Part shown: in pieces, positions 1-55,930 of the stretch
Position numbering within the stretch: position 1 is the stretch's first letter
Layout of the letters: every line of letters starts with the position of its first letter
Source: Cyanobacteria bacterium QS_8_64_29
Lineage (GTDB): Bacteria; Cyanobacteriota; Cyanobacteriia; Cyanobacteriales; Rubidibacteraceae
DNA: 55,930 bases
Assembly (NCBI GenBank): GCA_003022125.1
Contig: PXQH01000049.1
Location: 1 to 55,930, forward strand
Direction: 5' to 3'
Position numbers and translations under genes: made by a program
The notes under the pieces: model-generated
What the model was told of the DNA's origin: nothing
Seen by the model: the letters and a program-made list of their open reading frames with translations, nothing else
The model's database searches: none

Positions 1-81
1 GCGGTTGTTGGTGCTGGTTACCCACTGGCAAAACTGCTCCCAGGCGCCACCGCTTTGCTGGCGTTCTAGGGTCGTCGTCAT
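1..81 (-). CDS. psbA: Photosystem II D1 protein, 5' end only (runs off the left edge)
   Basis: Reading the minus strand from the ATG at 81 gives 27 residues beginning MTTTLERQQ and ending [14 protein letters not shown], the nearly invariant N-terminus of D1, the photosystem II reaction-centre core subunit that binds the Mn cluster and the secondary quinone. The open frame continues past base 1, so only the stromal N-terminus before the first membrane helix is present. It is divergent from cofG; the shared 113 bp upstream holds a TTTAAG/CTTAAA inverted repeat at 124-138. Cyanobacteria usually carry several psbA copies, and this fragment cannot show which isoform it is. Confidence 0.93.
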
Positions 82-123
82 ATCTCGATGAGTCCTTGAT
101 TAGGGCGACAAAGCGCAGTAGCA

Positions 124-138
124 TTTAAGCTACTTAAA
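124..138. promoter_or_regulatory. Short inverted repeat between psbA and cofG
   Basis: TTTAAG, a three-base spacer, then CTTAAA lie in the AT-rich part of the divergent psbA/cofG spacer, about 43 bp upstream of the psbA start. The position suits a promoter-proximal operator or -10 region for psbA, but no clear -35/-10 pair could be assigned. The role is inferred from position only. Confidence 0.25.
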
Positions 139-194
139 ACAGCTTAACGAATTGAGGTGGGGATGCCCACCGAGCCGTCCGGAACGCAACGACC

Positions 195-1154
195 ATGCCT
201 GCCCCAACAGTCACCTACAGTCCGGCCTATACCCTGGTGCCGACTTACGAGTGCTTCAACCGCTGTACGTACTGCAACTTCCGACTGGAGCCAGGCCAGG
301 GGAGCTGGCTGAGCCTAGCGGCGGCGCAGCGGCAGCTCGCTCGGCTGCAGGCCAGCGGGACTTGCGAAATCCTGTTGTTGAGCGGCGAAGTGCATCCGCG
401 ATCGCCGCAGCGGGGCGCCTGGTTGCAGCGAATTGCCGATCTCGCCGAGCTGGCGCTGGCCATGGGCTTTTTGCCCCACGCCAACGTCGGGCCGCTGCAA
501 CGGGCTGAAATGGCGCAGCTCAAGCAGATGAGCGTCTCGATGGGGTTAATGCTGGAGCAGCTGACACCGGCGCTGTTGCAAACAGTGCACCGGCAAGCCC
601 CTAGTAAAGAGCCCCAATGGCGGCTGCAGCAGTTGGCGTGGGCAGGCGAGCTCCAGATCCCGTTTACCACAGGAGTGCTGCTGGGCATCGGTGAGACCGC
701 TGCCGATCGAGAAGCCACCTTGGGCGCGATCGCGCGCCTCCACCGGCGCTGGGGCCACATCCAGGAGGTCATCCTGCAGCCGCACAGCCTTGGTAGCAGC
801 CAAGCGGTAGCCCAGGAGGGCTTCGACCTCCACCAACTACCGACACTTATCGCACGGGCGCGCGCGCTACTGCCGGCCGATATCGCCATCCAGTTTCCAC
901 CCAATCTGGTCGGCGACAGGCAGTTACTCCTTGATTGCCTGGCAGCCGGAGCTCGGGATTTGGGCGGCATTGGCCCCACCGATGAGGTCAATCCAAACTA
1001 TCCCCACCATCAGCCGCGATCGCTGGCAGCGCTGCTGGCGGGAGCCGGCTGGCAATTGGTGCCCCGCCTGCCAGTTTATCCCCAGTACCTCGATTGGCTG
1101 CTGCCGCCGTTGCAAGCTGCCGCCCAGCGCTGGCAAGGCGCGATCGCGCCCTAG
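195..1154 (+). CDS. cofG: FO synthase subunit CofG (radical SAM)
   Basis: A 319-residue radical SAM enzyme. The CX3CX2C cluster motif is at residues 20-27 (CFNRCTYC). The motif spacing, length and C-terminal region (GIGPTDEVNPNYP) fit CofG, which with CofH makes FO (7,8-didemethyl-8-hydroxy-5-deazariboflavin), the F420 precursor and the antenna chromophore of some cyanobacterial photolyases. The ATG at 195 gives the normal N-terminus. CofH is not in the window. The gene ends in TAG and is followed after about 108 bp by nadA on the same strand. CofG and CofH are close relatives; CofG is preferred on length and ending. Confidence 0.82.
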   Translation: MPAPTVTYSPAYTLVPTYECFNRCTYCNFRLEPGQGSWLSLAAAQRQLARLQASGTCEILLLSGEVHPRSPQRGAWLQRIADLAELALAMGFLPHANVGPLQRAEMAQLKQMSVSMGLMLEQLTPALLQTVHRQAPSKEPQWRLQQLAWAGELQIPFTTGVLLGIGETAADREATLGAIARLHRRWGHIQEVILQPHSLGSSQAVAQEGFDLHQLPTLIARARALLPADIAIQFPPNLVGDRQLLLDCLAAGARDLGGIGPTDEVNPNYPHHQPRSLAALLAGAGWQLVPRLPVYPQYLDWLLPPLQAAAQRWQGAIAP

Positions 1155-1202
1155 TTGCGGCCGGACCGCTGCCTGCCAATTTTGGTGACAGCCACTACAA
1201 TA

Positions 1203-1224
1203 TTTGGTATATACCACCATAAAT
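1203..1224 (+). promoter_or_regulatory. Candidate NAD-gene operator upstream of nadA
   Basis: A 22 bp stretch beginning TTTGGTA and ending CACCATAAAT lies 38 bp before the nadA GTG start and contains the perfect palindrome TGGTATATACCA (1205-1216). The same pattern, TTTGGTA, five bases, CAC, then C/T-ATAA-A/T-T, recurs upstream of pncB at 43161-43182 on the minus strand. Because nrtR is encoded in the pncB operon, a shared NrtR operator/promoter is a reasonable inference. Confidence 0.5.
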
Positions 1225-1262
1225 CTTGCAGTTTCCCCTGCCGCGAGCGGCAGGTTGCAATC

Positions 1263-2234
1263 GTGTTTGCCACAGCCTTATCCGATCGCACGCCTGAGGT
1301 GGCCGCGACGCCCGACGACCTGGTTGCTGCCATCGAAGAGCGCAAGCAAGCGCTCAACGCCATTGTGCTGGCGCACTACTATCAGGAGCCTGCCATTCAA
1401 GACATCGCCGATTGCATTGGCGATTCGTTGGGGCTGGCGCGCAAGGCGGCTGAGACGGACGCCGATGCCATCGTGTTTGCTGGCGTGCACTTTATGGCCG
1501 AAACGGCCAAGATCCTCAACCCCGACAAGCAAGTCCTGCTGCCGGATTTAAATGCCGGTTGCTCGCTGGCCGAGAGCTGCCCGCCTGACGCGTTCGCTGC
1601 CTTTAAGGCCGACCGGCCCGACCATACGGTGGTCTCTTACATCAACTGCTCGGCGGCCATCAAGGCCATGAGCGACATTGTCTGTACCAGCTCCAACGCC
1701 GTCGGCATCATCAACCAAATCCCGGCCGAGCAGCCCATTATCTTTGCCCCCGATCGCAACTTGGGCCGCTACGTTATGCAGCAAACCGGGCGCGAGCTGG
1801 TGCTGTGGCAGGGCAGCTGCATCGTGCACGAAACGTTTTCCGAAAAAAAGATCGTCCAGCTGCAGCTCGATTATCCCAAGGCCGAGCTAATCGCGCACCC
1901 CGAGTGCGAGGCCCCCCTCCTGCGCCGCGCGCACTTTATCGGCTCGACCGCCAAGCTGTTGCGCCACTGCCAGCAGAGCCCCCAGCGCGAGTTCATCGTG
2001 GCGACCGAGCCGGGCCTCATCCACCAGATGCAGCAAGCAGCACCCGACAAGCGCTTCATTCCGGCACCGGCAACCAACCACTGCGCCTGCAATGAGTGCC
2101 CGCACATGCGCCTCAATACGCTCGAGAAGCTGTATTGGGCCATGGTCCGGCGCGAACCGGCTATCGAGCTGGATGAGGGGACGCGTCAGGCAGCGCTTCG
2201 GCCCATCCAGCGCATGCTGGCCATGAGTACCTAA
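1263..2234 (+). CDS. nadA: Quinolinate synthase A
   Basis: NadA condenses iminoaspartate with dihydroxyacetone phosphate to quinolinate in de novo NAD synthesis, using an oxygen-sensitive [4Fe-4S] cluster. The frame carries the family segments [32 protein letters not shown] (about residue 100), HPECEAP (about 214) and CACNECPHM (about 278), which hold the cluster cysteines. The frame is open back to a TTG at 1155, but homology begins only around [13 protein letters not shown], so the GTG at 1263 is chosen (323 residues, a normal length). It follows cofG, but the motif at 1203-1224 suggests its own promoter. Confidence 0.9.
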
Positions 2235-2238
2235 CCCG

Positions 2239-3369
2239 CTAAATCGTTACCGGCGAATCTACATAAACGGAGGGCTCGGTGCTGCTGAATTCGATGCCAT
2301 AGCCCACTAGTTTTTTCGAGATCGTTTCGTTGGCCAGCTCGAGCAGGCGCTTGCGCAGCTCGATGGAATCCTCGCTCGATCCCAGAATGAAAAAACTGAC
2401 CCGCGCGCGCGTGCCCGGTTTGTTGTCCGTCTCGAATAGCGAAACGCGCGTACTGCCAGGATCGATGCCAAACAGCGCGTTGGTGCTGTCCTCAACCACT
2501 TGCTCGACTAGGGCGCGCTCGCCCAGGATCTGGGTAAAGTCCAGATACAGCAGCACCATGACCTTTTTGCCGCGGGTAATGTTTTCAATGTCCAAATTGG
2601 CCATGGTGGAGTTGGGCACGATGTAGAGCGTGCTTTTAGCCGCCGTGCGGATTTTGGTCGAGCGCAACCCGATCGACTCAATGCGGCCGTAGAGATCGGG
2701 AGCGGCTGGGTTGAAGTTGGCGCGAATGTACTCGCCCGGGACGAACGGCCGGTCCAAATAGAGAACGATCGTCCCCAATAGCTGCTCCAGCGTTCTTTGG
2801 GCGGCAAAGGCAATCGCCAAGCCCCCAATCCCCACCCCTGCCAGCAATCCGACAAGGTTAAAGTTCTGGCTCTGGGCAAAGGCAACAACGGCAAAAAAGC
2901 CAATCATGACGTTGGCAACGGTCTCGACAATGAGCAGCAGCTCGTTGACTTCGCGGCCCAGCCGGCGGATCAAATCAATTCCGTAGGCGCGAACGAACTG
3001 CCGGAACAGGCGCGAGAGCAGCCACGCAATGCCCGCAATCAGGGCCAGATTAAAAAAAAAGCCCAAAAAGCCGTACAGCGCTTCATACGGCTGCACGATC
3101 TGCAGCGACAGCGAGATCAGAATGAGGGTGCCTGCTATCCAAAATAAGTTTTTGATGGGCGCAATCAAGTTGGCATAAATGCCGGCAGCGCGTTGCGGGG
3201 CAAACCGCCAGACGACCTAGCTCAACAGGAAAGGGGTCAAGCGGCCCACCAGCAGCGATAGCAGCAGGGCCAGCAGGAAAAAGCCCAGATCGATGCCGAA
3301 ATTGAGCCAAAAGGCGCGCGTTTCCGGCTCGAGTCGGAAAAACTCGCGAACGAACTCAGGGATTGCCAT
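2239..3369 (-). pseudogene. MscS-family mechanosensitive channel, interrupted by one in-frame TAG
   Basis: From the ATG at 3369 the minus strand reads 50 residues (MAIPEFVREFF... ending LTPFLLS), then TAG at 3217-3219, then continues in the same frame as an uninterrupted MscS protein to 2239. The downstream part has the TM3/pore region (VGLLAGVGIGGLAIAFAAQ), the YLDRPFVPGEYI loop, the beta domain (IESIGLRSTKIRT, IVPNSTM) and the C-terminal alpha/beta domain. Apart from the TAG the gene is complete (about 375 codons). A shorter product could start at the TTG at 3168, which lacks a clear ribosome site and would lose the first membrane segment. The ATG lies 5 bp after the stop of the upstream paralogue, so the three MscS genes were one operon. 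Confidence 0.75.
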
Positions 3370-3647
3370 TAAGCTCAAACGGTGATGGGAACATCCACAT
3401 AAAGGGTAGTATCGACGTTGGCGAGCGTAAGGCCCTGTTGCGCTAGCCGCGCAGCCAGCCGATGCCGGGCAAACTCTAGCAGATGCTTGCGCAACTGCAT
3501 CGAATCCTGGCTTGCCCCTAAAACGAACAAGCTCACCTGGGCGCGCGTGCCGCTCCCATCCGCCCGATCAAGCAGCGAGATGCGGGTGCTGCCAGGGTCA
3601 ATCCCCAACAGCCCGTCTGTCTCCGACTGGACCGTTCGCTTGAGCCA

Positions 3648-3746
3648 ATACCAATTTGAGCAGCAGATGCACGCTTACTAAAGAACATGACTCCCATATT
3701 GAGGGAGTTTCGAGGGTCAAAATCTAGTGCACAAGCCACGAGAATT
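3648..3746 (-). repeat. Interspersed repeat copy A (inside the MscS pseudogene)
   Basis: In element orientation (minus strand) it reads AATTCTCGTGGCTTGTGCAC at the start, has the central hairpin ACTCCC-TCAATAT-GGGAGT, and ends GCTCAAATTGGTAT. It lacks the first six bases seen in the other copies but is the only copy retaining the 3' end AATTGGTAT, the exact inverse complement of the 5' end ATACCAATT of the others. It lies in the reading direction of the host gene, introduces an in-frame TAG six codons in, and replaces about 120 bp of MscS coding sequence. Confidence 0.85.
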
Positions 3747-4353
3747 TGCCGGCTAGGCGAATGCGGGTCGAGCGCAGCCCGATGGCATCGACGCGCCCGT
3801 AAAGAAACGACTCCCCCTGACGCGGTCTGAGGACGCTGCGCGGACTGAAGCTGTTGCGATTGATGCGCACGTACTCCCCGGGCACCAGGGGCCGGTCCAA
3901 ATACAGCACCAGCGTGCCCCAAATTTGCTCTAGGAGGCGCCGTGCGGCCGCCGTGATCGCCAAGCCGCCTAGGCTCAAACCGGCCGAGACCCGCAACAGG
4001 TTGATGCCGCGCCCTTGCGCGAATGCGGCCGTGATCGCGAGCGCAAGGGCGGCATTGCCCGCGAACTCGAGCAATAGCAGCAGCTCGCTGGACCCAGTCC
4101 CCAGCTTGCGAATGGGAGCAGCGCCATAGCGGCGCAGCAGGCGTCCTAGCAATCGCGACGCCACCCCCGCCAAGGCGAGCGCTAGCGCCAGCTCGACGCC
4201 CAGCGACAGGAGGGTATAGAGCGGCTGGTAGGGTTGCAGCGGTGCCAGCGCCCAGCGCAGCAGTCCCAGCGTAAGCGCCAGCCGCAACAGGCCATCAGCG
4301 GTGCCAGCAACTGCCGGTCGGCCTCGGCAAGCGCGCGCGATCCCGAGGCATTC

Positions 4354-4450
4354 ATACCAATTCTCGTGGCTTGTGCACTAGATTCCGACCTCCAAAACTC
4401 CCTCAATATGGGAGTTATATTTTCTGGAAAGCGTGCATCCACTGCTCAAA
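4354..4450 (+). repeat. Interspersed repeat copy B (inside the MscS pseudogene)
   Basis: A 97 bp copy starting ATACCAATTCTCGTGGCTTG and ending ACTGCTCAAA, with hairpin AACTCCC-TCAATAT-GGGAGTT. It is inverted relative to copy A, so A and B bracket about 600 bp of the pseudogene as inverted repeats. Short minus-strand reading frames over this repeat and copy C begin with nearly the same peptide (MDARFP...); these are repeat sequence, not genes. Confidence 0.88.
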
Positions 4451-4571
4451 GCCAGGCTCAGCAGCGCCGCATCGGTCAGGATCTCGAGGGCAAATGCCTG
4501 TGCGTCGCGATCAAAGGGAACGAGCTGGCGGATGCCTGCCGGAAGGGCTTCCCACATGCCGCCGGGTGCCT

Positions 4572-5672
4572 CTAGATGGTAATGGGCGAGGCCACGTTGG
4601 TGGTTCGCTCCTGCAGGTCGAAGGCAATGCCGTATTCTTTGAGCTGCAAGCTCACATTCTGCTTGGCACTATCGACCAACTGGCGGCGCAGCTCCATTGA
4701 GAACTTGCCCGAGCCCAGCACGAACAGATTAATCTGCGCTTGCGTCAGGCTCTGGCCGCTGTCATCGGTGATATTACTGAAGGTGACCTCGGTGCTGCGC
4801 GGGTCGATGCCAACGATGTCGCGCGTGCTGTCCAAAAACACTTGGCGGATGAGGGCTTTTTCATCCTCGGGAATGGCCCGATAAAACCGCAAGTAGACGA
4901 TGGAGATGATCTTGCGGGCATCGGTAAAGTTCTCAACTTTGGACTCGGTCAAAAAGCTGTTGGGCACGACCATCACGGTCCCCTTGCCCGAGGTGCGGAT
5001 GCGGGTGGAGCGCAACCCGATCGACTCGATCCGCCCGAAGGTCCCGTCATCCAGCCCCACGTAGTCATCGGTGACAAAGGGCCGATCGATGTAGAGCACG
5101 ATACCGCCCAGTAGCTGCTCCAGGCTCTTCTGGGCGGCAAAGGCGATCGCCAAACCGCCCACCCCCAAGCTAGCCAGCAACCCAAATAGGTTGATCTGGT
5201 GGATCTGGGCAAAGATGAATAGAACGGTCACAACGATGGCCGTATTGGCCAGCACCTTGCCCACGACCAGCAGTTCGCTGTTGACTTTGCGCTTGCTCTT
5301 AATGACGGCACTGAGCAGGTACTGGTCGAAAAACTGCTTGAACACCCGCGACCCCGTCCAGCTCACCAGGACGCTGATCGCGAGGCCCAGCGCAATCTCG
5401 AACCAATCCAGCCAGCGCGGGGCATAAGTGTAGATAATGGCCAGATCCGCTGCCGACAGGAGCGCGATCGCCACCAGCCAACTTTGGTAGGGGGCAAACG
5501 CGTTGCGGTAGATAGCTTGGGCTTGCGGCGACATTACGCGCTCGGGAAGCGTTACCAACGCCCGGTAGAGGCCAAAGAGAGCCCCCAATGAGGCCAAAAC
5601 CTCAATCGCGATCGCAATGCCGGTTAGGAGCCGTGCGTCGAGCGCCAGTACGTCGCTGAGGGATTCGATCAT
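4572..5672 (-). CDS. MscS-family mechanosensitive ion channel (intact)
   Basis: A 366-residue small-conductance mechanosensitive channel of the inner membrane, expected to open under turgor on hypo-osmotic shock. N-terminal hydrophobic segments lie near residues 10-35, 60-80 and 90-110. They are followed by the pore-lining segment INLFGLLASLGVGGLAIAFA, the RPF loop, the beta domain (FGRIESIGLRSTRIRT, VVPNS) and the C-terminal domain ending NVASPITI. The ATG at 5672 is preferred over a TTG four codons upstream. It is the first and only undamaged gene of the three-gene tandem array. Confidence 0.9.
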   Translation of the reverse strand: MIESLSDVLALDARLLTGIAIAIEVLASLGALFGLYRALVTLPERVMSPQAQAIYRNAFAPYQSWLVAIALLSAADLAIIYTYAPRWLDWFEIALGLAISVLVSWTGSRVFKQFFDQYLLSAVIKSKRKVNSELLVVGKVLANTAIVVTVLFIFAQIHQINLFGLLASLGVGGLAIAFAAQKSLEQLLGGIVLYIDRPFVTDDYVGLDDGTFGRIESIGLRSTRIRTSGKGTVMVVPNSFLTESKVENFTDARKIISIVYLRFYRAIPEDEKALIRQVFLDSTRDIVGIDPRSTEVTFSNITDDSGQSLTQAQINLFVLGSGKFSMELRRQLVDSAKQNVSLQLKEYGIAFDLQERTTNVASPITI

Positions 5673-5798
5673 GGTGGGTTGCAAGCAGTCGGCTGCTACC
5701 TGTTGGGAAAGTGGCGGTTCCCACGCTAGCCTACCCCGCCCGCCCCTGCGAGACGGGCGCTTGCTAGCCTAAAGCCAGAGGCACCGTCAGGCAGCGGC

Positions 5799-7181
5799 AT
5801 GTCCCAACAGCCGGCGCAAGGCGAAACCATTGCCGCCATTGCCACACCAGTGGTCCCCGAGCAGGGCAGCGTTGGCATCGTGCGGCTCTCGGGCGAGAGC
5901 GCCATGGCGATCGCGCGCGCCCTATTTCACGCCCCCGGCCGGCAGCCCTGGGAGAGCCATCGCATCCTCTACGGCTACGTGCACCACCCCGAAACGCAGC
6001 AGACAGTGGATGAGGCCCTGCTGCTGATCATGCAGGGGCCGCGTTCCTATACGCGCGAAGACGTGGTGGAGTTTCACTGCCACGGCGGCATCGTGCCGGT
6101 GCAGCAGGTGCAGCAGCTGTGCCTGGCGCAGGGCGCGCGGCTGGCGCAGCCGGGCGAGTTCACCTTGCGAGCCTTTCTCAACGGACGGCTGGATCTAACC
6201 CAAGCCGAGAGCGTTGCCGAGCTGGTGGGGGCGCGATCGCCGCAGGCCTCCCACATGGCGCTAGCCGGCTTGCAGGGCAAGCTGGCCCAACCTATTCGCG
6301 ATCTGCGCGCAACCTGCCTGGAGATCTTGGCTGAGGTGGAGGCGCGCATCGACTTTGAAGACGATCTGCCGCCGCTGGATGAGGGCGACATCAGCCAGCG
6401 CATTGGCGAGGTCCGAGCCGAGCTCGAGCGCATCCTCGCCACTGCCGATCGGGGCGAGCTGCTGCGCAGCGGCTTAAAAGTCGCCATTGTCGGGCGGCCC
6501 AATGTGGGCAAATCCAGCCTGCTGAATGCCTGGAGCCGCAGCGATCGCGCCATCGTGACCGAGGTCCCCGGGACAACGCGCGATGTGGTCGAGTCGCAGC
6601 TCAACGTTCGGGGCGTGCCCATGCAAGTGCTCGATACGGCAGGCATGCGCGAGACCGAGGAAACGGTGGAGCGCATTGGCGTGGCGCAATCGCGCCACGC
6701 CGCCGATAGCGCCGACTTGGTCGTCTTTACGGTTGACGCGCAAGCAGGCTGGACGGCTGCCGAAGACGAAATCTACCAACACGTGCAGCACCGCCCCATC
6801 GTGCTAGTGGCCAACAAAACTGATTTGGCTCCCTCGGACAACGTCCGCCCCCCGGCCGGGATAACCCGCACTGTCAGCACCGCCGTGGCACAGAACCAGG
6901 GAATCGAAGCCCTCGAGCGGGCGCTGCTCGAGTCGGTCAACGCTGGCGAGCTCACGGCAGCCGATGCCGACATTGCCATCAACCAGCGCCAAGCCGCCGC
7001 CCTAACCCGGGCCCAAAACGCCCTGGATTGCGTGCGCGCCACCATCGGTGACGGACTGCCGCTGGATTTTTGGACCATCGATCTGCGAGGGGCTGTGCAG
7101 GCCCTGGGCGAGGTCACGGGTGAGGAAGTGACCGAGTCCATGCTCGATCGCATCTTCAGCCGCTTCTGCATTGGCAAGTAG
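5799..7181 (+). CDS. mnmE: tRNA modification GTPase MnmE
   Basis: MnmE, with MnmG, installs the 5-carboxymethylaminomethyl group on wobble uridine 34. The 460-residue protein has the N-terminal tetrahydrofolate-binding domain ([19 protein letters not shown]), a helical domain with an inserted G domain (G1 GRPNVGKSS near residue 231, G3 DTAG near 279, G4 NKTD near 338) and the C-terminal CIGK with the catalytic cysteine. Length and motifs are complete. It is divergent from the MscS array and convergent with the downstream ATPase gene, 11 bp away. Confidence 0.96.
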
Positions 7182-7192
7182 GCAGCCCTGCG

Positions 7193-8731
7193 CTACTCCA
7201 GCGCTAGCTGCGAGCGCCACGCCGGATCGGTGGTATCCACCTGCTGGAGGTAGTACTGCTCGGTCTCGCTAAAGGCCTCCACGGGCGCCGACTGCTGCTC
7301 CAGCAGCTCGGGCGTGGCGTCCGAGACATCCCCTTGGCGCTGGGCGAGACGCTGGCGCATCACCTCGAGCGGCGCCGTGCAGTGGTAGATGTGCAGCGGA
7401 AACTGCCGCTCGCGCGCCGAGGCCACTACGGGCTGGCGCTGCCCCTGGCGGGCGTAGGTCGCATCCAGCACCACGGCAAAGCCGCGCTCGGCCAAGCGCA
7501 AGCCCAACGCGCGCAGGCGATTGTAGGTGCGCCCAGTCATCTCGCCGGTGTAGAGCTCTGGCCCCCCGCGCGCCTCGAGCGGCACGCCGGCCAAGTGTTT
7601 GCGGACGGCATCCGAGCGCAGGTGAATCGCGCCCAACCGCTGAGCGATCTCGCTGGCAACCGTACTTTTGCCCGAGCCCGGACGCCCTGACATCAGGATC
7701 AGCCGGCCGCGCCCGGTCTGAGTGTACTGCCAAGCCAGGCGGTAGTAGTGCGCGGCCCTAGCCTGCGCTTGCTGCCGCTCGGCGGCCGAGACGTTGGGGT
7801 CATCCAGCAGCAAGGAAGCCACCTTGGCACGAACGTAGGCTTGCCGGCTCAGGTACAGCGGCAGTACCTCGGCCCCTTCCCAATCGCCGGTGCGCTCCAA
7901 GTAGGTATTGAGCAAGCGGTTGGCCCAGTCCCGGCGGCCGCGTGCCTCGACATCCATCACGGCAAACGCTACATCACAGATGACATCGACAAAGCGAAAT
8001 GCTTCGTTAAACTCAATGCGATCGAACAGCTGGATTTTGTCGCGCCACCAGCAAAGGTTGCGCAAGTGCAGGTCGCCGTGGCACTCGCGGATGCAGCCGT
8101 TGGCCTGGCGCTGCTCCAGCAGCGCGGCATCCCGCTCGAAAAAGCGATCCGTAAAGGCTTTCGTTTCGCGGTACTGCTGCGCGGTTTGGGGGCCGTCGAT
8201 GTAGCGCTCGGTCTGCGCATAGTTTTCGTCAAAGGCCTGGCGCACCTGCGACGGGCGGCCGAAGCTGGCAATGTAGTCGCTGGTTGCCGCCTCAGTGTGG
8301 AAGCGCGCGATGGTCTCGCCGAGGGCAACCATCCACTCGCCCGTTAGTTCCCCGCGCTCGAACTGCTCGCTCAGCAGCGAGTCCTGAGGGAACTGGCGCA
8401 TTTGGACCGCGTACTCCACAGGCTCGCCCGAGCCATCGAGCGCGAACTGCTCCCCGGCCTGCGCAATGGGCAACACGGCCAGATAGATATCGGGGGCAGT
8501 GGGCTGGTTCAGCCGCAGCTCCTGGTGGCAGTAATGCTGTCGCTTGGCCAGGGTGGAAAAATCCAAAAAGCCCAGGTCTTTGGGCTTTTTGACCTTGTAG
8601 GCGTAGTCTCCAGCCAGCAGGATGTAGGAGATGTGGGTTTGGATGAGCTCAACGCCGCCAGCAACCGCATGCGGGTAGAACTCGGGTTGCTGCATCTGCT
8701 GGATGAGCGGCGGTAGATCGGCCTCGGCCAT
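7193..8731 (-). CDS. Phosphotransferase-like / AAA ATPase fusion protein
   Basis: A 512-residue two-domain protein. The N-terminal half resembles aminoglycoside phosphotransferase/kinase-fold proteins: it has the catalytic-loop pattern HGDLHLRN near residue 215 and a following metal-site-like segment (LFDRIEFNEAFRFVDV). The C-terminal half is a small P-loop kinase domain of the zeta-toxin/AAA_33 type with Walker A GRPGSGKST near residue 347. Such fusions are widespread in bacteria and usually annotated as bifunctional phosphotransferase/ATP-binding proteins; the substrate is unknown. It lies 72 bp downstream of the comM-like gene on the same strand. Confidence 0.8.
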   Translation of the reverse strand: MAEADLPPLIQQMQQPEFYPHAVAGGVELIQTHISYILLAGDYAYKVKKPKDLGFLDFSTLAKRQHYCHQELRLNQPTAPDIYLAVLPIAQAGEQFALDGSGEPVEYAVQMRQFPQDSLLSEQFERGELTGEWMVALGETIARFHTEAATSDYIASFGRPSQVRQAFDENYAQTERYIDGPQTAQQYRETKAFTDRFFERDAALLEQRQANGCIRECHGDLHLRNLCWWRDKIQLFDRIEFNEAFRFVDVICDVAFAVMDVEARGRRDWANRLLNTYLERTGDWEGAEVLPLYLSRQAYVRAKVASLLLDDPNVSAAERQQAQARAAHYYRLAWQYTQTGRGRLILMSGRPGSGKSTVASEIAQRLGAIHLRSDAVRKHLAGVPLEARGGPELYTGEMTGRTYNRLRALGLRLAERGFAVVLDATYARQGQRQPVVASARERQFPLHIYHCTAPLEVMRQRLAQRQGDVSDATPELLEQQSAPVEAFSETEQYYLQQVDTTDPAWRSQLALE

Positions 8732-8803
8732 AGCAGTAAAGCAGGGTATTGCAGGGACAACATCCCAGCATGGCAGCCAAGCGACCGTGCGCCGGGGAAA
8801 GGG

Positions 8804-10333
8804 TTACTGCCAGCGGTCGAGGGCGCGGTACTGGATGGCCTCGGCGACGTGCGCACTCTCGATGCGCTCGGCCTCGCTCAAATCGGCAATCGTACGCGCC
8901 ACTTTAAGAATGCGATCCATGGCGCGCGTCGAGAGGCCCAACTGGCGGATGGCCCCCTCCAATAAGTCGCGGCTGGCCTCATCTAGCTCGCAGAACGCGC
9001 GCAAGTGGCGGCTGGCCATCTCGGCGTTGCAGCGCAGCTGGGACTCATCTTGGAAACGGTGCCGGGCGCGATCACGGGCAGCCACAACGCGCTCCCGGAC
9101 GGCCTGCGTGGGCTCGCCGGCCGTTTGGCGCGTCATTTCTTCCGGCTTGAGGCGATTGACCCCCACCTGCAGGTCGATGCGGTCCATCAGCGGCCCGGAG
9201 AGCCGGGACCAGTAGCGCACGCGCTGCTGGGGCGTGCAAGTGCAAGCCTGCAGCGGATCGCCGTAGTAACCGCAAGGGCAAGGGTTGCTGCTGGCAATGA
9301 GGGTGAATTGGGCCGGAAAAACCGCGGACTGGCGGGCGCGCGAGACGCTGACGTAGCCGTCCTCCAGCGGCTAGCGCAGGCACTCCAGCACCGAGCGCTT
9401 GAACTCGCTCAGCTCGTCTAAAAACAACACGCCGTGCTGCGCCAGCGAAATCTCGCCCGGGCGCGGGACGCTGCCGCCACCGACCAGCGAGGGCCCCGAG
9501 GCCGAGTGATGGGGATTGCGAAACGGGCGCTCGGTCACCAGCGAGCCGCGGTCTTTGAGCAAGCCGGCCACCGAGTGAATTTGCGAAACCTCCAGCGCCT
9601 CCTGGAACGACAGCGGCGGCAGGATGCCGGGCAGGCGCCGGGCCAGCATGGTTTTGCCGCTACCTGGCGGCCCCACAAAGATGGCGTTGTGCCCGCCTGC
9701 CGCTGCAATTTCGAGGGCGCGGCGCGCGTGGGCCTGCCCCCGGACATCGCGCAGATCGGGGGCCGTCAGCGGTGACTGAGCCAGTTCTGCTTGCGCATCC
9801 AGCTGCAGCGGCTCGCGGCGCTCGGTGCCGTTGAGAAACGCGGCCACGCTCGAGAGCTGCTCGAAGCCGTAAACCGACAGGCCATCCACAACGGCAGCTT
9901 CGCGGGCATTACCGGCTGGCAGGATCGCGCCTGCAAACCCCAGCTGCTTGGCAGCAGCCGCAACCGGCAGCACGCCCGAGACCGATCGCAAGCTGCCATC
10001 GAGCGAGACTTCACCCACAAACAGATATTGCGCCGACTGGGCCGCGTCGACCTGCTCGGAAGCAGCCAGGATGCCCACGCTAATGGGCAAATCGAAACTG
10101 GGCCCTTCCTTGCGCAGATCGGCTGGGGTCAGGTTGATGACGATGCGGCGCATGGGATAGCTCAAGCCCGCGTTGCGCAGCGCCGACTTGACGCGCTCGC
10201 GCGATTCCTGCACGGCCGCATCCGGCAACCCAACAACAGTAATGCCGGGCAGGCCGCCCGAGACATCGACCTCAACGCCCACTTGAAGGGCCTCGATGCC
10301 GACGACTGAAGCACTCCAGACTCTGGCTAGCAT
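8804..10333 (-). pseudogene. comM: ComM/YifB Mg-chelatase-like AAA+ ATPase with one in-frame TAG
   Basis: Start ATG at 10333 ([23 protein letters not shown]). The frame encodes the N-terminal S5-like/Lon-like domain, Walker A GPPGSGKT near residue 219, Walker [10 protein letters not shown], then TAG at 9371-9373 (codon 321). It continues in frame with PLEDGYVSVSRARQSAVFPA, SSNPCPCGYYGD and a normal C-terminus to 8804 (510 codons in all). Relatives have Gln here (LRQPLEDG), so a single CAG-to-TAG change explains the stop. ComM homologues aid DNA branch migration in natural transformation. The truncated 320-residue product would keep Walker A and B but lose sensor and arginine-finger regions. 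Alternatives are readthrough or a base-call error. Confidence 0.85.
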
Positions 10334-10355
10334 CCGAGGTCGCGCTGGGCTTGCC

Positions 10356-10373
10356 GCCAGTATAGGCACTGGC
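10356..10373. promoter_or_regulatory. Inverted repeat upstream of the comM-like gene
   Basis: GCCAGT and ACTGGC flank ATAGGC in the 47 bp between the comM-like start codon (10333) and repeat copy C. It could be an operator or part of the divergent promoter; no other copy was noticed. Confidence 0.2.
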
Positions 10374-10380
10374 TGGGGTC

Positions 10381-10819
<439 letters not shown>

Positions 10820-10826
10820 GGTGAGC

Positions 10827-11354
10827 TCAGCAGGCAGCGTCGGCCGCTGGGAAGGAGCGTTCAATGCGCGCTACGAGCGGATCGAATTGGGATTGGCGCG
10901 AGCGCGGATAGCGCAGCTTTAGCGTCAGGACCCTGCCATCGCGCAGCACCGCTTTCTCATAGACGACCCGGTCCCCGCGGTAACCGGACCAGACGAATCC
11001 CCACCCGGCAACGTGCTGGTAGGTTAGCTGGGTTGCAGCGCGGTTGGCCTGGCGCTTGCGGTAAAGCGCTGCCGGGCTCAGATCGCCAATGTTGTGGCGG
11101 CCGTACACCGTCATGACGGTGCGATCGCCTGCAGACCGGAACGTGCGCTTGTCCCCATTTTGAGGTGGCTTGGCCGGCCTCAGGCGATCGCCCGGATAGG
11201 CAACCGAATACCCAAAGCGCGCGTTGCGATAGCAGGCCATCTCGCTCGCTTGAGCTGCGCGATCGCGGGTGGGTCCCTTGGGGCTGCTGTGACAGGCAGT
11301 GCTCCCGAGGGCTAGCAGGGCCAAGCCAGCCATCCAGATTCGGCCCTGTGGCAT
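10827..11354 (-). CDS. Hypothetical lipoprotein
   Basis: A 175-residue protein starting at the ATG at 11354. It has a lipoprotein signal peptide (hydrophobic WMAGLALLALGST followed by Ala-Cys21, a good lipobox), so it should be exported and lipid-anchored. The mature part has ACYRNARFGYSVAYPGDRL and ends VARIERSFPAADAAC, the pattern of many small cyanobacterial secreted proteins of unknown function. It sits 4 bp downstream of the DUF512 radical SAM gene, so the two are probably cotranscribed. I do not recognise a specific function. Confidence 0.72.
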   Translation of the reverse strand: MPQGRIWMAGLALLALGSTACHSSPKGPTRDRAAQASEMACYRNARFGYSVAYPGDRLRPAKPPQNGDKRTFRSAGDRTVMTVYGRHNIGDLSPAALYRKRQANRAATQLTYQHVAGWGFVWSGYRGDRVVYEKAVLRDGRVLTLKLRYPRSRQSQFDPLVARIERSFPAADAAC

Positions 11355-11358
11355 GGAA

Positions 11359-12723
11359 CTAAGGGGCTTGCTGCAGTTGCAGTGACCTTGCCTCTGCCGT
11401 GCAAGTTTCGAGCAGCGATTCAATCCCCGTTACGGGCCAAACGGGCGTATCGAGGCGCTGGGCCAATGCCTCGAGCGTCACCCCATCGAGGAAGCAGTTG
11501 CTATCGGGCTTGAGCATGAGCGTGGGCAGCAAGACGCCATCGCCCAGATCGCGCCCGCGCAGGCCGGCCAGCAGGTCCTGGCCGGTGAGCACGCCCGTTA
11601 CGGTCATGCTTTGGCCCCAGTAGTCGCTGCGCAGCGGCACGAGATCGACCTGCAAGCCCTCGACAGCATTGAGCTGCTGCACCAGCGGCTGGAATGCTGT
11701 TTCGACGGCGTTGCCCACCACCCAGCTCAAGCGGCGCGGCACCGCCAGCCGTTGCGGGAGCCAAGCCGCAGCAGTGGCGCGAAACTGCTGGATAAACTGG
11801 CGGATGCTGCCCACACCATTGGCCAGTTGCGGGTAGTCCTCGTAGTGCGCCTCGGGCGGTAGGTCGCGCCCCGCCATCAAGAACCATTCGTCGGCCAACC
11901 AGGCAAAGCGGGTCCCCAAACGCTGGCGAAACTCAGCTTGCAAGGCTTGGGTTCGGGCGATCGTCTCGGCCGCATGGGTGGGGGTAACGGGAACGAGCTC
12001 GTCCTGCTGGGGGCGAAACTGGGTCAGGCCCACCGGGACAACCGCCACTGAGGCCACTGCCGGTACCTCGCCAGCACCGAAAGCGGCCAGATCCCGCAGC
12101 GTCCGCTCGAGCTGGGCCCTATCGTTAATGCCCGGACAGAGCACGACCTGCGCATGCAGCTGCAGGCGCCGCTGTTGGAACCACGCTAGTTGCTCGCGGA
12201 TTCGGCCCGCCCAGGGGTTTTTGAGCATGCGGCTGCGCACCTCGGGATCGGTGGCATGCACCGAGACGTAGAGCGGCGAGAGGCGCAACCGCTCGATGCG
12301 CGCCCAATCGCGGGAACGCAGGTTGGTCAGCGTTAGGTAGCTGCCATAGAGAAAGCTCAGGCGGTAGTCATCGTCTTTGAGATAGAGGCTCTCGCGCTGG
12401 CCGGGCGGCTGTTGGTCGATGAAACAAAACGGGCAACGGTTGTTGCACTGAATTAGGCCGTCGAACAGTGCCGATTCGAACTCTAGTCCTAGGCTCTCGT
12501 CGCAATCTTTTTCAATTTCTAGATGGTGCAGCTCGCCAGTGGCGTCCTGCACCTGGAGGGTCAGAAATTCCTCGGCGCACAAAAATTGATAGTCGATCAA
12601 ATCGCGGGGCCGCTCGCCACCGATCGCCACGATGGCGTCGCCCGCTTCAAACCCCATCTCGGCGGCAATGGAATCGGGCAGCACGCGCGCAATGCGAGCC
12701 GGGCGAATCGCGGAATCGCTCAT
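11359..12723 (-). CDS. PDZ / radical SAM / DUF512 protein (TIGR03279-like)
   Basis: 454 residues from the ATG at 12723 (MSDSAIRPARIARVLPDSIAAEMGFEAGDAI). Order: a PDZ-like N-terminal domain, a CX3CX2C cluster (CNNRCPFC, about residue 92) followed by FIDQQPPGQRESLYLKDDDYRLSF, a radical SAM barrel, and the DUF512 C-terminal domain (LTGQDLLAGLRGRDLGDGVLLP). This architecture is conserved across cyanobacteria; the reaction is not known to me. The frame is open further upstream (to 12789), but the ATG at 12723 precedes the conserved region. It is divergent from the small secreted protein at 12845. Confidence 0.85.
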   Translation of the reverse strand: MSDSAIRPARIARVLPDSIAAEMGFEAGDAIVAIGGERPRDLIDYQFLCAEEFLTLQVQDATGELHHLEIEKDCDESLGLEFESALFDGLIQCNNRCPFCFIDQQPPGQRESLYLKDDDYRLSFLYGSYLTLTNLRSRDWARIERLRLSPLYVSVHATDPEVRSRMLKNPWAGRIREQLAWFQQRRLQLHAQVVLCPGINDRAQLERTLRDLAAFGAGEVPAVASVAVVPVGLTQFRPQQDELVPVTPTHAAETIARTQALQAEFRQRLGTRFAWLADEWFLMAGRDLPPEAHYEDYPQLANGVGSIRQFIQQFRATAAAWLPQRLAVPRRLSWVVGNAVETAFQPLVQQLNAVEGLQVDLVPLRSDYWGQSMTVTGVLTGQDLLAGLRGRDLGDGVLLPTLMLKPDSNCFLDGVTLEALAQRLDTPVWPVTGIESLLETCTAEARSLQLQQAP

Positions 12724-12844
12724 GGCAGAGTCCGTGCTTTGACAGGACAGGAATCGAGGCGGCAGCTGCGCTCCCAGCGGGCACCGCAATTCGGTATTTT
12801 AAACTAGGGGGTCCCAAGCGCTCGGTGGCAGCGCTATCTGCGGC

Positions 12845-13183
12845 ATGAAACGGGCGATGGCAATGCTGGCAGCCTTGAGCTTGCTGATGGCGCCGGCCCC
12901 GGCGCTGGCAACGCCCGAGAGCGGCAGCAGCAATGGCCCCACCCCAGAGCAGCGATCGCGCGCCCAACCGGCGGCCAGCGCGCTCGAGACGCGGCTGCGC
13001 GACCGCCTAGCCGAGATCGACCGCCTGGCCCTTAGCATCCGCATGGCCAGTATTGAGGCTCAGCTCAACATTGGGCGCAAGCTGGACGACCTGCAGCAAG
13101 CCCGAGCCGCGATCGAGCGGCAGCTGCGGCAGTTGCAGCTGGGGCGGGGGAACGCCGGGCCGTCTTCCCAACGCGCGCGCTAG
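12845..13183 (+). CDS. Small exported coiled-coil protein, hypothetical
   Basis: 112 residues with a clear Sec signal peptide (MKRAMAMLAALSLLMAPAPALA, cleavage after ALA) and a mature part dominated by a charged heptad-like helix (ALETRLRDRLAEIDRLALSIRMASIEAQL... AAIERQLRQLQLG). It is likely periplasmic or secreted. Its stop overlaps the stop of convergent uppP by 4 bp. No family recognised; it could be lineage-specific. Confidence 0.6.
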   Translation: MKRAMAMLAALSLLMAPAPALATPESGSSNGPTPEQRSRAQPAASALETRLRDRLAEIDRLALSIRMASIEAQLNIGRKLDDLQQARAAIERQLRQLQLGRGNAGPSSQRAR

Positions 13184-14142
13184 TCCCAAGCGCCGGCGGC
13201 AACGGCCACCAGGATCGCGCCCCCCAACAGCAGGCGGTACCAAACAAACACCCACGTGTTCTGGCGCTGCAGGTAGCGGATCAGCCCCGCGATCGCCAGA
13301 TAGGAAAAAATTGCCGAGGACACCACGCCCACCAGCAGCGGCAGGAAGGCGGCACCGGTGCTGGGTGCGGCCAGGGCGTCGGCAAGCTCAACCCCCCCAG
13401 CTAGTGCAATGGCCGGTATACCCAGCAAAAAAGAAAAGCGGGCCGCCGTCGGGCGCTCCAGTCCCAAAAACAGTCCGGCCGTGATGGTCGAGCCCGAGCG
13501 CGAGACCCCCGGCAGAATGGCCAGAGCTTGCGCCAGGCCCACCCAAATGCCATCGCGCGCGCTCAACCGCTCGAAGCTGCGCTGGCGGGCGCCCAACCAA
13601 TCGCCAATGCCCATCAGCAACCCCATCACGATTGAGGCCAGCGCGATCGTGGTTAGCCCCCAAAACGCCGAGTCTTCCAGATCCGCAACCAAAACCTTGA
13701 GCAGCAGCCCAGCGATGGCAATGGGCACTGTCCCAATGGCGATGCCCAGCGCCAGCCGAAATTCGCTCGAGCGGTAGTCCGAGCTACGAACGGCAGCAAC
13801 GGTCGCGCCGGCCAAGCGCACTAAATCTGCCCAAAAGTACCAAACGACGGCCGCAATGCTGCCCAGCTGAATGACGGCCGAGAAGGTGATGTCGGGGTCG
13901 CCCCAGCCCAGTGCAACCGGCACCACCTTGAGATGCGCCGTACTGCTGATGGGCAAAAATTCGGTCAGGCCTTGCACGATGCCCAACACTGCCGCCTGTC
14001 CCAGGCCCACGCCCGACTCTGCAGTTTCCGCTGCTGCCGGAGCGGCCCAGCCTTGCCGCGCACCTGCGTAATGCAGCGCCAGCAGGCTGCCCAGGACAGC
14101 CCCGCCCAGCGCGATCGGGCACCGCAGCCTTCCGTTTGGCAT
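13180..14142 (-). CDS. uppP: Undecaprenyl-diphosphatase
   Basis: A 320-residue integral membrane BacA/UppP enzyme that dephosphorylates undecaprenyl diphosphate to recycle the lipid carrier for peptidoglycan and other envelope polymers; overproduction confers bacitracin resistance. Both signature motifs are present, GIVQGLTEFLPISSTAHL and LPGVSRSGST, with multiple hydrophobic helices. The ATG at 14142 has a strong GGGAGG ribosome site just upstream; the additional N-terminal hydrophobic stretch before the first motif may be a signal-like segment. A TATACT -10 lies at 14172-14177 with a C/G-tract palindrome over the -35 region. Confidence 0.93.
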   Translation of the reverse strand: MPNGRLRCPIALGGAVLGSLLALHYAGARQGWAAPAAAETAESGVGLGQAAVLGIVQGLTEFLPISSTAHLKVVPVALGWGDPDITFSAVIQLGSIAAVVWYFWADLVRLAGATVAAVRSSDYRSSEFRLALGIAIGTVPIAIAGLLLKVLVADLEDSAFWGLTTIALASIVMGLLMGIGDWLGARQRSFERLSARDGIWVGLAQALAILPGVSRSGSTITAGLFLGLERPTAARFSFLLGIPAIALAGGVELADALAAPSTGAAFLPLLVGVVSSAIFSYLAIAGLIRYLQRQNTWVFVWYRLLLGGAILVAVAAGAWD

Positions 14143-14171
14143 GCCTCCCTCCCGCACGGTTGCCGCTACCA

Positions 14172-14177
14172 AGTATA
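14172..14177 (-). promoter_or_regulatory. Probable -10 box of uppP
   Basis: On the minus strand this reads TATACT, a close match to TATAAT, 30 bp from the uppP start codon. No good -35 is seen 17 bp upstream; that position is at the edge of the palindrome at 14195-14213, consistent with a regulated promoter. Confidence 0.45.
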
Positions 14178-14194
14178 GGCGAGCAACTTTTTGC

Positions 14195-14213
14195 TATCCC
14201 CCCTAGGGGGATA
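14195..14213. promoter_or_regulatory. C-tract/G-tract palindrome, candidate CsoR-family operator
   Basis: TATCCCCC and GGGGGATA flank CTA in the divergent uppP / DUF3120 spacer, a perfect 8+8 inverted repeat. Pyrimidine/purine-tract palindromes ending in TA are characteristic of operators bound by CsoR/RcnR-family repressors. An InrS-like member of that family is encoded at 27245-27607. Placement over the uppP -35 region fits repression. Binding is an inference; a short hairpin of other function is possible. Confidence 0.4.
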
Positions 14214-14273
14214 AGGCTAAACGTGCTACGCTTGCGATAAAGATTAAATTCAGTAACAAAGGGTAAAGCGCGC

Positions 14274-14978
14274 TTGTTCGATCCCACCCCCTTCGCGCTA
14301 ACCGGCGCTCCCCAGCTGGGGCCCCCGAAGCGCCGCCGCCCGCAGCGCCGCCTCCGCGTTGCGTTTGGGGCGGGGGCGTTTTTGGTCTCGGTTCCGGTTT
14401 TCGTTCAGGCACCGCTGGTGCGCTGGCTGCCCGAGTGGAGCTTGGCCCTAACCCTGGCCTGGGTAGGGGTCAGTCTCTGGCTGCTGCAACAGCGCCGCAC
14501 GCAATTTTGGGGCGATCTGTTGCTGGGCTTTAGCTGGACTTGGCTGGCCGGTTCGATCTATTGGGGGTGGTGGCGCTGGGAACCCATCGTGCACTTGCCC
14601 ATCGAATCGATCGGCATTCCGTTCGCCCTGTGGGGACTGTGGCGCGGTTGGGGCCTGGTGGGCAACTGCTTCTATCTCGGGTCGCTGTTCGGCACAGCCA
14701 TCACCGATGCCTACTTCTACCTCGCTGGGCTCATTCCCTACTGGCGCGAGGTCATGCAGGTCAAACCGGCCTTGGCGCCTCCCATCTTGCAAGAGGCCCT
14801 AACCCAGCTCCACACCCCCTGGGGGCTGGCATGGGCGTTAGTGCTGGTCTTGGTGCTGCTGGGCGTTGGGCTAGGGGCGCTGCAGTCCTACAAGCTGCAC
14901 TGGTGGGCGTTTAGCGGTGCCGTCCTCTGCACGATCGGGGTCGATGGGCTGTTCTGGCTGACGGCCGTGTTGGCTTAA
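14274..14978 (+). CDS. DUF3120 multi-pass membrane protein
   Basis: 234 residues, starting at a TTG at 14274 (no ATG in frame before the conserved part). After a basic N-terminus (KRRRPQRRLR) there are about six hydrophobic segments, including VAFGAGAFLVSVPVFVQAP, LALTLAWVGVSLWLL, LLLGFSWTWLAGSIYWGWWRW and LAWALVLVLVLLGVGLGAL. The Trp-rich motif and overall pattern match the cyanobacterial DUF3120 family, of unknown function. It is divergent from uppP across the C/G-tract palindrome and convergent with hisD. Confidence 0.75.
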   Translation: MFDPTPFALTGAPQLGPPKRRRPQRRLRVAFGAGAFLVSVPVFVQAPLVRWLPEWSLALTLAWVGVSLWLLQQRRTQFWGDLLLGFSWTWLAGSIYWGWWRWEPIVHLPIESIGIPFALWGLWRGWGLVGNCFYLGSLFGTAITDAYFYLAGLIPYWREVMQVKPALAPPILQEALTQLHTPWGLAWALVLVLVLLGVGLGALQSYKLHWWAFSGAVLCTIGVDGLFWLTAVLA

Positions 14979-16282
14979 GCCGAGGCGTCATCTTGGGTGC
15001 GATAGCGTACGGATTGGACGTGCGAGTGCAGCCCCTCTGTTTGCGCCAAGGTTTGAATGGCATCGGACACTTTGGCTAGGGCAGCGTCCGAGTACTGCAC
15101 CAAGCTGGAGTGCTTGAGAAACGTCTCCACCCCCAGCGCCGAGGCATAGCGCGCTGCGCCCGAGGTGGGCAGCGTGTGATTGGGACCGGCTAGGTAGTCG
15201 CCCACCGCCTCGGGCGTGGCGTAGCCCAAAAAGATGGCGCCGGCATGCTCGATGGCTTCCAGCAGCGTCCAGGGGTCGCTGACCTCCAGTTCCAAATGCT
15301 CGGGCGCGAAGCCATTGGAGAGCTCGGCTGCTTGCTCGAGCGAGTCCACAACGGCGATCGCACCATAGTGAGCGATCGCTTTCTCGGTGAGCGTGCGGCG
15401 CGGGTGGCCTTGCAGCTGCTGTTCCACCTGCGCCTGGACGGCTTCGGCCAAGCTGGCATCAGGGGTAAGCAAAATGGCAGCCGCCATCCAATCGTGCTCG
15501 GCTTGCGCCAGCAGATCGGCTGCAACCCGGACGGGATCGGCGTTGCCGTCGGCAATGACCAGCACCTCGGAGGGACCGGCCAGCGAGTCAATGCCCACTG
15601 TGCCGTAGGCCAGCTTTTTGGCAAGGGTGACGTAGATGTTGCCCGGGCCGGTAATGACATCGACGGCAGGCAGGGTTTCGGTGCCAAAGGTTAGCCCCGC
15701 GATCGCCTGGGCGCCCCCAACCCGATAGATTTCTTCAATGCCGGCTTCTTGAGCAGCAACCAGCACCGCTGGCATTACCTGCGCCTCGGGGCCGGGTGGG
15801 GTTACCATGACGCGCCGCGGGACCCCCGCCACCTGGGCCGGGATGGCGTTCATTAGCACTGTGCTGGGGTAAGCCGCTTGCCCGCCGGGGATGTAGAGGC
15901 CGGCGCGCGCAACGGGGGTGTAGCGCTTGCCCAGCACGACCTCGTCGCTGCCAAACTGCACCCACGAGCGCGGCACGCGCTGGCGGTGGAATGCTTCGAT
16001 CTGCCGGCGCGCCAAGCGAATGGCATCGATGAACTGGCGCGAGACCTGCTGGTAGGCGGCATCGAGTTCTGCGCCACTCACGCGCAACTGCTCGGGCGCG
16101 AGCGTTTGCCCGTCAAACTGGGCCGTATAGTCCAGCAGCGCGCGATCACCGCCCTGCCTGACCGTTGGGAACAGCGCCCGCACCGCATCCTCCTTGTCGC
16201 GGATGCGCTCGTCGTAGGTGCGTTGGCTGATCCGCTGGAGCTCGGCTTGGGCTTCATCGGCGCGCTTGATAATTCGCAGCAT
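14975..16282 (-). CDS. hisD: Histidinol dehydrogenase
   Basis: A 435-residue zinc enzyme catalysing the last two steps of histidine synthesis (L-histidinol to L-histidine, 2 NAD+). Visible family segments: YIPGGQAAYPSTVLMNAIPA, GGAQAIAGL, VDVITGPGNIYV, the SLAGPSEVLVIAD motif, AQAEHD carrying the Gln and His zinc ligands, and the C-terminal GPNHTLPTSGAARYASAL. The ATG at 16282 starts the standard MLRIIKRAD N-terminus. It overlaps the DUF3120 stop by 4 bp, tail to tail. Confidence 0.96.
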   Translation of the reverse strand: MLRIIKRADEAQAELQRISQRTYDERIRDKEDAVRALFPTVRQGGDRALLDYTAQFDGQTLAPEQLRVSGAELDAAYQQVSRQFIDAIRLARRQIEAFHRQRVPRSWVQFGSDEVVLGKRYTPVARAGLYIPGGQAAYPSTVLMNAIPAQVAGVPRRVMVTPPGPEAQVMPAVLVAAQEAGIEEIYRVGGAQAIAGLTFGTETLPAVDVITGPGNIYVTLAKKLAYGTVGIDSLAGPSEVLVIADGNADPVRVAADLLAQAEHDWMAAAILLTPDASLAEAVQAQVEQQLQGHPRRTLTEKAIAHYGAIAVVDSLEQAAELSNGFAPEHLELEVSDPWTLLEAIEHAGAIFLGYATPEAVGDYLAGPNHTLPTSGAARYASALGVETFLKHSSLVQYSDAALAKVSDAIQTLAQTEGLHSHVQSVRYRTQDDASA

Positions 16283-16570
16283 GGCATCCGCTCAGGCTGG
16301 TCGCGATTGCCGGGGGCCTGCCGTTGCCGCTGCAGCTTGCAGCAGGCAACCCGGCCGAATCGGCGCTTTGCCTACAGCTTAACCCGAGGCTGGCAGCAGG
16401 CTCGTAATGGTGCTATTTTGAGAGGATGTGCAGCCAGCACCCCAGACAGCGACCGCAGGCAGCGCAGGGCTCTATCGAGCAGGGCCAGCAGTTGCTGCCA
16501 GATCTGTTAGAGTGGGATATCCTATCGATCCCCGTATCGCATTCTTGAGTCAGTTGCTCGCAGGATAGCC
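16283..16570. other. Intergenic region between divergent hisD and rpsT
   Basis: 288 bp without a supported gene. It must contain the promoters of hisD and of the rpsT-tatD-rpoBC cluster. An 8 bp palindrome GGATATCC lies near 16515-16522 within an AT-richer stretch, but no convincing -35/-10 pair or leader structure was identified. Confidence 0.5.
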
Positions 16571-16867
16571 TTGGCGAACATCAAATCGGCGAAGAAACGC
16601 ATCCGCGTGGAGGAGCGCAATCGCCTGCGGAACAAAGCGTACCGCTCGGCAGTTCGGACGCTGATCAAAAAAGCCCATTGGGCTGCGGATCGTTACGCCG
16701 CCAACCCGAGCGCCGAGTCGCAAGCCGAGCTCGAGCGAGCGACGGCGGCCGCTCACAGCAAAATCGATAAGGCAGTCAAGCGCAAGGTGCTCCACCGCAA
16801 TAACGGAGCGCGCAAAAAAGCCCGCCTGGCCAAAGCGGTAAAAGCCAAAACGGCAGCGGCTTCTTGA
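16571..16867 (+). CDS. rpsT: 30S ribosomal protein S20
   Basis: 98 residues starting with TTG at 16571, giving the canonical [27 protein letters not shown]-terminus in shortened view ANIKSAKKR...RNK. S20 binds 16S rRNA in the 30S body. It is very Lys/Arg-rich with the expected [20 protein letters not shown] segment. It is the first gene of the rpsT-tatD-rpoB-rpoC1-rpoC2 cluster, an arrangement common in cyanobacteria. Confidence 0.95.
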
Positions 16868-16929
16868 GCGATCGCGAGCCGCTAGCGTATTCCCTCGAGC
16901 CCGCTTGCTCGTGACGGGCCCAACGGCCG

Positions 16930-17727
16930 ATGCAGCTGATCGATACGCACGTCCACATTAATTTCGACGTGTTCCAAAACGAACGGGATGCCCTGCGCTC
17001 GCGCTGGCAAGAGGCCGGCGTGCGGCGCTTGGTCCACTCCTGCGTCGAGCCCCAGGAGTTCGAGGGCATCCGCGCCCTGGCGGACGGCTTGCCCGAGCTT
17101 GCCTTTGCCGTGGGCTTGCACCCACTCGAAGCGCACCAGTGGGACACCCATACAGCCGAGCGGATCGAGGCACTGGCGCGCTCGGATCTGCGCGCCGTCG
17201 CCATCGGCGAGACGGGGCTCGATCTCTACAAAGCCCAGAACGAGCAGCAGCAGCGGCTGGCGTGCTACCAACAGCTCGCCATCGCCCAGCGATTGGACAA
17301 GCCCGCCCTCATTCACTGCCGCGCTGCCGCCGAATCCATGCGCGATCTGCTAGCCGAGTTTTGGCAGGCCCACGGGCCCGTCCGGGGCGTCATGCATTGC
17401 TGGGGCGGGACTCCCGAGCAAACGCAGTGGTTCCTCGACTTTGGCTTCTACATCAGCTTTAGCGGCATCGTCACGTTCAAAAATGCCCGGCAAGTGCAGG
17501 CAGCCGTGCAGATGGTGCCGGCGGATCGGATTGCGGTCGAAACCGATTGCCCGTTTCTGGCCCCCGAGCCCTACCGCGGCAAGCGCAACGAACCCAGCTA
17601 CGTGCGCCACGTTGCCGAGCAAGTGGCCCAGCTGCGCGGCACCAGCCCAGAGGGGCTAGCGCAACAGGCTAGCGCTAACGCCTGCCGCTTGTTCGCGCTC
17701 GGGCCGGAGGCGGTACCGGCTCATTAG
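16930..17727 (+). CDS. tatD: TatD-family metal-dependent hydrolase
   Basis: 265 residues of the TatD DNase family. Metal-binding pattern: DTHVHIN at residues 5-11, GETGLDL, IHCRAA, MHCWGG and the final ETDCPFLAP. TatD enzymes show 3'-5' exonuclease activity on DNA/RNA; the physiological role in cyanobacteria is unsettled. It lies 62 bp after rpsT and 60 bp before rpoB, same strand, and is likely cotranscribed. Confidence 0.92.
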
Positions 17728-17787
17728 CAGCGCGCACGCCCTTGCCGCCACTCTCCACCCCGAGCTCTTACCACCACCCGCTAAGCC

Positions 17788-20700
17788 ATGAGCGAATTAA
17801 CTCCCACCTTGCTGCCCGATCTGATCGAAATTCAGCGTGCCAGCTTCCGCTGGTTCTTGGAGCAGGGGCTGATTGAGGAGCTCAACAGCTTCTCTCCCAT
17901 CACCGACTACACTGGCAAGCTGGAGCTGCACTTTCTGGGGGACGACTACAAGCTCAAGCGCCCCAAATACGACGTGGAAGAGGCCAAGCGGCGCGATACC
18001 ACCTACGGGGTGCAGATGTATGTCCCCACGCGTCTCATTGATAAGGAAACGGGCGAGATCAAAGAGCAAGAGGTCTTCATTGGGGACCTGCCCCTGATGA
18101 CCGAGCGGGGGACCTTTATTATCAATGGCGCCGAGCGCGCGATCGTCAACCAAATCGTGCGATCGCCAGGCGTTTACTACAAGGCCGAGACGGACAAAAA
18201 CAACCGCCGCACTTACTCAGCATCGCTCATTCCCAACCGGGGCGCTTGGCTCAAATTCGAGACCGATAAAAACGATCTGGTCTGGGTGCGCATCGACAAA
18301 ACGCGCAAGCTCAGCGCCCAGGTGTTGCTCAAGGCCATCGGGCTGGCCGATAACGAAATCACTGACGCCCTGCGCCATCCGGACTACTACCAAAAAACGG
18401 TGGATAAAGAGGGCAATCCCAGCCGCGATGAGGCCCTGATGGATCTTTATCGCAAGCTGCGCCCGGGCGAGCCGCCTACGGTCGAAGGCGGGCAGCAGCT
18501 GCTGGATTCGCGCTTTTTCGATGGCAAGCGCTACGACCTGGGTCGCGTGGGCCGCTACAAGCTCAACAAAAAGCTGCGGCTGAATGTGCCCGATACGGTG
18601 CGCGTGCTGACTGCCGAAGACATCCTGGCGGCCGTCGACTACCTCATCAACCTCGAGTTCGACGCCGGCCAGACCGATGACATCGACCACCTGGGCAACC
18701 GCCGCGTCCGCTCGGTGGGCGAGCTGCTGCAAAACCAGGTACGCGTGGGGCTCAATCGCCTCGAGCGCATCATCCGCGAGCGCATGACCGTCAGCGAGTC
18801 GAACGCGCTCACCCCCACCTCGCTGGTCAATCCCAAGCCGCTGGTCGCGGCCATCAAGGAGTTCTTTGGGTCCTCGCAGCTCTCGCAGTTTATGGACCAG
18901 ACCAACGCCATGGCAGAGCTGACCCACAAGCGCCGCCTGAGCGCGCTAGGGCCCGGTGGCCTCACCCGCGAGCGGGCGGGCTTTGCCGTGCGCGACATTC
19001 ACCCATCCCATTACGGGCGCATTTGCCCTATTGAGACCCCGGAGGGACCCAATTGCGGGCTAATCGGCTCGCTGGCGACTTACGCGCGCGTCAACGAGTA
19101 CGGCTTCATCGAGACCCCTTACTACCCGGTCGAGAACGGCCGCATCTGCCACGAGCGGGGAGTAGAGTACCTAACCGCCGATGAAGAAGACGAGCTGCGG
19201 GTATCCCCCGGCGATTTGCCTACTGACGAGGAGGGCAACATCCAGGGCGATTCGGTGCCCGTGCGCTACCGCCACGAGTTCTCCACCACCTCGCCTGATC
19301 GGGTGGACTACGTATCGGTCTCGCCCAACCAAATCGTGTCGGTGGCAACCTCGCTAATTCCGTTTCTGGAGCACGACGATGCCAACCGCGCCCTAATGGG
19401 GTCCAACATGCAGCGGCAGGCCGTGCCGCTGCTGTGCCCGGAGCGCCCGCTGGTGGGGACGGGGGTCGAGCCCCAGGCAGCCCGAGATTCGGGCATGGTC
19501 GCTGTCTCGCGCCAACCGGGCACGGTGAGCCACGTCGATGCCCAAACCATCCGCGTCCGGCCCGATGGCGAGCGGGGTGAGGTAACTCACCCGCTGCATA
19601 AGTACCAGCGCTCCAACCAGGACACTTGCCTGAACCAGCGGCCGCTGGTTAAAGAAGGCGAGCGCGTTGCCCCCGGCCAGGTCCTAGCCGATGGCAGCGC
19701 GACCGAAGGGGGCGAGCTGGCGCTGGGGCAGAACGTGCTCATCGCCTACATGCCCTGGGAAGGCTACAACTACGAAGACGCCATTCTGGTGAGCGAGCGC
19801 CTGGTGCGCGACGACACCTACACCAGCGTCCACATCGAAAAGTACGAAATCGAGGCCCGCCAGACCAAGCTCGGCCCCGAAGAGATCACCCGCGAGGTGC
19901 CCAACGTGGGCGAGGACGCGCTGCGGCAGCTGGACGAGCGCGGCATCATTCGCATCGGCGCTTGGGTCGAGGCCGGGGACATCTTAGTGGGCAAAGTGAC
20001 GCCCAAAGGCGAGTCGGACCAACCGCCCGAAGAAAAGCTGCTGCGGGCCATTTTTGGCGAGAAGGCGCGCGACGTGCGGGACAACTCGCTGCGCGTTCCC
20101 AACGGCGAACAAGGGCGCGTGGTGGATGTGCGCGTGTTCACCCGCGAGCAGGGCGACGAACTGCCGCCGGGGGCCAATATGGTGGTGCGCGTGTTTGTCG
20201 CCCAAAAGCGCAAGCTGCAAGTGGGCGACAAAATGGCGGGCCGGCACGGCAACAAAGGCATCATCTCCGAGATCCTGCCGCCGGAGGACATGCCCTTTCT
20301 GCCGGACGGCCGGCCGGTGGATGTCATCCTCAACCCGCTGGGGGTTCCCTCGCGGATGAATGTCGGGCAGGTGTACGAGTGCCTGCTGGCCTGGGCCGGG
20401 GAGCAGCTCGGCCAGCGCTTTAAGGTCACCCCCTTTGACGAGATGTACGGCGAGCAGGCCTCGCGCAACAGCGTGCACCAAAAGCTCGACGAGGCCAGCC
20501 AGCAGCCCGGGCGCGAGTGGGCTTACGATCCGAACAGTCCGGGCAAGATCCAGGTCTACGACGGGCGCACGGGCGAGCCTTTCGATCGCCCGGTCACGGT
20601 GGGCGGCGCCTACATGATGAAGCTGGTCCACCTGGTGGACGACAAGATCCACGCCCGCTCCACGGGCCCCTACTCGCTGGTCACGCAGCAGCCGCTGGGC

Positions 20701-21177
20701 GGCAAGGCCCAACAGGGCGGCCAGCGCTTTGGCGAGATGGAGGTTTGGGCCCTCGAGGCCTACGGGGCCTCCTACACGCTGCAGGAGCTGCTCACGGTCA
20801 AATCGGACGACATGCAAGGCCGCAACGAGGCCCTCAACGCGATCGTCAAAGGGGGGCCCATCCCGCGCCCCGGAACGCCAGAGTCCTTCAAGGTCCTGAT
20901 GCGGGAGCTGCAATCGCTGGGGCTGGACATGTCGGTCCATAAGGTGGATACAGCCGAGGACGGCAGCAGCCAGGATGTCGAGGTGGACCTAATGGCCGAT
21001 GCCGAGCGCCGCCGCACGCCCTCGCGGCCCACCTACGAGTCGCTATCGCGCGAGGACCTGCCCGGAGTGCCCGAAGCCGAGGTCGATGGTGGTGACGGCG
21101 ACAGCGACGGCGCCGTTGAGGAAGCCACCCCGAGCGAGGCGCCCCCCGATGCCGAAGCGGTCGAGCTCGACGAGTAA
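17788..21177 (+). CDS. rpoB: RNA polymerase beta subunit
   Basis: A 1129-residue core RNA polymerase subunit. It includes the fork/rifampicin region ([28 protein letters not shown]), [32 protein letters not shown], the [21 protein letters not shown] segment and the C-terminal clamp region (ETLTHK-independent end: [20 protein letters not shown]). A natural Lys/Arg-poor acidic tail (rich in Asp/Glu after residue 1090) extends the C-terminus. It starts at the ATG at 17788; rpoC1 follows after 39 bp. Confidence 0.98.
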
Positions 21178-21216
21178 TCCCCGCCTGCCGCTCAGCCAAG
21201 CGAGTTGCCCATACCC

Positions 21217-23103
21217 ATGAGACACCAGCTAGAACCCCAATTCGACTACGTCAAAGTCGGGCTCGCCTCCCCCGAGCGCATCGGCCAGTGGGGCGAGCGG
21301 ACCTTGCCCAACGGCAACGTCGTCGGCGAAGTCACCAAGCCCGAGACCATTAACTACCGCACGCTCAAACCCGAAATGGACGGGTTGTTCTGCGAGCGCA
21401 TCTTCGGGCCGGCCAAGGACTGGGAGTGCCACTGCGGCAAGTACAAAAAGGTCCGGCACCGCGGCTTGGTGTGCGAGCGCTGTGGCGTCGAGGTCACCGA
21501 ATCCCGCGTGCGGCGGCACCGCATGGGCCACATTAAGCTCGCCACCCCGGTCACCCACGTCTGGTACCTCAAAGGCATTCCCAGCTACATCAGCATCCTG
21601 CTGGATATGCCGCTGCGCGATGTCGAGCAGGTGGTGTATTTCAATGCCTACGTCGTGCTGGATCCTGGCAACGCCGGCAACCTGAGCTACAAGCAGCTGC
21701 TCACCGAAGAGCAGTGGGTCGAGCTCGAAGACCAACTCTACAGCGAAGGATCCCAGCTCGAGGGCATCGAGGTCGGCATTGGCGCCGAGGCCATCCAGCG
21801 GTTGCTCTCGGAAGTCCAGCTCGAGCAGGAAGCCGAGAACCTGCGCGAGGAAATCGCGGGGGCCAAAGGCCAAAAGCGCGCCAAGCTCATCAAGCGGCTG
21901 CGCGTCATCGATAACTTCATTGCCACCGGATCGCGGCCCGAGTGGATGGTGCTGACGCGCCTGCCGGTCATCCCGCCCGATCTGCGGCCCATGGTCCAGC
22001 TCGATGGCGGCCGCTTTGCCACCTCGGACCTCAACGATCTCTACCGACGCGCGATCAACCGCAACAATCGCTTGGCGCGCCTGCAGGAGATCCTGGCCCC
22101 CGAGATCATCGTGCGCAACGAAAAGCGCATGCTGCAGGAGGCCGTGGATGCCCTGATCGACAACGGCCGGCGCGGGCGCACTGTGGTGGGCTCCAACAAC
22201 CGCCCGCTCAAATCCCTCTCCGACATCATCGAGGGCAAGCAGGGGCGCTTCCGGCAGAACCTGCTGGGCAAGCGTGTGGACTACTCCGGCCGCTCGGTGA
22301 TTGTGGTAGGGCCCAAGCTCAAGATCTACCAGTGCGGCCTGCCGCGCGAGATGGCCATCGAGCTGTTCCAGCCCTTTGTCATCCACCGCCTGATCCGCTC
22401 CGGCATTGTCAACAACATCAAGGCGGCCAAACGGCTGGTGCAGCGCGGCGATGCCAGCATTTGGGAAGCGCTGGAAGAAGTCATTCAGGGCCATCCCATC
22501 TTGCTCAACCGGGCGCCGACGCTGCACCGCTTGGGCATTCAGGCCTTTGAGCCCATTCTGGTCGAGGGGCGCGCCATCCAGCTCCATCCGCTGGTGTGCC
22601 CGGCCTTCAACGCCGACTTTGACGGCGACCAAATGGCAGTGCACGTGCCGCTGTCGCTGGAGGCGCAATCGGAGGCGCGCCTGCTGATGATGTCAAGCTA
22701 CAACATCCTGTCCCCGGCGACCGGCGATCCCATTGTGACGCCCTCCCAGGATATGGTTTTGGGCTGCTATTACCTCACCGCCGACGATCCCCAAGCCAAC
22801 ACCGATCCCGCGAGCGCGCGTTACTTTGCCAATCTCGACAACGCGATCGCCGCCTACGAGCAAGGCATTGTCGGCCTCCACGACTGGGTCTGGGTGCGCT
22901 ACAACGGGCCGGTCAACTCCGAAGACGACGAGAGCGAGCCCCTAGAACAACGCACCCTGGGTGATGGCACCACCCTCAAGCGCTACCGCATGCGCCAAGT
23001 GCGCGAATCCACCACGGGCGAGCAGCTGTCCCAATACATCTACACCACCATCGGGCGCGCTATCTACAACCGAACCATTCAATCGGCGCTGGTGGACGCC
23101 TAG
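21217..23103 (+). CDS. rpoC1: RNA polymerase gamma subunit (N-terminal part of beta')
   Basis: 628 residues, the N-terminal half of beta', which is split into two genes in cyanobacteria and plastids. Zinc-binding cysteines are in [21 protein letters not shown]. The catalytic Mg-binding [14 protein letters not shown] is near residue 467. The ATG at 21217 ([15 protein letters not shown]) is preferred over an upstream TTG at 21205. It ends in TAG 58 bp before rpoC2. The split is itself a diagnostic for the cyanobacterial lineage. Confidence 0.97.
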
Positions 23104-23161
23104 CGTGATCGCCAGCTGCCCGGCTACCCCATTTCCCGACATTTGCCCTGCGAGCGCAACC

Positions 23162-26100
23162 ATGAGCCAAGAGCAAGCCCCGATTTTTTTCAACCGCAAG
23201 GTCGATAAAGGCCAGCTCAAGCACCTGATCGGCTGGGCGTTCGCCCACTACGGCAGCGCACGCTGCGCCGCCATGGCAGACGAGCTCAAAGACATGGGCT
23301 TTTGGTACGCCACCAAAGCGGGCGTCTCGCTCAGCATCGACGATCTGGAGGTCCCCTCGGCCAAGCGGCAGATGCTGGAAGCCGCTGAAGAGGAGATCGA
23401 CACAACCCAGGATCGCTACCGGCGCGGGCAGATCACCGAGGTGGAGCGCTTCCAGAGCGTAATCGACACCTGGAACAGCACCTCGGAGGCCCTCAAGGAC
23501 GAAGTCGTTCGCAACTTCGAAGACAGCGATCCGCTCAACTCGGTCTACATGATGTCCCAGAGCGGCGCGCGCGGCAGCATGGCCCAAGTACGCCAGCTGG
23601 TGGGCATGCGCGGCCTCATGGCCGATCCCCAGGGCGAGATCATCGACCTCCCCATCAAGACCAACTTTCGCGAGGGGCTAACGGTCACCGACTACATCAT
23701 CTCGGCCTACGGCGCGCGCAAGGGCCTGGTGGATACGGCCCTGCGAACCGCTGACTCCGGCTACCTGACGCGACGCCTGGTGGATGTTTCCCAGGATGTC
23801 ATCATCCGCGAGCTCGACTGCGGCACCCAGCGCGGCATTCCGCTGAGCAGCATGAGCGATGGCGAGCAGACCCTGATCCCGCTATCGGATCGCTTGTTCG
23901 GGCGCATCTTGGCCCAGGATGTCACCCACCCCGAAACGGGCGAGACCCTCGCCCAGCGCAACCAGAGCCTGGATGAGGCGCTAGCCAAGCACATTGCCGA
24001 GCTGCACGATGAGGTGGTGGTGCGCTCGCCGCTGACCTGCGAAGCAACCCGCTCGGTTTGCCAGCACTGCTACGGCTGGAATTTGGCCCACCGCCACACG
24101 GTCGATTTGGGCGAAGCTGTGGGCATCATCGCCGCGCAATCCATTGGCGAGCCCGGCACCCAGCTCACCATGCGCACCTTCCATACCGGCGGCGCCCACA
24201 CCGGCGAGGTGGCCCAACAGGTGCGGGCGCAATCGGAAGGGACGGTGCATTTCGAGCAAGGCCTGCGCACGCGCCAAGTCCGAACCGAGCGCGGCGACCA
24301 GCGCGAGCAGCTGGAGGTTGCCGGCGAGCTAACGCTGCACCCCAGTACCGGCGGCCAGCCCCAGACCGTTGCGCTCACGCCCGGCTCGCAGCTGCTGGTT
24401 CGCGACGGCGAAGCCGTCAAAGCCGGCCAGCTGCTGGCTGAAATTGCCACTGGCAAGCAGCAGCAATCCACCGAGCGCGCCGTTAAAGACGTCTCCGCCG
24501 ATCTGGCTGGCGAAGCCATCTTCGATGGCTTGATGCCCGAGGAAAAAAACGACCGCCAGGGCAACATTACCCGCGTCGCCCAACGCGGCGGCCTGATTTG
24601 GGTGCTCTCGGGCGAGGTCTACAACCTGCTGCCTGGGGCCGAGCCCACGGTCCAAAACGGCGATTGGGTGGAGCCGGACTCGGTGCTGGCCGAGACCCGA
24701 GTGTCCTCGGCCGCCGGCGGCGTCGTTCGGCTCAGGGACAGCGAGCAGAGCCGGCAGGACATCGAGATCCTGACGGCATCGCTGCAGCTGGATCGGGCTC
24801 GGGTGAGCCGCGATCGCAGCGGCAGCAGCGAACAGTACCTCATCCGCACTGCGGACGAGCGCACGTTTGCCCTCAAAGCGGCGCCCGGGACCAAAATCCA
24901 ACACAATCAAGCCGTCGCTGAGCTGGTGGACGAGCGCTACCAAACGGCCACCGGCGGCATCGTCAAGTACGCCGACCTCGAGGTCGACAAGCGCGGCAAA
25001 GCCAAGCAGGGCTACGAGGTTACCCAGGGCGGCACGCTGCTCTGGATTCCCGAGGAATGCCACGAAGTCAACAAAGACCTCTCGCTGCTGCTGGTGGAGC
25101 ACGGGCAATACGTCGAAGCCGGCACCGAGATCGTCAAAGACATCTTCTGCCAGTCCTCGGGCGTTGTGGAGGTCGTGCAGAAAAACGACATCCTGCGCGA
25201 GATCGCCATCAAGCCGGGCGAGCTCCACCTGAGCGAAGAAGAACCGGCCGTCAAGCAGCAGCTGGTCAACCCCGACACAGAGGTTTTACCGGGGGTCGAG
25301 GTCTCAGAGCTGCGCTACGCCGAGTCCCTGCAAAGCCCCCAGGGTAAGGCCCTGCTGTTGCGGCCGGCGATCGAGTACCGCATCCCCGAGGACCCGGAGC
25401 TGCCCTCGCAGCGATCGCTCAACCAGCGCAACAACCCACCCATCGGGCTCAAGGCCACCCAGCGCGTGCTGTATAAAGACGGCGAGCGCGTCAAATCGGT
25501 CGATGGCGTCGATTTGGTCCGCACGCAGCTGGTGCTCGATGTCGGCGAGGCCGACGGGCAGTCCCATACCTGGGTGGATGTCGAGCTGGTCGATAGCGAC
25601 GACGGCAGCGAGTTGCTGCAGCTGGTGGTACTGGAGCCACTGGCGGTGCGCCGCAACAGCGATGACGACCCGCTGGGCGGAAACGCCCAAACGACGATCG
25701 CGGTGCAGGACGGCGATGAGATTGAGGCCGGTGCCGTGGTGGCCCGCACCGAAATCCGGTGCTTGGACACCGGCGAGGTGCGCGGCATCCGCGAGGGCCT
25801 CGAGGCCGTTCGGCGCATCCTGATCGTGCGCGAGGCCGATCGCGCCACGGTCACCTATCAAGGGCAAGCCCAAGTGGCGGCTGGCGATCGGGTCGTTGCG
25901 GGCGACTCGCTGGCCTCGGACGCAACTGCCCCCGACTCCGGCCGGGTGGTATCAGTCGAGGACGGCACGATTGCGCTGCGACTGGGCCGCCCCTACCGCG
26001 TCTCGCAGGGGGCCGTGCTCCACGTCACCGATGGCGGGTTGGTCCAGCGCGGCGACAACCTCGTGTTGCTGATCTTCGAGCGCGCCAAAACCGGCGACAT

Positions 26101-27118
26101 CATTCAGGGGCTACCGCGCATTGAGGAGCTGCTCGAAGCCCGCAAGCCCCGAGAAGCCTGCGTGTTGGCCCGGCGGCCGGGAACCGCCCAGGTGAGCTAC
26201 CGCGAAGATGACACCGCCGAGGTCAAAATCGTCGAGGCGGATGGCACGGTCAGCGACTACCCCATCGCCCCGGGGCAAAACGTACTCGTTGCGGACGGTC
26301 AGGCCGTGGGCATGGCCCAAGCCCTGACCGATGGCGCAGCTAACCCGCACGAGTTGCTCGATATTTTCTTCGAGCTCTACAAAGATGAGATCGGCACCTA
26401 CGAAGCCGCGCTCTACGCGCTGCGTCGGGCCCAGCAGTTCATCGTCGATGAGGTGCAGTCGGTGTATCAGTCCCAGGGCATCGACATCGCCGACAAGCAC
26501 ATCGAGATCGTCGTGCGCCAGATGAGCTCCAAGGCGCGCATCGACGATGGCGGCGATACGACCATGCTGCCGGGCGAGCTGCTGGAAGTGCGCCAGATCG
26601 AGCAGGTCAACGAGGCCATGGCCATCACCGGCGGGGCCCCTGCCCGCTACACGCCCGTGCTGTTGGGCATTACCAAAGCCTCGCTCAATACGGACAGCTT
26701 CATCAGCGCCGCCAGCTTCCAAGAGACAACCCGCGTGCTGACCGAAGCGGCCATCGAGGGCCGCTCCGACTGGCTGCGCGGCCTGAAAGAAAACGTCATC
26801 ATCGGTCGCTTGATCCCGGCCGGTACGGGCTTTAGCGCCCACCAGGATGCCATCACTCAGGCCGGCGAGCCCGACGGGGCTGCCGCCGGTAACGGGGCAA
26901 CGGCAGCATCCGCCGAGGCCTCCGAGGGCAACGGCCTGGAAGGAAGCGCCGAGGCTGGCAACTGGAGCGAGGAGGTAGTCCTCGACGATCGCACCGCCCG
27001 CGCTTACAGCCTCGAGGATCGGCCGGATTACACCACCGACAGCGGCGACGTGCTGCCCATCCTGGATGACGAAAGCAGCGAGGGCGAGCAAGCCGACAAC
27101 GGGGATACCGAGGCCTAA
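23162..27118 (+). CDS. rpoC2: RNA polymerase beta' subunit (C-terminal part)
   Basis: 1318 residues from the ATG at 23162 ([20 protein letters not shown]). It carries the trigger-loop region ([27 protein letters not shown]), a very large insertion between the trigger-loop halves (roughly residues 400-950, the cyanobacterial SI3 module of repeated sandwich-barrel hybrid folds), then [15 protein letters not shown] and the jaw/clamp end ([31 protein letters not shown]). The C-terminus has an acidic tail. A stem-loop at 27145-27167 follows and probably terminates the operon. Confidence 0.97.
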
Positions 27119-27144
27119 GCGGGCTCGCTCGGACTGCCGCGTGA

Positions 27145-27167
27145 GGGGGCACTGCTGGCGTGCCCCC
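27145..27167 (+). terminator. Stem-loop after rpoC2
   Basis: GGGGGCAC, a 7-base loop, then GTGCCCCC form a perfect 8 bp GC stem 27 bp after the rpoC2 stop. There is no T-run, so it may act as a terminator only weakly or with help. Confidence 0.55.
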
Positions 27168-27244
27168 TGCTTGCCGCTGGGGAGGCTGGGGAGTGGCGCT
27201 CACCGCGATTTAGACTGGATGCAGGGCAACTGAGGCGCGCAGGG

Positions 27245-27607
27245 ATGACCGAAACGGATTCTGCCGGCGATCGGCACGCTAGCTCGGCGATCGAGCCCGC
27301 TTCCCCCGCCAGTAGCGGCTCCCCCCTGCAACCGCACGTCCACAGCGAGGAGTCGCTGCGGCGGATCGTCAATCGGCTCTCGCGCATCGAAGGGCACGTG
27401 CGCGGGGTCAAAACCATGGTCAACGAGAGCCGTCCGTGCCCGGAAGTGCTCATGCAAATTGCCGCCGTTCGGGGCGCGCTGGATCGGGTGGCTCGCATGG
27501 TGCTCGACGAACACCTGAGCGAGTGCATCGGGCGGGCCTCCCAAGAAGGCAACATCGAAGCCGAAGTAGAAGAGCTCAAGGCGGCGCTCGATCGCTTTTT
27601 GCACTAG
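27245..27607 (+). CDS. inrS: CsoR/RcnR-family metal sensor, InrS-like
   Basis: A 120-residue all-helical repressor with the family core RRIVNRLSRIEGHVRGVKTMV and CPEVLMQIAAVRGALDRVARMVLDEHLSECI. The metal ligands Cys65, His90 and Cys94 keep the CsoR spacing. His33 sits 32 residues before Cys65. All four are offset by exactly 12 from the nickel ligands reported for Synechocystis InrS (His21, Cys53, His78, Cys82). Such proteins release DNA when loaded with metal. No nickel exporter gene is adjacent here. It lies between rpoC2 and dnaK; the N-terminal 30 residues are Ser/Pro-rich and probably disordered. Nickel specificity is inferred. Confidence 0.78.
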   Translation: MTETDSAGDRHASSAIEPASPASSGSPLQPHVHSEESLRRIVNRLSRIEGHVRGVKTMVNESRPCPEVLMQIAAVRGALDRVARMVLDEHLSECIGRASQEGNIEAEVEELKAALDRFLH

Positions 27608-27768
27608 GCGAGCGCCCGGGGTTCACCCGTCCCGGCAGGTTCGGGAAACTGCACTTTTGGGGCGCTTCGGGCAGCGGTCAGCATGGAAGGTAGCACTCGG
27701 GCAGTCGCAATCGCGCTGGCTGCATGCGGGTCTGTAGCACAGGCAATGACGACAGGAGGCAGTGCGCT

Positions 27769-29697
<1,929 letters not shown>

Positions 29698-29742
29698 CGT
29701 CCGCTCGGGGGCCAGCCGCTCCCCCCAATAAGGCCCTCAAAC

Positions 29743-29772
29743 ACCAGCGAGCCCGCAAGCGGGCTCGCTGGT
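29743..29772 (+). terminator. Stem-loop after dnaK
   Basis: A perfect 14 bp inverted repeat (ACCAGCGAGCCCGC with its complement, two-base loop) starts 46 bp after the dnaK stop. The following GTTGTTGGG is only modestly T-rich. It could serve both strands, separating dnaK from the convergent tRNA-Gly. Confidence 0.7.
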
Positions 29773-29803
29773 TGTTGGGATGCGGTTGGTGCAGCTGCAG
29801 CAA

Positions 29804-29873
29804 GCGGGCAACGGGGATCGAACCCGCGTCATCAGCTTGGAAGGCTGAGGTTTTACCACTAAACTATGCCCGC
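29804..29873 (-). tRNA. tRNA-Gly (anticodon TCC)
   Basis: The minus strand folds as a tRNA: 7 bp acceptor GCGGGCA/TGCCCGC, D-arm around AGTGGTAAAAC, anticodon stem TCAGC/GCTGA with loop CTTCCAA (anticodon TCC), and T-arm loop TTCGATC. CCA is not encoded. It lies 49 bp downstream of the convergent-DUF4335-side gene end. Confidence 0.92.
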
Positions 29874-29922
29874 CGGCATTGAGGTGGCTCTCAAGGTAAC
29901 ACAACCGCCTGCGGCAGGAGCG

Positions 29923-31506
29923 TCAGTCGGCGGCTGGCCGGGATTGCAGGAACGTTTGTACCGAACCGCTGGGCTCGAGAACCAAGCGCAGTTGCGGCTT
30001 TCCCTCGCCTGCCAGCGCGGAAACAAACGGGCCTTGGGGCAGCAGCCCGTTGGCCTGGGCTAGGTGGCGGCGAGCGGCGCGACCGAGCGGAATGGCGCGC
30101 GCGAGCGAGCCATCGGGGGCGAGGACCAGGCGGTACTCCAGGGCTTGCGCGAGCTGCTCGGGCGGCTCCCAACGCTGTTGGAAGTACTGCTGCACCTGCT
30201 CCAGCTGGCGCTCGGCAGGCGGTTGGGGATCGCGCTGCTTGGCAGCAGCAAGGGGCGCTGGCGACGGCTCAGGCTCAGTCGCTGGCTTGCTTGCATCCTC
30301 GTCCGGCGCCGGTTGAGGGGGTAGGCTGGGCGCTCGGGCCGTCAGCTCTTGCCGGTTTTGTAGGGTCCGGTCCTCTAGGGTGGGGACCGTGGCTGGGTCG
30401 CGCGGGGGATTGGGGCGAGGCATTGCGGCCTCGGTCTTGCCGCCCGCATCGTCCGAGTGATCGCCGCTAGCGGCATCTGGGCCAGGCTCGGCTGCTGGCA
30501 CCGGTTCACTTGCGCGATCGGCAGAGGAAGGGGGCGCGATCGCGGTGGTCGATCGCGGGCTGGGGGACTGAGACGGTGGGGAGGGCTCAGCCTCAGCCGG
30601 CGGCGAGGCTAGCGAGGACTGGTTGGGGCGAGGGGGCTCGGGCGGCGAGTCGGCTGCCTGGGCAGCCCGATTGGCGCGCTCGGGCAAGGCAGGGATGGGC
30701 ACTTGCGGGGGCTCGAGCGGCGGCGCCGAGCGCTGTGGCGGTGGCGGCATGCTCGGTTGGGACGGCACGAGCGGGAACGGGAGGATTTGCTCGATGCGCT
30801 CGCCCCAGGATTGGGGCGGTCCTGGCGGCGGTTGCAGCGTGGCGGCCTGGTTTGGGGAAGCGGATGGGGCCTCAGGAGCGGCAGGCGGTTCCGGCCCGCT
30901 ATCGGCAGGGGTGGGGAGGCTGGCAATCCCATCCCGCTCGCGCTCGGGTTGTGGCGGCGAGCGACTCCCATCGCGAGTTCCATCGGGGGCGTTGGCCGAG
31001 GGGGCCAGATAGCTTGCAGCTGTGGCAGCCCCGATTCCGAGCAACACCAGGCTACCGGCAGCAAGCGCGCGCGGGCGCTGCTGCCTGCTCTGCCCGACGA
31101 TCGCGGCATTGCCGGCTTGCAGGACTTGCGCCAAATCGGTCAGTTGCGCGGCGCTTAGGGGGATGGGCGCGCTCGGCCCCTCGCTGACGCCGCTGCCCAG
31201 TGCCAGTTCGTAGGTCTCGCGATCACGCGCCCGCAGTTGCGGTTGCTGGCCGATCTGCGCCTGGGCCGGCAACTCGCGCTTGCCTTCAGCGGCCATTAAC
31301 GCTTGGTAGAGCAACTCGAGTTGGGCCCGGTCGCCGCGCACGACCGTCGCGCTGTCTTGGCCGGGCTGGAGCCAGCGCAGCTCGAACCACAGCGCGCGCC
31401 AGGCAGAGCGGGCGCGCCCCCACCAGCGGCGCGATGGCTGGCCGGCAATCGCGAGCGTGCAGCTCGGACTCGTGTAGTGCCAGCAGGCATCCCGACCGGC
31501 GCTCAT
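29923..31506 (-). CDS. DUF4335 domain protein with one TM helix and a proline-rich linker
   Basis: 527 residues. The N-terminus (WHYTSPSCTLAIAGQPS) is the typical opening of the cyanobacterial DUF4335 family. A single hydrophobic segment (ALAAGSLVLLGIGAATAASYLA) lies near residues 148-168, followed by about 250 residues dominated by Pro, Ser, Ala and Glu. A conserved C-terminal block (EQVQQYFQQRWEPPEQLAQALEYRL in part, then LEPSGSVQTFLQSRP) ends the protein. The linker suggests a span across the periplasm or cell wall. Function unknown. It is 25 bp after mutS2 and probably cotranscribed. Confidence 0.75.
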   Translation of the reverse strand: MSAGRDACWHYTSPSCTLAIAGQPSRRWWGRARSAWRALWFELRWLQPGQDSATVVRGDRAQLELLYQALMAAEGKRELPAQAQIGQQPQLRARDRETYELALGSGVSEGPSAPIPLSAAQLTDLAQVLQAGNAAIVGQSRQQRPRALAAGSLVLLGIGAATAASYLAPSANAPDGTRDGSRSPPQPERERDGIASLPTPADSGPEPPAAPEAPSASPNQAATLQPPPGPPQSWGERIEQILPFPLVPSQPSMPPPPQRSAPPLEPPQVPIPALPERANRAAQAADSPPEPPRPNQSSLASPPAEAEPSPPSQSPSPRSTTAIAPPSSADRASEPVPAAEPGPDAASGDHSDDAGGKTEAAMPRPNPPRDPATVPTLEDRTLQNRQELTARAPSLPPQPAPDEDASKPATEPEPSPAPLAAAKQRDPQPPAERQLEQVQQYFQQRWEPPEQLAQALEYRLVLAPDGSLARAIPLGRAARRHLAQANGLLPQGPFVSALAGEGKPQLRLVLEPSGSVQTFLQSRPAAD

Positions 31507-31531
31507 GCGTAAACCGAAAGGGGTACCCCTG

Positions 31532-33934
31532 CTAGCTTAGCGCGTCCTCGCCAGTAGGATGGGCGATGGTGACGCCCTGCCCCCCTTCCTCAGGCGGTGC
31601 TAGCTCGAACTGCGCGATCTGCGGATGCTCTGCTAGAAACGCGTGCACGCCCTGGCGCAACCGGCCCGTGCCTTTACCGTGCACGATCCGCAGCGGGCCG
31701 GGATGCTGGGCAATAGCGGTCTCGAGTTGGGCTCGGGCATCGGCGATGCGGCTGCCGCGCAGATCCAGCGTCAGGGGGGCAAGCCCCTCGGCTGCCGGGG
31801 ATGGGGGATTCGGGGGCGGCGCGGCTGCCTTGCGGCCGTCGAGGGATTCGATGTCGCTTAGCGGGACCTGCATTTTCATCAGCCCAAAGCGCACGGTCAC
31901 CGTGTTCCCTTGGGCCGGATCGCTCAGGATCTTGGCGGTGCGATCGAGGCGCGGGATGCGCACGCGATCGCCGGCTTGCGGGCGGTAGTCGCCGGGTTGG
32001 ACGGCATCGGCCGGCGCCTGGGCTCGATGCCGCTCGGCGATAGCATCGACAGCCTGAGTAGCTTTTTGCACGTCGCGCCCGGTTTTACTGCCCTGTTGCA
32101 ACTCGCGAACGACCTGGGCGATTTCGGCTTTGGCTGCTTCAACGGCCTCGTCGATTTCGCGCTCGCGGGCTTGTTGTAGCGCCTGCTCGCGCGCTCGCAG
32201 GGCTGCCGCCCGCTCGCTCATCTCCCCATACAGCTGCTCGGCGTGCGCGAGCACCTCGCTGGCCTCCTGGGCTTGGCGCTCTTGCTGCTTGCGCTGTGCT
32301 TCCAGACCGGCAATGGTGCGATCGATGGCTTGCGATCCCCCAGCAAGCTGCTGCTGCGCCTGCTCCAAAATCTCGGGGGCCAAACCCAGGCGCTGGGCGA
32401 TGGTCAGGGCATTGGAGCGCCCGGGAATGCCCCAGAGCAAGCGGTACGTGGGGGCGAGCGTGCTGCCATCGAACTCGACCGAGGCATTTTCGAAGCGCTC
32501 GTCTTGGTATTTAAGCGCCTTGAGCTCGCCGTAGTGCGTTGTGGCCATCGCCAGCCGCACCCGATCGGCGAGGTAGCGCAGCAGCGCGGCAGCCAAGGCG
32601 CTGCCTTCGCTGGGATCGGTACCGGCTCCGATTTCATCCAGCAGCACCAGGGCCGGCAGCGGCGCCTCACGGCCTCGCCCGCACTCGGGCAGGGCATCCA
32701 GAATGCGGACGATGCGGCGGATGTGGCTGGAGAAAGTCGATAGATTCTGCGATAGGGACTGCTCATCGCCAATGTCGGCCAACACGCGCTCGAACCAAGG
32801 CAGCACCACCGGTTCTTGGGCGGGAACGAACAGCCCCGCTTTGGCCATCAGGGCCACCAGGCCGAGGGTTTTGAGCGCCACCGTTTTACCGCCGGTATTG
32901 GGGCCGGTGATGGCGACAGCGCGCACGGCCGGCCGAATCTCAATATCGATGGGGACCACCGCCGGCCCCTGCTCGCGGTGGGCCTGCCAGACCAAAAGCG
33001 GATGGCGCAGGCCGCGCAGCACGATCGCATCTTGGGCGCTGGCATCGCTCAGCTGCGGGGGCGTGGCAGCCAGCCAGTCGCTGTAATGGGCGCGGGCCGT
33101 GGCCAGATCCAGCTCGGTTGCGGCTTCCAGGACAGCGTCAAAATCGGGTTTGACTGCTGCGATCTGTTGGCCGAGATGGCGCAAGATGCGCTCCTGTTCG
33201 GCCCGCTCTTGGCGGCGGTACTGCCGCTGCTGGTTGCCCAACCCCACCACGGCCTGGGGCTCGAGATAAAGCGTGGCCCCCGTGTTGGAGGTATCGTGAA
33301 CGATACCGGCAATGGCCCCTTGGCAGTCGGCCTTGACGGGAATGACCGGGCGATCGCCACGCTCGGTCACGATGGAGTCCTGGATGTCGCTGCGGTGCTG
33401 TTGCAGGATCTGCTGCAGCGTGCGCTCGATGCGCTCGCGCAGTGCTGCGATCTGCGCTCGCAGCTCGCTGAGGCGATCGCTGGCCCGATCGGCGACGCGC
33501 CCGTCCTCATCAATGCAGTGGCGGATCGTGCGCTCGAGCTCGGGGTGGGTGCGCAGCTGCGCCACGACCTCGGCAATGGCAGGCACGGTGCCGGCCTCGA
33601 GCGATTCGATCATCCGGCGCAACCGCCGTACTCCCGCCAGGGTCGTGGCCACATCGAGCGGTTCTTGGGGCGCCAGCAGGCTGCCTTTACGGGCGCGCTC
33701 GAGGGTATCGCCCACCGCCTCGATGCCGGCAAACGACCATTGCGCCTCGGTCAGCTGTGCCTCTAGCGTCCGAATGTCTTGGGTCTGGGCGAGCAAGCGC
33801 TCGCTTTGAGCGCGCGCCTGGGGCGGTTGCAGCTGGCGCGCCGCCCCCGCCCCTAACTCGGTTGCCGCAAACGCGGCCAGCTGCTGGCACAAACGCGGCC
33901 ACTCCAGCAGCGCCAAGCTTTCGTCTCGGATCAA
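31532..33934 (-). CDS. mutS2: MutS2 family ATPase/endonuclease
   Basis: 800 residues starting with TTG at 33934 (an upstream ATG is out of frame). It has the MutS core with Walker A ITGPNTGGKT near residue 345, VLLDEIGAGTDPSEGSALAAA (Walker B/signature), a long coiled coil (about 510-620) and a C-terminal Smr nuclease domain (LDLRGSRIADARAQLE ... IVHGKGTGRLRQGV). MutS2 acts on branched DNA or on stalled/collided ribosomes in different bacteria; it lacks the mismatch-reading domains of MutS. Confidence 0.93.
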   Translation of the reverse strand: MIRDESLALLEWPRLCQQLAAFAATELGAGAARQLQPPQARAQSERLLAQTQDIRTLEAQLTEAQWSFAGIEAVGDTLERARKGSLLAPQEPLDVATTLAGVRRLRRMIESLEAGTVPAIAEVVAQLRTHPELERTIRHCIDEDGRVADRASDRLSELRAQIAALRERIERTLQQILQQHRSDIQDSIVTERGDRPVIPVKADCQGAIAGIVHDTSNTGATLYLEPQAVVGLGNQQRQYRRQERAEQERILRHLGQQIAAVKPDFDAVLEAATELDLATARAHYSDWLAATPPQLSDASAQDAIVLRGLRHPLLVWQAHREQGPAVVPIDIEIRPAVRAVAITGPNTGGKTVALKTLGLVALMAKAGLFVPAQEPVVLPWFERVLADIGDEQSLSQNLSTFSSHIRRIVRILDALPECGRGREAPLPALVLLDEIGAGTDPSEGSALAAALLRYLADRVRLAMATTHYGELKALKYQDERFENASVEFDGSTLAPTYRLLWGIPGRSNALTIAQRLGLAPEILEQAQQQLAGGSQAIDRTIAGLEAQRKQQERQAQEASEVLAHAEQLYGEMSERAAALRAREQALQQAREREIDEAVEAAKAEIAQVVRELQQGSKTGRDVQKATQAVDAIAERHRAQAPADAVQPGDYRPQAGDRVRIPRLDRTAKILSDPAQGNTVTVRFGLMKMQVPLSDIESLDGRKAAAPPPNPPSPAAEGLAPLTLDLRGSRIADARAQLETAIAQHPGPLRIVHGKGTGRLRQGVHAFLAEHPQIAQFELAPPEEGGQGVTIAHPTGEDALS

Positions 33935-34013
33935 GGCATCTCCGGTTGCAGCGCGCAGTCTCGCGATCGATGGTAGGGCTGGCTGCCAGGCGTCGCATCG
34001 CTAGCAGATGGTT

Positions 34014-34042
34014 TTGAGGCGCGCGCTAGCCGCTGCTATGAT
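34014..34042 (+). promoter_or_regulatory. Promoter of tRNA-Gln
   Basis: A -35 TTGAGG (34014-34019) and -10 TATGAT (34037-34042) separated by exactly 17 bp, placing initiation about 10 bp before the mature tRNA 5' end at 34060. Confidence 0.7.
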
Positions 34043-34059
34043 TGGGGATAGCTTTGCAA

Positions 34060-34129
34060 TGGGGTGTAGCCAAGCGGCAAGGCAGCGGATTTTGGTTCCG
34101 CGATCCTAGGTTCGAATCCTAGCACCCCA
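34060..34129 (+). tRNA. tRNA-Gln (anticodon TTG)
   Basis: Acceptor TGGGGTG pairs with CACCCCA; the anticodon stem GCGGA/TCCGC encloses loop TTTTGGT (anticodon TTG); the T-arm loop is TTCGAAT within CTAGG/CCTAG. CCA is not encoded. It has its own promoter and terminator. Confidence 0.93.
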
Positions 34130-34140
34130 GTTTCTTGAGG

Positions 34141-34168
34141 GCGGCGGGTTGAAAGCCTGCCGCTTTTT
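34141..34168 (+). terminator. Rho-independent terminator of tRNA-Gln
   Basis: GCGGCGGG and CCTGCCGC pair (8 bp with one G-U) around the loop TTGAAAG and are followed directly by TTTTT, a textbook intrinsic terminator 11 bp after the tRNA. Confidence 0.85.
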
Positions 34169-34185
34169 GCATTGAACGGCTTGCC

Positions 34186-34971
34186 ATGACCGGCCCGGAT
34201 TTGCTCGCGCTCGATTTTGACGGCGTTTTGTGCGATGGCTTGCCCGAGCAGTTCCAGACAGCCTGGCAAGCCTACTGCAGCCTCTGGCAGCCGCGCGAGG
34301 CAACGCCGCCTCAGGCGCTGGCATCACAGTTCGACCGCCTGCGGCCCATAGTGGCGGTGGGTTGGGAAATGCCGGTTTTGCTAGCGGCCCTGCAGGCCGG
34401 CGTGCCGGAAGCCCGGATCTGGCAGGATTGGCTGGGCGTGGCGCACAAGGTCATGGCGGCGCAGCAGCTGGAGGGGGCTATAGTGGCGCGGGTGCTGGAT
34501 GCCGTCCGCGACGAGCAGATCGCCACCGATCCGGCAGCTTGGCTGGACCAGCACCGCTTCTATCCGGGCGTTGTCGGCCGCTTGCAGGCCCTGCTGGCGG
34601 CACCGGGGCTGACCGTGCTGGTGGTGACCACCAAAGAAGAGCGCTTCGCCCGCCGCTTACTGCAACAGGCCGGCGTCTCATTCCCGGCTGGCGCGATTTG
34701 GGGCAAGGAATGCCAGCAACCCAAAACCGAAACGCTGCGGCAGCTGCTGGCCCAGCACCAGCCAGCCGCCCTCTGGTTCGTTGAGGATCGCCTAGAGACG
34801 CTGCAGTCGGTGCAGCAGCAGTTGGATGCCCCCAACTTGCGCTTGTTTTTGGCCCAGTGGGGGTACAACACCGAGCGCGCGCGCGCGCAAGCCCAGGCCG
34901 AACCTGGCATCCAGCCGCTCTCGCTCGAGTGCTTCCTCGCCGATTGCGCCCACTGGCTGCCGGCGCACTAG
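34186..34971 (+). CDS. HAD-superfamily hydrolase
   Basis: 261 residues with HAD motif I DFDGVLCDG at residues 10-18 (nucleophile Asp10), motif II around VVTTKE near 145, a Lys (GKECQQPKTETL) and motif III VEDRLETL near 200. A helical cap lies between motifs I and II. The family is mostly phosphatases; the substrate cannot be read from sequence. The ATG at 34186 follows the tRNA-Gln terminator closely. The nearest downstream gene is folD, 90 bp away on the same strand. Confidence 0.82.
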   Translation: MTGPDLLALDFDGVLCDGLPEQFQTAWQAYCSLWQPREATPPQALASQFDRLRPIVAVGWEMPVLLAALQAGVPEARIWQDWLGVAHKVMAAQQLEGAIVARVLDAVRDEQIATDPAAWLDQHRFYPGVVGRLQALLAAPGLTVLVVTTKEERFARRLLQQAGVSFPAGAIWGKECQQPKTETLRQLLAQHQPAALWFVEDRLETLQSVQQQLDAPNLRLFLAQWGYNTERARAQAQAEPGIQPLSLECFLADCAHWLPAH

Positions 34972-35061
34972 CTGCCCTCAAGGCGCTTGAGCTAGACTTA
35001 GGGCCGTCTCGCGCGCCCATCGCGCCGCTGCAGCAGCCGGCAAGATTCGGAATCCCCAGCC

Positions 35062-35979
35062 ATGACCGTCGGACAGGCCCAGCGACTCGATGGTAAAGCG
35101 CTGGCACAGCAGCTGCAGCAGGCGCTGCAAGCGCGCATTGGGACGCTGCGCGATCGCATCGGACGGCCCCCTGGTTTGGCCGTTTTGATGGTGGGCGACG
35201 ATCCCGCCAGCGCCGTCTACGTCCGCAACAAAGAGCGCGCCTGCGAGCGCCTGGGCATTGCCTCCTTCGGCCGGCATTTCCCGGCAGACACTTCGCAGCA
35301 GGCCCTCGAGCGCGCCATTGACGGGCTCAACCAGAACGAGCGCGTCGATGGCATCTTGCTGCAACTGCCGCTGCCCCCCAGCCTGGATGCCTCGGCGCTG
35401 CTCTATCGGGTCTATCCCAGCAAAGATGTCGACGGCTTGCACGAGGCCAATTTGGGGCGGTTGGTGCGCGGCGAACCCGGCCTACGTAGCTGCACGCCAG
35501 CCGGCGTGATGCGGCTGATGCAGGCCTACGGCCTCGAGCTCAGCGGCAAGCGGGCGCTCATTTTGGGGCGCAGCCTGCTGGTGGGCAAACCGCTGGCCCT
35601 AATGCTGCTGGCGGCGAACGCAACGCCCGCGATCGCGCACTCGCGCACGCCGCGCGCCCATACCCTCGAGCTGGCGCGCAACGCCGACATTTTGATCTCG
35701 GCCATGGGGCAACCCCGCGCGGTTGGGGCCGAGATGGTCAAACCCGGGGCCGTGGCGATCGATGTGGGCATCAGCCGCCAGACGGACGAGACTGGCCAGT
35801 CGCGGCTGGTGGGCGATCTGGACTTTGAGGCGGTTGCCGGCATTGCGCAGGCCATTACGCCAGTCCCGGGCGGGGTGGGCCCCATGACGGTCACCATGCT
35901 GCTGCACAACACAGTGGCCAGCTACTGCCACCGTTGCCTGGGGGCTGAGGACGCTTTGATGGCGGAGCGATCTGCTTGA
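35062..35979 (+). CDS. folD: Bifunctional methylene-THF dehydrogenase / methenyl-THF cyclohydrolase
   Basis: 305 residues. FolD interconverts 5,10-methylene-, methenyl- and 10-formyl-tetrahydrofolate with NADP. Signatures: [18 protein letters not shown] (catalytic Tyr and Lys), [23 protein letters not shown], the Rossmann segment [18 protein letters not shown] and the C-terminal [19 protein letters not shown]. It starts at the ATG at 35062 and is followed by crtE and a PAP2-like gene, an order seen in many cyanobacteria. Confidence 0.96.
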
Positions 35980-36101
35980 GGTGGGGACTGCATGGTAGCT
36001 GTAAGGCGATCGCCAGCGCGTGGTAGATTCAAACCATCGGCGCTCGCTTGCAGCCGGTCTAGGCGCAGCAGGGCGCCAGCGGACGGCAACGAGGCACGGC
36101 C

Positions 36102-37022
36102 ATGATGGAGGGATCGGCGGCACCTGCCAACACGGCGGCATTCGATCTGGACGCTTATTTGGCAGCGCGCCAGGCGGCGGTCGAGCGAGCGCTGGCCCAG
36201 GCGCTAACTGGCGACGATCCGCAGCAGATCTACGAGGCCATGCGCTACTCGCTGCTGGCGGGGGGCAAGCGCCTTCGTCCCATCCTCTGCCTGGCAAGCT
36301 GCGAGCTCGTGGGCGGCAGCACCGAGACGGCCATGCCGACGGCTTGCGCCCTGGAGATGATCCATACCATGTCGCTGATCCACGACGATCTGCCCGCCAT
36401 GGATGACGACGACTACCGCCGGGGCCAGCTCACCAACCACAAGCGCTACGGCGAAGATACGGCGATCCTGGCAGGCGATGGCTTGCTAGCCCACGCCTTC
36501 GAGGCGATCGCCGAAGGCTCCCAGGACGTGCCGCCTTCGCGCGTGGTGCGCGTGGTGGCCCGGGTGGGTCGTGCTGTCGGCGCTACCGGAATCGTGGGCG
36601 GCCAGGCAGCCGATCTGGCGGCCGAGGGCAGCGCGCAGGCCGATCTCGATACCCTGCACTACATCCACACCCGCAAGACCGGGGCGCTACTGGAGGCCTG
36701 CGTCACCTCAGGCGGCATCCTGGGGGGCGCGCAGGACAGCGACCTGGAGCGGCTGTCCCGCTATGCCTACAACATCGGCTTGGCTTTCCAGGTAATCGAT
36801 GACATCCTCGATGTCACCGCCGATGGGACAGTCCTAGGCAAAACCGCCGGCAAGGATGCGGCCGCTGCGAAGGCAACTTATCCCAGTTTCTGGGGCATCG
36901 AGCGTTCGCGCGACTACGCCAGCCAGCTGATCGAGGGCGCCATTGCGGCGCTGTCAGGCTACGGCGAGCGAGCCGATCCGCTGCGCGGCATTGCCCGCTG
37001 GATCCTGACCCGCCAGAACTGA
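36102..37022 (+). CDS. crtE: Geranylgeranyl/polyprenyl diphosphate synthase
   Basis: A 306-residue trans-isoprenyl diphosphate synthase. First Asp-rich motif [11 protein letters not shown] near residue 93 with the upstream GGKRLRP, second motif [11 protein letters not shown] near 230. Length and first-motif context fit the GGPP synthase that supplies carotenoids, phytyl chains and quinone tails. Two ATGs are adjacent at the start (36102, 36105). The exact product chain length (C15 or C20) is not certain from reading alone. Confidence 0.88.
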
Positions 37023-37061
37023 AGCGTTGGCGCGCGCAACCCCCATACCCGCGAGCGTGCC

Positions 37062-37517
37062 ATGCACAATTTGGGCCAAATTCTGGAGAACGAGATCCTG
37101 CTGGTGGCACTGCTGGCCGGCGCGATCGCCCAGGGGCTCAAGATGGGGCTGGAGCTGGTTCAAAACGGCGAGTTCAACCTGCGCTACCTGCTCACAACCG
37201 GTGGCATGCCCAGCTCCCATTCGGCACTAGTGGCGGCGCTGGCAACCAACGTCGGGCAGGTTGTGGGCTGGGGCAGCGCCGAGTTTGCCATTGCCAGCTT
37301 ATTTGCCGTCATTGTCATGTTCGATGCAGCTGGCGTGCGCCAGGCAGCCGGCAAGCAAGCCCGAGTCCTAAACCAGCTGATCGATCACCTGTTTGACGAG
37401 CGCGAGCCGCTCGGCGATCCCCAACTGGACGAGCTGCTGGGGCACACGCCGCTCCAGGTCCTGGTGGGATTTGGGTTGGGCATTGGGGTCTCGCTAGCAG
37501 CTGTTCCCACGCTCTAA
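37062..37517 (+). CDS. Divergent PAP2 family protein (DUF212)
   Basis: 151 residues of the small divergent PAP2/vanadium haloperoxidase-related family. Two or three membrane segments, the motif GGMPSSHSALVAALAT (phosphatase-type SxxH) and a downstream DAAGVRQAAGKQARVLN. The neighbouring crtE suggests action on an isoprenoid diphosphate, but that is inference. It lies 39 bp after crtE. Confidence 0.82.
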   Translation: MHNLGQILENEILLVALLAGAIAQGLKMGLELVQNGEFNLRYLLTTGGMPSSHSALVAALATNVGQVVGWGSAEFAIASLFAVIVMFDAAGVRQAAGKQARVLNQLIDHLFDEREPLGDPQLDELLGHTPLQVLVGFGLGIGVSLAAVPTL

Positions 37518-37547
37518 ACTAGGGCCAGCCGTTTGAGGCGAGGGGCC

Positions 37548-37904
37548 ATGCAAGTTGTAGTGGCGGTGAGCTACGGCACTGACGATCCCACTAAAGCCAC
37601 CCTGGGCATGCTGGCGGCCAAAGCCGCCGCCGATCGCGGGCATGCGGTCACAGTCTGGTTGCAAGGTGAGGGCGTTGCGATCGCCAACCGGCACGTTTAC
37701 GGCACGATTCAAGGGCTCAACATGCCCGCCATGAAAGATGTGGTGGAGGCGCTTATTGCAGCCGAGACGCCGCTGTGGGTCTGCCAGGCTTGCGCGCAGG
37801 GGCGCAACATTACCCCCGACAATTGGGTCTCCACGGCTACCTACAAAGGCATGGGCGACTACGTCAGCGCCGCCCTTGCTGCTGACAAAACCCTCAACTT
37901 CTAA
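37548..37904 (+). CDS. DsrE-like family protein
   Basis: 118 residues with the DsrE/DsrF-like alpha/beta fold pattern: VVVAVSYGTDDPTKATLGMLAA, then VTVWLQGEGVAIANR and a conserved ETPLWVCQACAQGRNI with two Cys. DsrE proteins take part in sulfur relay or peroxiredoxin-like activities; the role here is unknown. The ATG at 37548 is chosen over an upstream start at 37533 because conservation begins at MQVVVAVSYG. It is followed after 15 bp by the aldo/keto reductase. Confidence 0.72.
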   Translation: MQVVVAVSYGTDDPTKATLGMLAAKAAADRGHAVTVWLQGEGVAIANRHVYGTIQGLNMPAMKDVVEALIAAETPLWVCQACAQGRNITPDNWVSTATYKGMGDYVSAALAADKTLNF

Positions 37905-37919
37905 CTCGGAGCACATTCC

Positions 37920-38750
37920 ATGCCGACTGACGCTGCTTCTGCCACCATCCCCCGCTTTTTGTACGGTACGGCTTGGAAAGAAGAGGCCACCCAGCGCTGC
38001 GTCGAAGCCGCTCTAGAAGCCGGATTTCGCGGCATCGATACCGCCAACCAGCGCGTGCACTATTACGAAGCGGGGGTAGGCCAAGCCCTCCAGCAAGCCC
38101 CAGTTCCGCGCAGCGACCTTTTCCTGCAGACCAAGTTTACGCCGCGCGGCGGTCAGGACCGCCGGCTGCCTTACGACTCCAACACCCCGCTGGCAACCCA
38201 GGTGGCGCAATCGTTTGCCAGCTCGCTGGCGCATTTGGGCACCGACTGGCTCGATTCCTACCTCCTCCACAGTCCGCTGACCCCCGGCACGCTCGGGGGC
38301 GATGACTGGGAAGTCTGGGGCGCCATGGAATCGCTGCACGATCGCGGCCAGCTCCGCCATCTGGGCATTAGCAATGCCAACCTTAACCAAGTGCGCACCC
38401 TATGCGAGCGGGCGCGCATCAAGCCCAGCTTCGTCCAAAACCGCTGCTTTGCTAAAACCCGCTGGGATCGCGAGGTCCGCACTTACTGCCAGCAGCAGGG
38501 CGTTATCTATCAGGGCTTTTCGCTGCTGACGGCGAACGCGCCGGTGCTCAACGACGAGCGCTTGCAAGCCATCGCCGAGCGAACGGGCAAAACGCGCCCC
38601 CAGCTCGTGTTCCGGTTCGCGCTGGATGCGGGCATGCTGCCGCTAACCGGGACCACGGACCCGCAGCACATGCGCCAGGACCTACAGGTCCTCGAGTTCG
38701 AGCTCGACCCAGCCGATCACGAGCGGATCGAGCAGCTCGCCGTTAGCTAG
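37920..38750 (+). CDS. Aldo/keto reductase
   Basis: A 276-residue NADPH-dependent TIM-barrel oxidoreductase. Catalytic tetrad in order: Asp (GIDTANQR), Tyr (HYYEAG), Lys (LQTKFTP) and His (YLLHSPL). The C-terminal cofactor region LPLTGTTDPQHMRQDLQVLEF is present. The substrate is unknown. Its stop overlaps convergent nadE by 8 bp. Confidence 0.88.
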   Translation: MPTDAASATIPRFLYGTAWKEEATQRCVEAALEAGFRGIDTANQRVHYYEAGVGQALQQAPVPRSDLFLQTKFTPRGGQDRRLPYDSNTPLATQVAQSFASSLAHLGTDWLDSYLLHSPLTPGTLGGDDWEVWGAMESLHDRGQLRHLGISNANLNQVRTLCERARIKPSFVQNRCFAKTRWDREVRTYCQQQGVIYQGFSLLTANAPVLNDERLQAIAERTGKTRPQLVFRFALDAGMLPLTGTTDPQHMRQDLQVLEFELDPADHERIEQLAVS

Positions 38751-40452
38751 GTGACTGGCTGGCGAGCCGGGCGAAGGCGTGCTGGCTCGCAATGGGCATG
38801 CGCCATCCCGGCCCAAAGGCGCGCTCGGCCACCTTGAGAGTGGGCGGCGCTTGCCGGCGCTTGAACTCCGATTGGGCCATTAGGGCCACCACGCGCTCCA
38901 CGGCGCCGGCGTCGTAGCCAACCTCGACCAGCTCGGCTGCCGAGCAGCGCTGTTGGATCAACCCGTGGAGGATGCCATCCAGGGTGGGGTAGGCCGGCAG
39001 GGTATCTTCGTCTTTTTGATCCGGGCGCAGTTCGGCGCTAGGGGGTTTCTCCAGAACGCGGGCGGGGATACGCTCGCAGGTCGCGGTTTGGTTGCGCCAG
39101 CGGCAGAGCGCGTACACCTGGGTTTTGGGGACATCGGCGATCACGGCCAGGCCGCCGCACATGTCGCCGTAGAGCGTGCAGTATCCGACGGCCAACTCGG
39201 ACTTGTTGCCCGTGGCCAGCAGCAGGTGGCCGAACTTGTTGGCGATCGCCATGAGCAGGTTGCCGCGGATGCGCGACTGCACGTTTTCCTCGGCAGCGCC
39301 AAACGCCGTCCCGGCAAACAGCGGCGCCAGCATGCGGTCGTAGGCCTGCATGGTCTCGCCGATGGGAATCTCGCGGCTGTCGATGCCCAAATTTGCTACC
39401 AGCGCCCGCGCATCGGCCAGCGAGGCCGCCGAGCTGTAGGGCGATGGCATGAGCACGCCCAGCACGCGCTCCGGTCCCAGCGCCTCGGCGGCCAGCGCGG
39501 CCACCAACGCGGAATCGATGCCGCCGCTCAAGCCCAGTACAACGGTGGCGAAGCCGCACTTGCGCGCGTAATCCTGCAGCCCCAACACCAGCGCCGACCA
39601 GATTTCGGCGCAGTGCTGTTGCGGCCGAGACGCAGTCGGTCCGGTTGCCCAATCGCGCCGGCCGGCATCGAAGGTCCAGAGGGCGCGGTCCGCGCCAAAG
39701 GCGCGCGCGCGCGCTGCCACTTGCCCGCGCCCATCGAGCGCGACACTGGCGCCATCGAAGATGAGATCGTCGTTGCCCCCAACCTGGTTGAGGTAGGCAA
39801 TGGGAATGCCGTAGCGGCGGGCGCCGTGGGCCAGCATGACCTCGCGCAGCTGGGGTTTGCCGGCACGGTAGGGCGAGGCCGCCAGGTTGACGATCGCATC
39901 GGGTTGCTGCGCGGCCAGCTCGGCCAGCGGATCGGTGGGGTAATGGCGCTGCCCCCAAAACTGGGCGTCGTTCCAGAGGTCCTCGCAGATGGTGATGCCG
40001 AGGGTGAGGGCGCGATCGCCGTCTTGCAGCGTCAGGCAGTTGCTGCAGCGCCCGGCGGCGAAGTAGCGCTCCTCATCGAACACGTCGTAGCTGGGCAGCA
40101 GGCGCTTGTGGAAGTAGCGCTGCGCGCGCCCGCCTTGCAGTAGCGCGATGCTGTTGAACAGCGGATTTTCGCCGCGCTCGGCCGCCTGGGGGTTGCGGAC
40201 GGGCAGCCCCACCAGCACGGCCAGCTGCGGCGGCAGCGCCTGCGCCAGCTCGTCCCGATGGCGTTCCGCCGCCTCGATAAAATCTGGCTCCAGCAGCAGG
40301 TCCCGCGGCGGGTAGCCGCAGAGCGAGAGCTCGGGGGTCAGCAGCAGCTGGGCGCCTGCCGCCACGGCTTGCTCTGCCTCGGCGCGGATCCCGGCGGCGT
40401 TGCCACTAAAATTGCCGATGGTGGGATTGAGCTGCGCGATCGCGACCTTCAT
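38743..40452 (-). CDS. nadE: Glutamine-dependent NAD+ synthetase
   Basis: 569 residues, the two-domain type. The N-terminal carbon-nitrogen hydrolase (glutaminase) domain has TPELSLCGYPPRDLL, KRLLPSYDVFDE and the nucleophile Cys in GITICEDLWND. The C-terminal NAD synthase domain has the P-loop LGLSGGIDSALVAALA and a downstream NLLMAIANKFGHLLLATGNKSEL segment. It converts nicotinate adenine dinucleotide to NAD, the last step of the pathway. Its ATG overlaps the nrtR stop (ATGA), so it is the last gene of the pncB-nadD-nrtR-nadE operon. Confidence 0.95.
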   Translation of the reverse strand: MKVAIAQLNPTIGNFSGNAAGIRAEAEQAVAAGAQLLLTPELSLCGYPPRDLLLEPDFIEAAERHRDELAQALPPQLAVLVGLPVRNPQAAERGENPLFNSIALLQGGRAQRYFHKRLLPSYDVFDEERYFAAGRCSNCLTLQDGDRALTLGITICEDLWNDAQFWGQRHYPTDPLAELAAQQPDAIVNLAASPYRAGKPQLREVMLAHGARRYGIPIAYLNQVGGNDDLIFDGASVALDGRGQVAARARAFGADRALWTFDAGRRDWATGPTASRPQQHCAEIWSALVLGLQDYARKCGFATVVLGLSGGIDSALVAALAAEALGPERVLGVLMPSPYSSAASLADARALVANLGIDSREIPIGETMQAYDRMLAPLFAGTAFGAAEENVQSRIRGNLLMAIANKFGHLLLATGNKSELAVGYCTLYGDMCGGLAVIADVPKTQVYALCRWRNQTATCERIPARVLEKPPSAELRPDQKDEDTLPAYPTLDGILHGLIQQRCSAAELVEVGYDAGAVERVVALMAQSEFKRRQAPPTLKVAERAFGPGWRMPIASQHAFARLASQSPS

Positions 40453-41189
40453 GCTGAGGCAAACACCATGGATTTATCTTTAATCAGCTCGAAGGCCTCT
40501 TCATCGAAGCGGTAGAGGCTGGCCGGCCGCCCGGCCCCGCGCGAGACCTTGAGGCCGGTATCGGTGAGAAAGCCCAACTTGAGCACGCGGGCGCGAAAGT
40601 TGGAGTAATCGGCAAAGTTATCGCCCAGAACCGCGGCATAGAACTGGTAGAGCTCGTTGAGCGTGAACGCCTCGGGCAAAACTCGAAACGCCACCGGACT
40701 GTACTCGAGCTTGTTGCGCAGGCGCTGGCGGCCGTAGTTCAGGATCTGGTTGTGATCGAAGGCCAGCTGCGGCACCGCATCGGTGGGATACCACGCCACC
40801 GGTTCGGGGCGATCGCCGAGCAGGCGGGTATCCTCATAGCGCACCAGCGCAAAGTAGCTCACCGACAGGTGGCGTACCCCAGGGTGGGCCTCCGGATCGC
40901 GGGGGTCGCGGCCGGGTTGGCCGAAGGTGTAGAGCTGCTCCAGGTAGAGATTCTCCACCGCGATGGTCTCGGCCAGGATGCGGTGGGCCGCCTCCTCCAG
41001 CGACTCGCTTGGGCGCACCAGCGTGCCCGGCAAGCGCCAGTAATGCCGAAACGGCGCGCTCGAGCGCTGCACTAACAGCGCCAGCAGGCGGTTGTGCCGG
41101 GTATCGACCGAAAAGATGGCATTGTCGACCCCGACTTTAAAATCGGCCGGCGCGTCGCGCTCGCTCAAGTGGAGGCCACGTTCTGGCAT
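40449..41189 (-). CDS. nrtR: NrtR-type regulator: Nudix domain plus winged helix
   Basis: 246 residues. The N-terminal Nudix-like domain (WRLPGTLVRPSESLEEAAHRILAETI) departs from the catalytic Nudix box consensus, as in NrtR proteins that bind ADP-ribose as a ligand. The C-terminal part (FTLNELYQFYAAVLG, FRARVLKLGFL, GRPASLYRFDEEAF) is a winged-helix DNA-binding domain. NrtR represses NAD biosynthesis genes in many bacteria, including cyanobacteria. Its position inside the operon and the shared motif upstream of pncB and nadA fit that role. A plain Nudix hydrolase is the alternative. Confidence 0.87.
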   Translation of the reverse strand: MPERGLHLSERDAPADFKVGVDNAIFSVDTRHNRLLALLVQRSSAPFRHYWRLPGTLVRPSESLEEAAHRILAETIAVENLYLEQLYTFGQPGRDPRDPEAHPGVRHLSVSYFALVRYEDTRLLGDRPEPVAWYPTDAVPQLAFDHNQILNYGRQRLRNKLEYSPVAFRVLPEAFTLNELYQFYAAVLGDNFADYSNFRARVLKLGFLTDTGLKVSRGAGRPASLYRFDEEAFELIKDKSMVFASA

Positions 41190-41767
41190 GCGTAGAGTCG
41201 GTGGCGGCGGATGTAAGCCTCAACCGGGTCCGCAACGGCCCCGGCCGCCTGCTGCTCGCGGTAGGCGGTCGAGGAAACGGCGGGCACTTGGAAGGGAGCT
41301 GCCTCGGGCTGGCCGCCCAAGCGCCGGATGGCCTCGAAATCGTGCGCCGTCATGGGATAGCCCGGGCGCGGGACCACCAACAATCGCACGGCGCGCAACA
41401 GCTGCCGGCTGGCGTACCATTGCGGGATTTGGCCCACCAGATCGGAGCCCACAACCAGCGTCAAGGCGGCGCTCGGCCCCCAACGGGCGCGCGCCCGGCA
41501 GAGGGTTTCCCAGGTGCGCGGGCTGCTCAGCTCCTGATGCAGGCCCACGTTGGCTTGGGGAATGTTGACACTGGCGATCGCCAGCTGCAGCATGCACGTG
41601 CGGTGCTCGATGGCGGTCTGTTGCGGTTTGAATGGGTTGTCCGAGGCCCAGACGGCCACCCAGTCAAAGCGGCGCGCCAACTGCGACAGGATGGCGCCGT
41701 GGGCGAGGGTGGGCGGATCGGCGCTCGTGCCGAACAGGGCGATGGCGCGAGCGTTGCCCTCAACCAT
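41165..41767 (-). CDS. nadD: Nicotinate-nucleotide adenylyltransferase
   Basis: A 200-residue nucleotidylyltransferase. The adenylyl-binding start ALFGTSADPPTLAHGAIL contains the expected GTSADPPTLAH variant of GxFDPxHxGH, and SSTAYRE near the C-terminus matches the ISSTxIR motif. It adenylates nicotinate mononucleotide. The ATG at 41767 overlaps the pncB stop by 8 bp and its end overlaps nrtR by 25 bp, so translation is probably coupled. The longer open frame upstream is not homologous. Confidence 0.9.
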   Translation of the reverse strand: MVEGNARAIALFGTSADPPTLAHGAILSQLARRFDWVAVWASDNPFKPQQTAIEHRTCMLQLAIASVNIPQANVGLHQELSSPRTWETLCRARARWGPSAALTLVVGSDLVGQIPQWYASRQLLRAVRLLVVPRPGYPMTAHDFEAIRRLGGQPEAAPFQVPAVSSTAYREQQAAGAVADPVEAYIRRHRLYACQNVAST

Positions 41768-43121
41768 GCTCTCCGCGCGCCCGGGCAGCGCGATCGAGCT
41801 GCTGTAGCGCAGGCGAGATCGCCACCGGCAGCGGGACTGGCGACTGTAGGCGGCGGGCCGAGAGTGGCAGCTGCGCCACCTCACTTCGGACGCGCTGCTG
41901 GATGGCCTGGAGCGATTCGGCCGCGCGCGTTCGCTCGCCGCCAGCCATGACGCACTCCAAAAGCGCGCGCTCGCCCGTTTGGGGGGGCTCCTCAGCCGTT
42001 CCCAGGCGGTCGGCAGCCGCGCCATCACCATCCCAGCGCCGCAAGATTTGCTTGCGCCCGGCGTGGGTTTCCTTGTCGCTGGATTGCTTGAGGGTGGGTT
42101 CGCCGCCGATGTCCACCAGTTTGTAAACGCCATTGACCGGCGATCCCGTCACCAACTGCGTGCCGATGCCGTAGCCGTCAATGGCGGCTTGGGCACGCAC
42201 CAGCCCCTCGACCTCGTGCTCGTCCAAATCGCCGCTGGCGAAAATGGCGGTCTCGGGGAGCAGCGATCGCACCTGTTGCGAGAGCGCGGCGATATCGCCC
42301 GAGTCGATGCGCACGCCGCGCACTTGCATCTGGCCCTGCTGGACCCAGCGGGCCAAGCGGCGGGCGGCTGCCACCGTATCGTAGGTATCGATCAGCAGCG
42401 GCGCCTGGGGAAAGTAGCGGTGGAAGGCGGCAAAGGCCTCGTCCTCGCCCCCGCGCAGGGTTCCGATTGCCATCACCAGCGAGTGCGCCATCGTCCCGCT
42501 GGGTTGGCGTCCCAATTGCAGGGCGGCCAGAATGTTGGAGGTGGCATCCAACCCGGCCGCTAGCGCCGCGCGGGCCGCCCAGAGCGAGGCCTGGGGGCTG
42601 AAGGCGCGCCGCGTGCCAAACTCCAAAAGCCGAGCGCCCTCACCTGCCGCTTCCCGCAGGCGAGCGGCGCGCGTTGCCACTAAGGTTTGGTAATTAATGG
42701 CATTGAGCAGGTACGTCTCGGCGAGCTGCGCCTGCCAGAGCGGTGCTTCCACGCGCAGGATGGGCTCGCTGGCACCCACGGGCGTGCCTTCCGGGACGGC
42801 CCAGACATCGCCGCTGAAGCTCCCTTCGGCCAGCAGCGACCAGAAGCCCTCGGGGGCGTTCTCGAACAGCCCCGTCGCTTGCAGGGCCTCGATCTGCTGC
42901 GGGGAAAACCACCACTGCTGCAGGTAGGCCAGGCCTTGCTCGAGCCCCATGGCAACGAGGTAGCCGCAGTCTGGCGGCAGGTGCCGCGCGAACAGCTCAA
43001 AGCTCGCCCGCTGCTGGTGCACCCCCTCGCCTGCGTAGCAGGCGGCCATCGTCAGCTGATAGAGGTCGGTGAGCAGGCTGTAGTCCTGCGGGGCTAGCGT
43101 CAGGTCGGCGCTCTCGGGCAT
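41760..43121 (-). CDS. pncB: Nicotinate phosphoribosyltransferase
   Basis: 453 residues from the ATG at 43121 (MPESADLTLAPQDYSLLTDLYQLTM). Conserved NAPRT segments: SLLTDLYQLTMAACY, EFGTRRAFSP, GTMAHSLVMA, LIDTYDTVAAARR, RIDSGDIAALSQQVR, ASGDLDEHEV and GYGIGTQLVTG. It makes nicotinate mononucleotide from nicotinate and PRPP (salvage). It is the first gene of the NAD operon and has a TATAAT -10 within the candidate operator at 43161-43182. Confidence 0.93.
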   Translation of the reverse strand: MPESADLTLAPQDYSLLTDLYQLTMAACYAGEGVHQQRASFELFARHLPPDCGYLVAMGLEQGLAYLQQWWFSPQQIEALQATGLFENAPEGFWSLLAEGSFSGDVWAVPEGTPVGASEPILRVEAPLWQAQLAETYLLNAINYQTLVATRAARLREAAGEGARLLEFGTRRAFSPQASLWAARAALAAGLDATSNILAALQLGRQPSGTMAHSLVMAIGTLRGGEDEAFAAFHRYFPQAPLLIDTYDTVAAARRLARWVQQGQMQVRGVRIDSGDIAALSQQVRSLLPETAIFASGDLDEHEVEGLVRAQAAIDGYGIGTQLVTGSPVNGVYKLVDIGGEPTLKQSSDKETHAGRKQILRRWDGDGAAADRLGTAEEPPQTGERALLECVMAGGERTRAAESLQAIQQRVRSEVAQLPLSARRLQSPVPLPVAISPALQQLDRAARARGEHG

Positions 43122-43160
43122 GAAGCGGACGGCGGCTTGGGGCCGCACGGAACTGCCCCC

Positions 43161-43182
43161 AATTATAGTGCTGCTTACCAAA
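43161..43182 (-). promoter_or_regulatory. Promoter/operator of the NAD operon, matching the nadA upstream motif
   Basis: On the minus strand it begins TTTGGTA, then AGCAG, CAC and TATAATT; TATAAT (43162-43167) is a perfect -10. The motif aligns with the one before nadA at 1203-1224 at about 16 of 22 positions with identical spacing. No good -35 is seen 17 bp upstream. It is a candidate NrtR binding site overlapping the promoter. Confidence 0.5.
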
Positions 43183-43195
43183 AAGCGCGCTCGCT

Positions 43196-44278
43196 TTAGA
43201 AGGACGCCGCGCTCAGCTCGGTCGTCCTGGCCCCACTGGGCGGGGCGTACAGCTCGCCGGCCCGCTCGAGCGATAGCCGCGAGGTCACTCCCAGCGTCAG
43301 CGGCGAGCGCCAACCGCGCTCGAAGCGCTCGGCAGCCGCGCAGCCGATCATGGCGGCGTTGTCCGTGCAGAGGGCCAGCGGCGGAAACAAAACGCGCAAC
43401 GGCTGGGACTGGGCCGCCGCTTGCAGCTGCTGCCGCAGGCCGCTGTTGGCCGCAACGCCGCCGCCCACTGCGATCGTGCCGATGCCGCAGTCGCGGGCCG
43501 CTGCAATGGTGCGCCGCGTCAGGGCCCGCGCTACCGTTGCTTGGAAGCTGGCAGCCAGATCGGCGACCGGGAGCGGCCCTTGCGCTTCGAGTTGCTGCGT
43601 TAAGCGCAGCACAGCGGTTTTTAAGCCGCTGAAGCTGCAGTCGTAGGGATGGTAGCCCCCCTGGCGGGCCGAGACTTTGCCCTCTGGGAGATCGAATGCC
43701 GCTGGGTTGCCGGTGCGCGCCGCGCGCTCGATGGCCGGTCCGCCCGGATAGCCCAGCCCCAACAGCCGCGCGACCTTGTCGAAGGCCTCACCGACGGCAT
43801 CGTCGCGGGTCATGCCCAGCAGCTCGTAGCTGCCGCAGTCGCGGACGCGGATCGTGCTGGTGTGCCCGCCCGAGACCAACAGGCAGATGAAGGGGGGCTG
43901 CAACTGCGGCTCGCTCAGGTAGTGGGCGCAGATGTGGCCCTCCAAGTGGTGGATGCCCAAAAACGGCTTGTCGTGGAGCACAGCCAGCGTTTTGGCGGCG
44001 TTGAGCCCCACCATGAGAGCGCCTGTCAGTCCCGGGGCGCAAGTGACCGCAACGCCGTCGATCGCCGCCCAATCGCAACCTGCTTGGGCGAAGGCGCGTT
44101 CGATGCAGGGCGCGATCACGTCCAGGTGCTTTCGGGCGGCTACTTCCGGGACGATGCCCCCATAGGCGCGATGGACCTCAGCTTGGGAGGCAACAATGTT
44201 GCTACAAATTTGACGATTTTTAACAATCGCAGCGGCCGTCTCATCGCAGCTCGTCTCAATTGCTAGTATTGTCGCCAT
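43196..44278 (-). CDS. tsaD: tRNA N6-threonylcarbamoyladenosine transferase TsaD
   Basis: 360 residues from the ATG at 44278 ([19 protein letters not shown]). TsaD transfers threonylcarbamoyl to A37 of ANN-decoding tRNAs. ASKHA-fold motifs: [12 protein letters not shown], the metal-binding [20 protein letters not shown] and [13 protein letters not shown]. Length is normal. It is divergent from psaF with a 154 bp spacer. Confidence 0.95.
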
Positions 44279-44432
44279 TGTTGTTAAGAATCTTGTTGCC
44301 GAAACAGCGCCCAACTGCGAGCTTTACTCGGATCGCGCGCGGGCGTTACCATACATTGAGACAGCATCTTAGCGCCTGCCAGTTTGCCCATCGTGTACCG
44401 GTAGCGAAGACATACGAACGAGGACTGATCCT

Positions 44433-44939
44433 ATGAAACGACTGCTTGCCTTAGCGTTGGTAGCTGTATTGTGGCTTGGCTTCGTGCCGGCTGCCAGCGC
44501 CCAACAACCGCAACAGCAAGGGCAGCTCGTGCGCTGCAGCGAATCGGAGGCTTTTCAAAAGCGCGCCCAGAACTTCCGCAATACCACCGCCGATCCGCAA
44601 TCGGGTCAAAAGCGCGCCCAGCGCTACTCCCAGGCGTTGTGCGGTCCGGAAGGGTTGCCGCATTTGGTCGTTGACGGCCGCCTGGATCGGGCTGGGGACT
44701 TTCTCATTCCCAGCATCCTGTTTCTCTACATTGCCGGCTGGATCGGCTGGGTCGGCCGCGCTTACCTCAACGACATCAAGCAGGACAAAAACCCCGAACA
44801 GAAAGAGATCGTCATCGACGTTCCGAGGGCAGCGCGGTTCATGCTGAACGGCTTTGCCTGGCCCGTTGCTGCTGTTAAGGAGTTGCTCTCCGGCCAGCTG
44901 ACAGCCAAAGAAACCGACATTCCAATCATGCCGCGCTAG
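44433..44939 (+). CDS. psaF: Photosystem I subunit III (PsaF)
   Basis: 168 residues: a signal peptide ([17 protein letters not shown], cleaved after ASA), a lumenal domain beginning [15 protein letters not shown] with the conserved Cys pair, then a transmembrane segment around [20 protein letters not shown] and a stromal end. In cyanobacteria PsaF is a peripheral PSI subunit near the plastocyanin/cytochrome c6 docking side. It is followed after 31 bp by psaJ, the standard cyanobacterial pair. A possible promoter (TTTACT, 18 bp, TACCAT) lies in the tsaD spacer. Confidence 0.96.
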
Positions 44940-44970
44940 CGAGGCGTTCGCGAGCAAGGAGGCGAGTACC

Positions 44971-45099
44971 ATGCAAAATCTAGGTGGCTTTTTCTCAACA
45001 GCCCCCGTACTGCTAACGGCCATGATGGCCGTGACGGCCGGGCTGCTAATCGAGTTCAACCGTTTCTTCCCCGACCTGCTTTTCCATCCCATGCCCTAA
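44971..45099 (+). CDS. psaJ: Photosystem I subunit IX (PsaJ)
   Basis: A 42-residue one-helix protein starting [19 protein letters not shown] and ending [13 protein letters not shown], the typical PsaJ layout with the conserved [10 protein letters not shown] segment after the helix. It contacts PsaF in photosystem I. An AAGGAGG ribosome site precedes the ATG. It is too short for many gene callers. Confidence 0.95.
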
Positions 45100-45125
45100 A
45101 CGGCAAGCCCCAAAGCCATGCCTGC

Positions 45126-45156
45126 GCCCGCAACTGCGAACGGTTGCGGGCCTTTT
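45126..45156 (+). terminator. Rho-independent terminator of psaF-psaJ
   Basis: GCCCGCAAC and GTTGCGGGC pair perfectly (9 bp) around TGCGAACG and are followed by CTTTT, 26 bp after the psaJ stop. Confidence 0.8.
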
Positions 45157-45166
45157 AGCAGCTCAG

Positions 45167-45300
45167 CCCAGCCCCAAATCCCAGCATCGCGCTCTGGCTG
45201 CGGTGGCTCAGCCGCACGGGCAGCAGGACCGGCAGGGCCCCCACCGCCGTTGCCAGGCCATGAGCAGGCCGGCCGCTGTACCGGCCAGGATGGGCGTCAT
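45167..45300 (-). pseudogene. Remnant of a ZIP-family metal transporter (N-terminus)
   Basis: From the ATG at 45300 the frame reads MTPILAGTAAGLLMA, then a small frameshift near 45256-45262, then GLATAVGALPVLLPVRLS, and then SHRSQSAMLGFGAG before a stop. This closely follows the first helix and loop of ZIP transporters (GLATALGALPVL...LLGFAAGVML) but ends after about 48 codons. The ATG overlaps the hydrolase stop (ATGA), so the two genes were once coupled. It is too short for a functional protein. Assignment is from pattern memory. Confidence 0.5.
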
Positions 45301-46207
45301 GGCGACTGCGATCGCAAGCTCAGCGTGCGCTGCAGCCAATCCAGCAAGCAAGCGTTGACCCGCTCGGGGCACTCGTCATGGCAGCAGTGGCCGGCTCCCG
45401 CAGTGGTTTGAAAGGTTACATCCGCGCGTCGCTCGCTCAACTCGCGGTAGTGGTGGGCGCTACTGATGGGCGTCCACGGATCGGCATCGCCCCAGAGCAC
45501 CAGCAATGGCGCGCGCACGCGGGGTAGGAGCTCGCTGGGCTTGGGGCCCGGTGGTGCGGCCAAAACGGAAGCAAAAACCTGCTGGGCGCCCGGATAGCAG
45601 GCCGGACGGCGGATGAGCTCGACCAGTTCGTCGGTGACAGCGTCGCGATCGCCGTAAACTTGTTGCAGCGTTCGGCGAATGTGCCCGGGCTGCCGGATGC
45701 GATCGAACAGCAGCGGCCCCACCAGCGGCGCGTTGGCCAGCCAGCTAAAGCCGCGCATGGCGAGCCCGAGCGGCCAGCTCAGCTCTTCGGGGCGGTGGCT
45801 GAGCCCACCAGCACAGTTGATCGGCACGCCCCCCCTGCCACCACGTGTGGCTGGTGGGTCATAACGCTCAGCGCAATCAGTCCGCCGATGGAGTTGCCGA
45901 CCCAAATCGCCGGCTCCCCTATCTGGGCTTGCCAAAAATCGACCAGCAACTGCTGCCACAGCTCGATGCTGTAGGCGCGCTTGGGCTTGGCCGAGCCACC
46001 GAATCCCAACAGGTCGATGGCGTAGGTCCGATAGCCAGCGCGCGCCAGAACCGGCTGGTTCTTGCGCCAATGCTCGCTCGAGGCCCCAAAGCCGTGAACG
46101 AGCACCACGGGCGGGCCTTGCCCCCCAACAGTGTAGCGAATGTCGCATCCCTGCCAGCGCCAGCTCGCGGCCATTAGGGCAGGCGTTGTTGCCGGTGCGC
46201 TCGCCAT
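45297..46207 (-). pseudogene. Alpha/beta hydrolase split by a G7-tract frameshift
   Basis: Start ATG at 46207. The first frame gives VVLVHGFGASSEHWRKN (oxyanion region), IDLLGFGGSAKP and the nucleophile elbow GNSIGG, up to THQPHVVAGG. At 45829-45835 a run of seven C (G7 in the gene) puts the rest in another frame: VPINCAGGL... with the acid region VLWGDADPWTP and catalytic His in TAGAGHCC. Eight or five G would restore one reading frame of about 303 codons. The family includes esterases and chlorophyll-related hydrolases; the substrate is unknown. Alternatives: real pseudogene, slippage-switchable gene, or base-call error. Confidence 0.8.
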
Positions 46208-46349
46208 CTTGACTGGCTCAGCGGCTCGATAGGGCGCCGCTTCATTCTAGCGGTCGCAACCGCCGGCTTGGGGGCATACGCCAGTTAGCGCGGGCGGTCC
46301 ACGTCCTATGTCTTAAAATAGCTACAAGCTTGAAGGAAGCAGGCAATTT

Positions 46350-47447
46350 ATGTCAGTTCTGGCGGCGATCGCGGTGCTAGCGCTCCTGATCGTCATTCAC
46401 GAGTTGGGGCACTTTACGGCCGCGCGCACCCAAGGGATCCGGGTCAGCCGCTTCTCGCTTGGCTTTGGACCGGTGCTCTGGCGGTACCAAGGGGCGCAAA
46501 CCGAGTACGCTGTGCGCGCGCTGCCGCTGGGCGGCTTTGTCGGCTTCCCAGATGGCGACCCCGACAGTGAGGTCGATCCCAGCGATCCCAACTTAATGAA
46601 AAACCGCCCGCTGCTGGATCGCGCCATTGTCATTAGCGCTGGCGTCGTCGCCAATTTTGTCTTTGCCTATTTTTTGTTAGTGGCGCAAGCGAGCGTTGTG
46701 GGCATCCCGGAATCGGACTACGAACCGGGCGTTGCCGTCCCCGAGATCGTCGAGCAGCAGCAATCGCCAGCCGCGCAAGCGGGCTTAGAAGCCGGCGATG
46801 TCATTGTCTCGGTAGAGTCCCAGCGGCTAGGGGAAGGGCGCGACGCCATCCGAGCGCTGCAAGCGCGCATTCAAGCCTCGCCGCAGGAGCCGCTGGCGCT
46901 CACCATCGAGCGCGACGGCCGAACCCGCTCTTTCAGCGTTACCCCGCGCAACGAGGGCGGCGAGGGCAAAATTGGCGTCCTGCTGGCGCCCAACGGCGAC
47001 GTGCAGCGGCGCTACCCCAGCGGTATTGGGGAAGCCCTCTCAGCCGGGGCCGAGCAGTACCAACGCATCGTCAGCCTGACCGCCGAGGGCTTTCGCGAGC
47101 TAGCCGCCAACTTTCGCGAATCGGCCGACCAAGTGGCAGGGCCGATCCGCATCGTCGAGGTGGGCGCCGGCATTGCCGAGTCCGACGCTGGTAGCTTGTT
47201 CCGCTTTGCGGCGCTGATCAGCATCAACCTAGGCATCATCAACATCCTGCCGCTGCCGGTGCTGGATGGCGGTCAGCTGGTCTTTCTGGCCCTGGAAGGC
47301 ATCCGCGGCCGGCCCCTGCCCAGCAAAGTTCAGGAGGGCATCACCCAGACTGGGGTGGTGTTTTTCATCGGCTTGGCCATGTTTTTGATCGTGCGCGATA
47401 CGGCCAACTTGGCCGTGGTTCAGGATCTGCTCCAAAACGACGGCTAG
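46350..47447 (+). CDS. rseP: Site-2 intramembrane metalloprotease RseP
   Basis: A 365-residue M50-family zinc protease. HExxH is in IVIHELGHFTA near residue 18 within the first helix. A single PDZ domain (about residues 125-205, SPAAQAGLEAGDVIVSV) is followed by NILPLPVLDGG near 297 with the third zinc ligand Asp. It cleaves membrane-anchored regulators after a first cut. Complete length. Confidence 0.92.
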   Translation: MSVLAAIAVLALLIVIHELGHFTAARTQGIRVSRFSLGFGPVLWRYQGAQTEYAVRALPLGGFVGFPDGDPDSEVDPSDPNLMKNRPLLDRAIVISAGVVANFVFAYFLLVAQASVVGIPESDYEPGVAVPEIVEQQQSPAAQAGLEAGDVIVSVESQRLGEGRDAIRALQARIQASPQEPLALTIERDGRTRSFSVTPRNEGGEGKIGVLLAPNGDVQRRYPSGIGEALSAGAEQYQRIVSLTAEGFRELAANFRESADQVAGPIRIVEVGAGIAESDAGSLFRFAALISINLGIINILPLPVLDGGQLVFLALEGIRGRPLPSKVQEGITQTGVVFFIGLAMFLIVRDTANLAVVQDLLQNDG

Positions 47448-47450
47448 GCG

Positions 47451-48161
47451 GTGTCAGCAACGCAGGCCCTGACCGCCAAGCAGCGGCGCGCCCGCGCCAT
47501 CCTGGCGCGCTTGGCGCAGCGCTATCCCGAGGCGCGCTGCACGCTCGATTACGAAACGCCGGTGCAGCTGCTGGTAGCCACCATGCTTTCGGCCCAATGC
47601 ACCGACGAGCGCGTCAATCAAGTCACGCCCGAGCTGTTCGCGCGCTACCCTGATGCAGCGGCACTGGCGGCGGCACCGCGCGAAGCGATCGAGGCGGCCA
47701 TCCGCCCAACCGGGTTCTACCGCAACAAGGCCAAACACATTCAAGCCACCTGCGCGGCGCTGACCGAGCGGTTTGGCGGCCAAGTCCCCAATCACATGGA
47801 CGAGCTGCTCGCGCTGCCAGGGGTCGCGCGCAAGACCGCCAACGTCGTCTTGGCCAATGCCTACGGCATCCACCAAGGCGTCACGGTCGACACGCACGTC
47901 AAGCGCCTCAGCCACCGCCTGGGCCTAACGGAGGGCAACACCCCCACCCAGATCGAGCGCGACCTGATGCGCCTGCTGCCGCAGGCCGAGTGGGAGAACT
48001 GGTCCATCCGCTCGATCTACCACGGGCGGGCGGTCTGTCGGGCGCGCCAGCCCCAGTGCCGCGCTTGCCTGCTGGCCTCGCTCTGCCCGGCTGCCGCCCG
48101 CTTCGATCCCAGCCTGCCCGAAGCCGGGACTGCGATTGAGGCCGACGATCCGATAGGATGA
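47451..48161 (+). CDS. nth: Endonuclease III
   Basis: A 236-residue base-excision glycosylase/AP lyase for oxidised pyrimidines. Helix-hairpin-helix LPGVARKTANVVL with catalytic Lys, the VDTHVKR motif with the catalytic Asp, and a C-terminal [4Fe-4S] motif C-x6-C-x2-C-x5-C (CRARQPQCRACLLASLC). It starts with GTG at 47451, 4 bp after the rseP stop, so they probably share a transcript. Confidence 0.95.
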   Translation: MSATQALTAKQRRARAILARLAQRYPEARCTLDYETPVQLLVATMLSAQCTDERVNQVTPELFARYPDAAALAAAPREAIEAAIRPTGFYRNKAKHIQATCAALTERFGGQVPNHMDELLALPGVARKTANVVLANAYGIHQGVTVDTHVKRLSHRLGLTEGNTPTQIERDLMRLLPQAEWENWSIRSIYHGRAVCRARQPQCRACLLASLCPAAARFDPSLPEAGTAIEADDPIG

Positions 48162-48188
48162 GCGATCCGCTGGAACGACGGAGGCTGC

Positions 48189-48491
48189 ATGTCGAAAAAG
48201 AGCGTCCTCGAGCGCGAGCGCAAGCGCCAGCGCATGGCCCAAAAGTACGCTGCCAAGCGCGCGGAGCTCAAGGCGCGATTCAAAAATGCTAGCTCGCAGC
48301 GCGAGAAGCTAGAAATTCACCGCCAGCTGCAGCGGTTGCCGCGCAATAGCGCCCCCTCGCGCGTGCAAAATCGCTGCTGGGTAACCGGACGCTCGCGCGG
48401 CTATTACCGCGATTTTGGCCTCTCGCGCCACGTGCTGCGCGAGTGGGCGCACCGGGGCCTGCTACCCGGTGTGGTCAAATCCAGCTGGTAA
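48189..48491 (+). CDS. rpsN: 30S ribosomal protein S14
   Basis: 100 residues ([16 protein letters not shown] ... [22 protein letters not shown]). This is the long, non-zinc S14 type; the segment [12 protein letters not shown] is diagnostic. It assembles in the 30S head. It lies 28 bp after nth and meets the next gene tail to tail. Confidence 0.96.
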
Positions 48492-48496
48492 GCCGC

Positions 48497-48826
48497 TTAC
48501 TGGCCGCAGCAGCGCTCAGTGCCCAAGCGCTCCAGCACCAGATCGCTGACTGCATTGGCGACAGCGCACTCGCCGTAGAAGCTGTCGCTAAAGTCAAACG
48601 CTTGCATCTCCGTCACTAGGGCGAGGACCAGGGCACCGAGCTCGTTCTCGCCCTCAAGGCGCTGGCGGACGAAAATTTGCGCCGCTTGCCGCGCGATTTC
48701 GGCATTGATCGCTTCCGGCAGGAATTCGCGATCGAGCCGCTGCTGCAAGGCTTGGCGCAGCCAGTGGGCTTCTTGCTGCGAATCCTGCAGCGGGGGCAAA
48801 ACGACAGGCTCAATGGCTTGGGACAT
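48497..48826 (-). CDS. Small hypothetical protein
   Basis: 109 residues, predicted mostly helical: WLRQALQQRLDREFLPEAINAEIARQAAQIFVRQRL, then LGALVLALVTEMQAF and an end with CysCys (ERCCGQ). No signal peptide or membrane segment. It looks like a real gene from composition and its neat tail-to-tail fit with rpsN (5 bp), and resembles conserved cyanobacterial unknowns, but I cannot name a family. Confidence 0.6.
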   Translation of the reverse strand: MSQAIEPVVLPPLQDSQQEAHWLRQALQQRLDREFLPEAINAEIARQAAQIFVRQRLEGENELGALVLALVTEMQAFDFSDSFYGECAVANAVSDLVLERLGTERCCGQ

Positions 48827-48927
48827 GGGGGCAAGTCTCGTCTGGGGCTGCCATCAGCCTAACGGATGCCATCGCCGCGCGCATCAGCTGCGGCAGCCTG
48901 AGGGGCAGCAGCCCCCTGTAAGTTGCC

Positions 48928-49503
48928 ATGGCACTCGATGTTGCCACCGTCGTTGCCGGCTACGCCCAAGGCTACTTTCTGATGGCCGATGAGGACGGCG
49001 AGCTGGGCTGGTACGCCAGCCACCGGCGGGCGCTCATGCCGCTGGACGATCGCTTTCGCTACCCGCGCTCGTTGCGCCGCTTCCTGCGCCCGGATCGCTT
49101 CCAGACCGCCATCGATCGCGACTTTGCAGCTGTCTGCCGCGGTTGCGCCGATCGCGAGAGCACCTGGATCTCGCCCGAGCTGCAGCAGGTGTATTGCGCC
49201 CTCCACCAGGCCGGCTGGGCCCACAGCTTCGAGACCTGGCAAGGCGATCGCCTGGCCGGTGGCATCCTAGGCCTGAGCCTGGGTGGCGCTTTTATTGGCG
49301 AGTCGATGTTTCACCGCATCTCCGAAGGCTCCAAGGTGGCGCTGGTCTGGCTGGTGGCGCACCTGCGGGCGCGGGGATTTGAGTTGTTCGACGTGCAAAT
49401 CAACAACTCCCACCTGGCCCGCTTTGGCGCCTACGAGGTTAGCGAGGCAAGCTATTGCGCCCGGCTGCGGCAAGCCCTGGCGCGCCCGTGCCGCTTTAGC
49501 TAG
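48928..49503 (+). CDS. aat: Leucyl/phenylalanyl-tRNA--protein transferase
   Basis: 191 residues of the Aat family ([83 protein letters not shown]). It adds Leu or Phe to N-terminal basic residues, marking proteins for the N-degron/Clp pathway. The N-terminus is a little shorter than the enterobacterial enzyme, as in other cyanobacteria. It overlaps the DUF92 gene tail to tail by 8 bp. Confidence 0.93.
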
Positions 49504-50242
49504 CGCCCCCACCGCCAGCCAATCCGGCCAGGGCCATGGCCATGGCAGCGCCTATGGCGGTATGGGCAACGTTGACCGCTTCATTGGTCAACCACGCCCA
49601 ACGCTGCTGCAGCGTGGCGCCGATGGCGCTCTCGAGGGTCGTGGCCACCAGTGCGGCCGCCACGCACCACCCCACCCCGACTGCCGCGATCGCGCCTGTG
49701 GCCCAGGCCACCAGGGCAAGGACTGCGGAGGCGACGGCACCGGCCAGGGTGCCCTCCCAGCTAACGGCGCCTTCGGTGCCGGGCGGCACCGGCCGCAAGG
49801 TGGCAGGCGAAAATGTGCGGCGACCGTAGGCCTTGCCCACCTCGCTGGCCGTCGTATCGGCCAGCTTGGTGCTAAAGCTGGCCGCGTAGCCCAAAACGAA
49901 CAGCGCCGACTGCGGCGCGGGAGCAGCCAGCGTGGCCAGCGCGCAGGCAGCGCCGGTTAGGGCCGAGCCCCAGACGTTCTCCGGGCCGCGGGCGCCGGCG
50001 CGGCGCTCGGCAAGACCGGCTGCTTGCTTGCGCGCCATGCCCAGCCGCGTCAGCGCCGAGCCCGCCAGAAAGTAAAACGCCACAATGGCAAAGCCCGGCC
50101 AGCCCAAGCTGCCCCACACCAAGGTGCCCAGCCCCCAGGCGTGTACCAACCCGGCGCGCGTGAGCAACCGGACGGGCGCGATCGCTACCGGCAGCAGCAG
50201 GACCGCAGTCAGCAGGCCGCCAATCAGCCACGGCTCAACCAC
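49496..50242 (-). CDS. DUF92 / TIGR00297 membrane protein (VTE6-like)
   Basis: A 248-residue multi-pass protein starting with GTG at 50242 behind AGGAGG. Hydrophobic helices and the family segment [27 protein letters not shown] are clear. In plants and Synechocystis this family includes phytyl-phosphate kinase (VTE6), which supplies phytyl diphosphate for tocopherol; the same function here is inferred. It is divergent from the small protein at 50381. Confidence 0.85.
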
Positions 50243-50380
50243 CCATTGCCTCCTGCAACCAAATTGCCCGCCAGCCTAGCATTGCCCCCTGCCATCGCTC
50301 GGATCGAGCCGGGCGCATGGCCGCTAGGATTGAAGGATGCATCCTTTGCTTGACCCAAAATGCTCGTAGGAGGTGGCGCC

Positions 50381-50782
50381 ATGTTCGGTTTTCTCAAGCG
50401 CTTGCTAGGCCGGTTGCTCTCGATCTTGACCTTTGGCCTGTTAGGGAGCCGCAAGGGCCAGAACGCTTACTACCTGGAGCTCGACGGCTCGCAAGCCGCC
50501 GACAGCTCGCAGCAGGGAGCAGCTCCAGCCAGCAGTGCCGCGCAGCAATCGCAGCCGACTGGTACCGCCTCAGCCAGCAGCAGCGGCGCAACCGTTCAGT
50601 CAGCAGCCGTGCCATCGCAGGTGGGGGGTCGCACGCAGCCGGCTGCCCAGCGCAACGAGGCAGCGGCGAACGTAGGGAACTTTGCCCCAAAGTATTGGCG
50701 CTTGCAGCCCAGCATGGGCCGGCGCCGTCCCGGGCCCAGCCTGGATTCGTTTCGCGAGCTGGCCCGCCAAACCCGGCGCTAG
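50381..50782 (+). CDS. Small hypothetical protein with a basic amphipathic N-terminus
   Basis: 133 residues, ATG at 50381 with a strong AGGAGG site. It starts MFGFLKRLLGRLLSILTFGLLG, a short basic hydrophobic helix that could peripherally bind membrane; then a low-complexity Ser/Ala/Gln stretch (about 40-95) and a conserved-looking C-terminus (YWRLQPSMGRRRPGPSLDSFRELARQ). I do not recognise the family. It lies just upstream of carB. Confidence 0.6.
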   Translation: MFGFLKRLLGRLLSILTFGLLGSRKGQNAYYLELDGSQAADSSQQGAAPASSAAQQSQPTGTASASSSGATVQSAAVPSQVGGRTQPAAQRNEAAANVGNFAPKYWRLQPSMGRRRPGPSLDSFRELARQTRR

Positions 50783-50895
50783 CGCCCCCCAGCAACAACG
50801 GCAGCGCCCTGGCATGCGGCAAGCGCGCTCGGGGTGGGGGACAATCCAGCCTAGAATGAGTGGGACTGGAGACCCCCTGCTGAGCACCAAGACGC

Positions 50896-54183
<3,288 letters not shown>

Positions 54184-54320
54184 GCGCTGGTTCCGTTGCC
54201 ATAACGAGCTTGCTGCTCAATGCTGCTGGATGGGATTCCCAGCATTTGCCGGTTGGCGATCACCAACGCGCCTGGCAGTTGCCGTTTTGTAAGCTGCGGC
54301 CTAGTGCCCCGCCGTACAAG

Positions 54321-54560
54321 ATGAGGCGATCGCGTGCTGTTATAGAACTGCGGCATTGCGGAGGGAAGATCGCACGCCGCGCCCAGGTGGATGCCGAGGG
54401 CAATCTCTGGCTGCAGCTTCCCGCCGACCTGCGCGATCGCGAGGTCACAGTCACCATCGAAGCAGCCGAGCCCGCCGAGCCATCCCAGTCCCCAGAAGCG
54501 CTGGGATGGCCCCCTGGCTTTTTCGAGCACGTCATTGGCAGCTGGCAGGGCGAGCCCCTG
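54321..54560 (+). pseudogene. Antitoxin remnant, 3' end lost to repeat copy D
   Basis: From the ATG at 54321 the frame gives MRRSRAVIELRHCGG, then VDAEGNLWLQLPADLRDREVTVTIE and GWPPGFFEHVIGSWQGEPL, then runs into repeat copy D. Small cyanobacterial antitoxins of the AbrB-like/VapB type end with a WPxGFFExxIGxWQGEPL segment followed by 10-15 more residues; those residues are missing. Translation would continue into the repeat and stop at 54638. A VapC-like remnant follows the repeat. Confidence 0.65.
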
Positions 54561-54657
54561 ATACCAATTCTCGTGGCTTATGCACTAGATTGCGATCTCC
54601 AAAAATCCTTCAATATGGGAGTTATGTCCTTTGGTTAGCGTGCATCCGCTGCTCAAA
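54561..54657 (+). repeat. Interspersed repeat copy D (toxin-antitoxin junction)
   Basis: A 97 bp copy, the most diverged: ATACCAATTCTCGTGGCTTA at the start and GCTGCTCAAA at the end. The central hairpin is degraded (AATCCT instead of ACTCCC). It separates the antitoxin remnant from the PIN-domain remnant, replacing the end of one and the start of the other. Confidence 0.85.
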
Positions 54658-54768
54658 CAACCGCTGTGCGGCTCTGTACTGTCGTCTGCGCCGAGCTCTA
54701 CTTTGGTGCCCAAAAGAGCAAGCAGGTTGAGTGCAGCGATCACCTAGCCGTCATGACCGGCGTTGGGC
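54658..54768 (+). pseudogene. VapC-like PIN-domain toxin fragment
   Basis: One frame after the repeat reads AVRLCTVVCAELYFGAQKSKQVE, the second conserved block of VapC PIN toxins (LCSVVxAELYYGAxKS, with the catalytic Glu). The N-terminal block with MxxLLDTN is absent, replaced by repeat D, and similarity ends by about 54740. It is a fragment of a ribonuclease toxin and cannot be functional. Confidence 0.6.
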
Positions 54769-54847
54769 TGGCCGTGCAGTCGCTTTCGCTGCGCTCCGCA
54801 TCGGTGTACGATAGCCACGGTGTGGGCGAGTTCAGCGAGATCCGACC

Positions 54848-55189
54848 ATGGCAGCCAGCATGCGCCTTGCGTTTCCGGTCAGAATGGAAGCCGCCGCCGT
54901 TACGACGCAACAGCCCATCCAAACCTGGTGGAACCGCCACAGCGGCCAGCGTGCAGCGGTATCAAAGCTCAAGGGCTATCCGCTAACCCGGCAAAGCGAA
55001 ACACACTACTGCCGCGTCAGCCAACCCGAGATTCAGACTGACGGGACGGTCAGTTGGCTGGAGGGCACCCAGCGGCAGCGCTACCAGCTGTCAGCCATCG
55101 ACTTGATGACCGAGGCCAACAGCTTGTGGCTCCAACTCGCCGAGAGCGAGAATGCCGGCATCGACAGCGTTTACATTAAGTACTACTAG
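54848..55189 (+). CDS. Hypothetical protein
   Basis: Up to 113 residues; starts at 54848, 54860 or 54881 (MEAAAVTTQQPIQTWW) are all possible and none has a strong ribosome site. The C-terminal half (YCRVSQPEIQTDGTVSWLEGTQRQRY ... LWLQLAESENAGIDSVYIKYY in part) has ordered-protein composition. I do not recognise it. It converges with the HTH gene 18 bp away. Confidence 0.5.
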   Translation: MAASMRLAFPVRMEAAAVTTQQPIQTWWNRHSGQRAAVSKLKGYPLTRQSETHYCRVSQPEIQTDGTVSWLEGTQRQRYQLSAIDLMTEANSLWLQLAESENAGIDSVYIKYY

Positions 55190-55207
55190 CGATCGCGCGC
55201 GGGCTCG

Positions 55208-55849
55208 CTACGGGTTGGGGCTGACTTGGGCGCGATAGAGCAGCCTGTCGCCCTGGCAGTACCCCACATAGCGCACGCAGACGCGATCGCCGGGCTCCGC
55301 CGCCCCATCCAGCAGTTGGTGCCACTGCGGGTCGTAGGCCACCGCTTGGCCCACAGCTCCAATGGGGCGGATGCCCCAGTGCTCGAGCAGCCGCTCGACC
55401 GGCTCAACCAAGGGCACGAGCTTGTAAGCGGGCAACTCGGGGTTGGCTTGCGCTTGCTCGGCGGCAGTGGGCCACTGCAACAGCCACGGCTCCAGAATCC
55501 CCAGGCTGTCGCGCTGCCATTGCGCCCACTGCTGCTGCTGTTGATGGGCTTGCTGCTGCTGCAGGCGTTGGCACTCTTGCCGCAAGGCAGCCAGTGCTGC
55601 TTGTTCGCGGTTGGGGTCCCCGCTGGGATCGAAGTGCGCCAGCAGCTCCGCCACCGAGACTTGCAGCGCCTGGGCCAAGTTCTGCAGCGTACCCAGCCGC
55701 ATGCGCGCAATCTCGCCCCGCCGCAGGTAGTGGAGCTGGCGCTCGGAAACGCCGGCCGCACGGCTCAGTTGCCGCAAGCTTGAGAGCCCCACCCGCTGCA
55801 TCCACTGCCGCAGCAAGCGGGCGCGATCGGGTGGGGCTGCATCGGTCAT
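55208..55849 (-). CDS. Helix-turn-helix protein with a GrpE-like C-terminal domain
   Basis: 213 residues. An N-terminal Xre-like HTH (LRQLSRAAGVSERQLHYLRRGEIARM, residues about 21-46), a Gln-rich coiled coil (about 80-115), and a C-terminal segment resembling the GrpE head: VERLLEHWGIRPIG, AVAYDPQWHQLL, AEPGDRVCVRYVGYCQGDRLLYRAQVSP, matching the GrpE pattern of FGV..I, lDPn.HqA, PG.V, GY.l..R..R.A.V. True GrpE is the DnaK nucleotide-exchange factor. The gene starts 28 bp after dps and is probably cotranscribed with it. The GrpE link is from pattern comparison only. Confidence 0.7.
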   Translation of the reverse strand: MTDAAPPDRARLLRQWMQRVGLSSLRQLSRAAGVSERQLHYLRRGEIARMRLGTLQNLAQALQVSVAELLAHFDPSGDPNREQAALAALRQECQRLQQQQAHQQQQQWAQWQRDSLGILEPWLLQWPTAAEQAQANPELPAYKLVPLVEPVERLLEHWGIRPIGAVGQAVAYDPQWHQLLDGAAEPGDRVCVRYVGYCQGDRLLYRAQVSPNP

Positions 55850-55877
55850 GGCTTCACAGTTGCCGCCGAGCTGCCGG

Positions 55878-55930
55878 TTAACTCGATTGCTCGATCATGC
55901 TGCGCAGCATCCAAGCCGTCTTTTCGTGGG
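55878..55930 (-). CDS. dps: Dps-family ferritin-like protein, 3' end only
   Basis: The minus strand at the right edge reads HEKTAWMLRSMIEQSS and a TAA stop (55878-55880). HEKTAWMLR is a well-known C-terminal signature of Dps DNA-binding/iron-storage proteins. The rest of the gene lies beyond the window. The HTH/GrpE-like gene follows closely on the same strand. Confidence 0.75.
   Translation of the reverse strand, partial: HEKTAWMLRSMIEQSS

Follow-up and report, generated by a model that had tools for sequence, protein, structure and literature searches.

An HTH-GrpE fusion gene lies downstream of dps

The window, by which we mean the whole 55,930-nucleotide stretch of cyanobacterial DNA analysed here, carries at 55208-55849 on the minus strand an open reading frame with an ATG start that encodes 213 amino acids plus the stop. 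Upstream of this ATG on the same strand, after a gap of 28 nt (55850-55877), lie the last 17 codons of dps (55878-55930, minus strand; HEKTAWMLRSMIEQSS; stop codon 55878-55880), that is, its last 16 residues and the stop, which match the Dps C termini of other loci and are cut by the contig end. We found no promoter- or terminator-like site in the 28-nt gap. An earlier note on this DNA had described the product as a helix-turn-helix (HTH) domain fused to a coiled coil and a GrpE-like head, and the four motifs that it quoted (WGIRPIG, YDPQWHQLL, EPGDRV and GYCQGDRLLYRAQV) are all present in the 213-residue frame.

The HTH occupies residues 9-73 (55631-55825, minus strand), which fold as five helices in the AlphaFold (AF) model and are of the Cro/C1 (XRE) type. 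Residues 13-72 match PF13443 (HTH_26) above the curated cut-off (E = 2.3e-10, 41 bits against a cut-off of 22), and 53 of 56 orthologues match the same Pfam family. In Foldseek comparisons the N-terminal five-helix HTH resembled those of SinR (3qq6_A; 26% identity over the domain) and DdrO (6jq1; 36%). XRE or Cro/C1 regulators such as these differ from the fusion protein, which ends in a GrpE-type stalk and head.

Convergent with the fusion gene is an open reading frame of 113 amino acids (54848-55189, plus strand) with no Pfam or NCBIfam match. The same genome also contains a second, internally shortened copy of the part of the fusion gene that encodes the coil (G000:C44; L094:4835-5042), with 88% identity over 174 nt. 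It adjoins 56 nt identical to the start of the HTH, lies at the end of a 5-kb contig, and is either a remnant or an assembly artefact.

The C-terminal part is a GrpE homologue

We modelled the protein with AlphaFold2 from the 56 orthologues (mean pLDDT 91.8). After the HTH, the predicted elements follow the order of GrpE: a long, Gln-rich helix at residues 79-135 (55445-55615, minus strand), corresponding by alignment to the GrpE stalk and first bundle helix; a short helix at residues 141-157 (55379-55429, minus strand), corresponding to the second bundle helix; and seven strands at residues 160-211 (55217-55372, minus strand), which structure comparison equates with the beta-wing head. A separate model of residues 79-213 reached a pLDDT of 95.3. 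With this model as the query, the top 12 Foldseek matches were all GrpE chains (E = 1.4e-5 to 0.022; next match E = 2.9), and VIA-align superposed it on Thermus GrpE (3a6m) over 129 residues with Z 8.2 and an rmsd of 3.5 Å. Structure prediction, the check that the earlier note had proposed, thus bears out its combination of HTH, coil and GrpE-like fold. Its assignment of residues 115-213 as the GrpE-like region holds as to likeness but places the boundary too late, as the similarity starts before residue 115, within the long helix.

Taken alone, the window protein falls short of the PF01025 (GrpE) cut-off, with 13.5 bits against 25.8 (E = 0.057, residues 151-209). As a family, however, the orthologues do match: 44 of 56 at E <= 0.01, the best at 7e-10, with several orthologous places in other genomes passing the Pfam cut-off (for example G042:C39, 38.4 bits). 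Comparison by hhalign of the coil-head alignment (A5) with 32 canonical GrpEs (31 cyanobacterial and one from E. coli) gave E = 4.9e-8 and a probability of 94.8%. At the level of the family the homology is firm, and the C-terminal part of the fusion protein is a genuine GrpE homologue. It shares with GrpE the long helix, the short bundle helix, the beta head and the D-P-x-x-H, G-Y and A-x-V motifs. It differs in carrying an HTH in place of the disordered N-terminal tail of functional GrpE (only residues 1-4 fall below pLDDT 50, and residues 9-73 fold as the HTH) and in having lost the core of the DnaK-binding patch.

The genome that contains the window encodes a canonical GrpE separately (G000:C42). 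We sampled 28 of the 56 fusion proteins for a tree of 80 sequences, in which they formed one clade (support 100/99) apart from the 32 canonical GrpEs; the bootstrap is rough and not settled, and branches are long.

The known DnaK-binding patch is lost

GrpE is the exchange factor of DnaK, and the earlier note had suggested that the fusion protein senses DnaK availability. In M. tuberculosis GrpE, the patch altered in Mut-1 (R64, N71, R73, K74, R75 and R78) is reported to be required for DnaK binding (by isothermal titration calorimetry (ITC) and pull-down), for exchange and for viability, and the head mutants Mut-2 and Mut-3 are reported to bind DnaK normally (PMC10803776). As read from the alignment, M. 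tuberculosis and E. coli residue numbers coincide in the patch region.

Scored without reference to alignment register, the patch core N-x-R-[KR]-R is present in all 32 canonical GrpEs, and none of the 56 fusion proteins has it in the coil region. In the window protein its place is taken by R95-L-Q-Q-Q99 (55553-55567, minus strand), opposite canonical N71-x-R-[KR]-R75, the patch whose function is described in PMC10803776. In the joint alignment, R64, N71, R73, R/K74 and R75 are each present in all 32 canonical rows. Among the 56 fusion proteins, N71 is found in one, and a basic residue in five at position 73, two at 74 and two at 75; at position 64, the six commonest states, covering 51 of 56 rows, lack R. 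The head has also changed: R/K at 186 and A156 go from 32/32 canonical to 0/56 fusion proteins, and R/K at 176 (M. tuberculosis R169) from 29/32 to 2/56. Other head residues are retained (E. coli numbering): P151 in 54, H154, G177 and V190 in all 56, and R/K at 183 in 49, and Y178 of the G177-Y178 pair is also among those kept. The head changes alone say little, because the Mut-2 and Mut-3 head mutants still bound DnaK.

Judged from these alignments, the family seems to have retained the GrpE scaffold while losing the known DnaK grip. Since the part lost is the one with a tested role in binding, sensing of DnaK by the fusion protein looks unlikely, though not impossible. The earlier suggestion fares poorly on this evidence, with the core missing from 56 of 56 members and other contact positions changed.

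The fusion gene belongs to a conserved srx-dps neighbourhood

To describe the gene neighbourhood, we compared 125 unique loci (56 from the G genomes and 69 named ones, after removal of duplicates). Dps was encoded at 60 of the 125, a count in which loci cut by a contig end, the window's own included, were kept and scored as lacking Dps; it lay upstream on the same strand at 59 and on both sides at 13. One representative of this cluster was identified as Ferritin/Dps by Pfam. A representative of a second neighbouring cluster was ParB_N-like, just below the Pfam cut-off; its sequence, together with asl4146/SrxA of Nostoc, led us to read this cluster as sulfiredoxin (srx). The link to dps proposed in the earlier note was thus confirmed, and is part of a larger srx-dps pattern.

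Sulfiredoxin matches were found in 65 of 292 genomes, 60 of which also carry the fusion gene (101 fusion genomes counted). These 101 were tabulated out of 113 genomes with a match; the 12 omitted had weak HTH-only, partial or paralogue-only matches, and the Fisher test, whose p value ignores kinship, treated them as genomes without the fusion. In two of the 101 (G130 and G213), the member is closer to a second paralogue. Among the 60 genomes with both genes, srx lay within 3 kb upstream on the same strand in 49, often with dps in between and, in nine of these, separated from the fusion gene by only 19-122 bp; in the remaining 11, srx was on another contig or far off. For 41 of the 101 fusion genomes there was no srx match. 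In the window's own family it is common for the locus to lack dps and to carry ccmK-like genes downstream.

In the genome that contains the window, srx runs off the end of one contig (C21), dps followed by the fusion gene is found at the end of another (C49), and only one other, distant Dps was found. The srx-dps-fusion operon is therefore probably whole in this genome and split by an assembly gap.

The same gene order is seen, by locus numbers, in the FurC/PerR peroxide regulon of Anabaena/Nostoc 7120, with srxA (asl4146), dps (all4145) and all4144. In the published account, srxA and dps stand at the head of a table of peroxide-induced genes (Table 2), with values of 8.2 and 6.5 in the peroxide column (PMC4518582), and all4144 appears as a STRING partner of all4145 that is 'probably a chaperon' (PMC8147232). 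We infer that all4144 is the Nostoc 7120 orthologue of the fusion gene; what PMC8147232 says of all4144 mentions no HTH, GrpE or experiment.

A PerR/FurC-type box precedes srx

The srx upstream regions share the pattern TTGCAA-N10-AAGTCATAACGAGTATGATTT, which places the inverted repeat TCATA-N5-TATGA over the apparent -10 element. The core of this box was present in 27 of the 28 srx upstream regions of the operon set and in 0 shuffled ones, and the srx box of the window's genome agrees at 18 of 21 bases. The box also agrees with the published FurC/PerR consensus CAAAATCATAACGACTTTG, for which FurC binding upstream of srxA and prxA has been reported (PMC10406281). The operon promoter thus carries a PerR-type box, a feature expected of a PerR/FurC regulon member.

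Of the 14 sites that matched a strict form of the pattern in 60 genomes, 13 preceded srx. With two mismatches allowed, the box was found in 51 of the 60 genomes and also occurred at genes for 2-Cys and type II peroxiredoxins, thioredoxin reductase, KatG and others, gene names that are our reading of the sequences at 20 chosen places. Among 20 srx upstream regions chosen from the 65, the box was missing in all four from family f41; of the 16 from outside that family, the linked locus of G286 had no trace of it, and G067 and G090 agreed at only 14 of 21 bases. One genome, G274, lacks the fusion gene but has the box together with srx and dps, and because of this we do not regard the box as the fusion protein's own. 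PerR/FurC-type boxes were also seen at 2-Cys peroxiredoxin genes in the window's genome and relatives (L369, L370 and L372), with the peroxiredoxin gene on the strand opposite to the listed box.

A palindrome at the fusion gene itself, TTGCATCAATTGATGCAA, was discarded as an artefact: the searched regions had run into the open reading frame, where TTGATGCAA encodes a conserved Leu-Met-Gln. When the motif search was redone without coding sequence, the srx motif alone was clearly prominent, with smaller excesses in other sets. The search returned no operator for the HTH of the fusion protein: it gave weak motifs only, and the stretch from dps to the fusion gene contained no srx-type box.

A DNA-binding member of the peroxide response

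We consider it somewhat better than an even chance (probability about 0.55) that the fusion gene is the third gene of a PerR/FurC-controlled srx-dps operon and encodes a predicted XRE-type DNA-binding protein built on a repurposed GrpE scaffold. This reading builds on the homology, the predicted fold and the conserved gene order, on the PerR-type box that precedes srx, and on the loss of the published DnaK-binding patch; counting against its operon part, the fusion gene is also found without srx or dps nearby. An old cyanobacterial GrpE paralogue would have had its disordered N-terminal tail and DnaK-gripping helix replaced by an XRE-type domain and a Gln-rich coil. The srx-dps-fusion genes would form a peroxide-stress operon that PerR/FurC represses and hydrogen peroxide relieves. 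Its third product may dimerize through the GrpE stalk and bundle and so offer two HTH domains to DNA, acting as a secondary regulator or nucleoid-binding factor in peroxide stress. The GrpE-type part would then serve as a dimerization and partner-binding module, not as a nucleotide exchange factor, its partner being a protein distinct from DnaK. The likeliest role is thus that of a dimer that binds DNA in the peroxide response and meets a non-DnaK partner through its GrpE-type part. More tentatively, the stalk and head of this DNA-bound stress factor might sense a different protein, for which sulfiredoxin, peroxiredoxin and Dps are candidates, and link it to transcription or to protection of the nucleoid.

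Alternative roles compete with this one. The protein could serve sulfiredoxin, 2-Cys peroxiredoxin or Dps as an adaptor or assembly factor, with an HTH that makes protein contacts or binds DNA non-specifically near Dps. The tight spacing to srx in nine genomes and the linkage to dps would fit such a role, but a regular HTH_26 in 53 of 56 members is what real DNA binding would predict; we regard the adaptor role as unlikely. A regulator that reads DnaK availability through its GrpE part, or an exchange factor tethered to DNA that recruits DnaK to the nucleoid and Dps, is more doubtful still. The loss of N-x-R-[KR]-R from every fusion protein, the complete loss of A156 and of the basic residue at 186, the near-complete loss of that at 176, and the failure of the M. 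tuberculosis Mut-1 mutant to bind DnaK in vitro and in pull-downs (PMC10803776) all speak against DnaK binding. What the proposal retains is the real GrpE fold of the models and the conservation of P151, H154 and the basic residue at 183. Cyanobacteria have several DnaK proteins, and a divergent DnaK partner is therefore possible.

Hardly credible, in our judgement, is a repressor role in which the fusion protein would bind the srx promoter at its conserved palindrome, TCATAACGA-N-TATGA, and so autoregulate its operon. The near restriction of the strict palindrome to srx, and its absence from srx in the four f41 genomes, which lack the fusion, had pointed that way. With two mismatches the palindrome instead marks the peroxide regulon and fits the FurC consensus, and it stands before an srx-dps pair in G274, where there is no fusion gene; we therefore dropped it as the operator of the fusion protein.

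Both halves of the protein are of known kinds, and their combination, conservation and operon appear undescribed in the open-access literature, where we found no description of an HTH-GrpE protein in cyanobacteria. Further sources cited are PMC11685456, PMC6616624, PMC4788461, PMC13421787, PMC12915176, PMC12282138 and PMC12584617. If the preferred reading, a DNA-binding peroxide-stress factor on a GrpE scaffold, is true, it would be a clear example of a co-chaperone scaffold put to new use in stress regulation, in a widespread cyanobacterial GrpE paralogue, and would add an unstudied third gene to the studied peroxide operon of Nostoc 7120.

Distribution and related families

Matches at E <= 1e-3, paralogues included, were found in 57 of 60 relatives, and the conservation of the fusion protein is far above chance. 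We drew 292 genomes from the phylum and found a match at E <= 1e-5 in 113. The 20 match-free genomes listed individually all belong to family f41 (1.6-3.0 Mb), with 159 further match-free genomes beyond these; four f41 genomes searched again gave no match at E <= 0.01. A first scan of genome contigs had matched 0 of 284 stretches. Using alignment A3, 229 of 283 stretches of GTDB contigs matched, and the titles of the best 80, which were kept, are cyanobacterial. There were no relatives among 23 stretches of viral contigs and no match in the plasmids searched.

A second GrpE-like paralogue family was also observed in cyanobacteria (L088, L083, L089, L092, L098, L133 and others; alignment A2). 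Its members have an N-terminal hydrophobic segment and a C-terminal VSRTLP, several with an HTH between the two, and N-x-R-[KR]-R occurs in 0 of 20; its profile matches that of the fusion family over the full length (E = 5e-49). Two genomes outside the class, from family f51, encode a coil and GrpE-like head behind a different N terminus (L252:2995-3906 and L253:2788-3456).
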